Part shown: in pieces, positions 1-64,000 of the stretch
Layout: each line of letters starts with the position of its first letter
Position numbering within the stretch: the first letter of the stretch is position 1
From: an uncultured Chitinophagaceae bacterium
GTDB taxonomy: Bacteria > Bacteroidota > Bacteroidia > Chitinophagales > Chitinophagaceae
Direction of reading: 5' to 3'
Length of the DNA: 64,000 nucleotides
Assembly: GCA_937981995.1 (NCBI GenBank)
Contig: CALJNC010000012.1
Span: forward strand, 62,001-126,000
Program-made: the position numbers and the translations under genes
The notes under the pieces: generated by a model
Told to the model about the DNA's origin: nothing
Databases searched by the model: none
What the model saw: the letters and a program-made list of their open reading frames with translations, nothing else

Positions 1-2178
1 TGGCTCTATACCTTTTATTGTAACCGCAAATCCTCCAATAAAGTCTTTCTTGTTTTCAGCTTGTGGACAAATAAAATCGGCTAAACATAAGTTAGGTTGC
101 GTAGCAGATTTTTTAGATTGCTGGCGCAAGAAGTTTAATTCGGTCCCATTAGCAAGGATGACGTCATCTTCCTTTGCATTTGCTTCCCATATTCCAAAAG
201 TACCTTGTGGTGTAAGCCAATTTTCATTTATTATTTTGTCCAATAAATCATTAGCATCTTTAAAAAGCTTGCTTGCTTCTATACCTACTACTTCGTCCTT
301 TAATATAGCAGGATATTTACCATGCATTTCCCATGTTATAAAAAAGGGTGTCCAATCGATATAGTTGCGCAACGTTTTAATTTCAACCTCTGCCTTTTTT
401 ACACCTGTAAAATTGGAATGGTTTGGTTCAAAAGCATCCCAATCAATTTTAACTTTATTTGCTTTTGCATCTGCGTATGATACTAATTGCTTGGCCGTTT
501 GTTTGCTAAGAAATCCTTCTTTTAGGGTTTCATATTCTGCTTTTGTTCTTGCTATTAATTGCTGTCCTTTTTCTTTTTGAAAAAGCTCGCCCACAGTTGT
601 TACACCTTTGCTGGCATCTAATACATGTAGTACACCATGCTCATAGTTGGGTGCAATTTTTACAGCGGTATGCATACGGCTTGTAGTAGCACCACCTATA
701 AGTAAGGGCAGGTCAAGCTTTCTACTTTTCATTTCCTTGGCAACACCCACCATTTCATCTAATGATGGAGTGATTAAACCGCTTAATCCTATAATATCAA
801 CTTTGTTTTTAATGGCTTCGTCAATGATTTTTTCAGTGGGTACCATTACGCCCAAGTCAATTACATCATAACCATTACAACCTAATACTACACCCACTAT
901 ATTTTTACCTATATCATGTACATCACCTTTTACAGTAGCAAGCAGAACTTTTTTTGCATCGGAGGCTTCGGTTTTTTCTTCTTCTATATAAGGTGTCAAG
1001 TACGCTACTGATTTTTTCATTACTCGTGCGCTTTTTACAACTTGTGGCAAAAACATTTTTCCTGCTCCAAATAAATCCCCTACTATATTCATACCTGCCA
1101 TTAAGGGTCCTTCTATTACATCTAGCGGTTTGTCGTATTCTTGTCTTGCTTCCTCGGTGTCTTCGTCTATAAATTCAGTAATGCCATTTACCAATGCATG
1201 GCTTAGTCTTTTTGCTACTGTATTCTCTCGCCACTCAAGATTACTCTTTTTTTGTTCAGTTCCTTTTTTATCCTTTAGTCCCTCGGCAAAATCAATTAGA
1301 GCATCCGTTGCTCCGTCATGTTTATTAAAAAGAACATCCTCAATCAAATCTTTTAGCTTAGGCTCAATAGCATCATATATGGGTAAGGCACCCGCATTAA
1401 TAATGCCCATGTTTAAGCCTTTTTGAATGGCGTAGTACAAGAAAATACTATGCATAGCCTCACGCACATAATTATTTCCTCTAAAAGAAAAAGAAAGATT
1501 ACTAATGCCACCGCTTATTGAAACCTGCGGAAATTTTGTTTTTAATTGATGGGCTGCTTCAATAAAATCAATAGCATAATTATTATGTTCTTCAAGGCCA
1601 GTAGCTACAGCAAAAACGTTGGGATCAAAAATAATATCGCTAGGGTGGTAACCTATTTCTTTGGTTAGGATATTATAAGCTCTTGTACATACAGTAATTC
1701 TTCTTTCTAAAGTATCAGCCTGGCCTTGCTCATCAAATGCCATAACTACTACAGCGGCACCATACCGCTGACAAATTTTTGCCTGATGCTTAAAGCTTTC
1801 TTCACCTTCTTTTAATGAGATAGAGTTTACAATACATTTTCCTTGCACGCATTTAAGACCTGCCTCAATAATGTCAAACTTGCTACTATCAATCATAATA
1901 GGCACCTTGGCAATGCTTGGCTCAGCTTGTACTAAATTTAAAAAAGTAGTCATAGCCTCTACGCCATCAAGGAGGGCATCGTCCATGTTTACATCAATAA
2001 TTTGGGCACCATTTTCTACTTGCTGCAGTGCTACGGTAAGCGCTTCTTCGTAAAGATCCTCACGGATTAGTCGTGCAAATTTTCTTGAACCTGTTACATT
2101 GGTTCGTTCACCCACATTAATGAAGTTACTTCCTTCAAATACTTGTAACGGTTCTAATCCTGCTATTTTTAATTTCAT
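1..2178 (-). CDS. metH: Methionine synthase, pterin/cobalamin/activation part (3' end outside window)
   Basis: Cobalamin-dependent methionine synthase lacking the homocysteine domain, which is encoded by the gene just upstream. The 726 visible residues begin with a pterin-binding domain ([10 protein letters not shown] near residue 20). A helical cobalamin cap follows, then the B12-binding domain with DVHDIGKN; His421 is the expected cobalt ligand. The start of the AdoMet activation domain (WEMHGKYP) is visible before the frame runs off the window at base 1. The start is an ATG at 2178. It lies 72 bp behind the homocysteine-domain gene on the same strand, so the two are probably co-transcribed and form one functional enzyme. 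Splitting of MetH into two polypeptides is known in Bacteroidetes. The reaction would be methyl transfer from methyltetrahydrofolate through cobalamin to homocysteine. Confidence 0.93.
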
Positions 2179-2250
2179 TGTTCTTAGTATTTAGTCCTAA
2201 GTTGTAAGTCGCAAGTTCTCATGATTTGCGATCTAAAACGTTTTACTTTA

Positions 2251-3246
2251 TTAAGCTAATTCTTTTAATTTTCTTGGAGTAATATTTTCAACCGCTCGTG
2301 CTATGGATTGAATATGCGGTGGGGTAGTTCCACAACAACCTCCTACAATATTTATGAGTCCTTCTTCCGCCCAGTTTTTAATAATGTTGGATGTGATTTC
2401 GGGTGTTTCATCATACTCACCCATTGCATTAGGTAGCCCAGCATTAGGGTAGGCACTCACATAGCAATTGGCTATGCGCGAAAGGTTTGAAAGAAACGGC
2501 TTCATTTGTTCGCCACCCAAAGCACAATTTAAACCCACTGATATGGGTTGAGCGTGTTCAATAGAATAATAAAACGCATCAAGTGTTTGGCCACTTAAGG
2601 TACGGCCAGAGTTATCCGTTATTGTACCTGAAATCATCATGGGCAACTCAACATTATTTTCATCAAAGAAACGTTTTGTAGCAAAAATTGCAGCTTTGGC
2701 ATTGAGTGTATCAAAAATCGTTTCTATCATTATAATATCTACACCTCCTTTTACAAGTCCGGCTACTTGCTCATAATATGCATTTTCAATTTCGTCAAAG
2801 GTTACCGCACGATATCCTGGATTATTTACATCAGGAGAGAGAGATAAAGTTTTGTTTGTAGGTCCTATGGCTCCTGCAACAAAGGTTGGTCTGTCAGATT
2901 CTTTAGCAAATTCATCGCATGCTGCTTTTGCGCATTTAGCAGCAGCTTCATTTATTTCAAATGAGATTTCCTCCATCTCATAATCCGCCATGGATATTAC
3001 TTGACCGTTAAACGTATTGGTTTCAATTATATGAGCCCCTGCACGTAGGTATTCTAAATGGATGCTTTTAATAATTTCAGGTTGCGTGATGCTTAAAAGG
3101 TCGTTGTTTCCTTTTACGTCGCAATGCCAGTCCTTAAATCGTTCGCCACGATAATCAGCTTCTTCAAGTTTGTGTCGTTGTATCATGGTACCCATTGCAC
3201 CATCGATAATTACAATTTGATTTTGGAGTAGTTTCTGTAATGTCAT
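2251..3246 (-). CDS. metH: Homocysteine S-methyltransferase domain protein (N-terminal MetH module)
   Basis: 331-residue Hcy-binding barrel matching the first domain of MetH. The N terminus [11 protein letters not shown] is typical. The zinc-binding cysteines are visible as GLNC (Cys240) and GGCCGTTP (Cys303 and Cys304). It ends before the pterin domain, which is the next gene downstream. Homocysteine is activated here as the zinc thiolate and methylated by methylcobalamin held on the partner protein. It is the first gene of the operon, behind a leader of about 130 nt with repeats and hairpins (see the leader entry). The start ATG overlaps one copy of a 15-base repeat. Confidence 0.93.
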
Positions 3247-3380
3247 ATTAGTTCAGTTTTATAATTTTACTGAACCATAGATTTCACAAAAAAAGTTTGA
3301 GAAATGTTTATTAGTTCAGTTTTTTCCTCAAAATGATTTGAGACCCCTTGGCCGAACAATAAACAAATCTGCCAAGTGAA
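3247..3380 (-). promoter_or_regulatory. Structured metH leader with alternative hairpins (candidate cis-regulatory RNA)
   Basis: Reading the minus strand: a hairpin CTTGGC/GCCAAG (3376-3371 with 3352-3347) comes first, then CTCAAA/TTTGAG with a four-base loop (3342-3327). After these come ACTGAAC (3320-3314), GTTCAGT (3275-3269) and a second ACTGAAC (3257-3251), ending four bases before the start codon. The central GTTCAGT can pair with either ACTGAAC but not both. The two ACTGAAC copies lie in a 15-base direct repeat (plus strand 3246-3260 and 3309-3323). I could not match it to the SAM-I, SAM-II or cobalamin riboswitch consensus. Regulation is an inference. Confidence 0.45.
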
Positions 3381-3383
3381 AAG

Positions 3384-3412
3384 CAAATGTAAGTACGAAT
3401 TACCTTCTGCAA
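3384..3412 (-). promoter_or_regulatory. Bacteroidetes-type promoter of the metH operon
   Basis: On the minus strand a TTG (3412-3410) is followed after 18 bases by TACATTTG (3391-3384), a full match to the -7 consensus TAnnTTTG. Transcription would begin near 3380, just before the first hairpin of the metH leader. The sensor-kinase promoter points the other way about 35 bp off. Confidence 0.6.
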
Positions 3413-3424
3413 GTGTTTTAGCTT

Positions 3425-3432
3425 TACTTTTG
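3425..3432 (+). promoter_or_regulatory. -7 box TACTTTTG for the sensor kinase
   Basis: Matches TAnnTTTG. Only four bases separate it from the GTG start at 3437, so the transcript may be leaderless. No clear -33 TTG is visible. Confidence 0.4.
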
Positions 3433-3436
3433 TTAG

Positions 3437-4402
3437 GTGCGCTTTACGTTAGCTTATACTGTATTATTCCTTTATGTGATATCTGCCATATTATTTTGGG
3501 GGTACTCTCTTCAAAAAAAGAGTAAGGTGATTTATGACTTAGAAGTTGAGAATATTAGCCTTAAAAAAGAAGAGTTAAGTCCCGTAGCCTATGAAGATGC
3601 CATTTTTAAAGCTACCGATAAAAAACGACGACGTACTATGCAGTATTGGGGTGAAGGGAGTACGTTTTTATTAATAATATTGATTTCAGCTTTTTTTGTA
3701 TATCGTGCATTTTATAAACAAATACAGATTACCAAGCTACAGCGAAACTTTATGATGAGTGTAACGCATGAGCTTAAAACGCCTTTGGCTGGGGTAATAC
3801 TTAATTTACAAACCTTACTGCGCAGAAAAGTAGCGCCCGAAATGACAACAAAATTACTTAAGAGCAGTGAGCGGGAGGCTAAGCGACTGACAAGTTTATG
3901 CAATAATATCTTGGTTAGTACGCAGCTGGAAGATGCAGGTAAAAAATTATATCAAACAGATTGTGATTTAAGTGAAATGGCAATGCAAAGTGCAGAAGAT
4001 TTTATGGAAACCGTAGAGCAACGAGAGCTTAAAGTTGATTCTAATTTGCCACAAGCTGTGCGCATTAAAGGCGATGAATCATTATGGAAGTTGGTTGTTT
4101 CTAATTTATTGCTCAATGCACATAAGTATAGTGATTTAAAAGAACCAATTGAATTAAAATTATTTTTGCAAAATGGCAAACCAATACTTCAAGTAATAGA
4201 TTTGGGAGTGGGTGTGCCGGATAAAGAAAAGAAACTAATTTTTGATAAGTTTTATCGAATTGGAAATGAGAATACGCGAAAATCTCAAGGCACTGGGGTG
4301 GGATTATTTTTAGTAAAAAAAGTAGTTCAACTATTCAAAAATGACATTGCCGTGAGAAACAATTTACCGCAAGGTTCTATCTTTGAGATAGTGTTCAAAT
4401 AG
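3437..4402 (+). CDS. Two-component sensor histidine kinase
   Basis: Membrane histidine kinase of 321 residues. Two membrane segments (about 5-24 and 75-93) flank a short 50-residue periplasmic part, with no recognisable HAMP domain. The dimerisation helix carries the phospho-accepting His111 in SVTHELKTPL. The ATPase domain shows the N box (Asn223 to Asn227), DLGVG (255-259), the F box FDKFYR and GTGVGL (285-290), so it looks active. The start is a GTG. The response regulator follows after 15 bp, so the two form a pair. The tiny sensory region means the signal may be sensed in the membrane or by a partner; it cannot be read from sequence. Confidence 0.92.
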   Translation: MRFTLAYTVLFLYVISAILFWGYSLQKKSKVIYDLEVENISLKKEELSPVAYEDAIFKATDKKRRRTMQYWGEGSTFLLIILISAFFVYRAFYKQIQITKLQRNFMMSVTHELKTPLAGVILNLQTLLRRKVAPEMTTKLLKSSEREAKRLTSLCNNILVSTQLEDAGKKLYQTDCDLSEMAMQSAEDFMETVEQRELKVDSNLPQAVRIKGDESLWKLVVSNLLLNAHKYSDLKEPIELKLFLQNGKPILQVIDLGVGVPDKEKKLIFDKFYRIGNENTRKSQGTGVGLFLVKKVVQLFKNDIAVRNNLPQGSIFEIVFK

Positions 4403-4417
4403 ATTAAAACTCCTACT

Positions 4418-5125
4418 ATGAAAAAAGCCAAACCCGCGATACTTGTTGTTGAAGACGAAAAAAGTTTAAGTGATGCACTTAAGTTAAATTTAGAATTAGA
4501 AGGCTATGATGTTTCTGTTGCCGAGACAGGTAAAGAAGCTATTCAAACTTTTAAGAATGAGCATTTTGATTGTATTTTATTAGATATCATGTTGCCTGAA
4601 ATGGATGGACTTACAGTGTGTGAGACAATCCGTGTTCAAAACAATGATGTGCCTATTATGTTTTTATCGGCCAAGGATACTGGTGCGGATCGTGTAGCAG
4701 GTTTGAAGCGAGGAGGCGATGACTATATGACAAAGCCTTTTAACCTTGAGGAGTTGTTATTGAGGGTAAGTAAGCTTATCGAAAAAAATGTTCAAATTCA
4801 TAGCAATGGACGTGTAGTAAATGAAATTTCTTTTGGGCCCAATAAAGTAGATTTTCAAGCGCAAGAATGTACTGATAAGAATGGCGATGTACATACACTA
4901 ACTAAAAAGGAATTGATGCTACTAAAGCTATTAGTAGAAAGTAAAAACGAGGTAGTTACACGTGAAAGAATTTTAAAAACGGTGTGGGGCTATAACGTAT
5001 ATCCAAGCACGCGTACAATAGATAATTTTGTACTTACGTTTCGTAAATATTTTGAAGAAGATTCTCGCAACCCTAACTACTTTCATAGCATAAGAGGAGT
5101 GGGTTATAAATTTACTGAGAAATAG
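4418..5125 (+). CDS. OmpR-family response regulator
   Basis: 235 residues: a receiver domain followed by a winged-helix DNA-binding domain. Acidic residues Glu12 and Asp13, phospho-acceptor Asp56 in LLDIMLPEMDG, Ser84 and Lys106 in TKPF are all present, so phosphorylation chemistry should be intact. The C-terminal part (about 135-235) has the OmpR-type helix pattern ending in IRGVGYKF. It is the cognate partner of the kinase 15 bp upstream. Its targets are unknown. The 3' end overlaps the convergent membrane protein gene by 14 bp. Confidence 0.94.
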   Translation: MKKAKPAILVVEDEKSLSDALKLNLELEGYDVSVAETGKEAIQTFKNEHFDCILLDIMLPEMDGLTVCETIRVQNNDVPIMFLSAKDTGADRVAGLKRGGDDYMTKPFNLEELLLRVSKLIEKNVQIHSNGRVVNEISFGPNKVDFQAQECTDKNGDVHTLTKKELMLLKLLVESKNEVVTRERILKTVWGYNVYPSTRTIDNFVLTFRKYFEEDSRNPNYFHSIRGVGYKFTEK

Positions 5126-6317
5126 TTTTTACTCGAGTTAAGTAAAGGCTTAAAAGCAAGGCAAAGAAAACACCATTGGCTTGAATTTCAAGAAGATCAT
5201 CCGTTAAAAGACAAACGCTAATCATAAGCACTAGCCATAAAGCAGTTAATGATTTTTCTTTCTTAAAGTACCTGAAATTATAAAACAACAAGAATAATAA
5301 TGTGCTCAAGCCAACTATTCCTGTTTGCATCCAAGTATTTACATATTGACAGTGGGTATTCATTTCTTTACCTAATTCTTGGTACCCTTTTTTTTGTAGG
5401 TGTTGTCGTAAGGTTTTGGTTGCATTGCCCAAGCCATAACCTATAATAGGACGCGCTGTTACTAGTTTTAGTTCTTGCTCATACGCAATCCTTCTTGAGG
5501 CTGTAGCCGAGGCAATACCTTTATCCTTATCCGTATTATTCATATTACTTATAGTCAAATGAATACGTCTTTTTAAAGGTGGTAATTGATACAAAAGTGC
5601 AGCGAGTCCAATACCTAATAGAAATAAGATTCCTAAGGATTGAATTTTGTTCTTACTATTTTTAATAAAACACCAAGCAATATAAAGTAAAAAAATAAAG
5701 TAAAAAAGAATTACAATACGTGAGAGTAAGACTAAAATACCAAAGGTAAATAAGGCAATAAAGAAGGAAGAGTACGTACTACGATTAAAGAATTGCCAAA
5801 TGATACTGAACATTAAAAAAGCCGAGTAATAGCCAGGATGCATGATATAAGAGGATACTTGCATACGACCGAAAGCGGCGGCAAGTCTTGGCTGATCAGC
5901 AAAGAAATAATTATCCATCAAAGAACGTGTAAGCATATAGGTAACACCAATACTTAGGGCAATGCTAAATGCCATTAAAATAATCTTCTCATTCTTTTTA
6001 GTAAAATAGTTTTCAAAATAAAAAATGATTGGAAAGATTAAAAAACTCAACTTAGAAACTAGAGAATGACTTGCCGTGTTTCCTTTGTCTGAGAATAAAA
6101 AAAAGATGAGGTAAACAAAAAAGAAGGCAAGCATAGGCCAAAGCTTCGATGACCAAGACGCTGTTTTTATTTTAGTAATAAGCTTAGAGTCTATTAAAGT
6201 GAAAATCGCCAATAAAACAAGGCCCCAAGAATTAATACGTTCACTAAACGCAAAACTGCATAAAGTAAAACAAACTAAGCTGATCCAAATATGTTCTCGT
6301 TTAGCGAGCAAATTCAT
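5112..6317 (-). CDS. O-antigen ligase / Wzy-like polysaccharide membrane protein
   Basis: Polytopic membrane protein of 401 residues with about ten hydrophobic segments. It has the O-antigen ligase (Wzy_C) signature: a large loop with IIGYGLGN and then NTHCQYVNTWMQTGIVGLS before the last membrane helices. Such proteins join or polymerise lipid-linked oligosaccharides on the periplasmic face. Ligase and polymerase cannot be told apart by eye, and no other polysaccharide genes adjoin it. It is convergent with the response regulator, overlapping by 14 bp. Confidence 0.8.
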   Translation of the reverse strand: MNLLAKREHIWISLVCFTLCSFAFSERINSWGLVLLAIFTLIDSKLITKIKTASWSSKLWPMLAFFFVYLIFFLFSDKGNTASHSLVSKLSFLIFPIIFYFENYFTKKNEKIILMAFSIALSIGVTYMLTRSLMDNYFFADQPRLAAAFGRMQVSSYIMHPGYYSAFLMFSIIWQFFNRSTYSSFFIALFTFGILVLLSRIVILFYFIFLLYIAWCFIKNSKNKIQSLGILFLLGIGLAALLYQLPPLKRRIHLTISNMNNTDKDKGIASATASRRIAYEQELKLVTARPIIGYGLGNATKTLRQHLQKKGYQELGKEMNTHCQYVNTWMQTGIVGLSTLLFLLFYNFRYFKKEKSLTALWLVLMISVCLLTDDLLEIQANGVFFALLLSLYLTRVKTISQ

Positions 6318-6423
6318 ACGCCTGTAAATATAGTACCGCTTATGATTTGTTTAGTCGCATTTTATTTGAATCGTTGAGCTGCACATTCAATTTGAGGAAT
6401 GATAATTTACATTGGTATAGCAT

Positions 6424-6431
6424 TACCTTTG
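6424..6431 (+). promoter_or_regulatory. -7 box TACCTTTG for the YciO-family gene
   Basis: Full match to TAnnTTTG, four bases before the ATG at 6436. A transcript from it would be leaderless or nearly so. Confidence 0.45.
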
Positions 6432-6435
6432 TAAT

Positions 6436-7047
6436 ATGTTATTGGAGGTACATGATAATAATCCTGATATGCGCAAAATTCAACAAGCCGTTGAGGTGCT
6501 CAGGAATGGCGGGCTGCTAATTTATCCTACAGATACTATCTATGGTGTAGGCTGTGATATTTATAATAAAAAAGCCATTGAGCGCTTGTGTGCACTCAAA
6601 GGGATTGTACCCAAAAAGGCTAACTTCTCTTTTATCTGTAAAGATTTAAGCCATTTGAGTCAATTTGCTAAAAGTATTTCTACACCGGTTTTTCGTGTGC
6701 TTAATTCAAATTTGCCTGGCCCGTTTACTTTTATCCTACCTGCTAGTAAGGAAGTTCCTAAGCTTATTATGCGTAATAAAACTACGGTAGGTATTCGTGT
6801 ACCAGATAATAAAATATGTCAGTTGCTGTTAGAAGAATTTGGTCAACCCATTATAAGTACCTCACTGCCCGAGGATGAAGACCTTGATGAATTAATAGAG
6901 CCAGAAGTGATTCATTATAAATTTGAAAATAAGGTAGACGCTATGCTAAGTTCGGGCTTGGGAGGAATGGAAAGTTCAACGGTAGTAGATTGTACTGATG
7001 GCGATTTTGAAATACTTAGACAAGGGAAAGGGGAGTTGATGGTTTAG
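6436..7047 (+). CDS. Sua5/YciO/YrdC-family protein (YciO-like)
   Basis: 203-residue YrdC-fold protein. PTDTIYGVGCD (near residue 31) is the nucleotide-binding motif of threonylcarbamoyl-AMP synthases. The rest (NFSFICKDLSHLS, PGPFTFILPASKEVPK, GIRVPDN, STSLP) resembles E. coli YciO more than TsaC. TsaC/Sua5 make threonylcarbamoyl-AMP for the t6A tRNA modification; the role of YciO is less certain. A second family member elsewhere in the genome would decide whether this one serves t6A synthesis. Confidence 0.85.
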   Translation: MLLEVHDNNPDMRKIQQAVEVLRNGGLLIYPTDTIYGVGCDIYNKKAIERLCALKGIVPKKANFSFICKDLSHLSQFAKSISTPVFRVLNSNLPGPFTFILPASKEVPKLIMRNKTTVGIRVPDNKICQLLLEEFGQPIISTSLPEDEDLDELIEPEVIHYKFENKVDAMLSSGLGGMESSTVVDCTDGDFEILRQGKGELMV

Positions 7048-7208
7048 TAGGCGTTGTTATTTTCTACTCGGATAGTTTTGAATCCAAGATTGCCAATGGC
7101 TTTAGTAAAATTTAGAGGTTAATAAACGCGGGCCAAAACATTCTCACCTCAAAACGTCCTTTAATCGGCAATATTTCATTATTTTGCTTATTAATTAATC
7201 AAGGAACT

Positions 7209-7871
7209 ATGCGTAAGCTTACTTTATTATTAACCGTACTTTTTTTGGGTGGCTTTACTGCTCAAGCACAGTCAGATATGTTTAATACATATTGGGATAC
7301 AAAAGCTCATGATAAGGGGCAGTTGCACTTTTCGTATGGTTACGGTTTTCCGCGTACTGATGATGGTAGATTTGACTTTCATAAAGATAAAAACGCATAC
7401 CGTGTAGAGGGTGTAGGTCCGTTTATTTTTAAGGCAGAGTATGGCTTAACACGCCAGTTGAGCATTGGAGTTTCTGCAACTTATACGCAATATACCTCTG
7501 ATTGGGAGGAGCAGCGTTTTGATCCTTTTTGGCAAAGAGACCTATGGTTTAGGTATGGTACTAAATTGCACGATATAGGTGCTATGCTTCGATTAAATTA
7601 CCACTGGGTTGTAACACCACGCTCAGACCTTTATGTAGGTGGTGGTTTGGGTTATAATTATTGGAAATCTGAGGATTTTACTGAGTTTCAACCAGAGGAT
7701 TCGCTTTTTACTTCATATTTTAAGCAGCCAGGTCCTTTTGCGGCTGAAATCACTTTGGGGTACAGATATTACTTCAGACAGCGAAATGCTATTTTTATTG
7801 AAGCAGGATATGGCAAGTCAATTGTACAAGCAGGATTTGTATTTAAATTTCGTCATCGTAAAAGGCAGTAA
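7209..7871 (+). CDS. Secreted outer-membrane beta-barrel protein
   Basis: 220 residues with a clear signal peptide ending near AQAQ (residue 21). Alternating aromatic beta strands follow (for example SIGVSATYTQY, DLYVGGGLGYNYW, AAEITLGYRYYF), and the C terminus is strand-like. This pattern fits an eight-stranded outer-membrane barrel of the OmpW/OprF-like type. No specific function is recognisable. The 43-aa membrane protein follows 42 bp later. Confidence 0.7.
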   Translation: MRKLTLLLTVLFLGGFTAQAQSDMFNTYWDTKAHDKGQLHFSYGYGFPRTDDGRFDFHKDKNAYRVEGVGPFIFKAEYGLTRQLSIGVSATYTQYTSDWEEQRFDPFWQRDLWFRYGTKLHDIGAMLRLNYHWVVTPRSDLYVGGGLGYNYWKSEDFTEFQPEDSLFTSYFKQPGPFAAEITLGYRYYFRQRNAIFIEAGYGKSIVQAGFVFKFRHRKRQ

Positions 7872-7886
7872 AAATCTTTTTGAAAC

Positions 7887-7894
7887 TATATTTG
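7887..7894 (+). promoter_or_regulatory. -7 box TATATTTG before the 43-aa gene
   Basis: Full match to TAnnTTTG, 19 bases before the ATG at 7914. It supports separate transcription of the small gene. No -33 TTG is evident. Confidence 0.35.
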
Positions 7895-7913
7895 CTATCT
7901 AAACTATAAGAAC

Positions 7914-8045
7914 ATGATGGAAACATTATTCGGGGGACCGATGAGATTTGGAGATTACTTAGGCGTTATAGGGTGTGTTGTTTACAGCTTTATAATTGTA
8001 GCAGGAATTGTTTTTTGTATGAAAAACTACCTCAAAGCAGATTAA
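7914..8045 (+). CDS. 43-residue single-span membrane protein
   Basis: The frame ATG(7914)-TAA(8045) encodes 43 residues: a short polar start, MRFGDYLGVIGCVVYSF, then a hydrophobic segment (about 17-35) and a basic end KNYLKAD. It sits in an otherwise empty gap, has its own -7-like box, and is followed by a perfect hairpin plus T-run (8073-8102). I do not recognise the family. One transmembrane helix with the C terminus inside is the likely topology. Conservation of the frame in relatives would confirm it. Confidence 0.5.
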   Translation: MMETLFGGPMRFGDYLGVIGCVVYSFIIVAGIVFCMKNYLKAD

Positions 8046-8072
8046 TCCTATTAAGAATTTATATATTATAAG

Positions 8073-8102
8073 AACTGAATACCTTTGTATTCAGTTTTTT
8101 TT
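8073..8102 (+). terminator. Rho-independent terminator before pdxH
   Basis: The stem ACTGAATAC/GTATTCAGT (8074-8082 with 8087-8095) has a four-base loop and is followed by seven T residues. The T-run ends at the pdxH start codon. The loop side also contains TACCTTTG (8080-8087), a -7 box match, so one stretch may both end the upstream transcript and start pdxH. Confidence 0.6.
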
Positions 8103-8744
8103 ATGCTTAGAGAAGATATCTATAAACTCCGTCAGAACTATAGTCGTTCGTCCTTATTAGAAAATACAGTTGACGCAGATGCAATTGTGCAATTTGATAA
8201 ATGGTTTACCGAGGCTGCTGAAGCTCAAATTTATGAGCATAATGCAATGACCTTAGCCACTTGCAATAACAATGTACCCAATGCGCGTACCGTGTTATTA
8301 AAATCTTTTAGTGAAGAAGGATTTATTTATTTTACAAATTATAATAGCGCCAAAGGAAAAGAATTGGATGAGAATCCGCAAGCGGCGATGGTATTTTTAT
8401 GGAAAGAGTTAGAGCGACAGGTGCGTATAAAAGGAACGGTTTCTAAAGTTGATCGTGCTATAACGGAATCTTATTTTTTATCTAGACCCAAAGAAAGCCA
8501 GTGCGGTGCAATAGCCTCACATCAAAGTGAAGAAGTTGCTAGCCGTGAGGACTTGGAGGCGCAATACACTAAAGCCTTAGAAATGTATGACGCTACCAAT
8601 GTAAAGGTACCGGCACATTGGGGCGGGCATATTTTACAAGCTACTGAAATTGAATTTTGGCAAGGCCGCGAAGGTCGAATGCATGATAGGTTGCTTTATA
8701 CAAAAGAAGGTAACGAATGGAATATTGTACGGCTTCAACCTTAG
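8103..8744 (+). CDS. pdxH: Pyridoxamine/pyridoxine 5'-phosphate oxidase
   Basis: FMN-dependent oxidase making pyridoxal 5'-phosphate from the pyridoxine or pyridoxamine phosphate. With the ATG at 8103 it has 213 residues, close to the family's usual length; the in-frame TTG at 8085 would put the start inside a terminator stem. Family motifs include NARTVLLK, YFTNYNSAKGKEL, LERQVRIKG, SRPKESQCGAIASHQS and the C-terminal FWQGREGRMHDR, which forms the FMN and substrate site. The stop overlaps the convergent glycosyltransferase by four bases. Confidence 0.95.
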   Translation: MLREDIYKLRQNYSRSSLLENTVDADAIVQFDKWFTEAAEAQIYEHNAMTLATCNNNVPNARTVLLKSFSEEGFIYFTNYNSAKGKELDENPQAAMVFLWKELERQVRIKGTVSKVDRAITESYFLSRPKESQCGAIASHQSEEVASREDLEAQYTKALEMYDATNVKVPAHWGGHILQATEIEFWQGREGRMHDRLLYTKEGNEWNIVRLQP

Positions 8745-9481
8745 TTGTAAAGCTTAGATTTTAGCAATCTTTTTTTATGCAAAAAATGCTGTAAGGAAAC
8801 CCGAAGAACACCTAAGCCATACTTAACACTTCTGCTAAAATTGATACTGCTTGCTTCTTCAAAGTATTTAGTTGGGCAGGTGATTTCAGCAATTTCAAAA
8901 CCATTCATAAATATTTGAGATAGCATTTCATTATCAAAAATGAAATCATCGTTATTCTTATTATAAGAGATGCTTTCCAATACCTCCTTAGAAAACGCAC
9001 GATAGCCTGTATGGTATTCACTCAATTTTTGACCGATTAATATATTTTCAGTCAGCGTTAAAAACCGATTGGCTATGTACTTATAAATAGGCATGCCACC
9101 ATTGAGCGCACCTTTGCCTAAAATGCGTGAGCCTAATACACAAGGGTATAAATCTTGCGCTATTAAGCTAGCCATTGCTGGTATTAGTTTAGGTGTGTAT
9201 TGGTAATCTGGGTGAAGCATGATTACAATGTCGGCATTTAATTCCAAGGCTTTATTATAGCAGCTTTTTTGATTGCCGCCGTAACCTGTATTTTGCTCGT
9301 GCGAAATAATATGTTTTATACCAAGTTGTTTACCTACTTCAACAGTATTGTCAGAGCTTTTATCATCTACAAGCACTACATCGTCTACTATATCAAAAGG
9401 AATTTCGTTGTATGTTTTTTCAAGAGTGCGCGATGCATTGTATGCAGGAAGTACAACTACTATTTTTTTATTATCTAACAT
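8741..9481 (-). CDS. Glycosyltransferase family 2 protein
   Basis: 246-residue GT-A-fold glycosyltransferase resembling dolichyl/undecaprenyl-phosphate sugar transferases. N-terminal VVVLPAYNASRTLEKT and DDVVLVDDKSSDNT form the nucleotide-sugar site, HPDYQY supplies a DxD-like motif, and GYRAFSKEVLESI is typical of the DPM1-like branch. The membrane anchor of some family members is absent. It follows the thioesterase by 32 bp on the same strand and may be the last gene of a four-gene run. Acceptor and sugar are not deducible. Confidence 0.85.
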   Translation of the reverse strand: MLDNKKIVVVLPAYNASRTLEKTYNEIPFDIVDDVVLVDDKSSDNTVEVGKQLGIKHIISHEQNTGYGGNQKSCYNKALELNADIVIMLHPDYQYTPKLIPAMASLIAQDLYPCVLGSRILGKGALNGGMPIYKYIANRFLTLTENILIGQKLSEYHTGYRAFSKEVLESISYNKNNDDFIFDNEMLSQIFMNGFEIAEITCPTKYFEEASSINFSRSVKYGLGVLRVSLQHFLHKKRLLKSKLYN

Positions 9482-9513
9482 CTTGGATGGCTAAAATAAC
9501 AACTATACCTGGG

Positions 9514-9966
9514 CTAGGAAATTAATGCTGCAGGAATTTCGATTTGGGTATTCGCAAGATTGGTTGTGCCAAATGCTATGAGTAAACCTGTTTCATTTGA
9601 AACTTCGCAATGGACGTTTGCAATTTTTTTTCCTGTTTTTATAACCTTGGCTTTGGCAGTAATCGTTTGACCTAATAAGGCACTGTGCAAATAATCCACC
9701 TGTAAGTTTAAGGTGCTATAGATTGTGCTTACGCCTTGTGTATAAAATGCTAAGCCGGCTATCTCGTCAATGAGCATGGCCATCATACCTCCGTGTAATT
9801 GTTTGCTAGGATTGGTAAGTACATCTCTTACATGCAGGCTTGCCTCCACTTCTCCTTCTGTGATTTTTTGTAGGGTATATTGTAAGTGTGCTCCAGCGGC
9901 GCTTCTAATATTCTGGTAGGGTTTGCCAATGTGTTTTTTAAGTTCTTGTAGTATTGGGTTTTCCAT
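9514..9966 (-). CDS. PaaI-family hotdog thioesterase
   Basis: 150 residues with the hotdog-fold motif LHGGMMAMLIDEIAGLAFY (near 58-76) seen in PaaI/YigI-type acyl-CoA thioesterases. Strands such as TLNLQVDYLHSALLGQTITAKAKV follow. These enzymes hydrolyse acyl-CoAs; the substrate cannot be read here. Its start codon abuts the stop of the upstream methyltransferase gene, pointing to co-transcription and perhaps translational coupling. Confidence 0.85.
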   Translation of the reverse strand: MENPILQELKKHIGKPYQNIRSAAGAHLQYTLQKITEGEVEASLHVRDVLTNPSKQLHGGMMAMLIDEIAGLAFYTQGVSTIYSTLNLQVDYLHSALLGQTITAKAKVIKTGKKIANVHCEVSNETGLLIAFGTTNLANTQIEIPAALIS

Positions 9967-10626
9967 CTAGTTATGTTTTAAAATATAAAAGTAATTAGGT
10001 CTTCTTTCAATTCTATCAAAGGTGAATTTATTTGATAGCAATGCTTCAAATTTTTTCTTGACTTTTTTTTCAATAAAAATTGTATTTACAATGATATTGC
10101 TTTTAGAGTGGCTTATTTTTTTTACTTCCTGCCAGAATAAATCATTGGAAATAAGGGAGCTATTCTCCAAGTTTTCAAATAAATCAATACCTATTAAATC
10201 AAAGGTCTGCTTGCAGCCTTGCACATAATCAAGCGCGTCGCTTAATATTAATTCTATATTCTCCTTTTGGTCTTTTAATAGGTATTGTTTGCTTAAGGCC
10301 AAAATGTCTTTATCATATTCTACTAAGGTACTATTGGGGAATAAATCATGCGTTTTCTGTAAGCAGTGTAATGCACTACCCAAACCAGCACCTAGGAGTA
10401 AAAAATTTTCGCAGTGCAATTCATTCTTCTTTTTAAGGAAAGAAAAACAAAGTCTGAAAGGAGAGTACCTATGGCCATCGGAGTATAGAGCATTATTGCT
10501 TTCAAGTTGAATTTGGCCCTGAAAGTATTTTATTTTCAGATTGGGGTGCTTGTCATTTTGATCTCTAGCAATAACGATAGGGTATAAATATCCTATACAT
10601 TTTTTATACCACGGGATTTCAACCAT
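9967..10626 (-). CDS. Spermidine-synthase-like class I methyltransferase
   Basis: 219 residues with a Rossmann-fold AdoMet-binding pattern: LLLGAGLGSALHCL (motif I), TLVEYDKDILALSK, LILSDALDYV and DLIGIDLFE. The overall arrangement resembles the spermidine synthase superfamily, but it lacks enough of that family's signature to call an aminopropyltransferase. It lies five bases after the M48 protease gene and its stop abuts the thioesterase start. Function unknown. Confidence 0.65.
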   Translation of the reverse strand: MVEIPWYKKCIGYLYPIVIARDQNDKHPNLKIKYFQGQIQLESNNALYSDGHRYSPFRLCFSFLKKKNELHCENFLLLGAGLGSALHCLQKTHDLFPNSTLVEYDKDILALSKQYLLKDQKENIELILSDALDYVQGCKQTFDLIGIDLFENLENSSLISNDLFWQEVKKISHSKSNIIVNTIFIEKKVKKKFEALLSNKFTFDRIERRPNYFYILKHN

Positions 10627-10631
10627 TGGTC

Positions 10632-11432
10632 TTATTTACCCGGACGATAATAAAAATTTGCTCTTTTTAATACTTTTTGAAGTTCAACAATTCTTGTTGC
10701 TTCATGCGGGTGCGTGCTCATAAATTCTGGTTGCTTTTGACCTTTGCTACTAGCGGCCATTCTGCGCCATAAATTAATAGCTTCGGCTGGATTGTAACCA
10801 GCTTTTGCCATAAAAATCATACCCATTTCATCGGCTTCTAATTCTTGTTTTCTTCCCCATCGCAATTGTTTTAACTGGCTACCTATGCCATAAATTTGAT
10901 CAAAGGTTCTTACATGCTGCGGGTTATTAATTGATAAAGCTGTAGAAGCTGCTGCCCCAACTAATTGTGCTCCATAGGCTTTGCTCATACGCTCATTACC
11001 ATGTTTAGCAATAGCATGAGCTACCTCATGGCCCATTACAGCGGCCAAACCAGCCTCGGTTTTAGTTATTGGTAAAATACCTGTATAAACGGCTATTTTT
11101 CCTCCTGGCATGCACCAGGCATTGGCTTGAGGGCTTTCTACTAAATTGTACTCCCACTTAAACCCTTCCACTTTTTTACTAAGATTCTTTGATTGTAAGT
11201 AAGATGTAACTGCGCTAGATATTCTTTGCCCAACTCTTTTTACCATTTGAGCATCGGCAGTACCATTAATTGGTCTATTCTGGGTTTTAAATTTTGCGTA
11301 TTCGGCATATGCCATGGATTGCATTTGACTTGCAGGGAATGCTATAAATTGTTTACGTCCTGTAAGAGGAACTCGATGGCAGCTAGTAACAGCAAGGAAA
11401 CCTATAAGGAGTAAGGATAATACTTTCTTCAT
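10632..11432 (-). CDS. M48-family zinc metalloprotease lipoprotein
   Basis: 266 residues from the ATG at 11432; a further in-frame ATG six codons upstream would only lengthen the signal. The lipoprotein signal ends at TSC (Cys18). The zinc site is HEVAH (135-139), with the third ligand in ELEADEMG. The fold resembles BepA/LoiP/Oma1-type envelope proteases that degrade misfolded outer-membrane proteins, but without BepA's TPR part. It probably works in the periplasm, anchored to a membrane. It is the first gene of a tight minus-strand run with a methyltransferase, thioesterase and glycosyltransferase. Confidence 0.9.
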   Translation of the reverse strand: MKKVLSLLLIGFLAVTSCHRVPLTGRKQFIAFPASQMQSMAYAEYAKFKTQNRPINGTADAQMVKRVGQRISSAVTSYLQSKNLSKKVEGFKWEYNLVESPQANAWCMPGGKIAVYTGILPITKTEAGLAAVMGHEVAHAIAKHGNERMSKAYGAQLVGAAASTALSINNPQHVRTFDQIYGIGSQLKQLRWGRKQELEADEMGMIFMAKAGYNPAEAINLWRRMAASSKGQKQPEFMSTHPHEATRIVELQKVLKRANFYYRPGK

Positions 11433-11497
11433 GATATAATTCTTTGCCACAAAATAATACCAATTTTGAATAAAATGATAATAATTACATGTTATAA

Positions 11498-13192
11498 CTA
11501 GTAATTATATCTGCGTCTAGCAGTATTCATACGCAGGCCACCATATATAAAGGCGCTATTATCCGTAGGGTTATAGTCAGTGCTTGCTTTTTCGGTGCGC
11601 ATACCACCGCCAAAATCAAAATAAATATTGGGTCTAATTTCATAGCTCGCATTTAAGTTAGCATATAACACATCGCTTACAAAACCATTCCCTATTTTGA
11701 TGCCATAGTTAGCGTTTCTTGTATTTGACAATCTAAAAATATCGCCACCATGAGAAACAGAATCAGAATTGTTTCTTCCTTGTTTATTATAAAAAGCTTC
11801 TAGGTTAAACTGTAGTTTTTGGTGCGGCTTATAATTTACATTCAACACAATTTCTGACATATTAGCTCCATAAGGATGTGCAAGCGGTTGGTTGTTATGT
11901 GTATAATCTGATGTGCCGTTTCTGTAGCTATATATAAAGGGACGTATACGATTGTACTCAAGTTGAACCATTAGATTATTTACTTTAAAAGGGTCAACAA
12001 ACTTTGTACCTATTTGATAAGCATATTTATTAGCCCACCAACCGTTGCCGGCAGCTATCTCATCAAACTTAAATTCATCCAAAAGAAATTGACCATAGAA
12101 TAATGCTTTTACATTAGGGTTGATTTTGAAATTCATACCAAGCATTGCATTGTCCGGGCTACCGATACTTTGTTCAACATATCTGTAAAGGATTACTGGA
12201 TTTAAATATTGAAATTCAAAATTATTTTCTCTGCCAAATACAACTGCTTCAAATAAACCAAGGTTTAGCCAGTCAGTTACATTCATACTTAAATGATGCA
12301 TTGCAGCATACTTTTTAGGTAATAAACCATCAGCTCCTCGATTAAATTGTGGTGTTAGCTCAAGGAATAAATTTTGGTAATTAATTTTCCAAAACTTAGT
12401 ATTTGCTTTAAAAAATAAATAGTTGCTCCCCATGTCAGATAGAAACATAGAGCGATAGCCATCACCCATATGAAAGCGATTGTGCCCAAAACTTATGTTT
12501 AATGTTTCATCTATTACCTCAGCATCTACATAAGCATTGGCTACAATAAAATCATTGGCTCTGCCAGGTTTTGTATTATTAAAACCTTTGTAATAGGTCG
12601 GTCCATTAGGTACGGCTTTGTTTCTGCTCACATAACGCTGATGGTGTAATGGGCCGCGTTCTTGATTATCGGTAAAAGTGGAATAGATTCCAATACGATC
12701 CTTTATAGAAGCTCTAACCTCAATTCCTTTTCTGTTTTGAAAAAGATTCTGATTTGTATTACCAAACTCTACCATTTGCTGGTAATTGATAACTGGATTT
12801 ACTGCAACCGAAAAGTCTTCTTTTTTTGCATAAAAGAAATCAGCTCTTTTTTGATAAAAGATATCGATTAATGAATAGTCGGAATCTCCTACTGTTTCAT
12901 CCTCAGACCATTCGCTATTTTTTTCTAATATTAATTTGATTTCTTCAATGTCTCGTTGGTTTTTAACCAAGTCTTCTTCCTCGAGATATTTTAGATAATT
13001 CTCTAAAAACAAAACTGCTTCTTTACGACTGATGCTTCCATTTCCGGTATGGAAATCCTGCGATACTTTTCCTCTAAGGATATCAAATCTTTCCAATTGA
13101 GAATAGTCGCTCCGGTTACGATTAAAAAAAGTAGACTGAGCAAAAAGAGTAATAGGGGAAAGAATAAGTAATATAATAGCAAGATGCTTCAT
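11498..13192 (-). CDS. RemB/Wzi-like outer-membrane protein
   Basis: 564 residues with a signal peptide (cut near AQS, about residue 19), a short helical N-terminal part (about 30-110) and then a long series of amphipathic strands typical of a large barrel. The stretch FEFQYLNPVILYRYVEQSIGSPDNAMLG is like those in capsule-assembly Wzi and the gliding protein RemB of Flavobacterium. RemB is an outer-membrane protein linked to gliding in that genus; Wzi binds capsule. I infer the family only. It stands alone, divergent from the dihydroorotase gene. Confidence 0.65.
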   Translation of the reverse strand: MKHLAIILLILSPITLFAQSTFFNRNRSDYSQLERFDILRGKVSQDFHTGNGSISRKEAVLFLENYLKYLEEEDLVKNQRDIEEIKLILEKNSEWSEDETVGDSDYSLIDIFYQKRADFFYAKKEDFSVAVNPVINYQQMVEFGNTNQNLFQNRKGIEVRASIKDRIGIYSTFTDNQERGPLHHQRYVSRNKAVPNGPTYYKGFNNTKPGRANDFIVANAYVDAEVIDETLNISFGHNRFHMGDGYRSMFLSDMGSNYLFFKANTKFWKINYQNLFLELTPQFNRGADGLLPKKYAAMHHLSMNVTDWLNLGLFEAVVFGRENNFEFQYLNPVILYRYVEQSIGSPDNAMLGMNFKINPNVKALFYGQFLLDEFKFDEIAAGNGWWANKYAYQIGTKFVDPFKVNNLMVQLEYNRIRPFIYSYRNGTSDYTHNNQPLAHPYGANMSEIVLNVNYKPHQKLQFNLEAFYNKQGRNNSDSVSHGGDIFRLSNTRNANYGIKIGNGFVSDVLYANLNASYEIRPNIYFDFGGGMRTEKASTDYNPTDNSAFIYGGLRMNTARRRYNY

Positions 13193-13329
13193 AACGCTAG
13201 ATAAAATAAATCAATAATAAAGGTAAGCCCTATTCTTTTTATAACTATGAATAGTTTGATGCTACATGATAATCTAGGGTTAAGCATAAAAAATAATGGT
13301 ATAAAGCCTATGATAGTTTTAATTCATTT

Positions 13330-13337
13330 TAGCTTTG
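13330..13337 (+). promoter_or_regulatory. -7 box TAGCTTTG for pyrC
   Basis: Full match to TAnnTTTG, eight bases before the ATG at 13346. It rules against the longer reading frame that opens at 13247. Confidence 0.5.
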
Positions 13338-13345
13338 TAGTTGAA

Positions 13346-14689
13346 ATGAAAAGTTATTTAATCAAAGAGGTCTTGGTGGTAAATGAAGGGCAGGAAGTTA
13401 TATCAGATGTATTAATCCAAAACGGATATATAGAGCGATTGGGAAGCCAACTTGTAAAGCCAAGTAATTGTGTAGAGATAAATGGTGAAGGCAAGGTGTT
13501 GATACCAGGTGTGATTGACGACCAAGTTCATTTTAGGGAGCCTGGCTTAACGCATAAAGCTGAAATTGCAACTGAGTCAAAAGCAGCAGTGGCAGGTGGT
13601 ACAACCACTTTTATGGAAATGCCCAATGTAAAACCTCCTACATTAACTATGGAGCTTTTAGAAAAAAAATACGCCTTGGCCGATCAATGTTCGCCGGCAA
13701 ATTATTCTTTTTTTATGGGCGTAAGTAATGACAATGCAGAAGAAGCATTGAAGATTAATGATCGAAAAAATGAAATTTGTGGTTTAAAGATTTTTATGGG
13801 TAGTAGCACCGGAAATATGCTAGTGGATAATTATGTAACACTTGATAAAATTTTTGGCGAAAGCGAAGTGCTTATCGCTACGCATTGTGAACGAGAAGGA
13901 ATAATTAAGGATAATCTTGATAAGGTATTAGCCAAAAACGCGAATCCCGATATTGCGTACCATCCCATTATAAGAGACGTAGATGCTTGTTACGAATCTT
14001 CCTTTGGGGCCATTCAGCTGGCACGTAAAAAAAATACACGCTTACATATATTACATATAAGTACGGCTAAAGAGTTGGAGCTTTTTTCTAATATGATGCC
14101 ATTAAAAGAAAAAAGAATTACTGCGGAAGTATGCGTGCACCACCTACATTTTACCGCAGATGATTATGCGCAATATGGTCATCAAATAAAATGTAACCCT
14201 GCTATAAAAGAAGCTAGTAATCGTGAGGCGCTTTGGAAAGCATTGGAAAATGACACCTTGGATATTATTGCTACTGATCATGCACCGCATACCTGGGAAG
14301 AAAAAAGCCAAGATTACCTAAAAGCACCAAGCGGTGTACCCTTAGTACAGCACTCATTATTGCTCATGCTGGACTATGTAAAACAAGGAAAAATAAGTCT
14401 AGCTAAGGTAATAGAAAAAATGTGTCATGCTCCTGCAGAGTGTTTTGACATAAAAGAACGAGGGTATATACGCGAAGGATATCATGCAGATTTGGTTTTA
14501 CTTGACTTAAATAATCAAACAAAGGTTACAAAAGAGAATATTTTATATAAATGCAATTGGAGTCCTTTTGAAGGTCATAATTTCTCGGCTACCGTGCTCA
14601 AAACCTTTGTAAATGGGCAGATAGCTTATGAAAATGGGCTAGTGAGCAATGAAAATTTGGGTCAAAGAGTGGCTTTTGATAGATCCTAA
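13346..14689 (+). CDS. pyrC: Dihydroorotase
   Basis: 447-residue type I dihydroorotase, closing carbamoyl-aspartate to dihydroorotate in pyrimidine synthesis. The metal-binding VHFREPG follows the first strand (about residue 60), GGTTTFMEMPN comes after it, further zinc-site histidines lie in THCERE and LHILHIS, and the catalytic Asp is in ATDHAPHT. The start at 13346 is chosen because a -7 box lies just upstream and the 33 extra residues of the longer frame look non-coding. Allantoinase-type relatives share the fold, so a related hydrolase is possible but less likely. Confidence 0.9.
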   Translation: MKSYLIKEVLVVNEGQEVISDVLIQNGYIERLGSQLVKPSNCVEINGEGKVLIPGVIDDQVHFREPGLTHKAEIATESKAAVAGGTTTFMEMPNVKPPTLTMELLEKKYALADQCSPANYSFFMGVSNDNAEEALKINDRKNEICGLKIFMGSSTGNMLVDNYVTLDKIFGESEVLIATHCEREGIIKDNLDKVLAKNANPDIAYHPIIRDVDACYESSFGAIQLARKKNTRLHILHISTAKELELFSNMMPLKEKRITAEVCVHHLHFTADDYAQYGHQIKCNPAIKEASNREALWKALENDTLDIIATDHAPHTWEEKSQDYLKAPSGVPLVQHSLLLMLDYVKQGKISLAKVIEKMCHAPAECFDIKERGYIREGYHADLVLLDLNNQTKVTKENILYKCNWSPFEGHNFSATVLKTFVNGQIAYENGLVSNENLGQRVAFDRS

Positions 14690-14748
14690 GAGTGTCAGAA
14701 TCAGTGTTAAAATAAAGTAAGTAACAAGTTACTAGCATATTTCTGCCG

Positions 14749-14756
14749 TAAATTTG
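14749..14756 (+). promoter_or_regulatory. -7 box TAAATTTG for the NTF2-like gene
   Basis: Full match to TAnnTTTG, 13 bases before the ATG at 14770. No clear -33 TTG. Confidence 0.4.
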
Positions 14757-14769
14757 TAGTAATACTACT

Positions 14770-15153
14770 ATGACTTTTGAGATTGCATTAAAATCTATTT
14801 TTGAGCGTGGCACCGAACAATTTAACGATGGTTCTTTTGCTAGCTTTGAAGATATCTTAATCGATGGCTTGCAATACCATTGCCCTGAAATTAAGACTCA
14901 AAATTTCTATACGCCAGAAACTAACTTAATTAGTAGAGACAGAGTGCTTAAATATTGGTCAGATTTACATGCAAAGTTTGATAATCAAATTACTAGTTTT
15001 AAATATATAAACGTTGGAAAGGTTTCTCATATTCGTTGTTTTTACGAAAAAGCAAATTTTACATTAGACGTAGAAATGCATTTTAACGAATATGCCAAGG
15101 TGTTTAAAATCATTAATAAGTTACAAGATTCTCCTTCTTTAATTCGCGCTTAA
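14770..15153 (+). CDS. Small NTF2/SnoaL-like protein
   Basis: 127 residues. An N-terminal helical part (EIALKSIFERGTEQFNDG) is followed by strands and VLKYWSDLHAKFDN, TSFKYINVGKVSHIRCF and VEMHFNEYAKVFKI. This pattern is seen in nuclear-transport-factor-2/SnoaL-like cone folds. No catalytic residues are assignable. It has its own promoter-like box and converges on the dioxygenase-like gene, overlapping by four bases. Confidence 0.5.
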   Translation: MTFEIALKSIFERGTEQFNDGSFASFEDILIDGLQYHCPEIKTQNFYTPETNLISRDRVLKYWSDLHAKFDNQITSFKYINVGKVSHIRCFYEKANFTLDVEMHFNEYAKVFKIINKLQDSPSLIRA

Positions 15154-17315
15154 AATCGTTGTGCAATTTCCTGAGACAATAGTCTATCATAAATATCATC
15201 GGTTGAGCTATTTAATGATGAGATAGCTGCAAGGATTGTTTTTGCAAGTGGTTTAATTTCTAAAGGTGGTTTATCAATATTTAGTGGAGTGTCTTCTAAT
15301 ATTTTTGTGAGTTGTATCGCTTTTGTTTTTATTTCCTCTAAGCTTAATCTATTTTTTTCTTCAATTACTTTAGCCAAGGGCCATCTGTTTCTTATACTTT
15401 TTACTTTTCTTTTAATTTTTTTTATAGGACATTGTTTATTCCAATCTGGTTCATGTTGAGTTATCCAATTTGAAATTTTTTGAGCGCTTTTTTCAAGCTT
15501 GGCTTTATAAATAGTTTCAATTCTTGAGTTAGAATGACTTCTCAAAAAATCCTTGAAAGGGTAAGAGGAGTGCGGGTCATCATTTTCAAAACATTTTTTT
15601 GAGGCAATAGCAATTTCAAGGTTATAAATATTATTTAACTCTATGATAGAATGCAAAAGTTGTTTTTGTTCATTCCACAAACTGTTTAAACTTTCATTTT
15701 TAAATTTGGGTTCTACCAGTTTTCCAATGCTTAGCTTTTCTACAACTTTATGCGCTATTGCACTATCACTATGTATTCTTCCATACTCAGTTGTTATGCT
15801 GCTTCCTACATATTCAAGTAAGGTATCATCGCCACCTTTGTGTTTTGATATAAATTTAGTTATATCTAAAACCTTATTATCAATCTCTACCCAGTAACCA
15901 GTTTTTGAGCTGCTATGTGTAGCTAAGTTTGAGAGTGAAACTTCATCTCCGTTTAATTCCTTACGTGGTATTTTTTCAGTTGGAGTTGTTTTTTGCTTAT
16001 GCGCAAATGGACATTTTGGTCTTTCCTTCCGCATATTACGCAATGCATCATTTACATTATTCCATTCCTCGTCATTGTCTGCATTAAATCCTCCAATGGT
16101 TTGTGGGCGCCCTACCTTAAAGGAGGTTTGGATAAAACTATATACTCGCTTCCTATGAATATTTAAAAAACCATTATCGCCAGAATAAGAGTCAATTAAT
16201 TCAATGTATTTATTTTTCAATTCTTCTGAGTTGCTATCAGCTATATAATCGGCGATTGATACTGAGGCAATTGCTTCTAAGAACCTTTTTACTGCAGGTG
16301 GGTATAGACTTCTAATTTTAAGTGCTTCATGAGAGATGCCCTCATCGTATTTTTTTCTTCCAATAAACGTATCTATCAAATGAGCATAAGGGAATGAAGT
16401 ACCGCTGGGTCCCGGTATACCTTCTTTTATAGGCACGGCAAATGACATCATTGTTTTGGTAAAAACCACAGGGTCCAAATGATTTTTTTTGCTTTTTAGA
16501 TAAGCTAATTTGGCAAAAGAAACATGTGTTACTTTTTTAAGGCAAGCAATCATTACATCTAAGGCATTAGAAAGTGCAACATGGTCATTGTTGCTTGCCG
16601 CCTCTTGTGCTTCAGCGGCTGCTTGTACCATGGGGGATGCGCTTGCCATCATTTCGGTTTGAATGAGATAAAGATTTCGCTCTTCTTTACAATTAAAAAT
16701 TGGATAAAGCAATTCCATATTTTCTAGCGTGCGCTCGCTGTTATTTTCATTTTTAAATTGCCAATTATAAGCTATCAAATCAAAATAAGATAAAAAAGGT
16801 TCGGGCCTACCTAAACGATTACATACAATACGCCATGGGGTCATAATAGAATCTGGCACATCGGCTTGAGTAACTAATGGTCCGGCACAGTTTACATAAG
16901 CATGCGCAAAAAAACCTAAAAGAATACTTGCGCGTGCTAGAAATTTATCAGGTAGATTTTGGGCGGTTGGGAGTAATACGGACATCTCATCCAGTTCTTG
17001 CCGAAATAAGAGTTCTTTAATAAGCACAGGTGTTTTGTGGCTAATAGTATCCCATAAACTAAACGCACTTGGAAGGTGTTTTAATGGTTCGTTTTTTGGC
17101 ATGAATCCGTGACTGGAGGATAAGTAACCTAGGTTGGTATGCCCTAATTGCTCGTTTTCTCTCTCAGCGCCATACAATACTTGCATCGAAGAAGATCGGT
17201 ATTCCATAATCTTGAGGTTCGTTGGAAATCTAAAGTTACCCAATATCGTTAACTTATCATTAGTAATACTAGTGTAAAATGTACACAATGCGCTAATCCA
17301 CTGCGTTTCAGGCAT
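15150..17315 (-). CDS. Indoleamine 2,3-dioxygenase-like protein fused to a cytochrome b5 domain
   Basis: 721 residues from the longest start; the ATG at 17207 (685 residues, beginning MEYRSSS) is an alternative. Residues about 85-410 align along their length with indoleamine 2,3-dioxygenases: YVNCAGPL, RLGRPEPFLSYFDLIAYNW, HLDPVVFTKTMMSF, GPSGTSFPYAHLIDTFIG and YPPAVKRFLEAI. His387 in NIHRKRV sits where the proximal haem ligand (human IDO1 His346) lies, and GRPQTIGGF replaces the GTGG loop. Residues about 455-535 form a cytochrome b5 domain with His492 (HKGG in place of HPGG) and His515, 23 apart, ending IGKL. Residues about 540-721 are helical, Lys-rich and unrecognised. CP motifs occur at 435 and 629. 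IDO oxygenates tryptophan-type indoles, but the substrate here is unproven. No kynurenine-pathway genes adjoin. Confidence 0.8.
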   Translation of the reverse strand: MPETQWISALCTFYTSITNDKLTILGNFRFPTNLKIMEYRSSSMQVLYGAERENEQLGHTNLGYLSSSHGFMPKNEPLKHLPSAFSLWDTISHKTPVLIKELLFRQELDEMSVLLPTAQNLPDKFLARASILLGFFAHAYVNCAGPLVTQADVPDSIMTPWRIVCNRLGRPEPFLSYFDLIAYNWQFKNENNSERTLENMELLYPIFNCKEERNLYLIQTEMMASASPMVQAAAEAQEAASNNDHVALSNALDVMIACLKKVTHVSFAKLAYLKSKKNHLDPVVFTKTMMSFAVPIKEGIPGPSGTSFPYAHLIDTFIGRKKYDEGISHEALKIRSLYPPAVKRFLEAIASVSIADYIADSNSEELKNKYIELIDSYSGDNGFLNIHRKRVYSFIQTSFKVGRPQTIGGFNADNDEEWNNVNDALRNMRKERPKCPFAHKQKTTPTEKIPRKELNGDEVSLSNLATHSSSKTGYWVEIDNKVLDITKFISKHKGGDDTLLEYVGSSITTEYGRIHSDSAIAHKVVEKLSIGKLVEPKFKNESLNSLWNEQKQLLHSIIELNNIYNLEIAIASKKCFENDDPHSSYPFKDFLRSHSNSRIETIYKAKLEKSAQKISNWITQHEPDWNKQCPIKKIKRKVKSIRNRWPLAKVIEEKNRLSLEEIKTKAIQLTKILEDTPLNIDKPPLEIKPLAKTILAAISSLNSSTDDIYDRLLSQEIAQRF

Positions 17316-17352
17316 TTACGACCTGTCAAAAAAAGAGGTGATTTAGCGTAAA

Positions 17353-17772
17353 TTATCTTGAAAGTGTGTTTACGTTGTCAAACCAAGGAGTTGAGGTGCG
17401 TTCCTCGTATTTAAAAATAAGTTGGTTTGCACTAATACTTGTAATTGTAAAGGTGTCACCGTCAAATTTTAATTCGTTTTCTGAGATCAATTCATAGGGT
17501 ACATTATCTGTTTGGCCTCCTATTTTTATATCTGCAGTGTTGTCTCCTTTAAAGTTTATGTAGTCACCTGCAATGGTAGATGTATCATTATAATCTGGCG
17601 CAGTGCTTGCGCCTACATAATTATAATCTATGTTAAAATCCCAATCCCATTGGTTTTGTAAAAAGTTAAGTGCAGCTGCTTTTGGGTCTAAAGAATCTTT
17701 GACATCGTCAATTTTATTACAAGAAGTAATAGCTAAAAATATAATAAAAAGAAGGGGTAATATATTTTTCAT
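17353..17772 (-). CDS. Lipocalin-like lipoprotein
   Basis: 139 residues with a lipoprotein signal (ITSC, lipid-modified Cys18). A repeated beta-strand pattern follows (YINFKGDNTADIKIGG, YELISENELKFDGDTFTI, QLIFKYEERT), as in small lipocalin-like domains common in Bacteroidetes. No specific function is visible. It lies upstream of the dioxygenase-like gene on the same strand, about 40 bp from that gene's longest start, so co-expression is possible. Confidence 0.6.
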   Translation of the reverse strand: MKNILPLLFIIFLAITSCNKIDDVKDSLDPKAAALNFLQNQWDWDFNIDYNYVGASTAPDYNDTSTIAGDYINFKGDNTADIKIGGQTDNVPYELISENELKFDGDTFTITSISANQLIFKYEERTSTPWFDNVNTLSR

Positions 17773-18190
17773 ATAACTAAAGTACTTTACAATGGCGATG
17801 CTTTTGTATTAGTGATTGTCAAATCTCTGTAAAATAATATTTTCTTAATGCAGTGTTTAAATACATACTTATTCTCATACACTTTATCGCTTTTCTAAAC
17901 TACATTGAATTTGCTCTTTGCTGAAAATCATTAATTGTTTGAAAGTATTCTAGGCCATGTTATACACTACTTTTCTGAATAACATCTAAAACTCACAAGT
18001 TCTTCAGCTAAATTCAACCCCCTAACGTACTTCTTAACCATAATCCACTACTTATATAACCAATTCACAGCCAGTGCACAGTTTATACAGCATATTTTGC
18101 ATATAAAGCCGTATAATTGCCCTTGAGCCCTTTATTATCAGTAGTTAAGAGTAGTTTAACTTTTGTGGATAAGAACAGTATACCATTATA
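17773..18190. other. AT-rich intergenic stretch upstream of the dcw cluster
   Basis: About 420 bp without a credible gene on either strand. It contains one exact DnaA-type 9-mer, TGTGGATAA (18164-18172), and weaker resemblances such as CAATTCACA near 18060. I see no tRNA, no terminator for the flanking genes and no repeat array. Divergent promoters for the lipoprotein and mraZ must lie at its ends. Confidence 0.6.
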
Positions 18191-18230
18191 GGGTATTAAA
18201 GTGGGAAATTGTGTTACTTTGTGGAACTAA
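18191..18230 (+). promoter_or_regulatory. MraZ-box-like array upstream of mraZ
   Basis: Four decamers in strict 10-bp register: GGGTATTAAA, GTGGGAAATT, GTGTTACTTT and GTGGAACTAA. MraZ in other bacteria binds TGGGN repeats with 5-bp spacers, that is, a 10-bp period, in front of its own operon. A -7-like TTACTTTG (18213-18221) lies inside the array, so a bound MraZ ring would block it. It ends 17 bp before the mraZ ATG. Confidence 0.6.
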
Positions 18231-18247
18231 ATGTTTCATTAGAACAC

Positions 18248-18733
18248 ATGCAGGGTTTATTAGGAGAATATCAGATTAATTTGGACGCTAAAGGGCGACT
18301 AAAGCTACCTGTGGGTTATTTAAAACAACTCAATGCAGGAGAGGATGCTGAATTTGTACTAAGTCGTGGATTTGAAAAGTGTCTTTCGTTTTATACAATA
18401 AGCCAGTGGGAGGTGGTAGCGGCAGATATTGCTCGTATACCACAGTATACACCAGAAGGCAGAAAACTAAAACGCATGTTGATGAATGGAGCTACCAAAC
18501 TTAGCCCGGATAGTGCAGGTCGTATTTTATTACCAAAGCAAATGATAGGACACGCCGGCATGAAAAAGGAAATTGTTTTTTCAGCACAGATGGATAAGGT
18601 GGAGATATGGGATCAAGCTACTTATGATGAGGTAAGCAGTTTTGATGCAGATGAAATGAGTGAGTTGGCAAGTAAGGTTTTAGGAAGTGATTTTACGTCT
18701 GGCGCAAGCGAGACTGAGAATATAGATAAATAG
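18248..18733 (+). CDS. mraZ: MraZ transcriptional regulator
   Basis: 161-residue regulator with two SpoVT/AbrB-like halves: GEYQINLDAKGRLKLP at the N terminus and GATKLSPDSAGRILLP in the second half. MraZ forms rings that bind repeated boxes and repress the dcw operon. The ATG at 18248 gives the normal N terminus; the frame opens earlier with a TTG inside the putative operator. It is the first gene of a same-strand cluster running to ftsZ. An 18-base tandem duplication covers its last codons. Confidence 0.95.
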   Translation: MQGLLGEYQINLDAKGRLKLPVGYLKQLNAGEDAEFVLSRGFEKCLSFYTISQWEVVAADIARIPQYTPEGRKLKRMLMNGATKLSPDSAGRILLPKQMIGHAGMKKEIVFSAQMDKVEIWDQATYDEVSSFDADEMSELASKVLGSDFTSGASETENIDK

Positions 18734-18752
18734 AAGAATATAGATAAATAGA
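18717..18752 (+). repeat. 18-bp perfect tandem duplication at the mraZ/rsmH junction
   Basis: AGAATATAGATAAATAGA occurs twice in a row (18717-18734 and 18735-18752). The first copy contains the mraZ stop codon; the second lies in the gap before rsmH. It looks like a recent slippage duplication with no coding effect. Confidence 0.9.
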
Positions 18753-18770
18753 TGAACGAAAGAACGACAG

Positions 18771-19703
18771 ATGAAAGATGATAAGAAGACGAACCTTTAT
18801 CATACTTCTGTTCTTTTACAAGAGAGTATTGACGTATTAAACATCAATCCTAATGGAAACTATCTCGACGCAACTTTTGGTGGTGGCGGTCATAGTGCTG
18901 AGATTTTAAAACAATTAGACAATGGAAAGCTAATTGCTTTTGATCAGGATAAAGATGCGGTGCAGAATATACCCCAAAATGAAAACTTAATTTTCGTAGG
19001 TGAAAATTTTAAGTACGCTAATCGTTTTGTGCGATTGCACAATTGCTTGCCACTCCATGGTGTGTTGGCAGATTTGGGAGTTAGTTCGCATCAGTTTGAT
19101 ACAGCCGATCGAGGTTTTTCAATCCGTTTTGACGGAGACCTAGATATGCGTATGGATACTCGGCAGCCCTTTACAGCGGCTCATGTAGTGAATAAATATG
19201 ATGAGGAGCAACTTCATAAGCTCTTTGAACAATATGGTCAAGTTACCAATGCTAAGACATTAGCCAGGCGCATAGCGCAAGAGCGAAAGTCTGTACCGCT
19301 GCGTACTACACAGGATTTAGTTAACTTAATTATGCCTATCATTCGCGGTAAGCAAAATACGTATCTCGCTAAGCTTTTTCAAGCAATACGTATTGAAGTG
19401 AATAATGAAATTGGAGTAATTAAAGATTTGCTTAGAGGCGTGATACCGCAACTGGCAATTGGTGGCAGGGTATGCATTGTCACATTTCATTCATTAGAAG
19501 ATCAAGCAGTGAAAGAAGTCTTCCGAGAATTTACAGAAGAAGAAATGACGCCTGAAGAAAAGCTATTGGGTAGAAAAATAAGCAAGAATCAAAATGCATT
19601 TAAACTAAAAGTTTTTAAACCAATAAAACCCACGACCATAGAACTCAAAGAAAATAATAGATCGCGTAGTGCGAAAATTCGCTCCGCAGAAAGAATAAAT
19701 TAA
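18771..19703 (+). CDS. rsmH: 16S rRNA (cytosine-1402-N4)-methyltransferase
   Basis: 310 residues. The AdoMet motif DATFGGGGHSAEIL (about 33-46), the GVLADLGVSSHQFD region and TFHSLEDQAVKEVF near 245 identify RsmH (MraW). It methylates N4 of C1402 in 16S rRNA at the decoding site. It is the second gene of the dcw cluster, as in most bacteria, and shares the operon with mraZ (37 bp upstream) and the FtsL-like gene. Confidence 0.96.
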   Translation: MKDDKKTNLYHTSVLLQESIDVLNINPNGNYLDATFGGGGHSAEILKQLDNGKLIAFDQDKDAVQNIPQNENLIFVGENFKYANRFVRLHNCLPLHGVLADLGVSSHQFDTADRGFSIRFDGDLDMRMDTRQPFTAAHVVNKYDEEQLHKLFEQYGQVTNAKTLARRIAQERKSVPLRTTQDLVNLIMPIIRGKQNTYLAKLFQAIRIEVNNEIGVIKDLLRGVIPQLAIGGRVCIVTFHSLEDQAVKEVFREFTEEEMTPEEKLLGRKISKNQNAFKLKVFKPIKPTTIELKENNRSRSAKIRSAERIN

Positions 19704-19723
19704 AAAAAAGAATAAACAATAAA

Positions 19724-20059
19724 GTGAATAAAAGGAAAAACATATCAAACTGGCAGGCAACACTTGAGGAGTGGGGGATGCAAGGTTTAGTAAATAACAT
19801 TCCACTTATACTAGTAGTAATGGGCTTTTTTATTCTTAACATTTTTGTTGTGCATTATACTGAAAACACAATCCGTGATTTGAATAAAAAAAGTGTTGAG
19901 CTAAAACAATTGCGTTGGAATTATATAGATCAGAAGTCAAAGCTAATGTCTATGACTAAAGAAAGTGAATTGGCAAAGCATGCGGTCCAGCAAGGATTGG
20001 ATGTACTGACATCGCCACCAAGTAAAATTGAATTAACGGTAGAAAATAAGACGAATTAA
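19724..20059 (+). CDS. ftsL: FtsL-like division protein
   Basis: 111-residue bitopic protein starting at GTG. A cytoplasmic N-terminal part (1-25) precedes one membrane helix (about 26-44) and a periplasmic coiled-coil-like stretch (NTIRDLNKKSVELKQLRW). The shape and the position between rsmH and ftsI are those of FtsL, which joins FtsB and FtsQ to activate septal FtsWI. Primary sequence conservation is low in this family. Its stop overlaps the ftsI start by one base. Confidence 0.82.
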   Translation: MNKRKNISNWQATLEEWGMQGLVNNIPLILVVMGFFILNIFVVHYTENTIRDLNKKSVELKQLRWNYIDQKSKLMSMTKESELAKHAVQQGLDVLTSPPSKIELTVENKTN

Positions 20060-22146
20060 TGAGCGCAGATAAAGTAATTAGACTAAGGGTGTATTTATGT
20101 TTTATGGGGATGTGTCTTTTTGCGCTAGCTATTTTAGTTAAGGGTAGTTTCGTTATTTTCAAAGAAGGGCCTCAGCTAAAAGCATATGCCGATAGTTTAT
20201 ATACCGATGTACAAGTATTACAACCTGAGCGCGGAAATATTTATACCGAGGATGGTAGTTTGCTTTCTTCTTCAATTCCTGAGTTTGATATTCGTTTGGA
20301 TTTGGTAACCTTACCAAAAGATACTTTTAAGAAATATATTAATCCTTTATCAAGCAGCTTAGCTGAGATATTATATGATAAAGGAAAGTCTGCCACAGAT
20401 TATAAGCTTACACTTAAAAAGCAACAGAAAAAAGGCAATCGATATTATTTGCTTGCACGAAAAGTGAGCTATTCACAATATTTAAAAATAAAAAAATTAC
20501 AGCCTTTTATAAAAGGTGCCAATAGAGGTGGTTTTATGACCGAGTCGCATATTAAACGTAGTAATCCATTTGGAATTTTGGCAAATCGTACAGTGGGTAT
20601 TTGGCGTGAGAACGCTCAAAAAGTTGGTTTAGAAGATGCTTTTAATACTGAGCTTAAAGGTGAAGAAGGGCGACGAATTGTACGCAAAATTGCAGGTGGT
20701 GCTTACATGCCAATTGATGGTAGCGAAGTAGAGCCTGTAAATGGTAAAGATGTAGTAACAACCTTGGATATGAATATTCAAGACGTTGCGGAGAATGCAT
20801 TGATGAAGCAGCTCAAAATTGATAATGCAACCTATGGTACCTGTGTTGTAATGGAAACAAAAACAGGAAAGATAAAAGCCTTAGCTAATTTGGGTCGCCA
20901 AAAAGATGGCTCGTATTATGAAGATAAAAATTATGCTTTGGTTGGTATTGAACCAGGTTCTACTTGTAAAGTGATTTCTCTGATTTCTTTATTAAATGAT
21001 AAAAAAACAGAAATAGATAAATCAATTAATTGTAGCAATACAGCATCTTACAGAATAGGCAAAAGAAGAATTACAGATAGCCATCCTGTAGGTACTGTTT
21101 CGGTAAAAAAAGCATTAGCGCAATCTTCTAATATTGGGTTTTTTAAAATGATTTATCATAATTATAAAAATGATAAAAACGCCTATATCAATAATTTGAA
21201 AAAATTAAATCTTCACCTTCCAACGGGAATCGAAATAAATGGTGAGAGCAAAACAAATTTGAATGAGACGCGTGTGCATGATGAGGAGTATTTAATTGGC
21301 TCCATGGGTTATGGGTATGGTATGAAGCTTACACCTATGCACTTGTGTATGGTGTACAATGCAATTGCTAATAATGGCAAAATGATGAAGCCCTATTTAG
21401 TAAATGCTGTAAAAGAGTATGGTCAAACCATTCAAAAGTTTGAGCCGGTTGTTCTCAATGAAAAGGCAGTAATTCCAAGTGCGGTAGAAGATATTAAAGA
21501 TGCAATGCATGAGGTAGTGCAAAGTGGAACAGGTAAAAAATTAAGAAATCCATATTATAATATTTGTGGTAAAACAGGTACTGCAAGACATGCCGAGGGA
21601 AAGAAAGGGTATAACGGATTGTACCATGCCTCTTTTATTGGTTTCTTTCCTAAAGAAGATCCGCAATATACTATTGCGGTAGTGGTGCGCACTAGTAGAA
21701 ATTCTAAAAATTATTATGGCGGCTTGCTTGCATTGCCTGTTTTTCAAGAAGTGGCAAATAGATTGTATGCTACACACGTAGTTACACCTAAAACTTATGT
21801 AAATACTGATTCTTTACACAGAACACCTGAGTTAAAAAAATTACATGCTACTCAATTTTCTACCATAGCAAGTGCACTTGGTATGGAAACAAGAAATAAG
21901 GTAGTCACAGGTTGGTTGCAATCGGCAAAAGAATCTGAAGATAAAAAGTGGGATACGCAGGGAGTGCAGTTTGGCAATAAAGATGTGCCAAATGTAAAGG
22001 GTATGGGATTGCGTAATGCTATGACTGTATTGGAAAGTAGAGGTTTGAGAGTAATACCCGTTGGAAAAGGAAAGGTGGCAAGGCAATCGGTAGAGCCAGG
22101 AGTAACAATTAAAAAAGGACAAACAATAACGATACACTTAAGCTAG
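20059..22146 (+). CDS. ftsI: Septal peptidoglycan transpeptidase with PASTA domain (FtsI/PBP3)
   Basis: 695-residue class B penicillin-binding protein. An N-terminal membrane helix (about 11-33) precedes a pedestal (LQPERGNIY motif near 54-62) and a transpeptidase domain with STCK (301-304, nucleophile Ser301), SSN (356-358) and KTGT (505-508). One C-terminal PASTA domain (about 638-695, DVPNVKGMGLRNAM) makes it SpoVD/PBP2x-like. It cross-links septal peptidoglycan together with FtsW, encoded four genes on. Translationally coupled to ftsL upstream and murE downstream by one-base overlaps. Confidence 0.95.
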   Translation: MSADKVIRLRVYLCFMGMCLFALAILVKGSFVIFKEGPQLKAYADSLYTDVQVLQPERGNIYTEDGSLLSSSIPEFDIRLDLVTLPKDTFKKYINPLSSSLAEILYDKGKSATDYKLTLKKQQKKGNRYYLLARKVSYSQYLKIKKLQPFIKGANRGGFMTESHIKRSNPFGILANRTVGIWRENAQKVGLEDAFNTELKGEEGRRIVRKIAGGAYMPIDGSEVEPVNGKDVVTTLDMNIQDVAENALMKQLKIDNATYGTCVVMETKTGKIKALANLGRQKDGSYYEDKNYALVGIEPGSTCKVISLISLLNDKKTEIDKSINCSNTASYRIGKRRITDSHPVGTVSVKKALAQSSNIGFFKMIYHNYKNDKNAYINNLKKLNLHLPTGIEINGESKTNLNETRVHDEEYLIGSMGYGYGMKLTPMHLCMVYNAIANNGKMMKPYLVNAVKEYGQTIQKFEPVVLNEKAVIPSAVEDIKDAMHEVVQSGTGKKLRNPYYNICGKTGTARHAEGKKGYNGLYHASFIGFFPKEDPQYTIAVVVRTSRNSKNYYGGLLALPVFQEVANRLYATHVVTPKTYVNTDSLHRTPELKKLHATQFSTIASALGMETRNKVVTGWLQSAKESEDKKWDTQGVQFGNKDVPNVKGMGLRNAMTVLESRGLRVIPVGKGKVARQSVEPGVTIKKGQTITIHLS

Positions 22147-23612
22147 TGCAAAAGTTAAACGACATATTAAATGGAGTATCTGTTCTTTCCCAAACGGGAG
22201 AGCAAGATATGGCTGTTCCTAATTTGCAACTCGATTCACGAGCTTGCAAGGAAGGGGATTTGTTTTTTGCTATCAAAGGTTTTCAAACTGATGGGCATAT
22301 GTTTATTAAGAAGGCAATTAAGCAAGGTGCTAAAATTGTTATTTGTGAAACATTGCCTGAGGAAATTAATGAAGATGTAAACTACGTGCAAGTTGAAAAT
22401 TCTACTCGCGCTTGTGGTATAATGGCTTCAAATTTTTACTGTAATCCTTCCCAAAAATTGCAGCTAGTAGGTATTACTGGTACAAATGGAAAGTCAACTT
22501 GCGTGCACTTATTGTATCGTTTGTTTACTTCTATGAATATAAAAGTTGGGCAAATTTCTACCATAGAAAATTGTATTGCTGATAAAGTTATTCAAAGCAC
22601 GCATACTACGCCAAATGCAATAGAGTTGCAAAAGCTACTAGCGCAAATGGTTGAGGCGGAGTGTAAGTATGCTTTTATGGAGGTGAGTTCTCATGCCGTG
22701 CATCAGGAGCGTATTGCAGGTGCAGTTTTTGCGGGAGGTTTATTTACAAATATTTCGCATGATCATTTGGATTATCACAATGACTTTAATGAATATATTT
22801 CAGTAAAGAAAAAATTCTTTGATGACTTGCCAAAAACAGCTTTTGCAATTAGCAACTTAGATGATAAGCGCGGGGGCGTAATGTTGCAAAATACAAATGC
22901 CAGAAAGCAAACCTTTAGTTTAAAAACAATTGCTGATTTTAAAGCAAAGATTCTCGAAAATAATTTGAGTGGCCTGGTATTGTCAATTGATAATGAAGAG
23001 GTGCACTTTAAATTAATTGGAGAGTTTAATGCTTACAATATCCTTTCGGTTTATGCAATTGCAAGAATGCTTGACTATGATAAGATTGAAACCCTGCAGC
23101 ACTTAAGTATGCTTACAGGTGCACAAGGTCGTTTTGAAACTATTGCATCTACTAAAGAAAATATATTAGGGATTGTAGATTATGCTCATACTCCTGATGC
23201 ATTAATTAATGTATTGGCTACAATAAATAAGTTACGCACAGGAGGCGAAACCTTACACTCTATTGTAGGATGCGGTGGAGATAGAGATAAAACCAAACGT
23301 CCTTTAATGGCACATGTTGCTTGTGAGCATTCTGATAAAGTAATTTTCACATCAGATAATCCTCGTACTGAAAATCCTGACAAAATATTAGAAGATATGG
23401 AAGCAGGTGTGCCGGTTCATTTAAAAAAGAAATACCTAAAAATATCCAATAGAAAAGAAGCGATTAAGGCGGCTTGCGGTTTTGCGCAAGAGGGAGATAT
23501 TATTTTGGTAGCGGGCAAAGGTCATGAGACTTATCAAGAAATTAATGGTGAGCGATTAGACTTTGATGATAAAAAAATATTACAGGACTGTTTAAATCTA
23601 TTAGAAAAATAA
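22146..23612 (+). CDS. murE: UDP-MurNAc-tripeptide synthetase
   Basis: 488 residues, GTG start overlapping the ftsI stop. The ATP-binding TGTNGKST lies at 111-118, EVSSHAV near 179-185, and a Lys-rich SVKKKFF near 219-225 would carry the carbamylated lysine. DNPR (404-407) is the motif that selects meso-diaminopimelate, so the peptidoglycan is probably DAP-type. The enzyme adds the third residue to UDP-MurNAc-L-Ala-D-Glu in the cytoplasm. mraY begins two bases after the stop. Confidence 0.96.
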
Positions 23613-23613
23613 C

Positions 23614-24882
23614 ATGCTATATTACTTATTTCAATATCTACAAGAGAATTTTAATCTACCAGGAGCAGGTGTTTTTCAGTTTATCTCTTTTCGTGTAGCC
23701 ATTGCTTTGATTTTCTCCCTGTTGATTTCATTAGTTTATGGTAAGCGTATTATTCGTTTGCTACAAAAGAAGCAAATGGGTGAGCAAATTCGTGAGCTTG
23801 GACTTGCCGGCGAAAAGGTTAAGGCAGGTACGCCAACAATGGGCGGTATTATAATTATTCTAGCCTTGGTGATTCCTACAATTCTTTTAACTGATGTTAA
23901 AAATGTATATATCATTCTTATGTTGCTTTGCACACTTTGGTTAGGCGCCATTGGTTTCTTGGATGATTATCTAAAAAAGTTTAGAAAAAATAAAGATGGT
24001 TTAGCGGGGAAGTATAAAGTAGTTGGACAATTAGGGCTTGGTATTATCATTGGTGCTACAATGTACTTCAGTGATAATGTAAATATTGTACGTGAAACAA
24101 CTGGAGGAGTTTCGCCTATTTATAGTAGTGAAGATAAGGTGATTGGAGAAGAGTATACGCGCATAGAGAATGGTAAAACAGCGAGTTTTGTAAAAGTTCG
24201 TTCCGCAGTAACAACTATTCCTTTTGCAAAAGACCATGAATTGAGTTACGCAAAAATTGCTTCATTTTTTGGAGAAGGAGCTGTGAAATACTTAACCCCT
24301 TTATTTTATATTCTTTTAGTCACTTTTATAATTATTGCGGTTTCCAATGGTGCAAATTTGACCGATGGAATAGATGGACTCGCCACAGGCACGAGTGCCA
24401 TAATGGGAATCTGTCTCGGGGTATTCGTTTATGTTTCGGGGAATTATTATTTCTCAGAGTATTTAAATATTATGTATATCCCTAACCTAGGCGAGGTGTC
24501 GATTTTTGTAGCTGCCTTTGTTGGAGCTTGTATTGGTTTCTTATGGTATAATAGTTTTCCTGCGCAAGTTTTTATGGGCGATACAGGAAGCTTGGCACTA
24601 GGAGGAATAATTGCAACACTAGCGGTAATTGTTCGTAAGGAATTATTGGTACCTATTATCTGCGGTATTTTCTTAATTGAGAATGTAAGTGTGATGATTC
24701 AAGTAGGTGTGTTTAAGTACACCAAGAAAAAGTATGGTGAAGGTCGAAGAGTGTTTTTAATGACACCATTGCATCACCATTATCAAAAATTAGGTTATCA
24801 CGAAAGTAAAATATCAACTCGTTTTTGGATAGTAGGTATCCTACTGGCCGTATTAAGCATTGTAACATTAAAACTACAGTAA
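23614..24882 (+). CDS. mraY: Phospho-MurNAc-pentapeptide transferase
   Basis: 422-residue polytopic enzyme making lipid I from UDP-MurNAc-pentapeptide and undecaprenyl phosphate. The acidic motif GFLDDYLK, the [12 protein letters not shown] loop, [12 protein letters not shown] and the [12 protein letters not shown] histidine loop are all present. An extra hydrophilic segment (about 152-210, [18 protein letters not shown]) sits between membrane helices, making it longer than the roughly 360-residue E. coli protein; such an insert is common in Bacteroidetes. Confidence 0.96.
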
Positions 24883-24889
24883 GAAGAAA

Positions 24890-26230
24890 TTGAATTATGA
24901 TATCGTCATATTAGGAAGTGGAGAAAGTGGCACCGGTGCCGCACTCTTGGCGCATCAGCAAGGTTTAAAAACCTTTGTAAGTGATAGTGGTAAAATTCCT
25001 TTGCGCTATAAAGATGAGCTAGAAAAAGCTCAGATTCCGTTTGAAGAGTCTATGCATACGTTGGATATTATTCTTTCTGCTAAAGAGGTTGTAAAAAGCC
25101 CTGGCATACCGGATACTGTACCTGTAATGCAAGAGGTGATTAATAAAAAAATTAATGTGATGAGCGAAATAGAGTTTGCTTATCGCTATAAAGCTGATAG
25201 TAAGATTGTGGCCATTACGGGCACAAATGGTAAAACCACAACCGCCACGCTTACCTATCACTTATTTAAAAAAGCGGATTACGATGTTTCCTTGGTAGGG
25301 AATGTTGGATTCAGCTTTGCTAGACAAATAGCTACACAACCAACGGCCTGGTATGTGATGGAGATCAGCAGTTTTCAGTTAGATGATATTAAAATATTTA
25401 GACCCGATGTAGCCGTGATATTAAATATTACTGCCGATCACTTAGATCGATACGATTATAAGCTAGATAATTATATACAAGCAAAATTTAAAATAACAAC
25501 AGCTCAAACTAAAGAGGATGTTTTGGTACTCAATCTTGATGATCAAAACATAAAGAACAATTTAAACTATATAACAACCAACCCAAAAATTCAATACATT
25601 TCAATGGAAGAACAAAAGAGTAAAACAGGAGCATTTATTAGTGAAAATGAAATGGTACTATCGCAAGAAAGCGAGCGTGTAACAATTTCAAAAGATAAAA
25701 TTTCTTTAAACGGAAAGCATAATCAATACAATACCATGGCAGCTTGCATATCTGCAAGAGTGGCTGAGGTGCGAGCAGAAAAAATTAGAGAGAGTTTGCA
25801 GTCTTTTCAATCATTGGAACATCGCATGGAAACAGTAGTGAGTATCCGTGGTGTAGAGTTTATTAATGATAGTAAGGCTACAAATTTAAATAGTGTTTGG
25901 TATGCATTGGAGAGTATGAAAAAGAAAACGGTGCTTATACTAGGTGGCGTTGACAAAGGCAATGACTACAGCGAAATTGCAGAACTTGTACAAGATAAGG
26001 TAAAAGCAATCGTTGCATTGGGTGTAGATACAAAAGCTATTCAAGAGCATTTTAGAACAATGGTTCCTGTTTTAGAAGCAGGTTCCATGGAAGAAGCAGT
26101 AGCATCTTCTTATGAGTTGGCTGCTAAGGGAGAGTGTGTATTGCTTTCTCCGGCATGTGCAAGTTTTGACTTGTTTAAAAATTACGAAGATCGTGGCGAA
26201 CAATTTAAAGTTGCTGTAAAAAATCTATAA
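24890..26230 (+). CDS. murD: UDP-MurNAc-L-alanine:D-glutamate ligase
   Basis: 446 residues with an apparent TTG start (no ATG gives the full N-terminal fold). The nucleotide-binding start NYDIVILGSGESGTGAAL is followed by GTNGKTTT (111-118), NITADHLDRY and HRMETV...FINDSKATN, all typical MurD. It adds D-glutamate to UDP-MurNAc-L-Ala in the cytoplasm. ftsW follows after three bases. Confidence 0.95.
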   Translation: MNYDIVILGSGESGTGAALLAHQQGLKTFVSDSGKIPLRYKDELEKAQIPFEESMHTLDIILSAKEVVKSPGIPDTVPVMQEVINKKINVMSEIEFAYRYKADSKIVAITGTNGKTTTATLTYHLFKKADYDVSLVGNVGFSFARQIATQPTAWYVMEISSFQLDDIKIFRPDVAVILNITADHLDRYDYKLDNYIQAKFKITTAQTKEDVLVLNLDDQNIKNNLNYITTNPKIQYISMEEQKSKTGAFISENEMVLSQESERVTISKDKISLNGKHNQYNTMAACISARVAEVRAEKIRESLQSFQSLEHRMETVVSIRGVEFINDSKATNLNSVWYALESMKKKTVLILGGVDKGNDYSEIAELVQDKVKAIVALGVDTKAIQEHFRTMVPVLEAGSMEEAVASSYELAAKGECVLLSPACASFDLFKNYEDRGEQFKVAVKNL

Positions 26231-26233
26231 GAT

Positions 26234-27394
26234 ATGAGTTTGCTACAAAAAATAAATATCAAACCAATTTTTAATGATCGCTTTAAAGGCGATGCAATTA
26301 TATGGGCCATCGTTATTGTTTTGGCTTTGATTAGTTTAATTGCTATTTATAGTAGTACAGGTTCTTTGGCCTACAGAATGAAAGATGGTCATGCTGAGGT
26401 TTATTTGATCAAGCGATTATTTATTGTAGCCATAGGGCTGCTCATAATGTTTGTAGCACACAATATAAATTATACTTTGTACAAAAAATTTGCATTTGTT
26501 TCCCTTATAGTGGGTATTGCCTTGTTGGCTTATACTTTACTTAGTGGTGGAGTTACTTTAAATAGTGCCGCACGATGGATCGCAGTGCCTTTTATAAATG
26601 TAACTTTCCAGGCATCAGATTTTGCCAAGCTTGCGCTCTTTGTTTTTCTTGCAGCGCAGTTATCTAAGATGCAAACGGTACAAGGGGATTTTAAGAAAAT
26701 TATATTTCGAGTATTCCTTCCTGTAGGAATTGTTTGTTTTTTAATTGCCATGGCTAATATGTCTACGGCTCTGGTAATTGGAGTTTGTTGCGGTATTATG
26801 TTTTTTATTGGTCGTATTCAATGGAAATACATTTTTGGATTAATTGGTGTTTTGGTACTAGTTGTAGGTACAGCAGTTATGTTTTCTGAACGTGCAACAA
26901 CTTGGAAAAATCGTTTAACCAATTTTGCAGGTGGTGCAGAAACTGAAGAAAGTTATCAAGTAACACAAGCAAAAATTGCAATTGCAAAAGGCGGCCTGTT
27001 TGGAAAAGGTCCTGGTAATAGTACGCAACGTAACTTTTTGCCTCACTCATATTCTGATTTTATTTATAGCATTATTATAGAAGAGTATGGTTTGTTATTA
27101 GGTGGCATAGGAATGATTTTTCTGTATCTATTATTTCTTTGGAGGAGTATTATAATATTTCGAAAGTGCCCCTATGCGTTTGGGTCCTTCCTAGCTGTGG
27201 GTCTGAGCTTTAGCTTAGTATTTCAGGCATTTGTAAATATGGCGGTGAACGTAAACTTATTCCCCGTTACCGGTTTGACTTTGCCTTTAGTAAGTAAAGG
27301 GGGATCATCAGTTTGGTTTACTTGTCTCACGATTGGTATCATATTAAGTGTAAGCAAGTTTGTAGAAGAAAATTATAAAGAGAATAAATTATAA
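26234..27394 (+). CDS. ftsW: Septal peptidoglycan polymerase FtsW
   Basis: 386-residue SEDS-family protein with about ten membrane helices. Signature stretches include the loop after KGGLFGKGPGNSTQRNFLP, then HSYSDFIYSIIIEEYG and the C-terminal VTGLTLPLVSKGGSS. FtsW polymerises lipid II into septal glycan with FtsI. Its position between murD and murG is the usual one. Confidence 0.95.
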   Translation: MSLLQKINIKPIFNDRFKGDAIIWAIVIVLALISLIAIYSSTGSLAYRMKDGHAEVYLIKRLFIVAIGLLIMFVAHNINYTLYKKFAFVSLIVGIALLAYTLLSGGVTLNSAARWIAVPFINVTFQASDFAKLALFVFLAAQLSKMQTVQGDFKKIIFRVFLPVGIVCFLIAMANMSTALVIGVCCGIMFFIGRIQWKYIFGLIGVLVLVVGTAVMFSERATTWKNRLTNFAGGAETEESYQVTQAKIAIAKGGLFGKGPGNSTQRNFLPHSYSDFIYSIIIEEYGLLLGGIGMIFLYLLFLWRSIIIFRKCPYAFGSFLAVGLSFSLVFQAFVNMAVNVNLFPVTGLTLPLVSKGGSSVWFTCLTIGIILSVSKFVEENYKENKL

Positions 27395-27397
27395 AGA

Positions 27398-28486
27398 GTG
27401 AGTAAAAGAATCATCATAGCAGGAGGCGGTACTGGCGGGCATATTTTCCCCGCGGTGGCTATCGCAAACGCGCTTAAGAAATTAAGTAGTGATGTGGAGA
27501 TTCTATTTGTAGGAGCGAATGGCAAAATGGAAATGGAAAAAGTTCCTAAAGAAGGCTATGAAATTATAGGTTTAGATATTGCTGGGATGAATCGTAGTAA
27601 TATGCTAAAAAATATAACCTTGCCTGTTAAATTATTGAAGAGTATGTCACAAGCTAAAAAAGTTATTAAAGACTTTAAGCCTGATGTATGTGTAGGAGTA
27701 GGAGGTTATGCAAGTTTTCCAATTTTACGTGCTGCTCAAAAGCAAAATATACCTACTGTACTCCAAGAGCAAAATTCATTTGCAGGAAAGAGTAATAAAA
27801 TATTGGGTAAAAAAGCCAAAGCAATATTTACTGGCTATGAAGGAATGGAAGCCTTTTTTCCTAAAGATAAAATTGTTTATACAGGTAATCCTGTGCGTTC
27901 AGTTATTCAGGATATGAATGTAAACAAAGAGGAAGCATATTCGTTCTTTGGATTAGATGCTACTAAGAAAACATTATTTGTTTTTGGCGGAAGCCTTGGA
28001 GCGCAAAGTATAAATGCTGCTTTGCTTTCTTGTATTAGAAAAATTGCGGAGCATGATATTCAAATCATTTGGCAAACGGGTAAAACATTTGCTGCAGAAG
28101 CCAAAGAGGAGACATCGAGCTTGTCTAATGTAATAGTATTTGATTTTCTGCGCGAGATGGAAAAAGCTTATGCTGTAGCTGATGTAATTGTAAGTAGAGC
28201 CGGCGCTTTATCTATAGCGGAGCTAAGTATTGTAGGTAAGCCAGTAATATTTGTGCCCTACCCTCATGCAGCAGAAGATCACCAAACACATAATGCGATG
28301 GCTTTAGTAAATAAGAAAGCTGCGCATATTATTAAAGATAGTGAAGTAAACAAAAAATTATTGTCAGAAATTATGGAGCTTTTTGATAAAGAGCAAATTC
28401 AAAATGAGCTGGCTAAAAATATAAAACCTTTTGCACGTAAAAATGCAGATGAAGTAATTGCAACTAAAATATTAGAACTAGCATAG
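27398..28486 (+). CDS. murG: UDP-GlcNAc:lipid I N-acetylglucosaminyltransferase
   Basis: 362 residues, GTG start. The N terminus IIIAGGGTGGHIFPAVAIA holds the lipid I site, followed by VGVGGYASFP, QEQNSFAGKSNK, FGGSLGAQSIN and the UDP-GlcNAc loop SRAGALSIAELSIVGKP. MurG completes lipid II on the inner face of the membrane. Its stop overlaps the murC start by one base. Confidence 0.97.
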   Translation: MSKRIIIAGGGTGGHIFPAVAIANALKKLSSDVEILFVGANGKMEMEKVPKEGYEIIGLDIAGMNRSNMLKNITLPVKLLKSMSQAKKVIKDFKPDVCVGVGGYASFPILRAAQKQNIPTVLQEQNSFAGKSNKILGKKAKAIFTGYEGMEAFFPKDKIVYTGNPVRSVIQDMNVNKEEAYSFFGLDATKKTLFVFGGSLGAQSINAALLSCIRKIAEHDIQIIWQTGKTFAAEAKEETSSLSNVIVFDFLREMEKAYAVADVIVSRAGALSIAELSIVGKPVIFVPYPHAAEDHQTHNAMALVNKKAAHIIKDSEVNKKLLSEIMELFDKEQIQNELAKNIKPFARKNADEVIATKILELA

Positions 28487-29835
28487 TGATAAAATTAAAT
28501 GACATATCGCGAGTTTATCTCATAGGAATCGGTGGCATTGGCATGAGTGCCTTGGCTCGTTATTTCCAATCTTCAGGTTGTAAGGTGAGTGGTTATGACA
28601 AAACGCCTTCTCGTTTAACTAAAGAGTTAGAAGCTGAAGGGATTGAAATTCATTTCGAAGAAAATCTTGATGCAATTGATAAAGACGTGCAACTTGTAAT
28701 TTATACTCCGGCTATTCCTGCTGAGCATAAGGAGCTAGTTTGGTATCAAGAAAACAAATACCCTTTATTAAAAAGGAGTGATGTGCTTCAGTTACTTACT
28801 AAAAATCAGCGTGCAATTTGTGTAGCAGGAACCCATGGTAAAACCACGGTAAGTTCTATGATTTCTCATTTGCTTACACAAGAAGGTTTTGGTTGTAACG
28901 CATTCCTAGGTGGCGTAGCGGCTAACTATGATACCAATTATATTAAAAGTGAAAATGATTGCGTGGTTGTAGAAGCTGATGAGTATGATCGTAGTTTCTT
29001 AAAATTATTTCCAGATATATCTGTAGTAACATCAATGGACGCTGATCATTTAGATATTTATGGAACGGCAGAGGAAATGGAAAAGGCCTATTATCAATTT
29101 GTAAATAGCAGCACAGAAGTTGTGTTTTACAAGCATGGTTTAAAACAGGCTTCTAACTTTAAAGTAAAAGAAGAGATTACCTATAGTGCGCAAAACGATG
29201 CAGCTACTTATTATGCTTCAAATGTAATGAGCAAAAAAGGGAGTTATAATTTTGATATTTGTACAGCCGGTGAAGTGTTGGTAAATGTAAACTTGAATAT
29301 GGGCGGCATGCACAATGTTGAAAATTGTGTCGTTGCTTTTGCTGTAGCACATTATATAGGATTAGATGTGCCTAAATTACAATCGGCTATTGAAAGTTTT
29401 AAAGGCGTACGCAGAAGGTTTGAATATGTAATTAAAAATGACAATCAAGTTTATATTGATGATTATGCGCATCATCCTGAAGAGCTAAATCAACTTATAA
29501 AAAGCACGAGCTCACTTTTTAGAAATGAAAAGATCGCCGTTGTATTTCAGCCGCATTTATTTTCTCGTACGCAGGATCATGCTAAGGGCTTTGCCCGTTC
29601 GTTAGATCTAGCCGACGAGGTGATTTTGTTGGATGTATACCCAGCAAGAGAGTTGCCTATAGAGGGTGTAAGTAGCCAATTGATATTAGATCATATGGCT
29701 ATTGATAATAAGCATCTATTATCTAAAGAAGGTGTAGTAGAGTGGGCTAAAAGCAAAAAACCAAGAGTTTTAATTACAGCAGGTGCTGGAGATATAGATC
29801 AAATAGTTGAACCCATTAAAAACGCATTATCATGA
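28486..29835 (+). CDS. murC: UDP-MurNAc:L-alanine ligase
   Basis: 449 residues, GTG start overlapping murG. YLIGIGGIGMSALA binds the nucleotide sugar, GTHGKTT (115-121) is the ATP loop, EADEYDRSFL and TSMDADHLDIY follow, and the C-terminal domain contains DDYAHHPEEL. It adds the first amino acid of the stem peptide. Four bases overlap with ftsQ. Confidence 0.97.
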   Translation: MIKLNDISRVYLIGIGGIGMSALARYFQSSGCKVSGYDKTPSRLTKELEAEGIEIHFEENLDAIDKDVQLVIYTPAIPAEHKELVWYQENKYPLLKRSDVLQLLTKNQRAICVAGTHGKTTVSSMISHLLTQEGFGCNAFLGGVAANYDTNYIKSENDCVVVEADEYDRSFLKLFPDISVVTSMDADHLDIYGTAEEMEKAYYQFVNSSTEVVFYKHGLKQASNFKVKEEITYSAQNDAATYYASNVMSKKGSYNFDICTAGEVLVNVNLNMGGMHNVENCVVAFAVAHYIGLDVPKLQSAIESFKGVRRRFEYVIKNDNQVYIDDYAHHPEELNQLIKSTSSLFRNEKIAVVFQPHLFSRTQDHAKGFARSLDLADEVILLDVYPARELPIEGVSSQLILDHMAIDNKHLLSKEGVVEWAKSKKPRVLITAGAGDIDQIVEPIKNALS

Positions 29836-31094
29836 GTATAAAAGCTAAAAACATATTACGCAATATTGGATTTTTACTTTCAATTCCTATTCTGATTGGT
29901 GCATTTGTTTTTGCCGTAGCCGAGGATAGAACTTCTCAGGTAAAAGCAATAGAAGTGGATATATTAAATCCTGAGTTTGGATTTGTCTCTGCAAAAGATA
30001 TTGAGCGGTCATTGTTAGATGAAAATATTGTTTTGGATCATAGTGCTATCGAGTTATTAGATGTTAGCGCTTTAGAAGAAAAAATTAATTCTAATCCATG
30101 GGTCGAGTCGGCTGATGTTTTTGTTACTTCAGCGCAAAGCGTAAAAGTAAAATTGATACAAGTAACTCCTAAGTTGCGCGTGCAACGATTGGATAGTACC
30201 GGTAATGGGTACTACTTAGATGAAAAAGGGTATATGATTCCTTTGTCAAGAAAATACGCTGCTGATTTGCCAATACTTACCGCCGAGCGCTCTATTACTA
30301 CTGTAGATCAGCGAAAAGAACTTGTAAACTTTGCACAATTCATTGAGCAAGATACGTTTTGGCATGCCGCTATTTCTCAAGTTAATTTAGACGAGAATAA
30401 TGATATTGAATTAAGTAGTTTAATTGGCAATGCTAATATTCGTTTTGGGTCAACGGATAATATGGAGGATAAATTCTTCAGATTATTTCAGTTTTATAAA
30501 AAAGGGATTAATAGAATTAATTGGTCTAATGTAAAGGAATTGGATTTGCGTTTTGATAAGCAATTGGTTTGTCGCAGATATCATAAAGAAAAACACATTG
30601 AAGAAAGAAGAGCACCTAAGCTATATGTAAAGCAAAAAACAAAACCTGCTGAGCCAAGAAGTATAAAGAGAGCAGTTGCAGCCAAAAGAATATTGCCAGT
30701 GCAAAAGTCATCGTCAGTTGAGCAAGTTGCTGTAAGACGTGGCATTGAAGTGCCAAAGAGACGTAAAGTTGTCTCCAAAAAAGTTTGGGAGCAAGACGAT
30801 ATAGAAAAAAAGCCAAATCGTATTTCAGCTAAGAAAAAGGTAGCGAAGAAAACTCCTCGTAAAACAACTAAAAAGGTAGCAAAGAAAACAACATCGACTA
30901 AGAAGGCGACCAAGAAAACTAAAAAGGTTGTAGCTAAGAAGAAGGTGGTAGTAAAAAAGGCAAAAAAAGTAGTGGCTAAGAAAAAAGCTGTTGCAAAACC
31001 TAAAGTGCGCACGGCGAGTAAAGCGTCTAAGCCCAAACCAAGAAAGAAAAAAAGAGAAATAATAATAAATACTGAACCTGTAACGAAAAAATAA
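29832..31094 (+). CDS. ftsQ: FtsQ division protein with a long Lys-rich C-terminal tail
   Basis: 420 residues. The first 249 are ordinary FtsQ: membrane helix about 11-31, a POTRA-like domain and a beta domain ending VKELDLRFDKQLVCRR, where FtsQ of Bacteroidetes usually stops. Residues 250-420 are an added tail. The part 330-408 is almost all Lys, Ala, Val, Thr and Pro in KKVAKK-type repeats, like histone H1 or AlgP tails. With the predicted topology the tail would sit in the periplasm, where it could bind anionic cell-wall polymers; that is inference. ftsA follows after nine bases with no break in the frame. Confidence 0.85.
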   Translation: MSIKAKNILRNIGFLLSIPILIGAFVFAVAEDRTSQVKAIEVDILNPEFGFVSAKDIERSLLDENIVLDHSAIELLDVSALEEKINSNPWVESADVFVTSAQSVKVKLIQVTPKLRVQRLDSTGNGYYLDEKGYMIPLSRKYAADLPILTAERSITTVDQRKELVNFAQFIEQDTFWHAAISQVNLDENNDIELSSLIGNANIRFGSTDNMEDKFFRLFQFYKKGINRINWSNVKELDLRFDKQLVCRRYHKEKHIEERRAPKLYVKQKTKPAEPRSIKRAVAAKRILPVQKSSSVEQVAVRRGIEVPKRRKVVSKKVWEQDDIEKKPNRISAKKKVAKKTPRKTTKKVAKKTTSTKKATKKTKKVVAKKKVVVKKAKKVVAKKKAVAKPKVRTASKASKPKPRKKKREIIINTEPVTKK

Positions 31095-31103
31095 GCAACG
31101 AAA

Positions 31104-32675
31104 ATGAACACAGAAAACAACAACCCAATTATTGTAGGACTTGATATTGGTACAACCAAAATTGTAGCGATTGCTGGCCGAAGAAACGAATATGACAAGA
31201 TAGAAATTCTTGGCAGTGGATTTAGTAATAGTAGTGGTGTGAATCACGGTATGGTATTAAACATTGAAGAGTGTAATAAGTGTATCGAAGCCGCTTTGGA
31301 CGATTGTAAAACAAATAACCCCTATTTAGAGATAAAGGAGGTGTATGTAGGAGTTGCGGGTCATCACATCAAAAGCATACAAACGCAAGGGAAGCGTGTT
31401 ATACAAAATGAAGACGATGTAGTAGCTCGTAAAGATGTAGAAATGCTTATAAAAGAGCAGTTTAAAACATCTATTCACCCTGGTGATCAAATTATTGATG
31501 TAATTCCTCAAGAGTTTATGGTGGATAGCCATGGTCCTTTTTTGAGAGATAATGTGGTGGGTATGAGTGCTAATAATTTACGTGCAAATTTTCATATTAT
31601 TACGGCAGATAAGGATGCGATAAAAAATATCAATCGCGCTGTTACACGTTCAAGTTTAGGAATTAAAGATTTTGAGTTGCAGCCATTAGCTTCTGCGGCC
31701 GCAGTAATGAGTCCTGAGGATATTGAAATGGGCGTTGCCATTATTGATATAGGAGGAGGTACTACTGACTTAGCAGTATTTCATGATGGTATTATAAAGC
31801 ATACTGCAGTTATACCACGTGCAGGTGTAAATATTACACAAGATATTAAAAGCGGTTTGGGTGTATTAAAATCTCAGGCTGAACAAATGAAAAAGAAGTT
31901 TGGTGTAGCACTTTCAGATGAGGTGAATAGCAATACGTTTATTTCTATTCCAAGTATACGAGGGCATAAGCCAAAAGAAATTTCTGCTAAAAACTTAGCA
32001 AAAATAATTCAATCTCGCATGGAAGAAATTTTAGACCATGTGCAGCATCACTTACGTCAGTTAAACTTGGAGGATAAATTACATGGTGGTGTAATCCTTA
32101 CAGGAGGCGGGTCGCAGTTGAAGCACTTAAAGCAATTAACTGAGTTTAAATTAGGCTTACCGGCTCGTATTGGTTTTCCTAATCAGCATATTGCTGGTAA
32201 TGAAGCTACTAAATTAAATCAGCCAATGTTTGCAACCTGTATAGGTTTAATACTTCGTGGCTATGATGATGTAGATAATAAACGCTTTACAAACTTTGAT
32301 GCCAATACAATTTACGAACAATCAACAGGAGCGGCTACTACTGAAGTTGCTGAGCAAACTGCGCTTGTGCAAACGGAGCTAGAAAGCCTTTTCCCTGTAG
32401 AAGAAGAAACCGTTGTTGAAGAAGTTGTAGAAAATTCGATAACAGAGGAAGCAATTGATCCAATTGTTGATGATAACAATGATCACTTGGCTCAAGACTT
32501 AGAAAACTTTTTCAAATTAGAAGGAGAAGAAATTCCTGAAGATGCAAATGCTGTACCAGAACAAAAAGAAATTCCTCGTGAAAAAAGAACCAATGGATTG
32601 AAAAAAGTTTTCAGTGCGATTGGTAAAAACATCATGCAAATATTTGATGACGAAGAAGACGAAAAATTAAACTAA
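31104..32675 (+). CDS. ftsA: FtsA actin-like division protein
   Basis: 523 residues, longer than the roughly 420 of E. coli. The actin-fold phosphate loops GLDIGTTKIVAIAG (12-25) and IDIGGGTTDLAVF are present, as is GGVILTGGGSQLKHL near residue 330. An acidic linker (about 420-490, EEETVVEEVVE) leads to a final amphipathic helix (KKVFSAIGKNIMQIF) that should anchor it in the membrane. It tethers FtsZ. Acidic linkers before the membrane helix are known in Bacteroidetes. Confidence 0.95.
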   Translation: MNTENNNPIIVGLDIGTTKIVAIAGRRNEYDKIEILGSGFSNSSGVNHGMVLNIEECNKCIEAALDDCKTNNPYLEIKEVYVGVAGHHIKSIQTQGKRVIQNEDDVVARKDVEMLIKEQFKTSIHPGDQIIDVIPQEFMVDSHGPFLRDNVVGMSANNLRANFHIITADKDAIKNINRAVTRSSLGIKDFELQPLASAAAVMSPEDIEMGVAIIDIGGGTTDLAVFHDGIIKHTAVIPRAGVNITQDIKSGLGVLKSQAEQMKKKFGVALSDEVNSNTFISIPSIRGHKPKEISAKNLAKIIQSRMEEILDHVQHHLRQLNLEDKLHGGVILTGGGSQLKHLKQLTEFKLGLPARIGFPNQHIAGNEATKLNQPMFATCIGLILRGYDDVDNKRFTNFDANTIYEQSTGAATTEVAEQTALVQTELESLFPVEEETVVEEVVENSITEEAIDPIVDDNNDHLAQDLENFFKLEGEEIPEDANAVPEQKEIPREKRTNGLKKVFSAIGKNIMQIFDDEEDEKLN

Positions 32676-32719
32676 TAATCAAATTTAAAAAATACCATAA
32701 AATTCAAAACCCATAAATC

Positions 32720-34690
32720 ATGATCGAATTCGAATTACCACAAAACAATGAAAGTATAATTAAAGTCGTTGGCGTAGGAGGCGGTGGCGGAAATGCTGTA
32801 AATCACATGTACTCACTAGGCATAGATGACGTTGACTTTATACTGTGTAATACAGATATGAAGGCACTTAGTCAAAGCCCAGTGCCTACTAAAGTGCAAC
32901 TAGGCCCTAACCTTACACAAGGTTTAGGAGCAGGCGCAAAACCAGACGTAGGACGCGAAGCAAGCTGCGAAAGTTTGGAAGAAATTAAAAAAGCATTTGG
33001 AGAAAACACTCAAATGGTTTTTGTAACTGCTGGTATGGGCGGAGGAACAGGTACAGGTGGAGCACCTATCGTAGCTAAATTAGCTAAGGAGTCCGGAGCC
33101 TTAACTGTAGGAATTGTTACTACGCCTTTTTCCTATGAGGGACGAAAAAGAAAATTATATGCAGAAGAAGGCATAAAAGAATTACAAGAAAATGTAGATA
33201 CGCTTTTAGTTATATCTAATGATAAAGTGCGTCAGCATTTTGGAAATGTTGCTATCTCAGAAGCCTTTGCTAAGGCTGATGATATTTTAGCAACTGCAGC
33301 TAAATGTATTACAGACGTAATTTCCTCTAAAGGGCATATCGTTGTAGATTTTGCCGATGTGTGTACTGTAATGCGCGATGGAGGAAGTGCTATTTTGGGT
33401 AGCGCAAGTGCAAGTGGTGAGGATAGAGCCTCAGTAGCTGTGCAGGAAGCATTGAGTTCTCCTTTATTAAATGATAGAGATATCAAAGGAGCACAATGGA
33501 TTTTATTAAATGTAAATTCAAGCCAAGGTGAGCATGAGCATACATTAGATGAAATGGAAATGATTCAAGCCTTTGTGCAAGAGCAAGCAGGGGAGGATTG
33601 TGACTTGATATTAGGTATGGGCTATGATGAGGATCTTGGAGAAGATATCAGCATCACAGTAATAGCTACAGGTTTTAAAACAAATGAAACAAAAGGAGCT
33701 TTTGAAGATTTAAATAAAGAAAAAAATAAGGTTGTTGTTTCTTTAGATACTGCTGAGAGAAAACCAGAAGAAGTATCACCACGAGCGCAAGAGGTTTCTA
33801 ACAAAGCAAAAGGAATTATTGATTCCTTAGATTTGACTCCGACTTCTTTTGAAGTTGAACCACCTGCGATTCCTAATATGTCTGCCATTAAGCATGGCTT
33901 TGGAAATGTAAGAGAGGAGGCTCTTGAGCCAGAGCAAAAAGAGATAGTAGAATTGTCATCTAATGATATGCAAGAAGAAGCATTAAGTTTTGAGCCTTCA
34001 TTAGAAGAAATGGAAATGGCTATGCCAATACTTGAAGAAGTAACAGAAGAGCATGTTATGGAAATAGTTTCTAATGAAACAGAAACAGTTAAAGAAGAGT
34101 TGAGCGAAGCTTTTGAGCAAACGCAAATTACTCCTGAGGTTACCGAAGAAATAGTAGTAAAGGATGAGCAGATTGCAGAAGAGGTAGTTGAAGAAATTAC
34201 GTTGATAGAAAAGGAAGAAGCGATTGAAGAAGACGAAATTATTTTTGAAGTAACCAATCCATTGCCAATGACAGAAACGGTACAAGAAACTGTTGCTGAA
34301 GAGCCTGCTCAAGAAATGCCAGCAGCGCAGGAGGATGATCTTCAAAATGATTTTGTAACAATACACGGTATAACACTAGCACGTAAAAAGGGGAGTAGAA
34401 TCTTAACCGATTATGAGTTAGAGCAAGAAGCTAACTTTGAATTGCAAAAGCGTGCGTTTGATGAGCGTGCTTCTAAATTGCGTTCATTAAGCTTTAATGT
34501 AAATCAGCCAGAGGAACAGCAAGAAGATGAGGAGGTGCCAGCTTATAAGCGTAATAATGTAGATTTAGACGAGCATCCAAACTCAGAAGATGAGCATATC
34601 TCAGGTACGCAAATAAGCGATAAGAAAAATTCATTGGATAGCAATATTAGCACCTTGAATAATTTTTTACACGGAGATTTTCCTGACTAG
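32720..34690 (+). CDS. ftsZ: FtsZ tubulin-like division GTPase with long acidic linker
   Basis: 656 residues. The GTPase core (about 1-330) has [12 protein letters not shown] (18-29) and the tubulin signature GGGTGTG (107-113). A very long Glu-rich linker (about 400-540) follows. A conserved-peptide-like [13 protein letters not shown] near residue 610 may be the FtsA-binding tail. The last 30 residues ([12 protein letters not shown]) extend past it. FtsZ polymerises into the division ring. It is the last gene of the cluster, closed by a terminator hairpin. Confidence 0.95.
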
Positions 34691-34715
34691 GAATAATTTT
34701 GATTTTTTTATGGTT

Positions 34716-34747
34716 AAAAAGCGACTCACGAAAGTAAGTCGCTTTTT
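34716..34747 (+). terminator. Terminator after ftsZ
   Basis: AAAAAGCGACT (34716-34726) pairs with AGTCGCTTTTT (34737-34747) around a loop containing GAAA, giving an 11-bp stem ending in a T-run. Confidence 0.85.
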
Positions 34748-34771
34748 GGTTTTGGAACTTATCTTTAAATT

Positions 34772-35458
34772 ATGCGAGCTGTTTTTGTTTATATAATTTT
34801 CTTTCTATTTTTTTTAGAGGATATACAAGCTCAAAAAGTCATTAATCCCAATTGGAAATCCCACATTAAAATAAACCCTGTACGCATTGGTTTTGATCAA
34901 CTTCAAATTTTTTATGAAGTTGAACTTGCTGAGAATAAAAGCATAGAGGCAAAAATTGGTTATGTATACCCAAGCCAGTTTTTAAATACTATAGGATATT
35001 ATGGTGGGTTTATTTTAGATGCGGATGATGATGGTTCAGAAGAGGTACTTATAGGAAACTACTATGGAGCTAGCTTGTCCTTGGGGATAAGAAATTATTA
35101 CAAAAAGGGTAAGAGGAATAACAGACGTTACTACCAACTTAATGGGGAGGTGAAATTTTCATTGGATAATGATTTAGATCTTGCGTATAAAATAGATTTT
35201 GGCTACCAGTCTTATCCTGTAAATATTGATAGAGTAACTGTTAAGCCAAATATTCTTATTGGTACGCAGCATAATGAACGTATATCTTTTGATACCTATA
35301 TGGGTTGTGGATTGGCTTTACGATTTACGGGCATTAAGTGCAATACGGATTGCAACCTAGAAGAGATTAAAAAGAATTTTAACTCGACAAACTTTTTGAC
35401 AATATGGCCAACTATTCATATTGGTACAAAATTAGGAATTGGTGTAAAACGAAGATAG
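34772..35458 (+). CDS. Secreted beta-barrel envelope protein
   Basis: 228 residues with a signal peptide cut after about residue 21 (DIQAQ). Many short amphipathic strands (LQIFYEVELAENKSIEAKIGYVYP, GASLSLGIRNYY, FDTYMGCGLALRF) and a strand-like C-terminal end suggest an outer-membrane barrel. Bacteroidetes genomes hold many such proteins of unknown role, and I can assign none. It converges with porT, two bases apart. Confidence 0.6.
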   Translation: MRAVFVYIIFFLFFLEDIQAQKVINPNWKSHIKINPVRIGFDQLQIFYEVELAENKSIEAKIGYVYPSQFLNTIGYYGGFILDADDDGSEEVLIGNYYGASLSLGIRNYYKKGKRNNRRYYQLNGEVKFSLDNDLDLAYKIDFGYQSYPVNIDRVTVKPNILIGTQHNERISFDTYMGCGLALRFTGIKCNTDCNLEEIKKNFNSTNFLTIWPTIHIGTKLGIGVKRR

Positions 35459-35459
35459 T

Positions 35460-36215
35460 TTACCCTTGAATATGCAAACTCAAAATAATCATTCGTGTAT
35501 TTAATCGTTCGATTGCTTTTGCGGTTTGCAAGTCGGTGGTTTCTTTATCAATAATATTGATAAGACCTTGAGAGAATTTAATCTCAGGTGCCAAAATAAA
35601 ATTAGGGAAATAAAATTCAAAACCAAGGCCAGCATTTGCCCCAAGGTCCCAAGGTTTTACATGTAGTAAATCACTTGTTCTTCTTTTGCGTACGCTAGAA
35701 TTAAAATCATAATCTATTTTACCACCTAGCAATGCATAAAATCTAAAGTTGGTTTGTCTGTCACTTTTAAATTTTGCCTCAAACGGCCAGTGGAAAAGGA
35801 TAGACTCAAAGGTTGATGTTTGATAAATATCTTGAGTAAGATCGTTTTTATCCTTTAACCTAAAGCGTACTGATTTTTCACGCAGTACAAAAGATGGTAT
35901 GGTACGAATGTCAATAAAACTATTCAGACGCATATTGCCCATGATGCCTAGTTGTAAACCTGGCTTCCATAATGGAGTCACTTCGGTTACACTATCATGA
36001 TCTATAAACCATTTATCATGTGTTATTTTATATTGCGAAGTATTAAATCCTATAGATATTCCAAAGTAGAATTTTTTAGAATCATGTAAGGTATTGTTCA
36101 TATTTACATCCTGCGCCAGCGCGTATTGCGTTGAAATCCCAAATAGTATAACTAAAGCAAAAATTACTTTTCGCAATAATAAATACTGGCTACGCCGAAT
36201 GTTAGTGGTTTGCAT
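35460..36215 (-). CDS. porT: PorT-like type IX secretion outer-membrane protein
   Basis: 251 residues. After a signal segment (about 15-35, ending ALAQ) comes an eight-stranded barrel with YFGISIGFNTSQYKI, GLQLGIMGNMRLN and a C-terminal LSLHIQG. Sequence style and position directly behind ubiE are those of PorT/SprT, a component of the type IX secretion system. The longest start overlaps ubiE by 52 bp; a TTG at 36176 would reduce that to 13 bp and still leave a signal peptide. Confusion with other PorT-family barrels is possible. Confidence 0.75.
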   Translation of the reverse strand: MQTTNIRRSQYLLLRKVIFALVILFGISTQYALAQDVNMNNTLHDSKKFYFGISIGFNTSQYKITHDKWFIDHDSVTEVTPLWKPGLQLGIMGNMRLNSFIDIRTIPSFVLREKSVRFRLKDKNDLTQDIYQTSTFESILFHWPFEAKFKSDRQTNFRFYALLGGKIDYDFNSSVRKRRTSDLLHVKPWDLGANAGLGFEFYFPNFILAPEIKFSQGLINIIDKETTDLQTAKAIERLNTRMIILSLHIQG

Positions 36216-36886
36216 ACTACTTTTTTAAAACCTATTTTTTCTAAAATTAAACACATTTCTTCACCTTCTGGGAAAACGGCCACACTATTTGGCAAATAGC
36301 TGTAGGCCTCCTTGCTTTGATTTAGCAATTTACCCATTGTTGGAATTATATAACGTGAATAGAAAGCATATAATTGCTTGAATGGGAAAGATTTAACTTT
36401 TGAAAACTCAAGGATTACAAAGGGTTTGTCGGCTTTGAGTACTCTGTATATTTCGCCTAATCCTTTTCCAAGGTTTTCAAAATTGCGCACGCCAAAAGAA
36501 ACTGCTATGGCATCAAATGTATTTTGATCAAAGGGTAAATTTTCGCTATCCCCTTTTTGCATACGTATCATATGCTCTAGCTTTTTAGCTTTTATTTTTT
36601 TTTCTCCATAACCCAGCATTTCAGCAGATAAGTCTAAGCCTATAATTTCTTGAGGCTTTAGTTTGCTCAGTTCAATAGCTAAATCGCCTGTACCAGTAGC
36701 AATATCTAGTATTTTGTTTGGAGTGTGTGGCGCAATCAATTTTCGTACGCGCTTACGCCATAGGGTATCTATACGCAAGGATAAAATACGATTGAGTAAA
36801 TCATAGCGCGGTGCTATGTCGTCAAACATATTTTCGACTTGCTTTTTTTTAGAGTCAGATGATGAGGCGTTAGGTACTACTTGCAT
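36164..36886 (-). CDS. ubiE: Demethylmenaquinone methyltransferase
   Basis: 240 residues from the ATG at 36886, chosen because a -7 box TATCTTTG lies 11 bases upstream; a longer frame opens 90 bases earlier. UbiE/MenG motifs: FDDIAPRYDLLNRILS, ILDIATGTGDLAIELSK (AdoMet loop), VSFGVRNFENL and ILEFSK. It performs the last step of menaquinone synthesis. Cotranscribed with porT. Confidence 0.95.
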   Translation of the reverse strand: MQVVPNASSSDSKKKQVENMFDDIAPRYDLLNRILSLRIDTLWRKRVRKLIAPHTPNKILDIATGTGDLAIELSKLKPQEIIGLDLSAEMLGYGEKKIKAKKLEHMIRMQKGDSENLPFDQNTFDAIAVSFGVRNFENLGKGLGEIYRVLKADKPFVILEFSKVKSFPFKQLYAFYSRYIIPTMGKLLNQSKEAYSYLPNSVAVFPEGEEMCLILEKIGFKKVVCKPLTFGVASIYYCEK

Positions 36887-36897
36887 TGTTAGGCGTA

Positions 36898-36905
36898 CAA
36901 AGATA
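36898..36905 (-). promoter_or_regulatory. -7 box TATCTTTG for ubiE-porT
   Basis: Full TAnnTTTG match on the minus strand, with a TTTTTG run 14 bases upstream (36925-36920). It fixes the ubiE start at 36886. Confidence 0.5.
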
Positions 36906-37002
36906 AACTTGTAAACTATCAAAAAGGTGAAATGAATACTGAATAATGAGTGCGATTCATGACATGCTATTTTCAATTAATGTAATTTGCACCTTGATAG
37001 TT

Positions 37003-37599
37003 ATGTTAGTAAAACAAGCCAATTATTTAATTAGTAGTCCTAGGGTAGAGCAATGTCCTGTACCTGATAGACCTGAGTTTGCTTTTATAGGAAGAAGTAA
37101 TGTAGGCAAGAGTAGTTTGATTAACATGTTGGCTAATCAAAAAGATCTTGCCAAAACGTCAAGTTCACCGGGTAAAACTCAAATGATTAATCATTTTGAG
37201 ATAAATAGAAAGGAGCAGTATTGGGTGGATTTACCCGGATATGGTTACGCCAAGGTTTCAAAAAAACAACGGCAATCTTTCCATAGTATGATATGGAATT
37301 ATTTAGAAGGGCGCGAAAACTTAGTAAACTTATTTGCATTAATTGATAGCCGCCATAAACCACAACAGATTGATTTAGAGTTTATAAATGACTTAGGTGC
37401 AAGAAACATTCCGTTTGCTATTGTTTTTACAAAGTCTGATAAAAGCAAACAATCTGATGTAATGAAAAATGTAAACGCTTTTAATGCTGAATTGATGAAG
37501 CGTTGGGAGGAGCTGCCACCAATGTTTTTGACCTCGGCCGTTAAGAAGCGTGGAGGTGAACAGATGCTTGAGTTTATGACTGAACTGTTGACGAAATAA
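37003..37599 (+). CDS. engB: Ribosome biogenesis GTP-binding protein EngB/YsxC
   Basis: 198 residues from the ATG at 37003 (an upstream in-frame ATG at 36946 would add 19 hydrophobic residues untypical of the family). Small GTPase motifs: GRSNVGKSSLIN (G1), DLPGYGYAK (G3) and FTKSDK (G4). EngB acts in large ribosomal subunit assembly and is usually essential. Divergent from ubiE and followed by a strong terminator. Confidence 0.94.
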   Translation: MLVKQANYLISSPRVEQCPVPDRPEFAFIGRSNVGKSSLINMLANQKDLAKTSSSPGKTQMINHFEINRKEQYWVDLPGYGYAKVSKKQRQSFHSMIWNYLEGRENLVNLFALIDSRHKPQQIDLEFINDLGARNIPFAIVFTKSDKSKQSDVMKNVNAFNAELMKRWEELPPMFLTSAVKKRGGEQMLEFMTELLTK

Positions 37600-37634
37600 A
37601 AAAAGAGACCATCTTGACAGATGGTCTCTTTTTT
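37599..37634. terminator. Bidirectional terminator between engB and a lipoprotein gene
   Basis: AAAAAAGAGACCATCT (37599-37614) pairs perfectly with AGATGGTCTCTTTTTT (37619-37634) around a TGAC loop. It has A-runs and T-runs on both flanks and lies between convergent genes. Confidence 0.92.
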
Positions 37635-37651
37635 ATTTTAGTATGTTTTAA

Positions 37652-38065
37652 TTAAAACAATTTATTAGAATAAGAATTAAAGTCAAACTGTTTACCGTTT
37701 TTAGCTACAAAACCAATTACGTCACGAACAGTTCCCATGTTCTTATAATTTGATTCTACTTTAGTTTGAGGGATACCATATGTATTTGTAAGCATGTTTT
37801 TAAACGTACTTACACTTTGACTCGTATTTAAAAGTGAACTCAAAGAAGAGCGCAATAAAGGTTTTCCTTTGAAGGAAGTAAGTCCCTTGCCTATTACGTT
37901 TTTGCTAATGTTTGAGATTACTGATCGAGCTACTTTTTTTACAAAAGGGTTAGCACTTAATTGAGCTACATTTTTAGCGCTATTGATACTGTGGTACGTA
38001 TTACATGAGCTAAATGCAAGTGTAAAAAGAGCGATAGCCACTAGTAGGAGTGAGTTTTTCATCAT
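37652..38065 (-). CDS. Lipoprotein of unknown function
   Basis: 137 residues with a lipoprotein signal (FSSC, Cys21). The mature part is basic and helical (ANPFVKKVARSVISNISKNVIGKGL). No family recognised. It shares the CNTY start of its mature part with the small lipoprotein just upstream, suggesting a related pair. Confidence 0.6.
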   Translation of the reverse strand: MMKNSLLLVAIALFTLAFSSCNTYHSINSAKNVAQLSANPFVKKVARSVISNISKNVIGKGLTSFKGKPLLRSSLSSLLNTSQSVSTFKNMLTNTYGIPQTKVESNYKNMGTVRDVIGFVAKNGKQFDFNSYSNKLF

Positions 38066-38151
38066 AATTAAAAAATTTAGCTAACGAATATAACAATTTT
38101 TTTAAAGTGCAACTTTGTAATTAACAGGGTATTTATAAAAAGATAATTATA

Positions 38152-38349
38152 TTAATATTTTTTATAATATTTATCTATCACTTTCTCTTTGTCTTTCTTG
38201 GTTTTTTCGCTGTTATAATTATTCCAGTTTTTTTCTTTATCGCTTTTGTAATAGCGCTTTCGTTGCCAATTATAGGTATTGCAACTACTCAAAAATGCTA
38301 CTAATACTAAAATGGATAGGAGTTGGATGCCTTTTTTGCTGCCTTTCAT
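38152..38349 (-). CDS. Small lipoprotein, Lys/Tyr-rich
   Basis: 65 residues: signal to LSSC (Cys23), then a highly charged tail rich in Lys, Tyr and Asn (RKRYYKSDKEKNWNNY). No family recognised. It lies eight bases after the YkuK-like gene on the same strand. The mature part is only about 42 residues. Confidence 0.6.
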   Translation of the reverse strand: MKGSKKGIQLLSILVLVAFLSSCNTYNWQRKRYYKSDKEKNWNNYNSEKTKKDKEKVIDKYYKKY

Positions 38350-38357
38350 ACTAAGCG

Positions 38358-38834
38358 CTAATTTACTATTTTATTGGCACAACTGCTACTTGCAAATGCT
38401 TCAGGTTTGGCTTTAAAAGCAAAACCCATACCTAAGATATAACCCGTGGCTTCGCTCAAGGCAACATTACTTTTAAATTGCGGGTTTGTATTTATATCGG
38501 CATGTACTTCCATTTCCACATTGTACTTATTAAATAGCCCACATAATTTATATGCTATTTCTATACTCTTGGCCACTTCAAGGAGCATACGTTCTTTTAT
38601 AGAAATTTTTCGATCATTTTTTTCATTATGAATATACATAAAACCTCCGCGCCCTTCGCGCAGAAAAACAATGACTGTTGCATATTCTGTTTCAGCACCT
38701 TTTTGTTGAGAATCCGTACCAATACAAACTTTAAGATTATGACCTGCAGCTGATTCTTCAATAATCGCTTTTTCTACTGCGTCATAAATATCAAGCTTTA
38801 TATTGTCTCCATTAAAGTGTCTCCAATTTTTCAT
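38358..38834 (-). CDS. YkuK-family RNase H-like protein (DUF458)
   Basis: 158 residues resembling the COG1978/DUF458 family predicted to have an RNase H fold. The metal-site strand CIGTDSQ (near 37-43), EVHADINTNPQFKSN and GYILGMGFAFKAKPEAFASSSCANKIV are typical; conserved Asp41 and Asp113 could bind metal. Biochemical function is unproven in the family. Probably the first gene of a three-gene run with two lipoproteins. Confidence 0.8.
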   Translation of the reverse strand: MKNWRHFNGDNIKLDIYDAVEKAIIEESAAGHNLKVCIGTDSQQKGAETEYATVIVFLREGRGGFMYIHNEKNDRKISIKERMLLEVAKSIEIAYKLCGLFNKYNVEMEVHADINTNPQFKSNVALSEATGYILGMGFAFKAKPEAFASSSCANKIVN

Positions 38835-38901
38835 GCTGCCCTAAGATAAGGACTTTCTATCATTTTTAAATGAAATGTTTTTGTAAGGACTGTGGAAAAT
38901 A

Positions 38902-39276
38902 TTAGAGCATACCTACTGCACTCATTGCAATTGTACAACAGCTAATAATATTTATCTTTTTGTTTTCTGCCATTTGTATCAGTTCTGGATTTTCGGTTCC
39001 AGGATTAAAAATGATACTAGTTGGATTTAAATTTAATATATACTCGTAGTATTTTTTTTGTCTTTCCGGTTTAAGGAATATGGTAATGGCATCAACCTTA
39101 TTGTTAATTGTAGTTGGAATTTCATTTGAAATATTTAGCTGATCTATTTTACCAGTTTTGTTTCCAATTGCTTTTACATTATATCCTTTTTGTAAAAGAA
39201 CTTTTGCTGCTAAGTAACTTGTGCGACTCGGGTTAGGAGAGGCGCCTAGGACGATTATGGAATTTTGGTTTTTCAT
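38902..39276 (-). CDS. CoA-binding (YccU-like) protein
   Basis: 124 residues with a Rossmann-type CoA-binding fold: IIVLGASPNPSRTSYLAAKVL at the N terminus, VDAITIFLKPERQKKYYEYIL and IIFNPGTENPELIQ. Short single-domain CoA-binding proteins like YccU have no settled role. It is notable for the sigma-54-type promoter 36-52 bp upstream. Confidence 0.85.
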   Translation of the reverse strand: MKNQNSIIVLGASPNPSRTSYLAAKVLLQKGYNVKAIGNKTGKIDQLNISNEIPTTINNKVDAITIFLKPERQKKYYEYILNLNPTSIIFNPGTENPELIQMAENKKINIISCCTIAMSAVGML

Positions 39277-39311
39277 TCTATTCGTATCATTCGTTATACT
39301 AACAATACATA

Positions 39312-39328
39312 GGCAAAAGGCGTGCCAA
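39312..39328 (-). promoter_or_regulatory. Sigma-54-type (-24/-12) promoter for the CoA-binding gene
   Basis: The minus-strand sequence TTGGCACGCCTTTTGCC matches the consensus TTGGCACG-N4-TTGC at every fixed base, with the required 12-base distance between the GG and GC elements. Predicted start near 39301, 24 bases before the ATG at 39276. By chance an 11-base match would be rare in a window this size. Confidence 0.65.
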
Positions 39329-39411
39329 AAAATACTGCATTACAACCTAATACACATGTTATAAAGTGTAATATAATAGTGGGGATATCGTATAATATGA
39401 GTTAAATCATA

Positions 39412-40818
39412 CTAAATACCTAGTCCAATGGTCTGATGCATTTCAGGAATTACGACATCTTGGAAACCTTTTTTACTTAGTTTGCGAGCAAACTCTTTTT
39501 GTACATCATACTCACCATGCACAAGGAATAGCTTACTTACCTGACGCGGATTTTGACAAGAAAGGAATTGACATAAATCATCATAATCAGCATGGGCACT
39601 CATACTACGTATGCTGGCAACTTTTGCTTTTACCTGATACTCATCTCTAAAAATTCTTACTTTTTCCTCTCCACGAGCAAGCCTTGCACCCAAGGAGTTT
39701 GGCTCACAATAACCTACAATCAAAACCATATTTTTTTCATCGCTAATCGCATTTGCAATATGATGTTTTACTCGTCCGGCATCTGCCATTCCACTAGCAG
39801 ATATAATAACCATTGGGTTTTTGCGACTATTAAGTGCTTTGGAATCTTCTACTTTAGTAATAAACTTTAGTCCCTTAAAGCCAAAAGGATCACTATCTCG
39901 CTTTAGTATTTCTTGCACTCGTTTGTTATAACAATCTGGGTGTGCTTTTATTACGGCAGTTGCTCTATTTGATAATGGGCTATCTACAAAATAATCAACA
40001 TCAGGAAGTCGGTTTTCTAACTCCAACATATTTAAGTCATATAAAATTTCTTGCGTACGGCCTACACTAAAAGCGGGTATGATTATTTTACCTCCTTTTT
40101 TAACGCACACTTCTTCAATATGATTTAGTAACTCTTCATTAGCTGGTCTAAAATTGGCATGTAACGAATTACCGTAGGTGCTTTCTAAAATAATATAATC
40201 AGCTTGTGGGAATTTACTTGGAGATTTTAAAATGATATCTCTATATCTACCCACGTCTCCACTAAAAGTAATGCGCACGGGTTTATTGTTTTCCTTGATG
40301 GTAAGATGCACGCAGGCACTGCCTAAAATATGGCCGGCATCTGTAAGCATGAGTTCAATATCCTCATCAATTTTTATTTTTTTGTCATAGGCCAAGGTGC
40401 TAAACATTGGGTACACAATTTCGGCATCCGAGGCGGTATATATAGGTGACAGATAATTAAGACCTTGTTTGGATCTTTTTTTATTTACATAAGAGACATC
40501 AGCTTCCTGTATATAGGCCGAGTCAGATAATAATATTTTGGCTAAATCTGCTGTAGCATGTGTACACCAAATTTTACCACGAAAACCATCTTTAGCCAAC
40601 TTGGGCAATAGACCCGAATGATCAATATGAGCATGCGATAAAATAACATGATCAATTTCTTTGGCATCAAAACCTAACTCACTATTGTATTCTCTTGTTT
40701 TTTCTCGTAAGCCTTGAAATAAACCACAATCTAGGAGTATTTTTTTACCATTGTTAAGGTGGATAATATGTTTTGAACCTGTTACTGTACGGGCAGCCCC
40801 ATGAAAAGAAATCTTCAT
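39412..40818 (-). CDS. Metallo-beta-lactamase/beta-CASP RNA-processing nuclease
   Basis: 468 residues. The metallo-beta-lactamase core has SHAHIDHSGL (metal ligands His62, His64, Asp66, His67), GSACVHL and FSGDVGR; the beta-CASP insert and the C-terminal RNA-metabolising domain (SASGMADAGR, SMSAHADYDDL, VHGE) follow. This is the CPSF73/YSH1-like group of bacterial enzymes, expected to act on RNA as an endo- or exonuclease. Single gene with no operon partner visible. Confidence 0.9.
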   Translation of the reverse strand: MKISFHGAARTVTGSKHIIHLNNGKKILLDCGLFQGLREKTREYNSELGFDAKEIDHVILSHAHIDHSGLLPKLAKDGFRGKIWCTHATADLAKILLSDSAYIQEADVSYVNKKRSKQGLNYLSPIYTASDAEIVYPMFSTLAYDKKIKIDEDIELMLTDAGHILGSACVHLTIKENNKPVRITFSGDVGRYRDIILKSPSKFPQADYIILESTYGNSLHANFRPANEELLNHIEEVCVKKGGKIIIPAFSVGRTQEILYDLNMLELENRLPDVDYFVDSPLSNRATAVIKAHPDCYNKRVQEILKRDSDPFGFKGLKFITKVEDSKALNSRKNPMVIISASGMADAGRVKHHIANAISDEKNMVLIVGYCEPNSLGARLARGEEKVRIFRDEYQVKAKVASIRSMSAHADYDDLCQFLSCQNPRQVSKLFLVHGEYDVQKEFARKLSKKGFQDVVIPEMHQTIGLGI

Positions 40819-40944
40819 ACTTTATCAACGATTAGCTACAAATTTGCGTCTATTCTTATGATAAAACTATTTTCTACCTTTAAAAAGTGATTAAGTGTCC
40901 AATTTATGTATTATTTTCACTTATCAATCACACTAGTTAATTAT

Positions 40945-41976
40945 ATGATGATAAAACGTTATTTAGTATGGATATGCCTGATTATAGTAGTTGGGTTTTC
41001 TGCTTGTGAGAAAATCAATCAAATTGATAATACAGGTGTTGTGCGAACTCCTTATGTAATGTATTTAGGAGGTTTGCTAGGTGATGTTCACAAAACGAAT
41101 GACGATAAATTTTATAGTCCGTTACATTATTTTGATGACGTAGCTGTAAGACAAATAATTACGGCTGATACTAATATACTTTATTTAAAAGGGAATTGTT
41201 ATGTAAGCGATGATAATGGTCGTGCATTCAACGTTTCTAATACAAATGCGCGTCCGTATGAAGACGAGCCCTTGTACCAAAAATACTTTGTACCACATCA
41301 AATGCTTTATGATGAATCTATAAAGAGAGTTTACCTATGTGTAAATGGAGGCCTAGAACAAAGCGATGATTTGGGTAAAACATTTGCTAATTCTGGTTTG
41401 GCAGCCTCGCCAACCTCGGTGGCTGAGTTAGATAACAATAATATATATGCTATACAGGATGATGCTAGTATTTTTGTAAGAACAGGTGGCGTTGGTGGAT
41501 GGACACCAGTGGCACCAGGTGCAAGTACTTTATCAGCTGGTTCAAATTACTTTTTAACTAGTATGGGTAATACCTTAATAGCCACAGATTATGATGGTAC
41601 ATTAGGTTGTGCATTCAGTACAAATGGAGGTGCAGATTGGACAAAGTATGGCGGCGTATCTGCTAATGGTAAAAATATTCTTTTTGTAAATGCTGTTGAG
41701 AATATGGATGGCGGAATGGATTTGTTTATGGGCAGAGACAGTATGGGCTTATTCAAATTAAATCCTGTAAGCGGCTCTTTTGAAGCTAGTAGTACAGGTA
41801 TTCCTTGGTTTGCTAAGGTTCAGTACCTCGAAAGCAAAAAGGTTGTTTATAGAACAGGTGTTGAGCGAATCTTTTATTATTGCGCTACGGATCAAGGACT
41901 TTATAAAAGTGAAGAACAATCAGCTGGTGCAGATTGGATCCTAGATTATCCGGGTAAATACTCGACCTTACAATAA
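40945..41976 (+). CDS. Lipoprotein with BNR/Asp-box repeats
   Basis: 343 residues from the ATG at 40945. Lipoprotein signal ends at FSAC (Cys21). At least three Asp-box-like motifs, SDDNGRAF (about 88), SDDLGKTF (about 140) and STNGGADW (about 225), mark blades of a beta-propeller as in sialidase- or sortilin-type folds. No catalytic residues are assignable, so it is more likely a structural or binding protein on the cell surface. Stands alone before the propeller/BamA-like/nadK group. Confidence 0.7.
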   Translation: MMIKRYLVWICLIIVVGFSACEKINQIDNTGVVRTPYVMYLGGLLGDVHKTNDDKFYSPLHYFDDVAVRQIITADTNILYLKGNCYVSDDNGRAFNVSNTNARPYEDEPLYQKYFVPHQMLYDESIKRVYLCVNGGLEQSDDLGKTFANSGLAASPTSVAELDNNNIYAIQDDASIFVRTGGVGGWTPVAPGASTLSAGSNYFLTSMGNTLIATDYDGTLGCAFSTNGGADWTKYGGVSANGKNILFVNAVENMDGGMDLFMGRDSMGLFKLNPVSGSFEASSTGIPWFAKVQYLESKKVVYRTGVERIFYYCATDQGLYKSEEQSAGADWILDYPGKYSTLQ

Positions 41977-42027
41977 CTTTATGTGTAATCTTTAGGCGGC
42001 TAGCTCGTCAATTGTTATTTTGAACTC

Positions 42028-42828
42028 ATGCGGTTTCTTTTAGTTTATTGCTTATTTTCTTTTACAAGTATAGGCTTGTTTGCAATTGACTATAGTTTTA
42101 CGTTAAAGAAGCAAATTCCTGTAAAAAAAGGATATTTTACAACTGATCCAATAGGAAACCTTTATGTGGTACGTGATAATAATTTTATTGTAAAGTATAA
42201 TAATCAAGGTGATAGCCTTGCAGTATTTAATGATGTAAACTCAGGCGCTGTAACGCTCATTGATGCAACCAATCCGTTGCGTGTTTTGGTTTTTTATTCA
42301 GGCTTTAGCCAAATAAAAATATTAGACAATATGCTCAGCCTAAAAAATGAAATTGATTTATCCAAGATAGGTTTATTTAATGTGCCGGCTATTGCCAATA
42401 GTATGGATGGTAATATTTGGGTGTTTGATCCGTCGGGTAATCTTTTAAAAATCAATGAACAAATAGAAGTACAGTATTCCTATCCTTTAAGAAATATGAT
42501 AGACTTTGCTGTAAGTCCTAGTCATATGGTGGAGCGGGACAGAACACTTTATATGACCGATACCACCGAGGGTATTTTACAGTTTGATCGATTTGGGTTT
42601 TATAGAACGATCTATAGGTTTCATACTAATGAGAGCAATGTATTGAACAATTATATTGTGTATTATAAAAATGGTAAGCTCAACTCATATAACACTAAGT
42701 CTTTGCAATCATCTGAAATAGATTTACCGCATCCTGAAAATATTTTGAACGCACGTATTGAAAAAAATCAGGTGTACGTTTTGCGGTCTGACCAAATTGA
42801 TATTTATACTTTTAAAGAAAGTAAATGA
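42028..42828 (+). CDS. Secreted propeller-like protein of unknown function
   Basis: 266 residues with a signal peptide cut near residue 19. The mature part has repeated beta hairpins of the NHL/SMP-30 kind (YFTTDPIGNLYVVRDNNFIVKY, NSMDGNIWVFDPSGNLLKI, LYMTDTTEGILQFDRFG). Its stop overlaps the start of the BamA-like gene by four bases, so the two probably function together in the envelope. Confidence 0.6.
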   Translation: MRFLLVYCLFSFTSIGLFAIDYSFTLKKQIPVKKGYFTTDPIGNLYVVRDNNFIVKYNNQGDSLAVFNDVNSGAVTLIDATNPLRVLVFYSGFSQIKILDNMLSLKNEIDLSKIGLFNVPAIANSMDGNIWVFDPSGNLLKINEQIEVQYSYPLRNMIDFAVSPSHMVERDRTLYMTDTTEGILQFDRFGFYRTIYRFHTNESNVLNNYIVYYKNGKLNSYNTKSLQSSEIDLPHPENILNARIEKNQVYVLRSDQIDIYTFKESK

Positions 42829-44210
42829 AACTAGTAAGCTCAATTCTTGTAATAATTTTATGGTGTGTTGGGTTTCAAAATGCGAAAGGGCAGGAGGGGA
42901 GTGATGAATTAATTATTAGAAAGATACTTTTTAAAGGAAATAAAACGACGAAGGAATTCGTAATTCGTAGAGAGCTTAATATTAAAGAAGGCCATCGAAT
43001 TAATAATGAGAAGTTGAATGAGGTCGTAGAGTTTAACAGACAGAGAATTCTAAATGCAAAATTATTTATTACAGCAGAAGCTGCCATACTTAATAAAGTC
43101 AATGATAGTATTGATATAGAATACACCCTGAAAGAATTATTTTATTGGAATGCGCATCCTTATGTAACGCTGGCGGATAGAAACTTTAATGTTTGGTGGA
43201 CGCAGTTTAACCGAAAGCTAGATCGTTTAAACATAGGTGCCGATATAAATCGTAAAAATTTTAGAGGGCGTAATGAAGAAATAGGTGTAGAAGTACAGGC
43301 GGGATTTAATAAACATATTTATATGTATTACTCGAACCCGTTTATTGATAAAAGTCTTAAAAGTGGTATCCGTACAAGTCTAGCTTTAAATACCGGGAAG
43401 GAAATACACTCTGGTACAGATAGTAATCGTCAAGTATTTTTTAGAGATGAAAGCGAAAACCCGTACCGATGGTTGCGAGCGGAGTTTGCATACTTATATC
43501 GTCCTAATTATGCAGCTACGCATGAGTTGCGTTTTTCTTTTTATCATTTAGGTCTTTCTGATAGTATGATGCGCGATGTGCCCGAATTTTTAGGAGGGCG
43601 CACTAAAATTAATATACCCGAAATAAGATATCGATATCAATATAATAATACAGATGATAGAAATTACCCCACAAGCGGTTGGGAAATAGATGGATTTGCT
43701 GAGCAAAAAGGATTAGGCTTAGTAAAAGATTTTAATCAATGGCAAGCTTATTTGCACCTTGCAAATTACCAGTCAATTACTAGTAAATTGTCTACGGCTA
43801 TTCACATCAGAGGTAGATTATCAGGTCCTGATGAGCAGCCCTATTTTAATTATAGAGCTATGGGCTTTAAAAATGACTTTGTAAGAGGATTTGAATATTA
43901 TATAATTGATGGAAGTCACTATGGTTTAATGCGGGCAGATTTGCGATATAAATTGTTTAGTTATGATTTAAGACAAAAAATACTTCCTATACTAAGACAA
44001 TTACCAATTGATGTATATGCTAAATCTTATGTTGATGGTGGCTATGTACATTCTAATAATTTTGGAAATAGTTTTTTGAATAATAAAATGCTGTATGGCT
44101 ATGGTTTGGGTTTAGATCTTGTTTTTTCTTATTATTTAAAAGCTAGAATTGAGTATAGTTTTAATAGCTTAAGCGAAAAAGGCCTATTTTTAAATTTAAG
44201 AAACGAATAA
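42825..44210 (+). CDS. BamA/Omp85-like surface antigen with one POTRA domain
   Basis: 461 residues. A signal peptide (to about 22) precedes one POTRA-like domain (about 28-100, IRKILFKGNKTTKEFVIRRE) and a 16-strand-type barrel with the RNYPTSGWEID strand motif and a late FVRGFEYY, the RGF-like sequence of the family. With a single POTRA it is smaller than BamA and may be a TamA/TplA-like or specialised member. Between the propeller-like gene (overlapping) and nadK (seven bases on). Confidence 0.82.
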   Translation: MKLVSSILVIILWCVGFQNAKGQEGSDELIIRKILFKGNKTTKEFVIRRELNIKEGHRINNEKLNEVVEFNRQRILNAKLFITAEAAILNKVNDSIDIEYTLKELFYWNAHPYVTLADRNFNVWWTQFNRKLDRLNIGADINRKNFRGRNEEIGVEVQAGFNKHIYMYYSNPFIDKSLKSGIRTSLALNTGKEIHSGTDSNRQVFFRDESENPYRWLRAEFAYLYRPNYAATHELRFSFYHLGLSDSMMRDVPEFLGGRTKINIPEIRYRYQYNNTDDRNYPTSGWEIDGFAEQKGLGLVKDFNQWQAYLHLANYQSITSKLSTAIHIRGRLSGPDEQPYFNYRAMGFKNDFVRGFEYYIIDGSHYGLMRADLRYKLFSYDLRQKILPILRQLPIDVYAKSYVDGGYVHSNNFGNSFLNNKMLYGYGLGLDLVFSYYLKARIEYSFNSLSEKGLFLNLRNE

Positions 44211-44217
44211 TCAACCT

Positions 44218-45096
44218 ATGCTCATTGCGATTTATAATAGAGTCTTTGACGATGATGACCTTGAAGTATTAAGTCAAATTTTTAAATCTCTTAAGGAGTA
44301 TAAATGTGACTTAATCATTTTTGAAGGAATGGTACCGCATTTAAAATTGCATGATTTATTGCCCAAAACATTTCGAACGTTTTCAAAAGAAGATCCTTTA
44401 ACCAAGGATGTAAGATGCTTATTAAGTTTAGGAGGCGATGGCACAATTTTAGATACGGTAACTTATGTAGGTGATAAAGGGATTCCTATTTTAGGTATTA
44501 ATATGGGTAGATTAGGTTTTTTAGCTGGTACGGGTGTGACTGAGGTAGAGTCAGCCTTGCAGCAACTACAAAGCAATAATTTTATAATAGATAAAAGGAG
44601 TTTGGTTCATCTTGATTCAAGTGATCCACTTTTTGCCGATGCGCCCTATGCGTTAAATGAATTTACATTGCATAGAAAAGATAGCTCGAGCATGATTATT
44701 ATTCATACTTATATCAATGGCGAGTTTTTATGTACTTATTGGGCTGATGGTATTATTGTTTCTACCCCAACAGGATCTACAGGTTATTCTCTAAGTTGTG
44801 GAGGTCCTGTAATTTTCCCGCAGGCTAATAATTTTGTAATAACACCGGTAGCCCCGCATAATTTAAATGTACGACCAGTCGTTGTGCCAGATGATCAAAT
44901 AATCTCTTTTGAAATAGAAGGGAGGGCCAAGCAGTTTTTATGCACCTTGGACGCACGATCGGCTCCTATTAGTACAGATGTATCACTTGCTGTTAAGAAA
45001 GAAAAATTTGATATTAATTTAGTGCGATTAGAAGGTCAAAACTTCCTACAAACACTCCGCAATAAAATGTATTGGGGCATTGATAGAAGGAACTAA
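44218..45096 (+). CDS. nadK: NAD kinase
   Basis: 292 residues. GGDGTIL (72-78) is the catalytic NAD kinase motif; NMGRLGFLAG, NEFTLHR and STPTGSTGYSLSCGGP follow as usual. It phosphorylates NAD to NADP. Last gene of the propeller/BamA-like group; its stop codon directly abuts the convergent purS stop. Confidence 0.96.
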   Translation: MLIAIYNRVFDDDDLEVLSQIFKSLKEYKCDLIIFEGMVPHLKLHDLLPKTFRTFSKEDPLTKDVRCLLSLGGDGTILDTVTYVGDKGIPILGINMGRLGFLAGTGVTEVESALQQLQSNNFIIDKRSLVHLDSSDPLFADAPYALNEFTLHRKDSSSMIIIHTYINGEFLCTYWADGIIVSTPTGSTGYSLSCGGPVIFPQANNFVITPVAPHNLNVRPVVVPDDQIISFEIEGRAKQFLCTLDARSAPISTDVSLAVKKEKFDINLVRLEGQNFLQTLRNKMYWGIDRRN

Positions 45097-45348
45097 TTAA
45101 GCCTCTTTAAGCTCATAGCTATACTCTTCCATTACAGCATTGTGCAATAATTTAGAACAAGCCTCTTCTATTTGCGCTTTTGCAGCAGCTTCGTCTGCAG
45201 CTTCAACCTCCATAGTTATCTCTTTACCTATGCGCACATTGTTAATCCCAGAAAGTCCTATATTATGCAAACTTGCATTTACTGCTTTTCCTTGAGGATC
45301 TAATAAACCTTTAATTGGCATTACTTGTATTGAGGCTTTGAATAACAT
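45097..45348 (-). CDS. purS: Phosphoribosylformylglycinamidine synthase subunit PurS
   Basis: 83 residues with the PurS pattern: VMPIKGLLDPQGKAV, NNVRIGKEI and a closing helix. PurS bridges the separate PurL and PurQ subunits in purine synthesis, so this genome should encode the three-part enzyme rather than the long one-chain PurL. No purL or purQ is adjacent. Divergent from the amidohydrolase. Confidence 0.92.
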   Translation of the reverse strand: MLFKASIQVMPIKGLLDPQGKAVNASLHNIGLSGINNVRIGKEITMEVEAADEAAAKAQIEEACSKLLHNAVMEEYSYELKEA

Positions 45349-45354
45349 CTATCG

Positions 45355-45362
45355 TAGTTTTG
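45355..45362 (+). promoter_or_regulatory. -7 box TAGTTTTG for the amidohydrolase
   Basis: Full TAnnTTTG match. It supports the ATG at 45390 over the upstream TTG at 45360, which would lie inside the box. Confidence 0.45.
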
Positions 45363-45389
45363 AAGAGCGAAAATAACTATTTTCTTTTT

Positions 45390-46544
45390 ATGCAATGGCT
45401 TACAGCAGATATTGTTTTTGACGGATATAAATTTCATAGCAATTTGTACTTACAAGTTGATGCTAGTGGTGAAATTGTACAACTAAAGGATAGTACACCC
45501 AATGAGGCTTATAAAAAGCATAACGGCCTTCTCATGCCGGGTATGATTAATGCTCATTGTCACTTAGAGCTAAGCCATACCAAAGGCTTGATTGAAGAAA
45601 AAACCGGTTTGAGTACCTTCTTACAAAACGTAAGCAAAAAAATGCTGCAAAAGGTTGAAGACACGCTTATCCAAAAAGCCCAGCAAGTGGCAGATGCTCA
45701 AATGTGTAAGAATGGAATTGTTGCCGTAGGAGATATTTGCAATACAACCAAAAGTATAGAGGTCAAGCAAGCAAGTAAAATCAAGTATTTCAATTTTATT
45801 GAGTGCATAGCTATACGCGAAACAGATAGTGTAAAGCGCTTTGCTGATTATAAAAAAGTGTTTGATGAGTTTAGAAAAGCAGCGCTGCCTGCATCCCTAG
45901 TATTGCATACGCCTTATACTTGTAATGAAGGAATGTATAAGCTAGTCAATGAGCATTCTAATTTTATAAGTATTCACAATCAAGAAAGTGAAGCTGAGAA
46001 TTTATTGTTTGAAAGAAAGGAAGGCAGTTTTGATGCATTTTATGAGTATTTTGGTTTAGATAAGAACGAAATAATCCAAAAAAAAAGCTGTAAATCAAGT
46101 TTTGAGAATTCAAAACGTTTATTAAGTGCGGGGTCAAAAAAACTATTTGTTCATAATACGTTTACGCGCAAAGATGATTTTACTTTTATTGATAAAAACG
46201 ATTGGTTTTGTTTTTGCCCTAAAGCCAATTTATACATAGAAGATCAACTACCAGATATTTTACTCTTCACTCATATCCAGGAGCGTTTGGTTTTAGGTAC
46301 TGATAGTCTTGCATCTAACGATAGCTTAAATATTTTGGCCGAAGCAAAATCTATACAAGATAATTTTCCAGATATTCCTTTGAATAAAATATTACAATGG
46401 GCCACGAGTAATGGAGCTAAACTTTTTGGCCTAGAGGATACCTTAGGAAGTTTTGAAGTTGGCAAATCACCCAGCTTTGTAGTTGTTGAGGATTTTGATT
46501 TGAAGAACGAGCGCTTGTTGGGTACCGATGTTTTGGTGGTATAA
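45390..46544 (+). CDS. Amidohydrolase-superfamily deaminase-like enzyme
   Basis: 384 residues from the ATG at 45390. The metal-binding NAHCHLELSH (with MPGMI before it), a mid-chain HNQESEAE, the HNTF histidine and LGTDSLASNDSLNI with the catalytic Asp identify the ATZ/TRZ branch of the amidohydrolases (COG0402). Members deaminate substrates such as S-adenosylhomocysteine, guanine or aminofutalosine. The specific substrate cannot be told here. Monocistronic. Confidence 0.82.
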   Translation: MQWLTADIVFDGYKFHSNLYLQVDASGEIVQLKDSTPNEAYKKHNGLLMPGMINAHCHLELSHTKGLIEEKTGLSTFLQNVSKKMLQKVEDTLIQKAQQVADAQMCKNGIVAVGDICNTTKSIEVKQASKIKYFNFIECIAIRETDSVKRFADYKKVFDEFRKAALPASLVLHTPYTCNEGMYKLVNEHSNFISIHNQESEAENLLFERKEGSFDAFYEYFGLDKNEIIQKKSCKSSFENSKRLLSAGSKKLFVHNTFTRKDDFTFIDKNDWFCFCPKANLYIEDQLPDILLFTHIQERLVLGTDSLASNDSLNILAEAKSIQDNFPDIPLNKILQWATSNGAKLFGLEDTLGSFEVGKSPSFVVVEDFDLKNERLLGTDVLVV

Positions 46545-46567
46545 ATACAAATTATCTTAAATAAAAT

Positions 46568-46590
46568 GCCTTCTCTATAAAAGAGAAGGC
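46568..46590. terminator. Hairpin between amidohydrolase and the cationic protein gene
   Basis: GCCTTCTCT (46568-46576) pairs with AGAGAAGGC (46582-46590) around a five-base loop, between convergent genes. T-rich flanks are weak; on the minus strand ATTTTATTT follows. Confidence 0.55.
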
Positions 46591-46610
46591 TATAGAAAAT
46601 TTAGTGTCGA

Positions 46611-46895
46611 TTAGCGTCTTCCGCACTGTCTTGTAGCTCGGGTGCCGCAAGAACGACCGCCGCGATTAGGAGATACATAGTGTACAAAACGTCCATGGGG
46701 ATTGCGCGTAATCACTTTAGTGCGACCACGACGGTGCTTTTTTACAATTACGGTTCTGCCTTTATTAGGTCCACGTTTTACGTAAACTACTTTTTTAGTT
46801 TTTTTACCACGAATTGTCTTTGCTGTAGCTTCTGAGCTAAAAGTGAATAAGGCTATACATATAACGAGCACACTTAATAAAATTTTGTTTTTCAT
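46611..46895 (-). CDS. Small secreted highly basic protein
   Basis: 94 residues from the ATG at 46895 (signal peptide cut near residue 25, SEATA). The mature part is extremely Arg/Lys/Gly-rich: KKTKKVVYVKRGPNKGR, VIVKKHRRGRTKVITRN, ending with a two-Cys segment CGTRATRQCGRR. It should be exported with a strong positive charge. It could bind anionic envelope polymers or DNA; no family recognised. Monocistronic. Confidence 0.65.
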   Translation of the reverse strand: MKNKILLSVLVICIALFTFSSEATAKTIRGKKTKKVVYVKRGPNKGRTVIVKKHRRGRTKVITRNPHGRFVHYVSPNRGGRSCGTRATRQCGRR

Positions 46896-47059
46896 GTCTT
46901 TCAATTTTAATGTTTGAATCTTTGACACGATTAGAATGGAAGAAGTTTAATCTGAGATAAAAATTAGTACTTATTTATACAACAATTTTACTTGTCAAGA
47001 AAAGAGAATGCCAATATGAAAAAGCGGCATGCAACGAAAAATTAAAAATTCAACATTCT

Positions 47060-48769
47060 TTACCCCAAATACTTCCCAACAATAGGCATCCGTCTACCAA
47101 CACCAAATGACTTAAAGGACACACGAATAATTGGGCAGAACTGATTGCGCTTGTATTCATTTCTGTTTACCATTTTTAAAATTCGGCTCACCAATGCTTC
47201 ATCGTAACCCATAGCCATAATTTCTTTAGGCCCTTTTCTTAACTCAATATATTGGTATAGTATGGTATCTAAATCCATATACTCCGGTAAGGAATCGCTA
47301 TCTTTTTGATCAGGGCGTAATTCAGCCGAAGGAGCTTTGTCAATTATATTTTGTGGTATAATTTCTTTTCCTGCTTTCTCGTTTATGTATTCGCACAATC
47401 TGTACGCTTGCATTTTATATACATCACCTATGACTGATATGCCACCTGCCATGTCGCCATAGAGTGTTCCGTAACCAACGGCCAATTCACTTTTGTTTGA
47501 TGTGTTCAATAAAATATAGCCAAATTTATTGGCTAAGGCCATTAATAGATTTCCTCTGCTACGGGCTTGAATATTTTCCTCGGCTACATTAAAAGGAAGG
47601 TCCTTAAAATGAGGCTTAAGCTGTTGCATAAAGGCATCATAAATAGGCTCAATTGCAATAGTGTCATATGGATTGCCTAAGTTGATAGAAAGTTGCTCAG
47701 CATCACGCACACTATGGTCACTTGAAAACTGTGAAGGCATAAGTATGGCATGCACATTTTCCTTACCAAGTGCAGCAACGGCCAATGCTTGAGTCAGTGC
47801 ACTATCTACCCCACCACTTGCGCCAAGCGTTGCTTTTTTAAAACCTAGTTTAGTAAAGTAATCTTTGATGCCCATTACCAAGGCATCATAAATTCTATCA
47901 ATGTTTAAATTTGGATCATAATGCGGTGGTGTTAATTCTTCACTTGGTACATCTCTTTCTGATTGTAATATACCTTCAGTAAACTCTCCAGTTTCTGTAA
48001 GATGTACTTCTATAAAATCTTCCTCAAAATACTTTCCTTCTTTTATAAGATTTGCATTTTTATCAAAAACTAAACTGCCTCCATCAAATACAACTTCGGT
48101 TTGAGAACCTACTCCGTTGCAATAAAGCATGGGGAGCTGGTATTTTTTTACATTCGCTTTTACAATGGCCATTCGGTCTTCGGCATGCGTATAATCAAAA
48201 GGCGAAGCACTTAAGTTTATCATGATATCAGGTGATTGTTTAATCAACTCATCCATTGGCGATACGCGATACATTGGATTGTAAGGCATGTCTTTATTGG
48301 CAGTATGCAAGTTCCAAATATCCTCGCATACAGTTACTGCAAGTTTTTTTCCTTTAAATTCTAATACACTTAAATCATATGATGGTTCAAAATAGCGGTA
48401 CTCATCAAAAATATCGTAGGTGGGTAAAAGCGTTTTTCGTGCTTTGCCTTTAATCGCACCTTCGTGCAAAAGATAAGCCGCATTAAATAAATCTTTTCCT
48501 TCTTCTTTAGGATTTATTTCGGGTACGCCTATAAGGATACCTATTTTTTGAGACAAAGGGAGTAGCTCATTTATGGCAGCATTACATCGAGATATAAAAT
48601 CATGAAACTCTAAAAAATCTCTTGGTGGATAACCACAAATACACAACTCAGAAAATACGATAAGCTCACCCTTGGCTTCAATTGCTTTTTCAATCGCTGC
48701 TTTGATTTTAGAAAGGTTAAAATCAAAATCGCCAATAATGTAATTTTGTTGTGATAGAATAATTTTCAT
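47060..48769 (-). CDS. nadE: Glutamine-dependent NAD+ synthetase
   Basis: 569 residues. The N-terminal nitrilase-type glutaminase has Glu41 (SELCICGYPP), Lys112 (ARKTLLP) and Cys148 (VTVCEDIW); the C-terminal NAD synthetase has the ATP loop LGASGGVDSALT near residue 315 and a conserved KSELAVGYGT. It amidates nicotinate adenine dinucleotide using glutamine-derived ammonia. In gliding Flavobacteria nadE lies beside gldB; here an extra barrel gene separates them. Confidence 0.96.
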   Translation of the reverse strand: MKIILSQQNYIIGDFDFNLSKIKAAIEKAIEAKGELIVFSELCICGYPPRDFLEFHDFISRCNAAINELLPLSQKIGILIGVPEINPKEEGKDLFNAAYLLHEGAIKGKARKTLLPTYDIFDEYRYFEPSYDLSVLEFKGKKLAVTVCEDIWNLHTANKDMPYNPMYRVSPMDELIKQSPDIMINLSASPFDYTHAEDRMAIVKANVKKYQLPMLYCNGVGSQTEVVFDGGSLVFDKNANLIKEGKYFEEDFIEVHLTETGEFTEGILQSERDVPSEELTPPHYDPNLNIDRIYDALVMGIKDYFTKLGFKKATLGASGGVDSALTQALAVAALGKENVHAILMPSQFSSDHSVRDAEQLSINLGNPYDTIAIEPIYDAFMQQLKPHFKDLPFNVAEENIQARSRGNLLMALANKFGYILLNTSNKSELAVGYGTLYGDMAGGISVIGDVYKMQAYRLCEYINEKAGKEIIPQNIIDKAPSAELRPDQKDSDSLPEYMDLDTILYQYIELRKGPKEIMAMGYDEALVSRILKMVNRNEYKRNQFCPIIRVSFKSFGVGRRMPIVGKYLG

Positions 48770-48789
48770 GCCTCACAAAGGTAAAATAA

Positions 48790-48824
48790 AAAAAGCCTTC
48801 CACGCTTAGCGTAGAAGGCTTTTG
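48790..48824 (-). terminator. Terminator of the barrel gene upstream of nadE
   Basis: On the minus strand AAAAGCCTTC pairs with GAAGGCTTTT, with an inner ACGC/GCGT stem, followed by a long T-rich tract. It lies between the minus-strand barrel gene and nadE. Confidence 0.85.
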
Positions 48825-48843
48825 ATTATGTTTAAAATAGTTT

Positions 48844-49602
48844 CTAGAAGAAGTATCCTATGCGAATAGCAAATGAGTTTGATCTTACATTTCCATCATC
48901 ATACTTATATCCATCCTTGTTAGATCCAGGAGAAGTATAATCAATAATACCATTGCGGTATAGTAATGAAAGGTAAGCAGCACTGCCATTGTTTAGTATA
49001 TATTCTGCTCCAGCACCTATATGCCATCCAAAATTAAGTGGAGTAGTTGTTCCGTAGTCATTAAGTTTTACTACTTCTGTTTCAGTAAGTGTAGTTGAAT
49101 CGTTAGCCATTATGCTATAGGTACCGCGTTGGCTAAGTAATAAAGATAATTCAACACCTGTTTGTGCAAAAATCTTTACATCACCTAATTCCGCAGCATA
49201 CATTTTAATGCCTAAAGGAATAGAAAGATATTGATTTTTATAATCAACTGTTGCAGATCTAGCATATTCCGCTTCTAATGGTTTAGTGATATCTCTTTCA
49301 ACACTCATAGTACCACCATTCCAATCTAAACCAATACCTGAGTATACAGTATATTTTTCATTTAGATTTAATTCCATGTTTAATCCAGCACTAAAACTTG
49401 TATGGCCCTTGCCGTTGATTACGCCGTAGGCATTTTCATCGCCGCCTGCTTCAGAAGCAGTAGATTTTAAAGAATTAAAAGTTGGTCCTACATAAAGTCC
49501 AAAACGATATTTCTTGAATACGTCTTCTACTTTAGAGTCTTGTGCAAATGAGCTTGATGCCATTACACAGCTTACAATGGTTAATAAGATTAGTTTTTTC
49601 AT
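48844..49602 (-). CDS. PorT-family-like outer-membrane barrel protein
   Basis: 252 residues with a signal peptide (cut near residue 20, SSFAQ). Eight-stranded barrel pattern: FGLYVGPTFNSLKS, FSAGLNMELNLNEKYTVYSGIGLDW, LSIPLGIKMYA, NFGWHIGAGAEYI and a C-terminal SFAIRIGYFF. It resembles the general outer-membrane barrel family of Bacteroidetes; no particular role. Has its own terminator. Confidence 0.7.
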   Translation of the reverse strand: MKKLILLTIVSCVMASSSFAQDSKVEDVFKKYRFGLYVGPTFNSLKSTASEAGGDENAYGVINGKGHTSFSAGLNMELNLNEKYTVYSGIGLDWNGGTMSVERDITKPLEAEYARSATVDYKNQYLSIPLGIKMYAAELGDVKIFAQTGVELSLLLSQRGTYSIMANDSTTLTETEVVKLNDYGTTTPLNFGWHIGAGAEYILNNGSAAYLSLLYRNGIIDYTSPGSNKDGYKYDDGNVRSNSFAIRIGYFF

Positions 49603-49661
49603 ATTTTTAAATTTTATAGTCGCCCTTTTTTCGTTTATTTGTTTTCTAATAAAAAAGAACT

Positions 49662-50711
49662 TTGCAAAAATACTTCACTACAAGCCGTACAGTTGTTTCT
49701 AGGGTTATAATAATTTGTTATTTAGGAATAACGATGATTTCATCTTGTGATACTAAAAATACGCGCCAACCCTTAGACACTAAGTCAATTGAATTAGGTT
49801 ATAAGTCAATACGTTATGACCAATTGTTTTACGCTATTGATTCAAATAATATTTACCCTAATTTAGATGCACTAGGTAAGAAACACCCTGATTTTACTAA
49901 TTTGTATGTTTCTACTTTGGCAGGTTTTGGCGAAAGCGGGACGGGTCGCTTTGATACGTCAATCCGTCAGTTTTTGACCTTGGCGGATTACAGAAACTTA
50001 TATGATACGGTACAAGCGCATTTTCCTGATACGGATGATATCGATAAAGAACTAGAAGTAACTTTTAAGAATATCAATTATTTTTTTCCTGAAGAGAAAA
50101 TTAGCAAGGTATACTATTTTATGTCGGGATTAAATTTGTGGAGCGCTATTACAGTTGATAATGCAGTAGGGGTAGGTTTAGATATGTATCTTGGTGAGCA
50201 ATTTCCTTTTTATGGCTCAGTACAAATTCCTGCTTACGAAGTAAAAAACCGCAAGCCAGAGCGCATTTCAGTTGAAATTGCTAAAGCTATTTTTGAAGCA
50301 AAGTTTCCGTTTAAGTACGAAGGCAAAACCTTACTGGAAATGATCCTTTACAAAGGCAAGGAACTTTACTTTGTAGAGCAAGTATGCCGTACAAAAACGG
50401 ATGATTTAATAATTGGGTATTCTGCTAAGCAAGAGAAGTGGTGCGACGATAATGAGCAAGGTGTTTATTTTTTCTTTGCCAAAAAGGAAATGTTTTATTC
50501 CAGTACTTGGCAGGATATAATGCCTTATGTAAATGATGGACCTAGCACGGCGGGTATGCCGCCAGAATCGCCAGGAAATATTGGATCATGGCTCGGGTGG
50601 CAAATTGTACGAAAGTATATGAGCGAGCATCCTAAAGAGGATATGCAAGGTCTAATGGATAATAAGCTTACTGCTCAGCAATTCTTGCGAGAAGCAAAAT
50701 ATAAGCCATAA
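49662..50711 (+). CDS. gldB: GldB-like gliding-motility lipoprotein
   Basis: 349 residues, apparent TTG start (no in-frame ATG precedes the lipobox). Lipoprotein signal ends at ISSC (Cys29). The body has the GldB-type pattern: LFYAIDSNN, a long helical middle, YFMSGLNLWSAITVDNAVGVGLDMYLG and the C-terminal ESPGNIGSWLGWQIVRKYM. GldB is needed for gliding in Flavobacterium, although orthologues also occur in non-gliders. gldC, its usual neighbour, is absent here. nadE nearby fits the known gldB context. Confidence 0.85.
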   Translation: MQKYFTTSRTVVSRVIIICYLGITMISSCDTKNTRQPLDTKSIELGYKSIRYDQLFYAIDSNNIYPNLDALGKKHPDFTNLYVSTLAGFGESGTGRFDTSIRQFLTLADYRNLYDTVQAHFPDTDDIDKELEVTFKNINYFFPEEKISKVYYFMSGLNLWSAITVDNAVGVGLDMYLGEQFPFYGSVQIPAYEVKNRKPERISVEIAKAIFEAKFPFKYEGKTLLEMILYKGKELYFVEQVCRTKTDDLIIGYSAKQEKWCDDNEQGVYFFFAKKEMFYSSTWQDIMPYVNDGPSTAGMPPESPGNIGSWLGWQIVRKYMSEHPKEDMQGLMDNKLTAQQFLREAKYKP

Positions 50712-50713
50712 AA

Positions 50714-50738
50714 AAACATCCCTTTTATAGGGATGTTT
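50714..50738. terminator. Terminator between gldB and the Cys-rich gene
   Basis: AAACATCCC (50714-50722) pairs with GGGATGTTT (50730-50738) around a short loop, between convergent genes. Confidence 0.75.
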
Positions 50739-50759
50739 CATTATATTTTATAAAGTTTT

Positions 50760-51116
50760 TTATTCTATAACTGTTCCGTCTTCGGCTATGCGAGGAGCTT
50801 TTTCAGTAGAAACTTTTGTACCAGCACTTGCATGTGCTTTACTTTTACAACAAGCTTTTTTACCTGCAGTTTTGCTACAAGTAGATTTTGCAGCTGTTTT
50901 ACTTTTACAACAAGCTTTTGTTGCCGCAGTTTTGCTACAAGTAGATTTAGCTGCTGTTTTACTACAACAAGCTTTTTTCGCAGCCGTTTTGCTACAGCTT
51001 TTTTTAGCACATGCAGTTTTAGAACATTTCGCTTTGTTTTTACAACATTTTTTGTCTGCCATTACTACACCTGCCGAAAGCATTACAGTAAGAGCTAATA
51101 AAATAAACTTTTTCAT
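50760..51116 (-). CDS. Secreted Cys/Lys/Ala repeat protein
   Basis: 118 residues. A signal peptide (cut near residue 20) precedes a low-complexity part with 13 Cys, built from the repeat CSKTAAK-x-x-C-(C)-x-K (about 35-93), ending in an ordinary tail KAPRIAEDGTVIE. The DNA shows about 60-bp imperfect repeats, so the region has grown by duplication. Cys pairs in CC and CxxxxC spacing with many Lys suggest metal binding or disulphide cross-linking in the periplasm; this is inference. No homologue recognised. Confidence 0.65.
   Translation of the reverse strand: MKKFILLALTVMLSAGVVMADKKCCKNKAKCSKTACAKKSCSKTAAKKACCSKTAAKSTCSKTAATKACCKSKTAAKSTCSKTAGKKACCKSKAHASAGTKVSTEKAPRIAEDGTVIE
50848..50967 (-). 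repeat. Imperfect ~60-bp tandem repeat in the Cys-rich gene
   Basis: The segments starting with ACAACAAGCTTTT at about 50848 and 50908 (plus strand) repeat most of GCAGTTTTGCTACAAGTAGA and what follows, with small indels of 3 bases that keep the frame. Confidence 0.75.
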
Positions 51117-51221
51117 TTTTTAATATTTTTATAATTAGCGTAAAGATAAGGAAAACCTCACATGAAGTTTATAAATTTTTGTATTCAAGCTTTATTTTAA
51201 CATTTATAAATAAGGGGTTTA

Positions 51222-52145
51222 TTGATACAAATAATTGACATTTGCCGCATCTTGTCAATTGAACAGCGCAGCGCATATTGGGCCTTAGCTACCATCTCCC
51301 TTTTTTGGGGAGGCTCATGGTTTGTGTCAAAGCTTGCTATAGCTCACTTTTCGCCGCTTTTCTTGAGTGGTTTTCGTAATGTGGTGGCTGGCTTGGTACT
51401 TGTTGTTTTCTTTTTTATAAAAAATAATTATCGTCCAACTTGGCGTGAGCTAGGTATGAATTGTATCCTGGGTTTGCTCATTTTTACAGGTGCCAATGGG
51501 CTTACAACCTGGGCTATTAAGTTTATACCATCCGGTCTGGGAGCCTTGCTAGGGTGTTTGTTTCCTTTTTTTCTTATAGTTTTAAACGCAATTTTATATA
51601 AAGAGAAAATCAATCCAAAATCTACAATAGGCTTGTTTATTGGTTTTGGGGGAGTTGGATTAATATTCTATAGCTATCTCTCTGATTTTTTTAAGGGTGA
51701 TTTTCTTTTTGGAATCTTGCTTTGTCTTACGGGTGTGCTATGTTGGACGGTAGGCACGTTAGTTTCTTCACGCTTGGTGCTCAAAGGCAAAAGTTTATCA
51801 GGTATAGGGTATCAAATGCTTTTTGGCGGATTACAATTGTTCCTGTTTTCGGCCATTGTAGGCGAAAATTGGGATGTAAGTCAATTATCTTTTTCAGCTT
51901 GGAGTTATATGGCTTATTTAATTTTTATAGGTTCCATTTTATGCTTTCTGTGTTATATGTACGTATTGCAGCATTTGCCCACAGATATATCAGGTGTTTA
52001 CGCTTATATCAATCCTATTGTGGCACTTGCCTTAGGTATACTGTTTTTAAATGAACCTTTTACCTGGAATTTGACTCTAGGCACTATTGTAACCTTCTTT
52101 GGGGTTTATTTAGTGAAAAAATTCAGCCAAACTGCCAAAAGATAA
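51222..52145 (+). CDS. EamA/DMT-family transporter
   Basis: Up to 307 residues with ten predicted membrane helices in two EamA repeats; SLFWGGSWFVSKLAI and GFRNVVAGL start the first, ILLCLTGVLCWTVGTLVSS the second, and GVYAYINPIVALALGILFLNEP ends it. Such drug/metabolite transporters export amino acids or metabolites; substrate unknown. No ATG precedes the first helix, so translation uses a TTG, either at 51222 or at 51252. Confidence 0.85.
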   Translation: MIQIIDICRILSIEQRSAYWALATISLFWGGSWFVSKLAIAHFSPLFLSGFRNVVAGLVLVVFFFIKNNYRPTWRELGMNCILGLLIFTGANGLTTWAIKFIPSGLGALLGCLFPFFLIVLNAILYKEKINPKSTIGLFIGFGGVGLIFYSYLSDFFKGDFLFGILLCLTGVLCWTVGTLVSSRLVLKGKSLSGIGYQMLFGGLQLFLFSAIVGENWDVSQLSFSAWSYMAYLIFIGSILCFLCYMYVLQHLPTDISGVYAYINPIVALALGILFLNEPFTWNLTLGTIVTFFGVYLVKKFSQTAKR

Positions 52146-52168
52146 TTATTTCGAATTTTAGCTTGCAA

Positions 52169-52292
52169 TAATGTCCTACTTTTGGCGGCCTCAGAGGGGA
52201 TTCTGCAATAATGACGGATGTATATTTTATTGGCACATTCTGTGATTAGAATAGAAGTATGAAATCATTCCGGCTTTTGAGGCAGGACATTA
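52169..52292. repeat. Long-range inverted repeat upstream of groES
   Basis: TGAGGCAGGACATTA (52278-52292) is complementary to TAATGTCCT (52169-52177) plus GCCTCA (52188-52193), that is 15 bp interrupted by a 10-base bulge on the left arm. TGCAATAATG is also repeated directly within it (52164 and 52205). No CIRCE element was found in the groES upstream region. Its role, if any, is unknown. Confidence 0.5.
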
Positions 52293-52321
52293 ATTTTTAA
52301 ATAAAAAAACGAAGAACTATT

Positions 52322-52603
52322 ATGGCAAAAAAAGTAAACATTACACCGCTTCACGATCGTGTATTGGTAGAAGCAGCAGAAGCTGAAACAACATCAGCAG
52401 GAGGAATTATTATACCAGATACAGCTACAGAAAAACCACAGCGCGGTAAAATTATAGCTGTTGGAAATGGTAAACCAGATGAGCCAATGACAGTAAAAGT
52501 TGGTAATACTGTACTTTATGGAAAGTATGCTGGTACGGAACTAAACGTAGACGGAACAGATTATTTAATCATGCGCGAGAGCGATATACTAGCAATTGTA
52601 TAA
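52322..52603 (+). CDS. groES: Co-chaperonin GroES
   Basis: 93 residues. [29 protein letters not shown] contains the mobile loop that docks on GroEL, and the closing strand [14 protein letters not shown] is typical. GroES caps the GroEL chamber. groEL follows after 103 bp, so the two form the usual operon. Confidence 0.97.
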
Positions 52604-52700
52604 TGATTGCAAATGTCAAAAAATAAAATTCCAAATGTCTAATCTGGTTTGGTAAACTATCAGAGGCATTAAAAGTTAAAAACTAAAAATTAAACATTAA

Positions 52701-54341
<1,641 letters not shown>

Positions 54342-54365
54342 TTCATTTAATTTTAAGTAATAGAG

Positions 54366-54396
54366 GCCTCCCTTTTTATTTAGGGAGGCTTTTTTA
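54366..54396 (+). terminator. Terminator of groES-groEL
   Basis: GCCTCCCT (54366-54373) pairs with AGGGAGGC (54382-54389), followed by a seven-T run. Confidence 0.92.
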
Positions 54397-54440
54397 TAAA
54401 TCATATTTTATTTTTTTAAATATTAGAAGTAAATTGCGCC

Positions 54441-54902
54441 ATGGATTTCCCCAATATTTTTACAGCCGAAGAAAGTCAAAATTTAATTGATAGAATAAAT
54501 AAACTAAGCCCCAAATCGCAGCCGCAATGGGGTAAAATGAACGTAGCTCAAATGCTCAAGCATTGTAATGTGCCTTATGAAATGGTTTACAAGCCTTCCA
54601 ATTTTCGAAAACCTGGAGGCTTAGCCAAAATGATGATTAAATTGTTTGCTAAAAAAACAGTGGTTGGCATAAAACCTTATGCTAAGAATGGCAGAACGGC
54701 ACCAGACTTTATTGTGCCGGCTGAGCAAGATTTTGATAAACAGAAAAATGATATTGTAAATCATATTTGGCAAGTGCAAAAAGATGGAGCGTCTATTTTC
54801 GATGGTAAAGAGTCTCATGCTCTGGGAAACCTTACAGCGAATGAATGGAATACGATGTTTTATAAACATCTGAATCATCATTTGGAGCAGTTTGGAGTAT
54901 AG
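54441..54902 (+). CDS. DUF1569 protein
   Basis: 153 residues: WGKMNVAQMLKHCNVPYEM with histidine, a mid basic helix, and a C-terminal NEWNTMFYKHLNHHLEQFGV. These are the marks of the DinB-like DUF1569 four-helix family, whose His residues may bind a metal. Function unknown. Monocistronic. Confidence 0.8.
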   Translation: MDFPNIFTAEESQNLIDRINKLSPKSQPQWGKMNVAQMLKHCNVPYEMVYKPSNFRKPGGLAKMMIKLFAKKTVVGIKPYAKNGRTAPDFIVPAEQDFDKQKNDIVNHIWQVQKDGASIFDGKESHALGNLTANEWNTMFYKHLNHHLEQFGV

Positions 54903-55019
54903 ACCATGTGAAGAGCGCAATCTCCTAAATAAAAGAAAGATGGGCAGTCTAAAAAATATAGAAAATCCTTATTCTCTATTCATGCATCCCTAATGCCTAA
55001 ATAGTACATTTACACTCTC

Positions 55020-56999
55020 ATGAAATTCCACAGAGGAAATCGTTCAGACGAAGAGTTATATGATATTTATAACCAACTTGTATATCCACGATATATAGAA
55101 GAGAAAATGTTGAAGCTTCTGCGTCAGGGACGTGTAAGTAAATGGTTTAGCGGTATAGGGCAAGAGGCGATAGCCGTAGGGTCTACTTTGGCATTAGATG
55201 CGGATGAATGGATGATGACGATGCATCGTAATCTTGGTGTTTTTACTACTCGTAATGTTTCTTTTGAAAAACTTTTTTTGCAATGGCAAGGAAAAAAAGA
55301 AGGCTTTACTAGAGGCAGAGATCGTAGTTTTCATTTTGGAAGTACGGAGCATCATATCTGTGGTATGATTTCGCATTTAGGTCCGCAACTTTCTGTAGCC
55401 GGAGGGTCTGCATTAGCTAAAAAATTAAAAGGTGAAAAGAAAGTTGCACTTGCTTTTACAGGAGAGGGTGGTACAAGTCAAGGAGAATTTCATGAAGCAT
55501 TAAATGTTGCCGCAGTTTGGAGATTACCTGTGATTTTTGTTATTGAGAATAATGGATACGGCTTAAGTACACCTTCCAGTGAGCAATATGTCTGTGAAAA
55601 CTTAGCTGACCGCGGAGTGGGGTATGGAATGGCTTCTAAAGTAATAGATGGTAATAATATCTTGGAAGTGTTGGATGAAATATCAGCCGCTAAAAAATAT
55701 TGTGTTGAAGAACAAAAACCTATGCTGATAGAATGTAAAACATTCAGAATGCGTGGGCATGAAGAAGCAAGTGGAACAAAGTATGTACCGCAAGATTTAT
55801 TTGACTATTGGGAGAAAAAAGATCCCATTAAAAACTTTGAGAATTATTTAATTGAAGAAGGAATTCTTACTAAAGAAAAAGTTGAAAATCTTCATGCTTC
55901 ATTTGTTGAATCTATTAATAAAGATGTGGTTTTAGGTTTAGATGCTGCACCATTAGATGTAGATACTGAATTAGAAAAAAGAGAAGTTTTTGCAGAACAT
56001 ACTAGTGTAACCACTTCAACTGAAGGAGTAGATACCGAGGATATGAAAATTATTCATGCTGTGAAAGATGCATTGCATATTAGTATGAAGAAGCATGATA
56101 AGTTAATACTCATGGGGCAGGATATTGCTGAGTATGGCGGCGTGTTTAAGGCTACAGAAGGCTTTGTGGAAGAGTTTGGCAAAGCACGAGTACGCAATAC
56201 GCCATTATGTGAGAGCGCTATTTTAGGAGCTGCCGTAGGCCTTTCGTTAGAAGGTTATAAAGCCATGGTCGAAATGCAATTCTCAGATTTTGTGAGTTGT
56301 GGTATGACACAAATCATAAATAATTTTGCTAAGCTACATTACCGTTGGGGACAGAATGTAGATGTGGTGGTACGTATGCCTACGGGCGCTGGAGTAGCGG
56401 CAGGTCCTTACCATTCTCAAAGTACCGAGACGTGGTTTACGCATACTGCCGGTTTGAAAGTTGTTTATCCTAGTACGCCAGAAGAAGCAAAGGGCTTATT
56501 GATTAGTGCAATCGATGATCCAAATCCTGTATTATTTTTTGAGCATAAAGCATTGTATCGAAGTATTGATGGCCATGTGCCAGTGGGTGAATATAGTATT
56601 GAAATAGGCAAAGCCAATAAAGTACAAAGTGGAGATGACTTTTCAATAATTACCTACGGAGCAGGAGTGCATTGGGCCAAAGAATATGCTCAGTTACATC
56701 CTGAGCTTTCATTTACAATTTTGGATTTACGTACACTCTCACCGTTGGACTATAATGCTATTCGAGAAGTAGTAAAAGAAACGAATAAAGTTTTAATCCT
56801 ACACGAGGATAATTTGTTTGGTGGCTTAGGCGGTGAAATATCTGCCTGGATTATGGAAAATTGTTTTGAAGATTTAGATGCTCCTGTTTTTCGATGTGCT
56901 AGTATGGATACGCCCATTCCATTCGCTAAAGAATTAGAAGATAATTTTTTAGCTAAGAAGTATTTAGATGTAAAAGTGCAAGAGCTTTTAGCTTACTAA
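55020..56999 (+). CDS. 2-oxoacid dehydrogenase E1, alpha and beta subunits fused
   Basis: 659 residues. The alpha part (about 1-335) has the thiamine diphosphate motif GEG...NN (148-178, GEGGTSQGEFHEA to IENNGYG) and HRNLGVFTTR. The beta part (about 340-659) has LMGQDIAEYGGVFKATEGF, NTPLCESAILGAAVGL, GAGVAAGPYHSQS and LHEDNLFGGLGGEI. It decarboxylates a 2-oxoacid and transfers the acyl group to lipoyl-E2. Such fusions are common in Bacteroidetes; whether the substrate is pyruvate or branched-chain oxoacids is not clear. E2 and E3 are not nearby. Convergent with the epimerase, overlapping by 12 bp. Confidence 0.92.
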   Translation: MKFHRGNRSDEELYDIYNQLVYPRYIEEKMLKLLRQGRVSKWFSGIGQEAIAVGSTLALDADEWMMTMHRNLGVFTTRNVSFEKLFLQWQGKKEGFTRGRDRSFHFGSTEHHICGMISHLGPQLSVAGGSALAKKLKGEKKVALAFTGEGGTSQGEFHEALNVAAVWRLPVIFVIENNGYGLSTPSSEQYVCENLADRGVGYGMASKVIDGNNILEVLDEISAAKKYCVEEQKPMLIECKTFRMRGHEEASGTKYVPQDLFDYWEKKDPIKNFENYLIEEGILTKEKVENLHASFVESINKDVVLGLDAAPLDVDTELEKREVFAEHTSVTTSTEGVDTEDMKIIHAVKDALHISMKKHDKLILMGQDIAEYGGVFKATEGFVEEFGKARVRNTPLCESAILGAAVGLSLEGYKAMVEMQFSDFVSCGMTQIINNFAKLHYRWGQNVDVVVRMPTGAGVAAGPYHSQSTETWFTHTAGLKVVYPSTPEEAKGLLISAIDDPNPVLFFEHKALYRSIDGHVPVGEYSIEIGKANKVQSGDDFSIITYGAGVHWAKEYAQLHPELSFTILDLRTLSPLDYNAIREVVKETNKVLILHEDNLFGGLGGEISAWIMENCFEDLDAPVFRCASMDTPIPFAKELEDNFLAKKYLDVKVQELLAY

Positions 57000-57902
57000 A
57001 TCTAGTAAAGCATTTTTAAGTTCTGAAAACTTAAATTCAAAACCTGTTTCTACAATTTTATTACTAGAAACTCGACTGCCTTCTAAAACAATACCTGCCA
57101 TTTCGCCTAAAGCCAATTTTAGTATAACGCTTGGTGCTCCTACTGGAATAAATATTCTCTTTTTTACTGCACAAAGAGTTTTTATGAAGTCCTTATTATT
57201 CACATGTTCCGGTGCTGCGCTATTATATGCGCCTTGCATATTTGGGTCTTCAATTGCTTTTACAAAAATGGAAACTATATCATCAATATGAATCCATGGA
57301 ATGTATTGCTTTCCACTTCCAATAGGCGTGCCAAAACCAAACTTTAATGGCATAGCCATTTTAGGTAAAGCACCATCTTCCTTTGCTAAAACCACTCCTA
57401 CACGCAGGGCCACTGATCTAATCTCCAGTGCTTTTGTTTTTTCTAAAACGGACTCCCAGGCTTTGCCTACTTCTCCAAAAAAATCAGTAGCTGCGGGATC
57501 GGTTTCTTTAAATATTTTTTTGCTAGTCAATAGGCCATAATAACCAACTGCTGAAGCTGTAATAAAAGTCGCCGGTTTTGAATTTGATTTATGAATCCTA
57601 TCTAATAATAAATCGGCCGAGTCTACTCGGCTATTAATTATAGCTTGCTTACGTTCCGCTGTCCATTTTTGACTTCCTACATTGGCACCTGCCAAGTGAA
57701 TGATAGTATCCGCCTTGTCAATTGCTTCTTGAGGTAAGATACCCTTAGCAATATCCCACTGATAGCAATCTACCTGATCTATTTCTTGCTTTGATCTACT
57801 GAGGATAGAAACTTGATAGCCCTTAGCCTGTAAGGCGGGAACTAATTGGCTCCCAATTAATCCTGTGGCTCCTGTGATTAAAATATTTTTATTGTTCATC
57901 AA
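56988..57902 (-). CDS. TIGR01777-family NAD-dependent epimerase-like protein
   Basis: 304 residues. The N terminus ILITGATGLIGSQLVPALQ is the GxxGxxG nucleotide-binding loop; IIHLAGANVGSQKWTAERKQAI, SAVGYYG and PWIHIDDIVSIFVKAI identify the SDR39U1/YfcH branch. Its substrate is unknown. Last gene of a three-gene minus-strand run starting with the SNF2 gene; overlaps the lipoprotein gene by 14 bp. Confidence 0.9.
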   Translation of the reverse strand: MMNNKNILITGATGLIGSQLVPALQAKGYQVSILSRSKQEIDQVDCYQWDIAKGILPQEAIDKADTIIHLAGANVGSQKWTAERKQAIINSRVDSADLLLDRIHKSNSKPATFITASAVGYYGLLTSKKIFKETDPAATDFFGEVGKAWESVLEKTKALEIRSVALRVGVVLAKEDGALPKMAMPLKFGFGTPIGSGKQYIPWIHIDDIVSIFVKAIEDPNMQGAYNSAAPEHVNNKDFIKTLCAVKKRIFIPVGAPSVILKLALGEMAGIVLEGSRVSSNKIVETGFEFKFSELKNALLDLVS

Positions 57903-58392
57903 TTACAAATGAGTTTTTAAATTCTGACAACATAAGAATGTCATCTTTAATTTTTTGTGTATCTAACAATATTGTTGTAGTTATGAAGTACGTTTTTTTA
58001 TTCATGTTTTTATGAAATACCTCACTTACGCCTTCACCATTTTCCGAGGTGAAAGAAACTTTTATTTTGTCAAAAAATTGATTATTAAGTTGAACATTTC
58101 TTGAGGTGTCTATTTTTACATTCTTCCAATCATTCAGGGATGAAATTGATTTTTTCTGTATGTCAATAAATTCTGCAAAGTCTATAATTCCTAGCATTTC
58201 TGCAATAACAACTATTCCATGATTCTCCTCTCTCTTGTGCTCAATACTTAATGTTCGAGCACCATCACTATCAATTTCTTCTTGCACCATCCAGTTTTTG
58301 GGATAAGTAAAATGGATTTCCTCAGAATTAAATTTGCTCTCGGTGCATGAGAATAGGAATAAACAAAATATTGAGAGATAAACAAATTTCAT
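57889..58392 (-). CDS. PsbP/DcrB-like lipoprotein
   Basis: 167 residues. Lipoprotein signal ending at LFSC (Cys16), then a PsbP-like alpha-beta pattern: IHFTYPKNWMVQEEIDSD, LSIEHKREENHGIVVIAEM, VFHKNMNKKTYFITTTI. Function unknown. It starts three bases after the SNF2 stop. Confidence 0.65.
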   Translation of the reverse strand: MKFVYLSIFCLFLFSCTESKFNSEEIHFTYPKNWMVQEEIDSDGARTLSIEHKREENHGIVVIAEMLGIIDFAEFIDIQKKSISSLNDWKNVKIDTSRNVQLNNQFFDKIKVSFTSENGEGVSEVFHKNMNKKTYFITTTILLDTQKIKDDILMLSEFKNSFVIDEQ

Positions 58393-58395
58393 TCT

Positions 58396-61300
58396 TTACG
58401 TAAATAAATACTCAATATCCTCACGGCTTAAGTTCTTCACGAACTTGGTATCGTCGCTAATGATATCTTTTACTAGTGAGTTCTTTTTCTCTTTCAGCTT
58501 CATGATTTTTTCTTCTACCGTGTCCTTACAAATGTAGCGGTATGCAAAAATATTTTTCTTTTGTCCAATACGGTGTGTACGATCAATTGCTTGTTGCTCC
58601 ACAGCCGGGTTCCACCAAGGATCCATTAAGTATACATAATCTGCGGCAGTTAAATTCAGTCCCATACCACCGGCTTTTAATGAAATTACAAATACCCTTG
58701 TTTCTTCATCTTCTTGGAAGTTTTTAATCGCTGATTGACGTTGGGTTGTAGTAGAGCTACCATCAAAGTATTCAAATTTGATATTTTCCTTAGTTAGCTT
58801 ATCCTTGATTAAAGAAAGCATGCCTAAGAATTGCGAGAAGATTAATACCTTATGCTCACCTACAACTGATTGTAATTGAGATGTAAGTTCATCTAACTTA
58901 ACCGAATGTGGCTCGCTGCTTTCAGCTCCTTTAATAATTGAAGGGCTATCGCAAATTTGACGCAGACGCATTAAGCCTTGCAAAATAGAGAACTGAGATT
59001 TGTTCAGTCCTTTGGTATCTAACTCGCCCAAAATCTTAGAGCGATATAAATTTCTATATTGCTCGTAAATTTTCTTTTGTTCTTTACCCATTTCACAGGT
59101 AAGCGTAATTTCTGTTTTCTTTGGTAAGTCTTTTGCTACTTGTTCCTTAGTTCGGCGTAGCAGGAAAGGATAAATTAATTTTTTAAGATGCGCTTTTGTT
59201 TCTGCTTCCTGATATTTATCAATTGGCACGGCAAATTGCTCCTTAAAAAATTCTTTGCTACCAAGCATACCAGGATTTAAGAAGTGCATTTGACTGTAAA
59301 TATCAAACGTATTATTTTGCATAGGCGTACCACTTAAGGCAACTCTATTTTTACCTTGTAAAATCATAGCCGCTTTAGCGGTTTTAGAAGTTGGGTTTTT
59401 TATAGCCTGACTTTCATCTAGTACTATGTAATCAAATTCATTTTTATTTAAAAAGGCAATATCACTTCGTAGCGTACCGTAAGTTGTAATAATTATATCA
59501 TGAGCATCTATTACTTCATACTTTGACGTACGGCTTGAGCCATGATGAATATAATATGTAAGGCCAGGTGTGAATTTTTCAATCTCTTCTTTCCAGTTGT
59601 ACAATAGAGTAGTAGGGCATACGATGATTGCTTTTAAAGTTTCATTTTTATTTTTAAAATTCTGCAGGACCGTTAATGATTGGATTGTTTTACCCAGTCC
59701 CATATCATCGGCTAGTAAGCCGCCCCAGTTTACATCTTGGAGGTAATTTAACCATCTAAAACCTGACTTTTGATAAGGTCTTAGATCCGCTTTTACATCA
59801 TCAGGTATGATTATTTCACCTTCCTTAGGCAAATCAGTACGCAACAACATTTTTTTCTTTTGATCTAATTCCGCTTTTACATCCTCTTGATCAATATTGT
59901 CATATAGCTCATCAATAATATGAAAGTTTACCTTGCTTACTTTTAGTTTATTTTCTTTGATGTCTGCCATTTTAAACAGCAGCGAATATTTTTTAATCCA
60001 CTCATCGGGCAATAATCCCAATGAACCATCTTTTAGTTTTACAAAGTTTTGCTTTGTACGGATAGATTTTTGAATTTCTTTTAAATCAGCTTGCTCGCCA
60101 GCAAAGTCCAATTCTATTTCAGTATCAAACCAATCAATATTAGAGGTTACACTCAAATGGGTTTTTGGCTTGATTTTCTTAAACTTAAATTGTTTTAAAT
60201 TATCGTAACCAAACAATTGAATTTTACCCTGTTTCATTTTTTGGAAAAAGGTGTACATCCAGTTTTCGCTTAATGCATATTTAGATTCTAGTATATACGC
60301 ATTCCCAGCAGTATTTTTTTTCATGCGTTGGTGCAAGGCTTCAATTTTTTCCATAAAAGCGAGCTCACCTTCCTTGTCACGTTGAATCATAACAATTTGA
60401 CCACCTTCAATGCTAGGAAACTGTTTTTCATCGCTATACTCAAGTTCGCTTTCGCCGTAAAGAAAAATAGGCTTAAGAATAAACATATTGCCACGCTCGT
60501 TTAACAAAAGTCCCAATGTAGGAGCTTGCACTGGTGCTGTTTTTACCAAGCTCTTATCTAAGTCCATGTTTTTAGTGCGGCTATAAGGTAGCACTACTTT
60601 TTCCATATATTCATCCCACTCCTTTGCTTTGGTAGGGAAATTGTTATACAGCCTATCGCTGCAATTAGCATCTAAGCCTTTCTTAGGCAAGAAGATTAAA
60701 TCTTCTGTAAGGAAAAAAGTAAATCCTGGGAACAGGTTCTCTTCTTGCTTAAAGTGATTTCTACCAATACCGTATTGAATAGACAATTTGGTTTTAGGTG
60801 TTTTCCCTTTTAGTACATATTTCATTTCAATGTCAGCATACGAGACATTGATTTTATTTAAGTTAGCAATTTTTAATGCTTTACTTTTTGGTAAAATGTA
60901 TAAAGGCGTTTGGTCTCCAATTAATCCAAATAATTTATGCAATCGAGGAAGAGCATATTCATAATACAGTTTCTTATTATCCTCAGTCCAATCTTCATCG
61001 CTTTTTAGGCTTTCCCATAAGTCGCCAAACGGAGAATTTTTACTAATAAATTTATTTACATCTGCATCCTGCAATTTTTTTGCAGCGTTTACTACCGCAC
61101 GGTCATCGGGCGCATACGGATTTAGGTTTACGTACTTTGTGGTATCTAGCTCAGTAACCTTTGATTTAAATTCATTTGCTTCTTTTGCTTTTTTACCTTC
61201 AATTACGTTTAGTTTAAAATAAGGGAACGACTCTTGATTTAAGTTTATTACAACACCTATTGAATTAGTATAATCCTCAGGACCCGTAATGCTTTCTTCA

Positions 61301-62130
61301 GTTTTTTGAAAATGAGCAGGGCGTACTTTTTCTGTTTGGTTAACTTTTTTAATTGTCTTGTCAAGGACTTTTAAGAATGGCTTACTTTCTTTATAATAAA
61401 ATTCAAATTTGTCAGTTAAGTCATCTTCTAATGAGTAGCCGTATAGTCCTAGGAGCACATTTTTTTGTTTATCCCAATTGCGTATCGTGTCAAAGTATTG
61501 TGTGCCATAATTATTTAGTAGTTGCAAAAGCAAGGCTGACTTATGTACGCAAAGCGGATAGTGCTTTTCTTCACAGTTACACGACGTATTAATTGTTCCA
61601 TTGTCGTTTCGCTGAATTTTCATTTCATAGGTCTTGCCATTGTATGGCAAGTCGGCTTCTATATACTCATTAGCCGCTGTAAAAATTTTTGCTTTATTTA
61701 GTTTAGCAATATTACCTGCTTCCGTAAAGTTTTCATCAGAAGTGTATAAGCGCAATAACTTTAATTCAAGATTGCGCATTTTAATTACCGTATTTTTTTG
61801 ATCAAAAGAGTTGTCCTTACTATCCAGTGAATTTGTAATGATTAATTCATTTAAGAAATAAAGAGCAGCGGCTTCATGCCTGCATACATCACCCATATTG
61901 TAAGGGCACTTACAAAACACCTCCATTTTTTCTTCATCGGTATATCGATTAATGGTAACGTTATAATAATTTTTATAAATATCATTTCGTACTCGAAACG
62001 TGAGCTGTTGTATTACATCATCGTTATGAATCAGTCGTACACCTTCGGTTAAGAAAATTTTCTTTCCTCTAATAATCGCTTCTTCGCTTCCGGTTTTATA
62101 GATATGTTTGGTAATATGTGGTAATGACAT
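58396..62130 (-). CDS. SNF2-family ATPase with two SWIM zinc fingers
   Basis: 1244 residues. Two SWIM motifs sit in the first 200: C73-K-C75...C83-R-H85 and C184-N-C186...C194-V-H196. A bacterial SNF2-associated region (about 210-770) follows, then the motor: DMGLGKT (809-815, Walker A), DESQ (905-908), LSGTPMQNN (932-940), and the C-terminal lobe with LKAGGMGLNLTAADYV and QAIDRTHRIGQ. These proteins translocate on duplex DNA; the bacterial target is unknown. A -7 box TAAATTTG (62158-62151) precedes it. Confidence 0.93.
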   Translation of the reverse strand: MSLPHITKHIYKTGSEEAIIRGKKIFLTEGVRLIHNDDVIQQLTFRVRNDIYKNYYNVTINRYTDEEKMEVFCKCPYNMGDVCRHEAAALYFLNELIITNSLDSKDNSFDQKNTVIKMRNLELKLLRLYTSDENFTEAGNIAKLNKAKIFTAANEYIEADLPYNGKTYEMKIQRNDNGTINTSCNCEEKHYPLCVHKSALLLQLLNNYGTQYFDTIRNWDKQKNVLLGLYGYSLEDDLTDKFEFYYKESKPFLKVLDKTIKKVNQTEKVRPAHFQKTEESITGPEDYTNSIGVVINLNQESFPYFKLNVIEGKKAKEANEFKSKVTELDTTKYVNLNPYAPDDRAVVNAAKKLQDADVNKFISKNSPFGDLWESLKSDEDWTEDNKKLYYEYALPRLHKLFGLIGDQTPLYILPKSKALKIANLNKINVSYADIEMKYVLKGKTPKTKLSIQYGIGRNHFKQEENLFPGFTFFLTEDLIFLPKKGLDANCSDRLYNNFPTKAKEWDEYMEKVVLPYSRTKNMDLDKSLVKTAPVQAPTLGLLLNERGNMFILKPIFLYGESELEYSDEKQFPSIEGGQIVMIQRDKEGELAFMEKIEALHQRMKKNTAGNAYILESKYALSENWMYTFFQKMKQGKIQLFGYDNLKQFKFKKIKPKTHLSVTSNIDWFDTEIELDFAGEQADLKEIQKSIRTKQNFVKLKDGSLGLLPDEWIKKYSLLFKMADIKENKLKVSKVNFHIIDELYDNIDQEDVKAELDQKKKMLLRTDLPKEGEIIIPDDVKADLRPYQKSGFRWLNYLQDVNWGGLLADDMGLGKTIQSLTVLQNFKNKNETLKAIIVCPTTLLYNWKEEIEKFTPGLTYYIHHGSSRTSKYEVIDAHDIIITTYGTLRSDIAFLNKNEFDYIVLDESQAIKNPTSKTAKAAMILQGKNRVALSGTPMQNNTFDIYSQMHFLNPGMLGSKEFFKEQFAVPIDKYQEAETKAHLKKLIYPFLLRRTKEQVAKDLPKKTEITLTCEMGKEQKKIYEQYRNLYRSKILGELDTKGLNKSQFSILQGLMRLRQICDSPSIIKGAESSEPHSVKLDELTSQLQSVVGEHKVLIFSQFLGMLSLIKDKLTKENIKFEYFDGSSTTTQRQSAIKNFQEDEETRVFVISLKAGGMGLNLTAADYVYLMDPWWNPAVEQQAIDRTHRIGQKKNIFAYRYICKDTVEEKIMKLKEKKNSLVKDIISDDTKFVKNLSREDIEYLFT

Positions 62131-62150
62131 AGTATGTAAAAAGTAGCCTT

Positions 62151-62158
62151 CAAATTTA
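62151..62158 (-). promoter_or_regulatory. -7 box TAAATTTG for the SNF2 gene
   Basis: Full TAnnTTTG match on the minus strand, 20 bases before the ATG at 62130. No -33 TTG at the expected distance. Confidence 0.35.
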
Positions 62159-62283
62159 CAAGAAAAACAGCGCCTTAGCTAATTTGCCAAAGCGTTAATT
62201 TGTTGATTTTGCTATGTTTAGCATATTATTTTATTTTTTATAAATTGATAATAGGAATTGAAAGTTGAGAATGATTTTAGGCC

Positions 62284-62291
62284 TATTTTTG
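62284..62291 (+). promoter_or_regulatory. -7 box TATTTTTG for the CAMC-type small protein
   Basis: Full TAnnTTTG match, with a TTG (62265-62267) 16 bases upstream. The GTG at 62297 is only five bases downstream, so the message would be leaderless. Confidence 0.5.
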
Positions 62292-62296
62292 TCCTT

Positions 62297-62509
62297 GTGA
62301 AAAAGTACATTTTTTCCATATTAGCCATTTTCTTCCAACTTTCTTCTTTTGCTCAATGTGCCATGTGTACCAAAACTGCAGCAGGTTTAGGTGACGATGC
62401 AGCGGAGGGATTAAATAATGGGATTATCTTTCTAGCTTTTACACCGTTAGCTATTTTATTATTGTTAGGTTTTCTTTGGTATAAAAAAAATAAGCATGAG
62501 TTTGCTTAG
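62297..62509 (+). CDS. 70-residue membrane protein with CAMC motif
   Basis: 70 residues from a GTG at 62297; the frame opens earlier at 62258, but the promoter box lies inside that extension. A signal-like segment ends at SFAQ; the mature N terminus CAMCTKTA has a CxxC pair, and one membrane helix (about 47-64) is followed by YKKNKHEFA. I recall similar small proteins in many Bacteroidetes with unknown function. The CxxC could be redox-active or metal-binding. A multiheme cytochrome lies next door on the other strand. Confidence 0.7.
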   Translation: MKKYIFSILAIFFQLSSFAQCAMCTKTAAGLGDDAAEGLNNGIIFLAFTPLAILLLLGFLWYKKNKHEFA

Positions 62510-62528
62510 ATGATCCTGTACTTGAATT

Positions 62529-62621
62529 CTTTGTTACAATTCCTTTGTCCGTTTCAATATTCAAAAAGTATAATCCATTAAATAGTTGCCAAGCAATTAC
62601 TAATGAGATTAAATTCTTACC
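62529..62621 (-). pseudogene. Remnant of a type IX secretion C-terminal sorting domain
   Basis: On the minus strand, a frame open from 62621 translates to a segment ending LFNGLYFLNIETDKGIVTK, preceded by GKNLISL. This closely follows the end of a type A T9SS sorting domain (G-N-x-I/L, then L-NG-x-Y-F-x-x-I-x-T-D-x-G-x-x-T-K). A stop codon lies just before it, there is no start, and the frame differs from that of the cytochrome gene ending at 62633. I read it as a decayed fragment of a deleted secreted-protein gene. Confidence 0.5.
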
Positions 62622-62632
62622 TTAAGATGTCG

Positions 62633-64000
62633 CTATTGAATATCATTCAACATCGCTTTAATTTGTTCATTAGCTGGATAAAGCCGCGATGCTTTTTTGA
62701 GCGTTTGTTTTACTTTTTCTAATCGGTTCAATTTATAATTGGCCACAGCCAAGTTTATGTAAGCTTGCTCATTTATAGGGTTTAATGCAATGGCTTTTTC
62801 CGTAGACTTTATAGAGGCGTCTAATTTATTCTCAGTCAAATAAATGTATCCTAGCGCTTTATGGGCTTCCTCGTATCTATCATTCTCTTTGAGTATAAAA
62901 GTCAATTCTACTTTGGCCTCCGATAGGTTTTCGTTTTTAATCAGCGCATTGATAAGTTTCATTCTAAAATCTAAACCATAGGGCATAAGTTTTACCGCTT
63001 GTTTATGATATAAAATGGCGCTTTTTACATCACCTCCTTGAAACTGACTTTCACCAATTCTGTAAGCTGTCCATGCATCATTAATCGTTGCTGGTTTTTC
63101 TTTTGCAGAAAGTTCAATGATTTTTTTATAATCTTTTTTTAAGAAGTATGTGCGAAGTACATCTTTATCCAAGCTACCATTATTACCATTAGAAAGATAC
63201 TCCAAAGCGGTATCCAATAACAACGGATTGGGTTCATAGCGCTCATAAAATTCAAGAAAGGCACGTGCTTGAATGCGCTTACTTGGGTTTTCATTATTGT
63301 AAGAGGTTAATCCTATAAACTTACGAATAGCCTCTTCGTTTTCTATGGTAGGTGTCCTTCTAATAAAATGATCGGTTACCGCTACATGCGGAATGTCAAT
63401 ACTTTCATTTTTTGCCATATGGCAGCTTGAGCAATTGTCATTTTTACTTTGTCGTACACTAAGTTTCTCGGTACAAGTATTACTTGTGTTATGACAACTT
63501 TTACAGGCTGTATTATATTGTGCTACCGGCGTTGCTTCGATGCTTATATGTGGGTTATGGCATGTAATACAACTCATTTTACCACTATTTACATAACAGT
63601 TACTCATTTTCATACGCTCCACATGGCTTGCCATAATCATATGTTTTTGGATACCACTAAAACTTGGCATAAATACACTCATGGTATTTTTGAGCTCTTG
63701 CGTTGGTAAGAAATCAAAGAAATTTTTTCCATCATTTAAAACTGCAATTCCTTGTAGGTGGCATCGCTGGCAAAGGTTATTTTGCTGTTCGGTTGTAAGG
63801 CGTTTAGGATTTACAATTGAGTAGTCGGGTCCTTTAGAAGTATCTATAATTTTGCCTACTTTTTTTTCAGCTACATGTATACTTCCCGGCCCATGACAAC
63901 GCTCGCAATCAATGCCTTGTTTTACTTCGGCATATTTATTGAGGCTTCCTTCAATATGCTCAGGGTATCCATTGTGGCACGTAATACATTCCGTTTGTAT
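62633..64000 (-). CDS. Multiheme cytochrome c with TPR repeats (5' end outside window)
   Basis: 456 residues are visible; the frame stays open to base 64000, so the ATG at 63682 is internal. Six CxxCH haem sites can be read: CITCH, CERCH, CQRCH, CITCH, CKSCH and CSSCH. The C-terminal part (from about base 63150 to the end) is made of TPR helices such as YRIGESQFQGGDVKSAILYHKQAV and EEAHKALGYIYLTENKLDASIKS. Family: cytochrome c-554/NrfB-like tetratricopeptide proteins of Bacteroidetes. It probably works in the periplasm or on the outer membrane in electron transfer; partner unknown. Confidence 0.88.
   Translation of the reverse strand: MQTECITCHNGYPEHIEGSLNKYAEVKQGIDCERCHGPGSIHVAEKKVGKIIDTSKGPDYSIVNPKRLTTEQQNNLCQRCHLQGIAVLNDGKNFFDFLPTQELKNTMSVFMPSFSGIQKHMIMASHVERMKMSNCYVNSGKMSCITCHNPHISIEATPVAQYNTACKSCHNTSNTCTEKLSVRQSKNDNCSSCHMAKNESIDIPHVAVTDHFIRRTPTIENEEAIRKFIGLTSYNNENPSKRIQARAFLEFYERYEPNPLLLDTALEYLSNGNNGSLDKDVLRTYFLKKDYKKIIELSAKEKPATINDAWTAYRIGESQFQGGDVKSAILYHKQAVKLMPYGLDFRMKLINALIKNENLSEAKVELTFILKENDRYEEAHKALGYIYLTENKLDASIKSTEKAIALNPINEQAYINLAVANYKLNRLEKVKQTLKKASRLYPANEQIKAMLNDIQ

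Follow-up and report, generated by a model that had tools for sequence, protein, structure and literature searches.

An indoleamine 2,3-dioxygenase-like haem domain fused to cytochrome b5 in a Chitinophagaceae genome

Can an enzyme of the indoleamine 2,3-dioxygenase (IDO) fold carry its electron donor in the same chain, and would such a protein still act on tryptophan? A gene of an uncultured Chitinophagaceae bacterium raises both questions: its single product combines an IDO-type haem domain, a cytochrome b5 domain and a C-terminal tail. The way IDO is reduced in cells is itself unsettled. Cytochrome b5 has been suggested as the reductant in mammals, in a paper that also reports human IDO1 activity with b5 to be lower than that measured by the methylene blue assay (PMC4191572), and a 2026 preprint still considers it unclear whether such reducing systems work in vivo (PMC13142367). 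The initial annotation of this locus, which took b5 to be a known electron donor of mammalian IDO1, is supported insofar as b5 has been suggested for this role.

The gene lies in a window of 64,000 nucleotides, by which we mean the whole stretch of DNA that was analysed. Its reading frame is uninterrupted and lies at the coordinates first annotated (Table 1). It converges tail-to-tail with a plus-strand ORF (14770-15153), the two sharing 4 bases. In GC and GC3 the gene does not stand out from the rest of the window, and neither measure points to a recent foreign origin. Translation may begin downstream of the first codon, at Met37, since residues 1-36 have no counterpart in the second copy described below (its protein being taken from the first listed start) and the GC3 of this stretch, 0.42 over 36 codons only, departs from the 0.20-0.31 found elsewhere in the gene.

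Table 1. Position of the fusion gene and of its predicted features in the window
Feature	Position	Strand	Evidence or remark
IDO-like/cytochrome b5 fusion gene	15150..17315	minus	721 aa, single open frame without internal stop
Met37, candidate true start codon	17205..17207	minus	Homology with L004 starts here; residues 1-36 deviate in GC3
IDO-type haem domain, residues 65-418	16062..17123	minus	Pfam PF01231; hhalign; AF2 model with Foldseek and VIA matches to IDO1/IDO2
DPVVFTKTMMSFAVPI, residues 281-296	16428..16475	minus	Identical in both fusions; Met290 at the position of the substrate-carboxylate Arg
PGPSG, residues 301-305	16401..16415	minus	Replaces the GxSAAQ/GxTGAQ motif of plain IDOs
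His387, predicted proximal haem ligand	16155..16157	minus	Column of the conserved histidine of plain IDOs; hhalign
TIGGF, residues 406-410	16086..16100	minus	Replaces the active-site loop GTGGT
Cys435-Pro436-Phe437	16005..16013	minus	Common to both fusions
Cytochrome b5 domain, residues 461-533	15717..15935	minus	PF00173; cytochromes b5 of the PDB
His492, predicted b5 haem ligand (in HKGG)	15840..15842	minus	Kept in both fusions
His515, predicted second b5 haem ligand	15771..15773	minus	Kept in both fusions
C-terminal tail, residues 536-721	15153..15710	minus	26% identical to the L004 tail

A scan of genome_contigs returned one relative, on contig JAHDCE010000433.1 of a Saprospiraceae MAG (hereafter L004). 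Its protein, 673 aa long from the first listed start, has the same order of IDO domain, b5 domain and tail, and is 37% identical to the window protein overall, with 45% identity in the IDO part, 31% in b5 and 26% in the tail. As this independent copy holds the same chain in an open frame, the sequencing frameshift that the initial annotation had named as a danger is dismissed, and an assembly artefact is likewise refuted. With six 8-residue patterns drawn from a single protein the scan has low sensitivity, and two copies are therefore a lower bound.

As far as sampled, the fusion is rare. It occurs in one of 59 genomes of relatives and one of 395 genomes of the phylum (both with a single-protein query), and in one genome each among 389 of the class, 298 of the order and 394 of the family; the one is always the window genome, and the samples overlap, so that these counts are not additive. 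Samples of two other families, which contained no positive control for the fusion, gave 0/20 and 0/16, and the search of two other genomes of the same genus did not find it. The L004 genome matched in none of the genome samples and may not have been drawn. The IDO family itself (PF01231) is present in 2 of the 395 genomes of the phylum, window genome included; plain IDOs number four in the order sample and twelve in that of the class. Two further matches in the order cover the b5 part only: one (L011, same order as the window genome) is a b5-desaturase-like ORF as judged by eye; the other, L012, is a 452-aa open frame. Viral contigs searched with the window protein, a fusion profile and a b5 alignment yielded no confirmed relative, and a further query, L007, gave no match. 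Seven plasmid records matched, none covering 80% of the query, and the two examined (L005, L006) are plain IDOs. A survey of how often the two domains share a protein had been proposed at the outset; in the sampled genomes and contigs it found the window genome and L004 only. The initial annotation knew of no description of this arrangement in a bacterium; likewise, no bacterial IDO-b5 fusion appears among the matches listed from open-licence papers.

In a tree of 27 IDO domains, from which L019, L022 and L034 were left out, the two fusions group together with full support (100/100), and the branch leading to them measures 9.2 changes per column. Judged from this tree they are a distinct clade, whose position is unsure because of the long branch.

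Some plain IDOs merit a separate record. A very divergent one with an ATGGT loop, from another Bacteroidota family (L002:1255-2676), ends a branch of 8.2 in the tree, and another (L034) has one TAG inside the matched stretch, possibly marking a pseudogene or an error. In another family of the class (L036:2693-3811 and L037:2695-3567), the gene after the plain IDO encodes in both genomes the same P-loop ATPase (by eye Mrp/ApbC-like), a conserved neighbour. Nine IMG/VR contigs classed as viral (L017-L025, up to 511 kb) encode stand-alone IDO-like proteins, all nine with intact Arg and GTGGT motifs and including two identical pairs; a BFVD Harvfovirus protein named tryptophan--tRNA ligase also matches the IDO-domain model (E 1.7e-7). 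The viral-contig IDOs may belong to large viruses or come from contaminating host DNA.

To which families do the two domains belong? Both assignments of the initial annotation hold under profile search. The Pfam IDO family matches residues 66-292 with 113.4 bits (E 1.4e-32) against a cut-off of 26, and the L004 protein passes the same cut-off with 94.4 bits. Profile-profile comparison with six plain IDOs (hhalign) aligns residues 65-418 with a probability of 99.9 (E 4e-33) and places the predicted proximal histidine where the 16-row alignment does, the column of His387 being histidine in 16 of 16 rows. Identity to the seven plain IDOs of one alignment is 18-27%, and the fusion gene is the only PF01231 match in the whole window genome. 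A PDB sequence search with the fusion protein returns IDO2 (residues 64-378), IDO1 and cytochromes b5. Structure prediction, also suggested initially, gives an IDO fold for residues 37-425: the AF2 model (nine rows, mean pLDDT 72.6, pTM 0.77) has 50 listed Foldseek matches in the PDB, all of them IDO1 or IDO2 (best E 1.4e-9), and superposes on IDO2 in VIA with Z 29.9 and rmsd 2.6 over 322 residues. Seven of the input rows of this model are plain IDOs, one identical pair among them, so that the fold is not independent of homology. A full-chain model made from two rows was set aside, with a mean pLDDT of 38. Searched at E <= 1, where HMMER filters discard most weak matches, the protein matches neither the PrnB (PF08933) nor the TDO (PF03301) profile; one further Pfam family is listed, SNaCT10 (E 0.18), under its cut-off. 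The protein has no NCBIfam match above cut-offs, no PHROGs match at E <= 0.01 and no Rfam match at gathering scores. The hhalign and structure matches point to an IDO/TDO-type helical haem domain with a predicted His ligand, as the superfamily of heme-dependent aromatic oxygenases (HDAO) is defined.

The b5 domain is recognised by PF00173 with 47.6 bits (E 1.8e-12) against a cut-off of 23.7, and in L004 with 44.8 bits. The two histidines first proposed as its ligands are kept in both copies, and the haem sites of both domains, H387 on one side and H492/H515 on the other, look intact at the sequence level. The reported change of HPGG to HKGG is real in the window copy; L004 has HPGG. Of the two Cys-Pro motifs pointed out initially, the one at 435-436 is common to both copies, whereas that at 629-630 is absent from L004. 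The tail, said to be of no recognised family, indeed has no Pfam family at E <= 1.

The pocket of the IDO domain is where the fusions depart from plain IDOs. In IDO1, Arg231 interacts with the substrate carboxylate (PMC12921851). The corresponding column of the 16-row alignment holds arginine in all 14 plain IDOs and methionine in the window protein (Met290) and L004. The active-site loop is altered in both, to TIGGF in the window protein and TIGGY in L004. All 28 plain IDO loci compared carry both the Arg motif and [GA]TGGT, and the two fusions lack both; the 28 include two identical pairs, and their ORFs were chosen by a script using the same motifs, no locus being without one. About 13 residues downstream of the Arg motif are also missing according to the hhalign gap, or 21 columns in another alignment. 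Both fusions have glutamine (Gln219 in the window protein) at the column which we take to be that of IDO1 Ser167; the plain IDOs of the 16-row alignment have Thr or His there.

The register around the arginine depends on the alignment: D281 stands opposite Arg in four alignments with viral-contig IDOs and M290 in three others, and none of the alignments made has an arginine at that column. In trials restricted to viral rows, single rows gave D281 and M290 equally often, and subsets of 2 to 6 rows gave D281 more often. The alignment picked for the model has the M290 register, in agreement with hhalign and with the alignments including bacterial IDOs; since it was chosen by that register, the AF2 model cannot decide between the two. 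Residues 275-306, the substrate-facing stretch, mostly have pLDDT below 50 in the model. Lys287 or Lys297, both nearby, could in principle replace the arginine. This altered active site suggests that the usual tryptophan reaction is no longer performed. By sequence family and fold the domain is an IDO; we do not call the protein an IDO enzyme, because the two defining features of a tryptophan dioxygenase that were tested are lacking.

These observations bear directly on the reading first put forward, a true tryptophan/indoleamine 2,3-dioxygenase with a built-in reductant, in which b5 would merely keep the haem ferrous. Its structural half stands: the two domains share one chain and their axial ligands are kept. 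Membership of the IDO family with a proximal His, the suggested role of b5 as mammalian IDO reductant (PMC4191572) and a kynureninase in the window genome (TIGR01814, contig C9, 468.7 bits, cut-off 246.4) all speak for its catalytic half as well. Against this, neither copy keeps the carboxylate Arg or the GTGGT loop shared by all 28 plain loci, a stretch of about 13 residues is missing, and a TDO is encoded elsewhere in the genome, on contig C65, where PF03301 (cut-off 34.9) matches in two stretches with 182.7 and 87.3 bits. We consider a tryptophan dioxygenase unlikely.

The surroundings of the gene name no pathway. It is flanked on each side by one ORF without Pfam match, beyond which the window holds an amidohydrolase (dihydroorotase-like by eye) and mraZ, together with what looks by eye like the cell-division cluster. 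The neighbourhood of L004 differs and includes a divergent Hsp70 gene. The initial statement that tryptophan-catabolism genes are absent nearby fits the 19 window ORFs scanned, of the 63 listed with at least 100 aa; it does not extend to the genome, where the TDO and kynureninase lie on contigs other than that of the window. Elsewhere in the window, a tandem repeat at 50838-50996 (period 60, 2.7 copies, 88% matches) falls in ORFs overlapping on both strands, and a TPR protein at 62633-63682 has a weak match to paired CXXCH (multihaem) motifs (E 7e-6).

Our preferred reading, to which we give a probability of about one half, is a self-contained, b5-coupled haem oxygenase of IDO fold and HDAO type, maybe a monooxygenase, with a substrate other than tryptophan. 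The His-ligated haem of the N-terminal domain would bind O2. The in-chain b5 would take electrons from a separate reductase and hand them to this haem, first turning it ferrous; if the reaction is a monooxygenation, b5 would then also supply the additional electrons for which a dioxygenation has no use. The reported electron source for monooxygenation by IDO is ascorbate or NADH; dioxygenation, once the enzyme is first reduced, needs no such electrons (PMC12921851). With this consumption of reductant reported and the tryptophan-recognition residues gone, a b5-coupled monooxygenase appears most likely. The TDO and kynureninase elsewhere in the genome also count in favour of this reading. Given the altered pocket, with neither the carboxylate Arg nor GTGGT, the substrate would be bound otherwise than tryptophan in IDO; it is probably a different molecule and may have no amino-acid carboxylate. 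In the monooxygenase MarE, SLGGR takes the place of the GTGGS of human TDO, and the carboxylate Arg is retained (PMC11904535); loss of this Arg alone therefore does not mean monooxygenase. Counting against the oxygenase reading are the want of any substrate or pathway clue, the two differing neighbourhoods and the number of copies, two only.

Could the protein be no enzyme at all, and instead a sensor of haem, O2, NO or redox state, or a haem-handling protein, whose tail serves in signalling or partner binding? The tail without Pfam match, the Cys-Pro-Phe conserved after the IDO domain and the remodelled pocket would all suit such a role. We nonetheless give it a low probability: the IDO domain is the best-conserved part (45%, as against 26% for the tail), both fusions have exactly the same pocket-side motif DPVVFTKTMMSFAVPI, and Pfam recognises no output domain.

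A peroxide-using HDAO-type peroxygenase or peroxidase, with b5 as electron acceptor or regulator in place of donor, seems quite improbable, as oxygenase-fused b5 domains are generally electron donors and no sequence feature indicates peroxide use. What favours it is the remodelled pocket, together with the chemical diversity of HDAO members (PMC11791213, PMC11904535). A decaying or artefactual chimera, to which the HKGG of the window copy and the absence from the two other searched genomes of the genus might point, is very improbable given open frames in two genomes, conserved motifs and ordinary GC and GC3.

Returning to the b5-coupled oxygenase, we advance a wider proposal more tentatively and at somewhat less than even odds: the fusions may form a new branch of IDO-fold enzymes, haem monooxygenases that are self-sufficient apart from their reductase, draw electrons from the in-chain b5, have lost amino-acid recognition and act on a non-tryptophan substrate. 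An as yet uncharted IDO-fold activity, to which the altered pocket points, would widen the chemistry of His-ligated haem oxygenases. A natural single-chain pair would also allow electron transfer from b5 to the IDO haem to be measured directly.

Among known systems, plain IDOs (PF01231; human IDO1 and IDO2, and bacterial and archaeal members) resemble the fusion in fold, domain length, proximal His and many helix motifs; the fusion differs from them by the loss of the carboxylate Arg, of GTGGT and of about 13 residues, and by the added b5 and tail. Redox enzymes with a fused b5 include front-end desaturases, nitrate reductase and flavocytochrome b2, in which b5 feeds the catalytic domain in cis; here the catalytic partner is, in contrast, an IDO-fold haem domain. 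PrnB and MarE, HDAO members of IDO/TDO fold with changed chemistry, are comparable to the fusion in their His-ligated haem, predicted in the latter, and in altered pocket loops; the fusion differs in matching neither the PrnB nor the TDO Pfam profile, and the passages on such enzymes in PMC11791213 and PMC11904535 mention no b5 domain. Mammalian IDO1 with its separate cytochrome b5 consists of the same two modules acting in trans (PMC4191572), whereas the fusion unites them in a single polypeptide whose IDO pocket is non-canonical.
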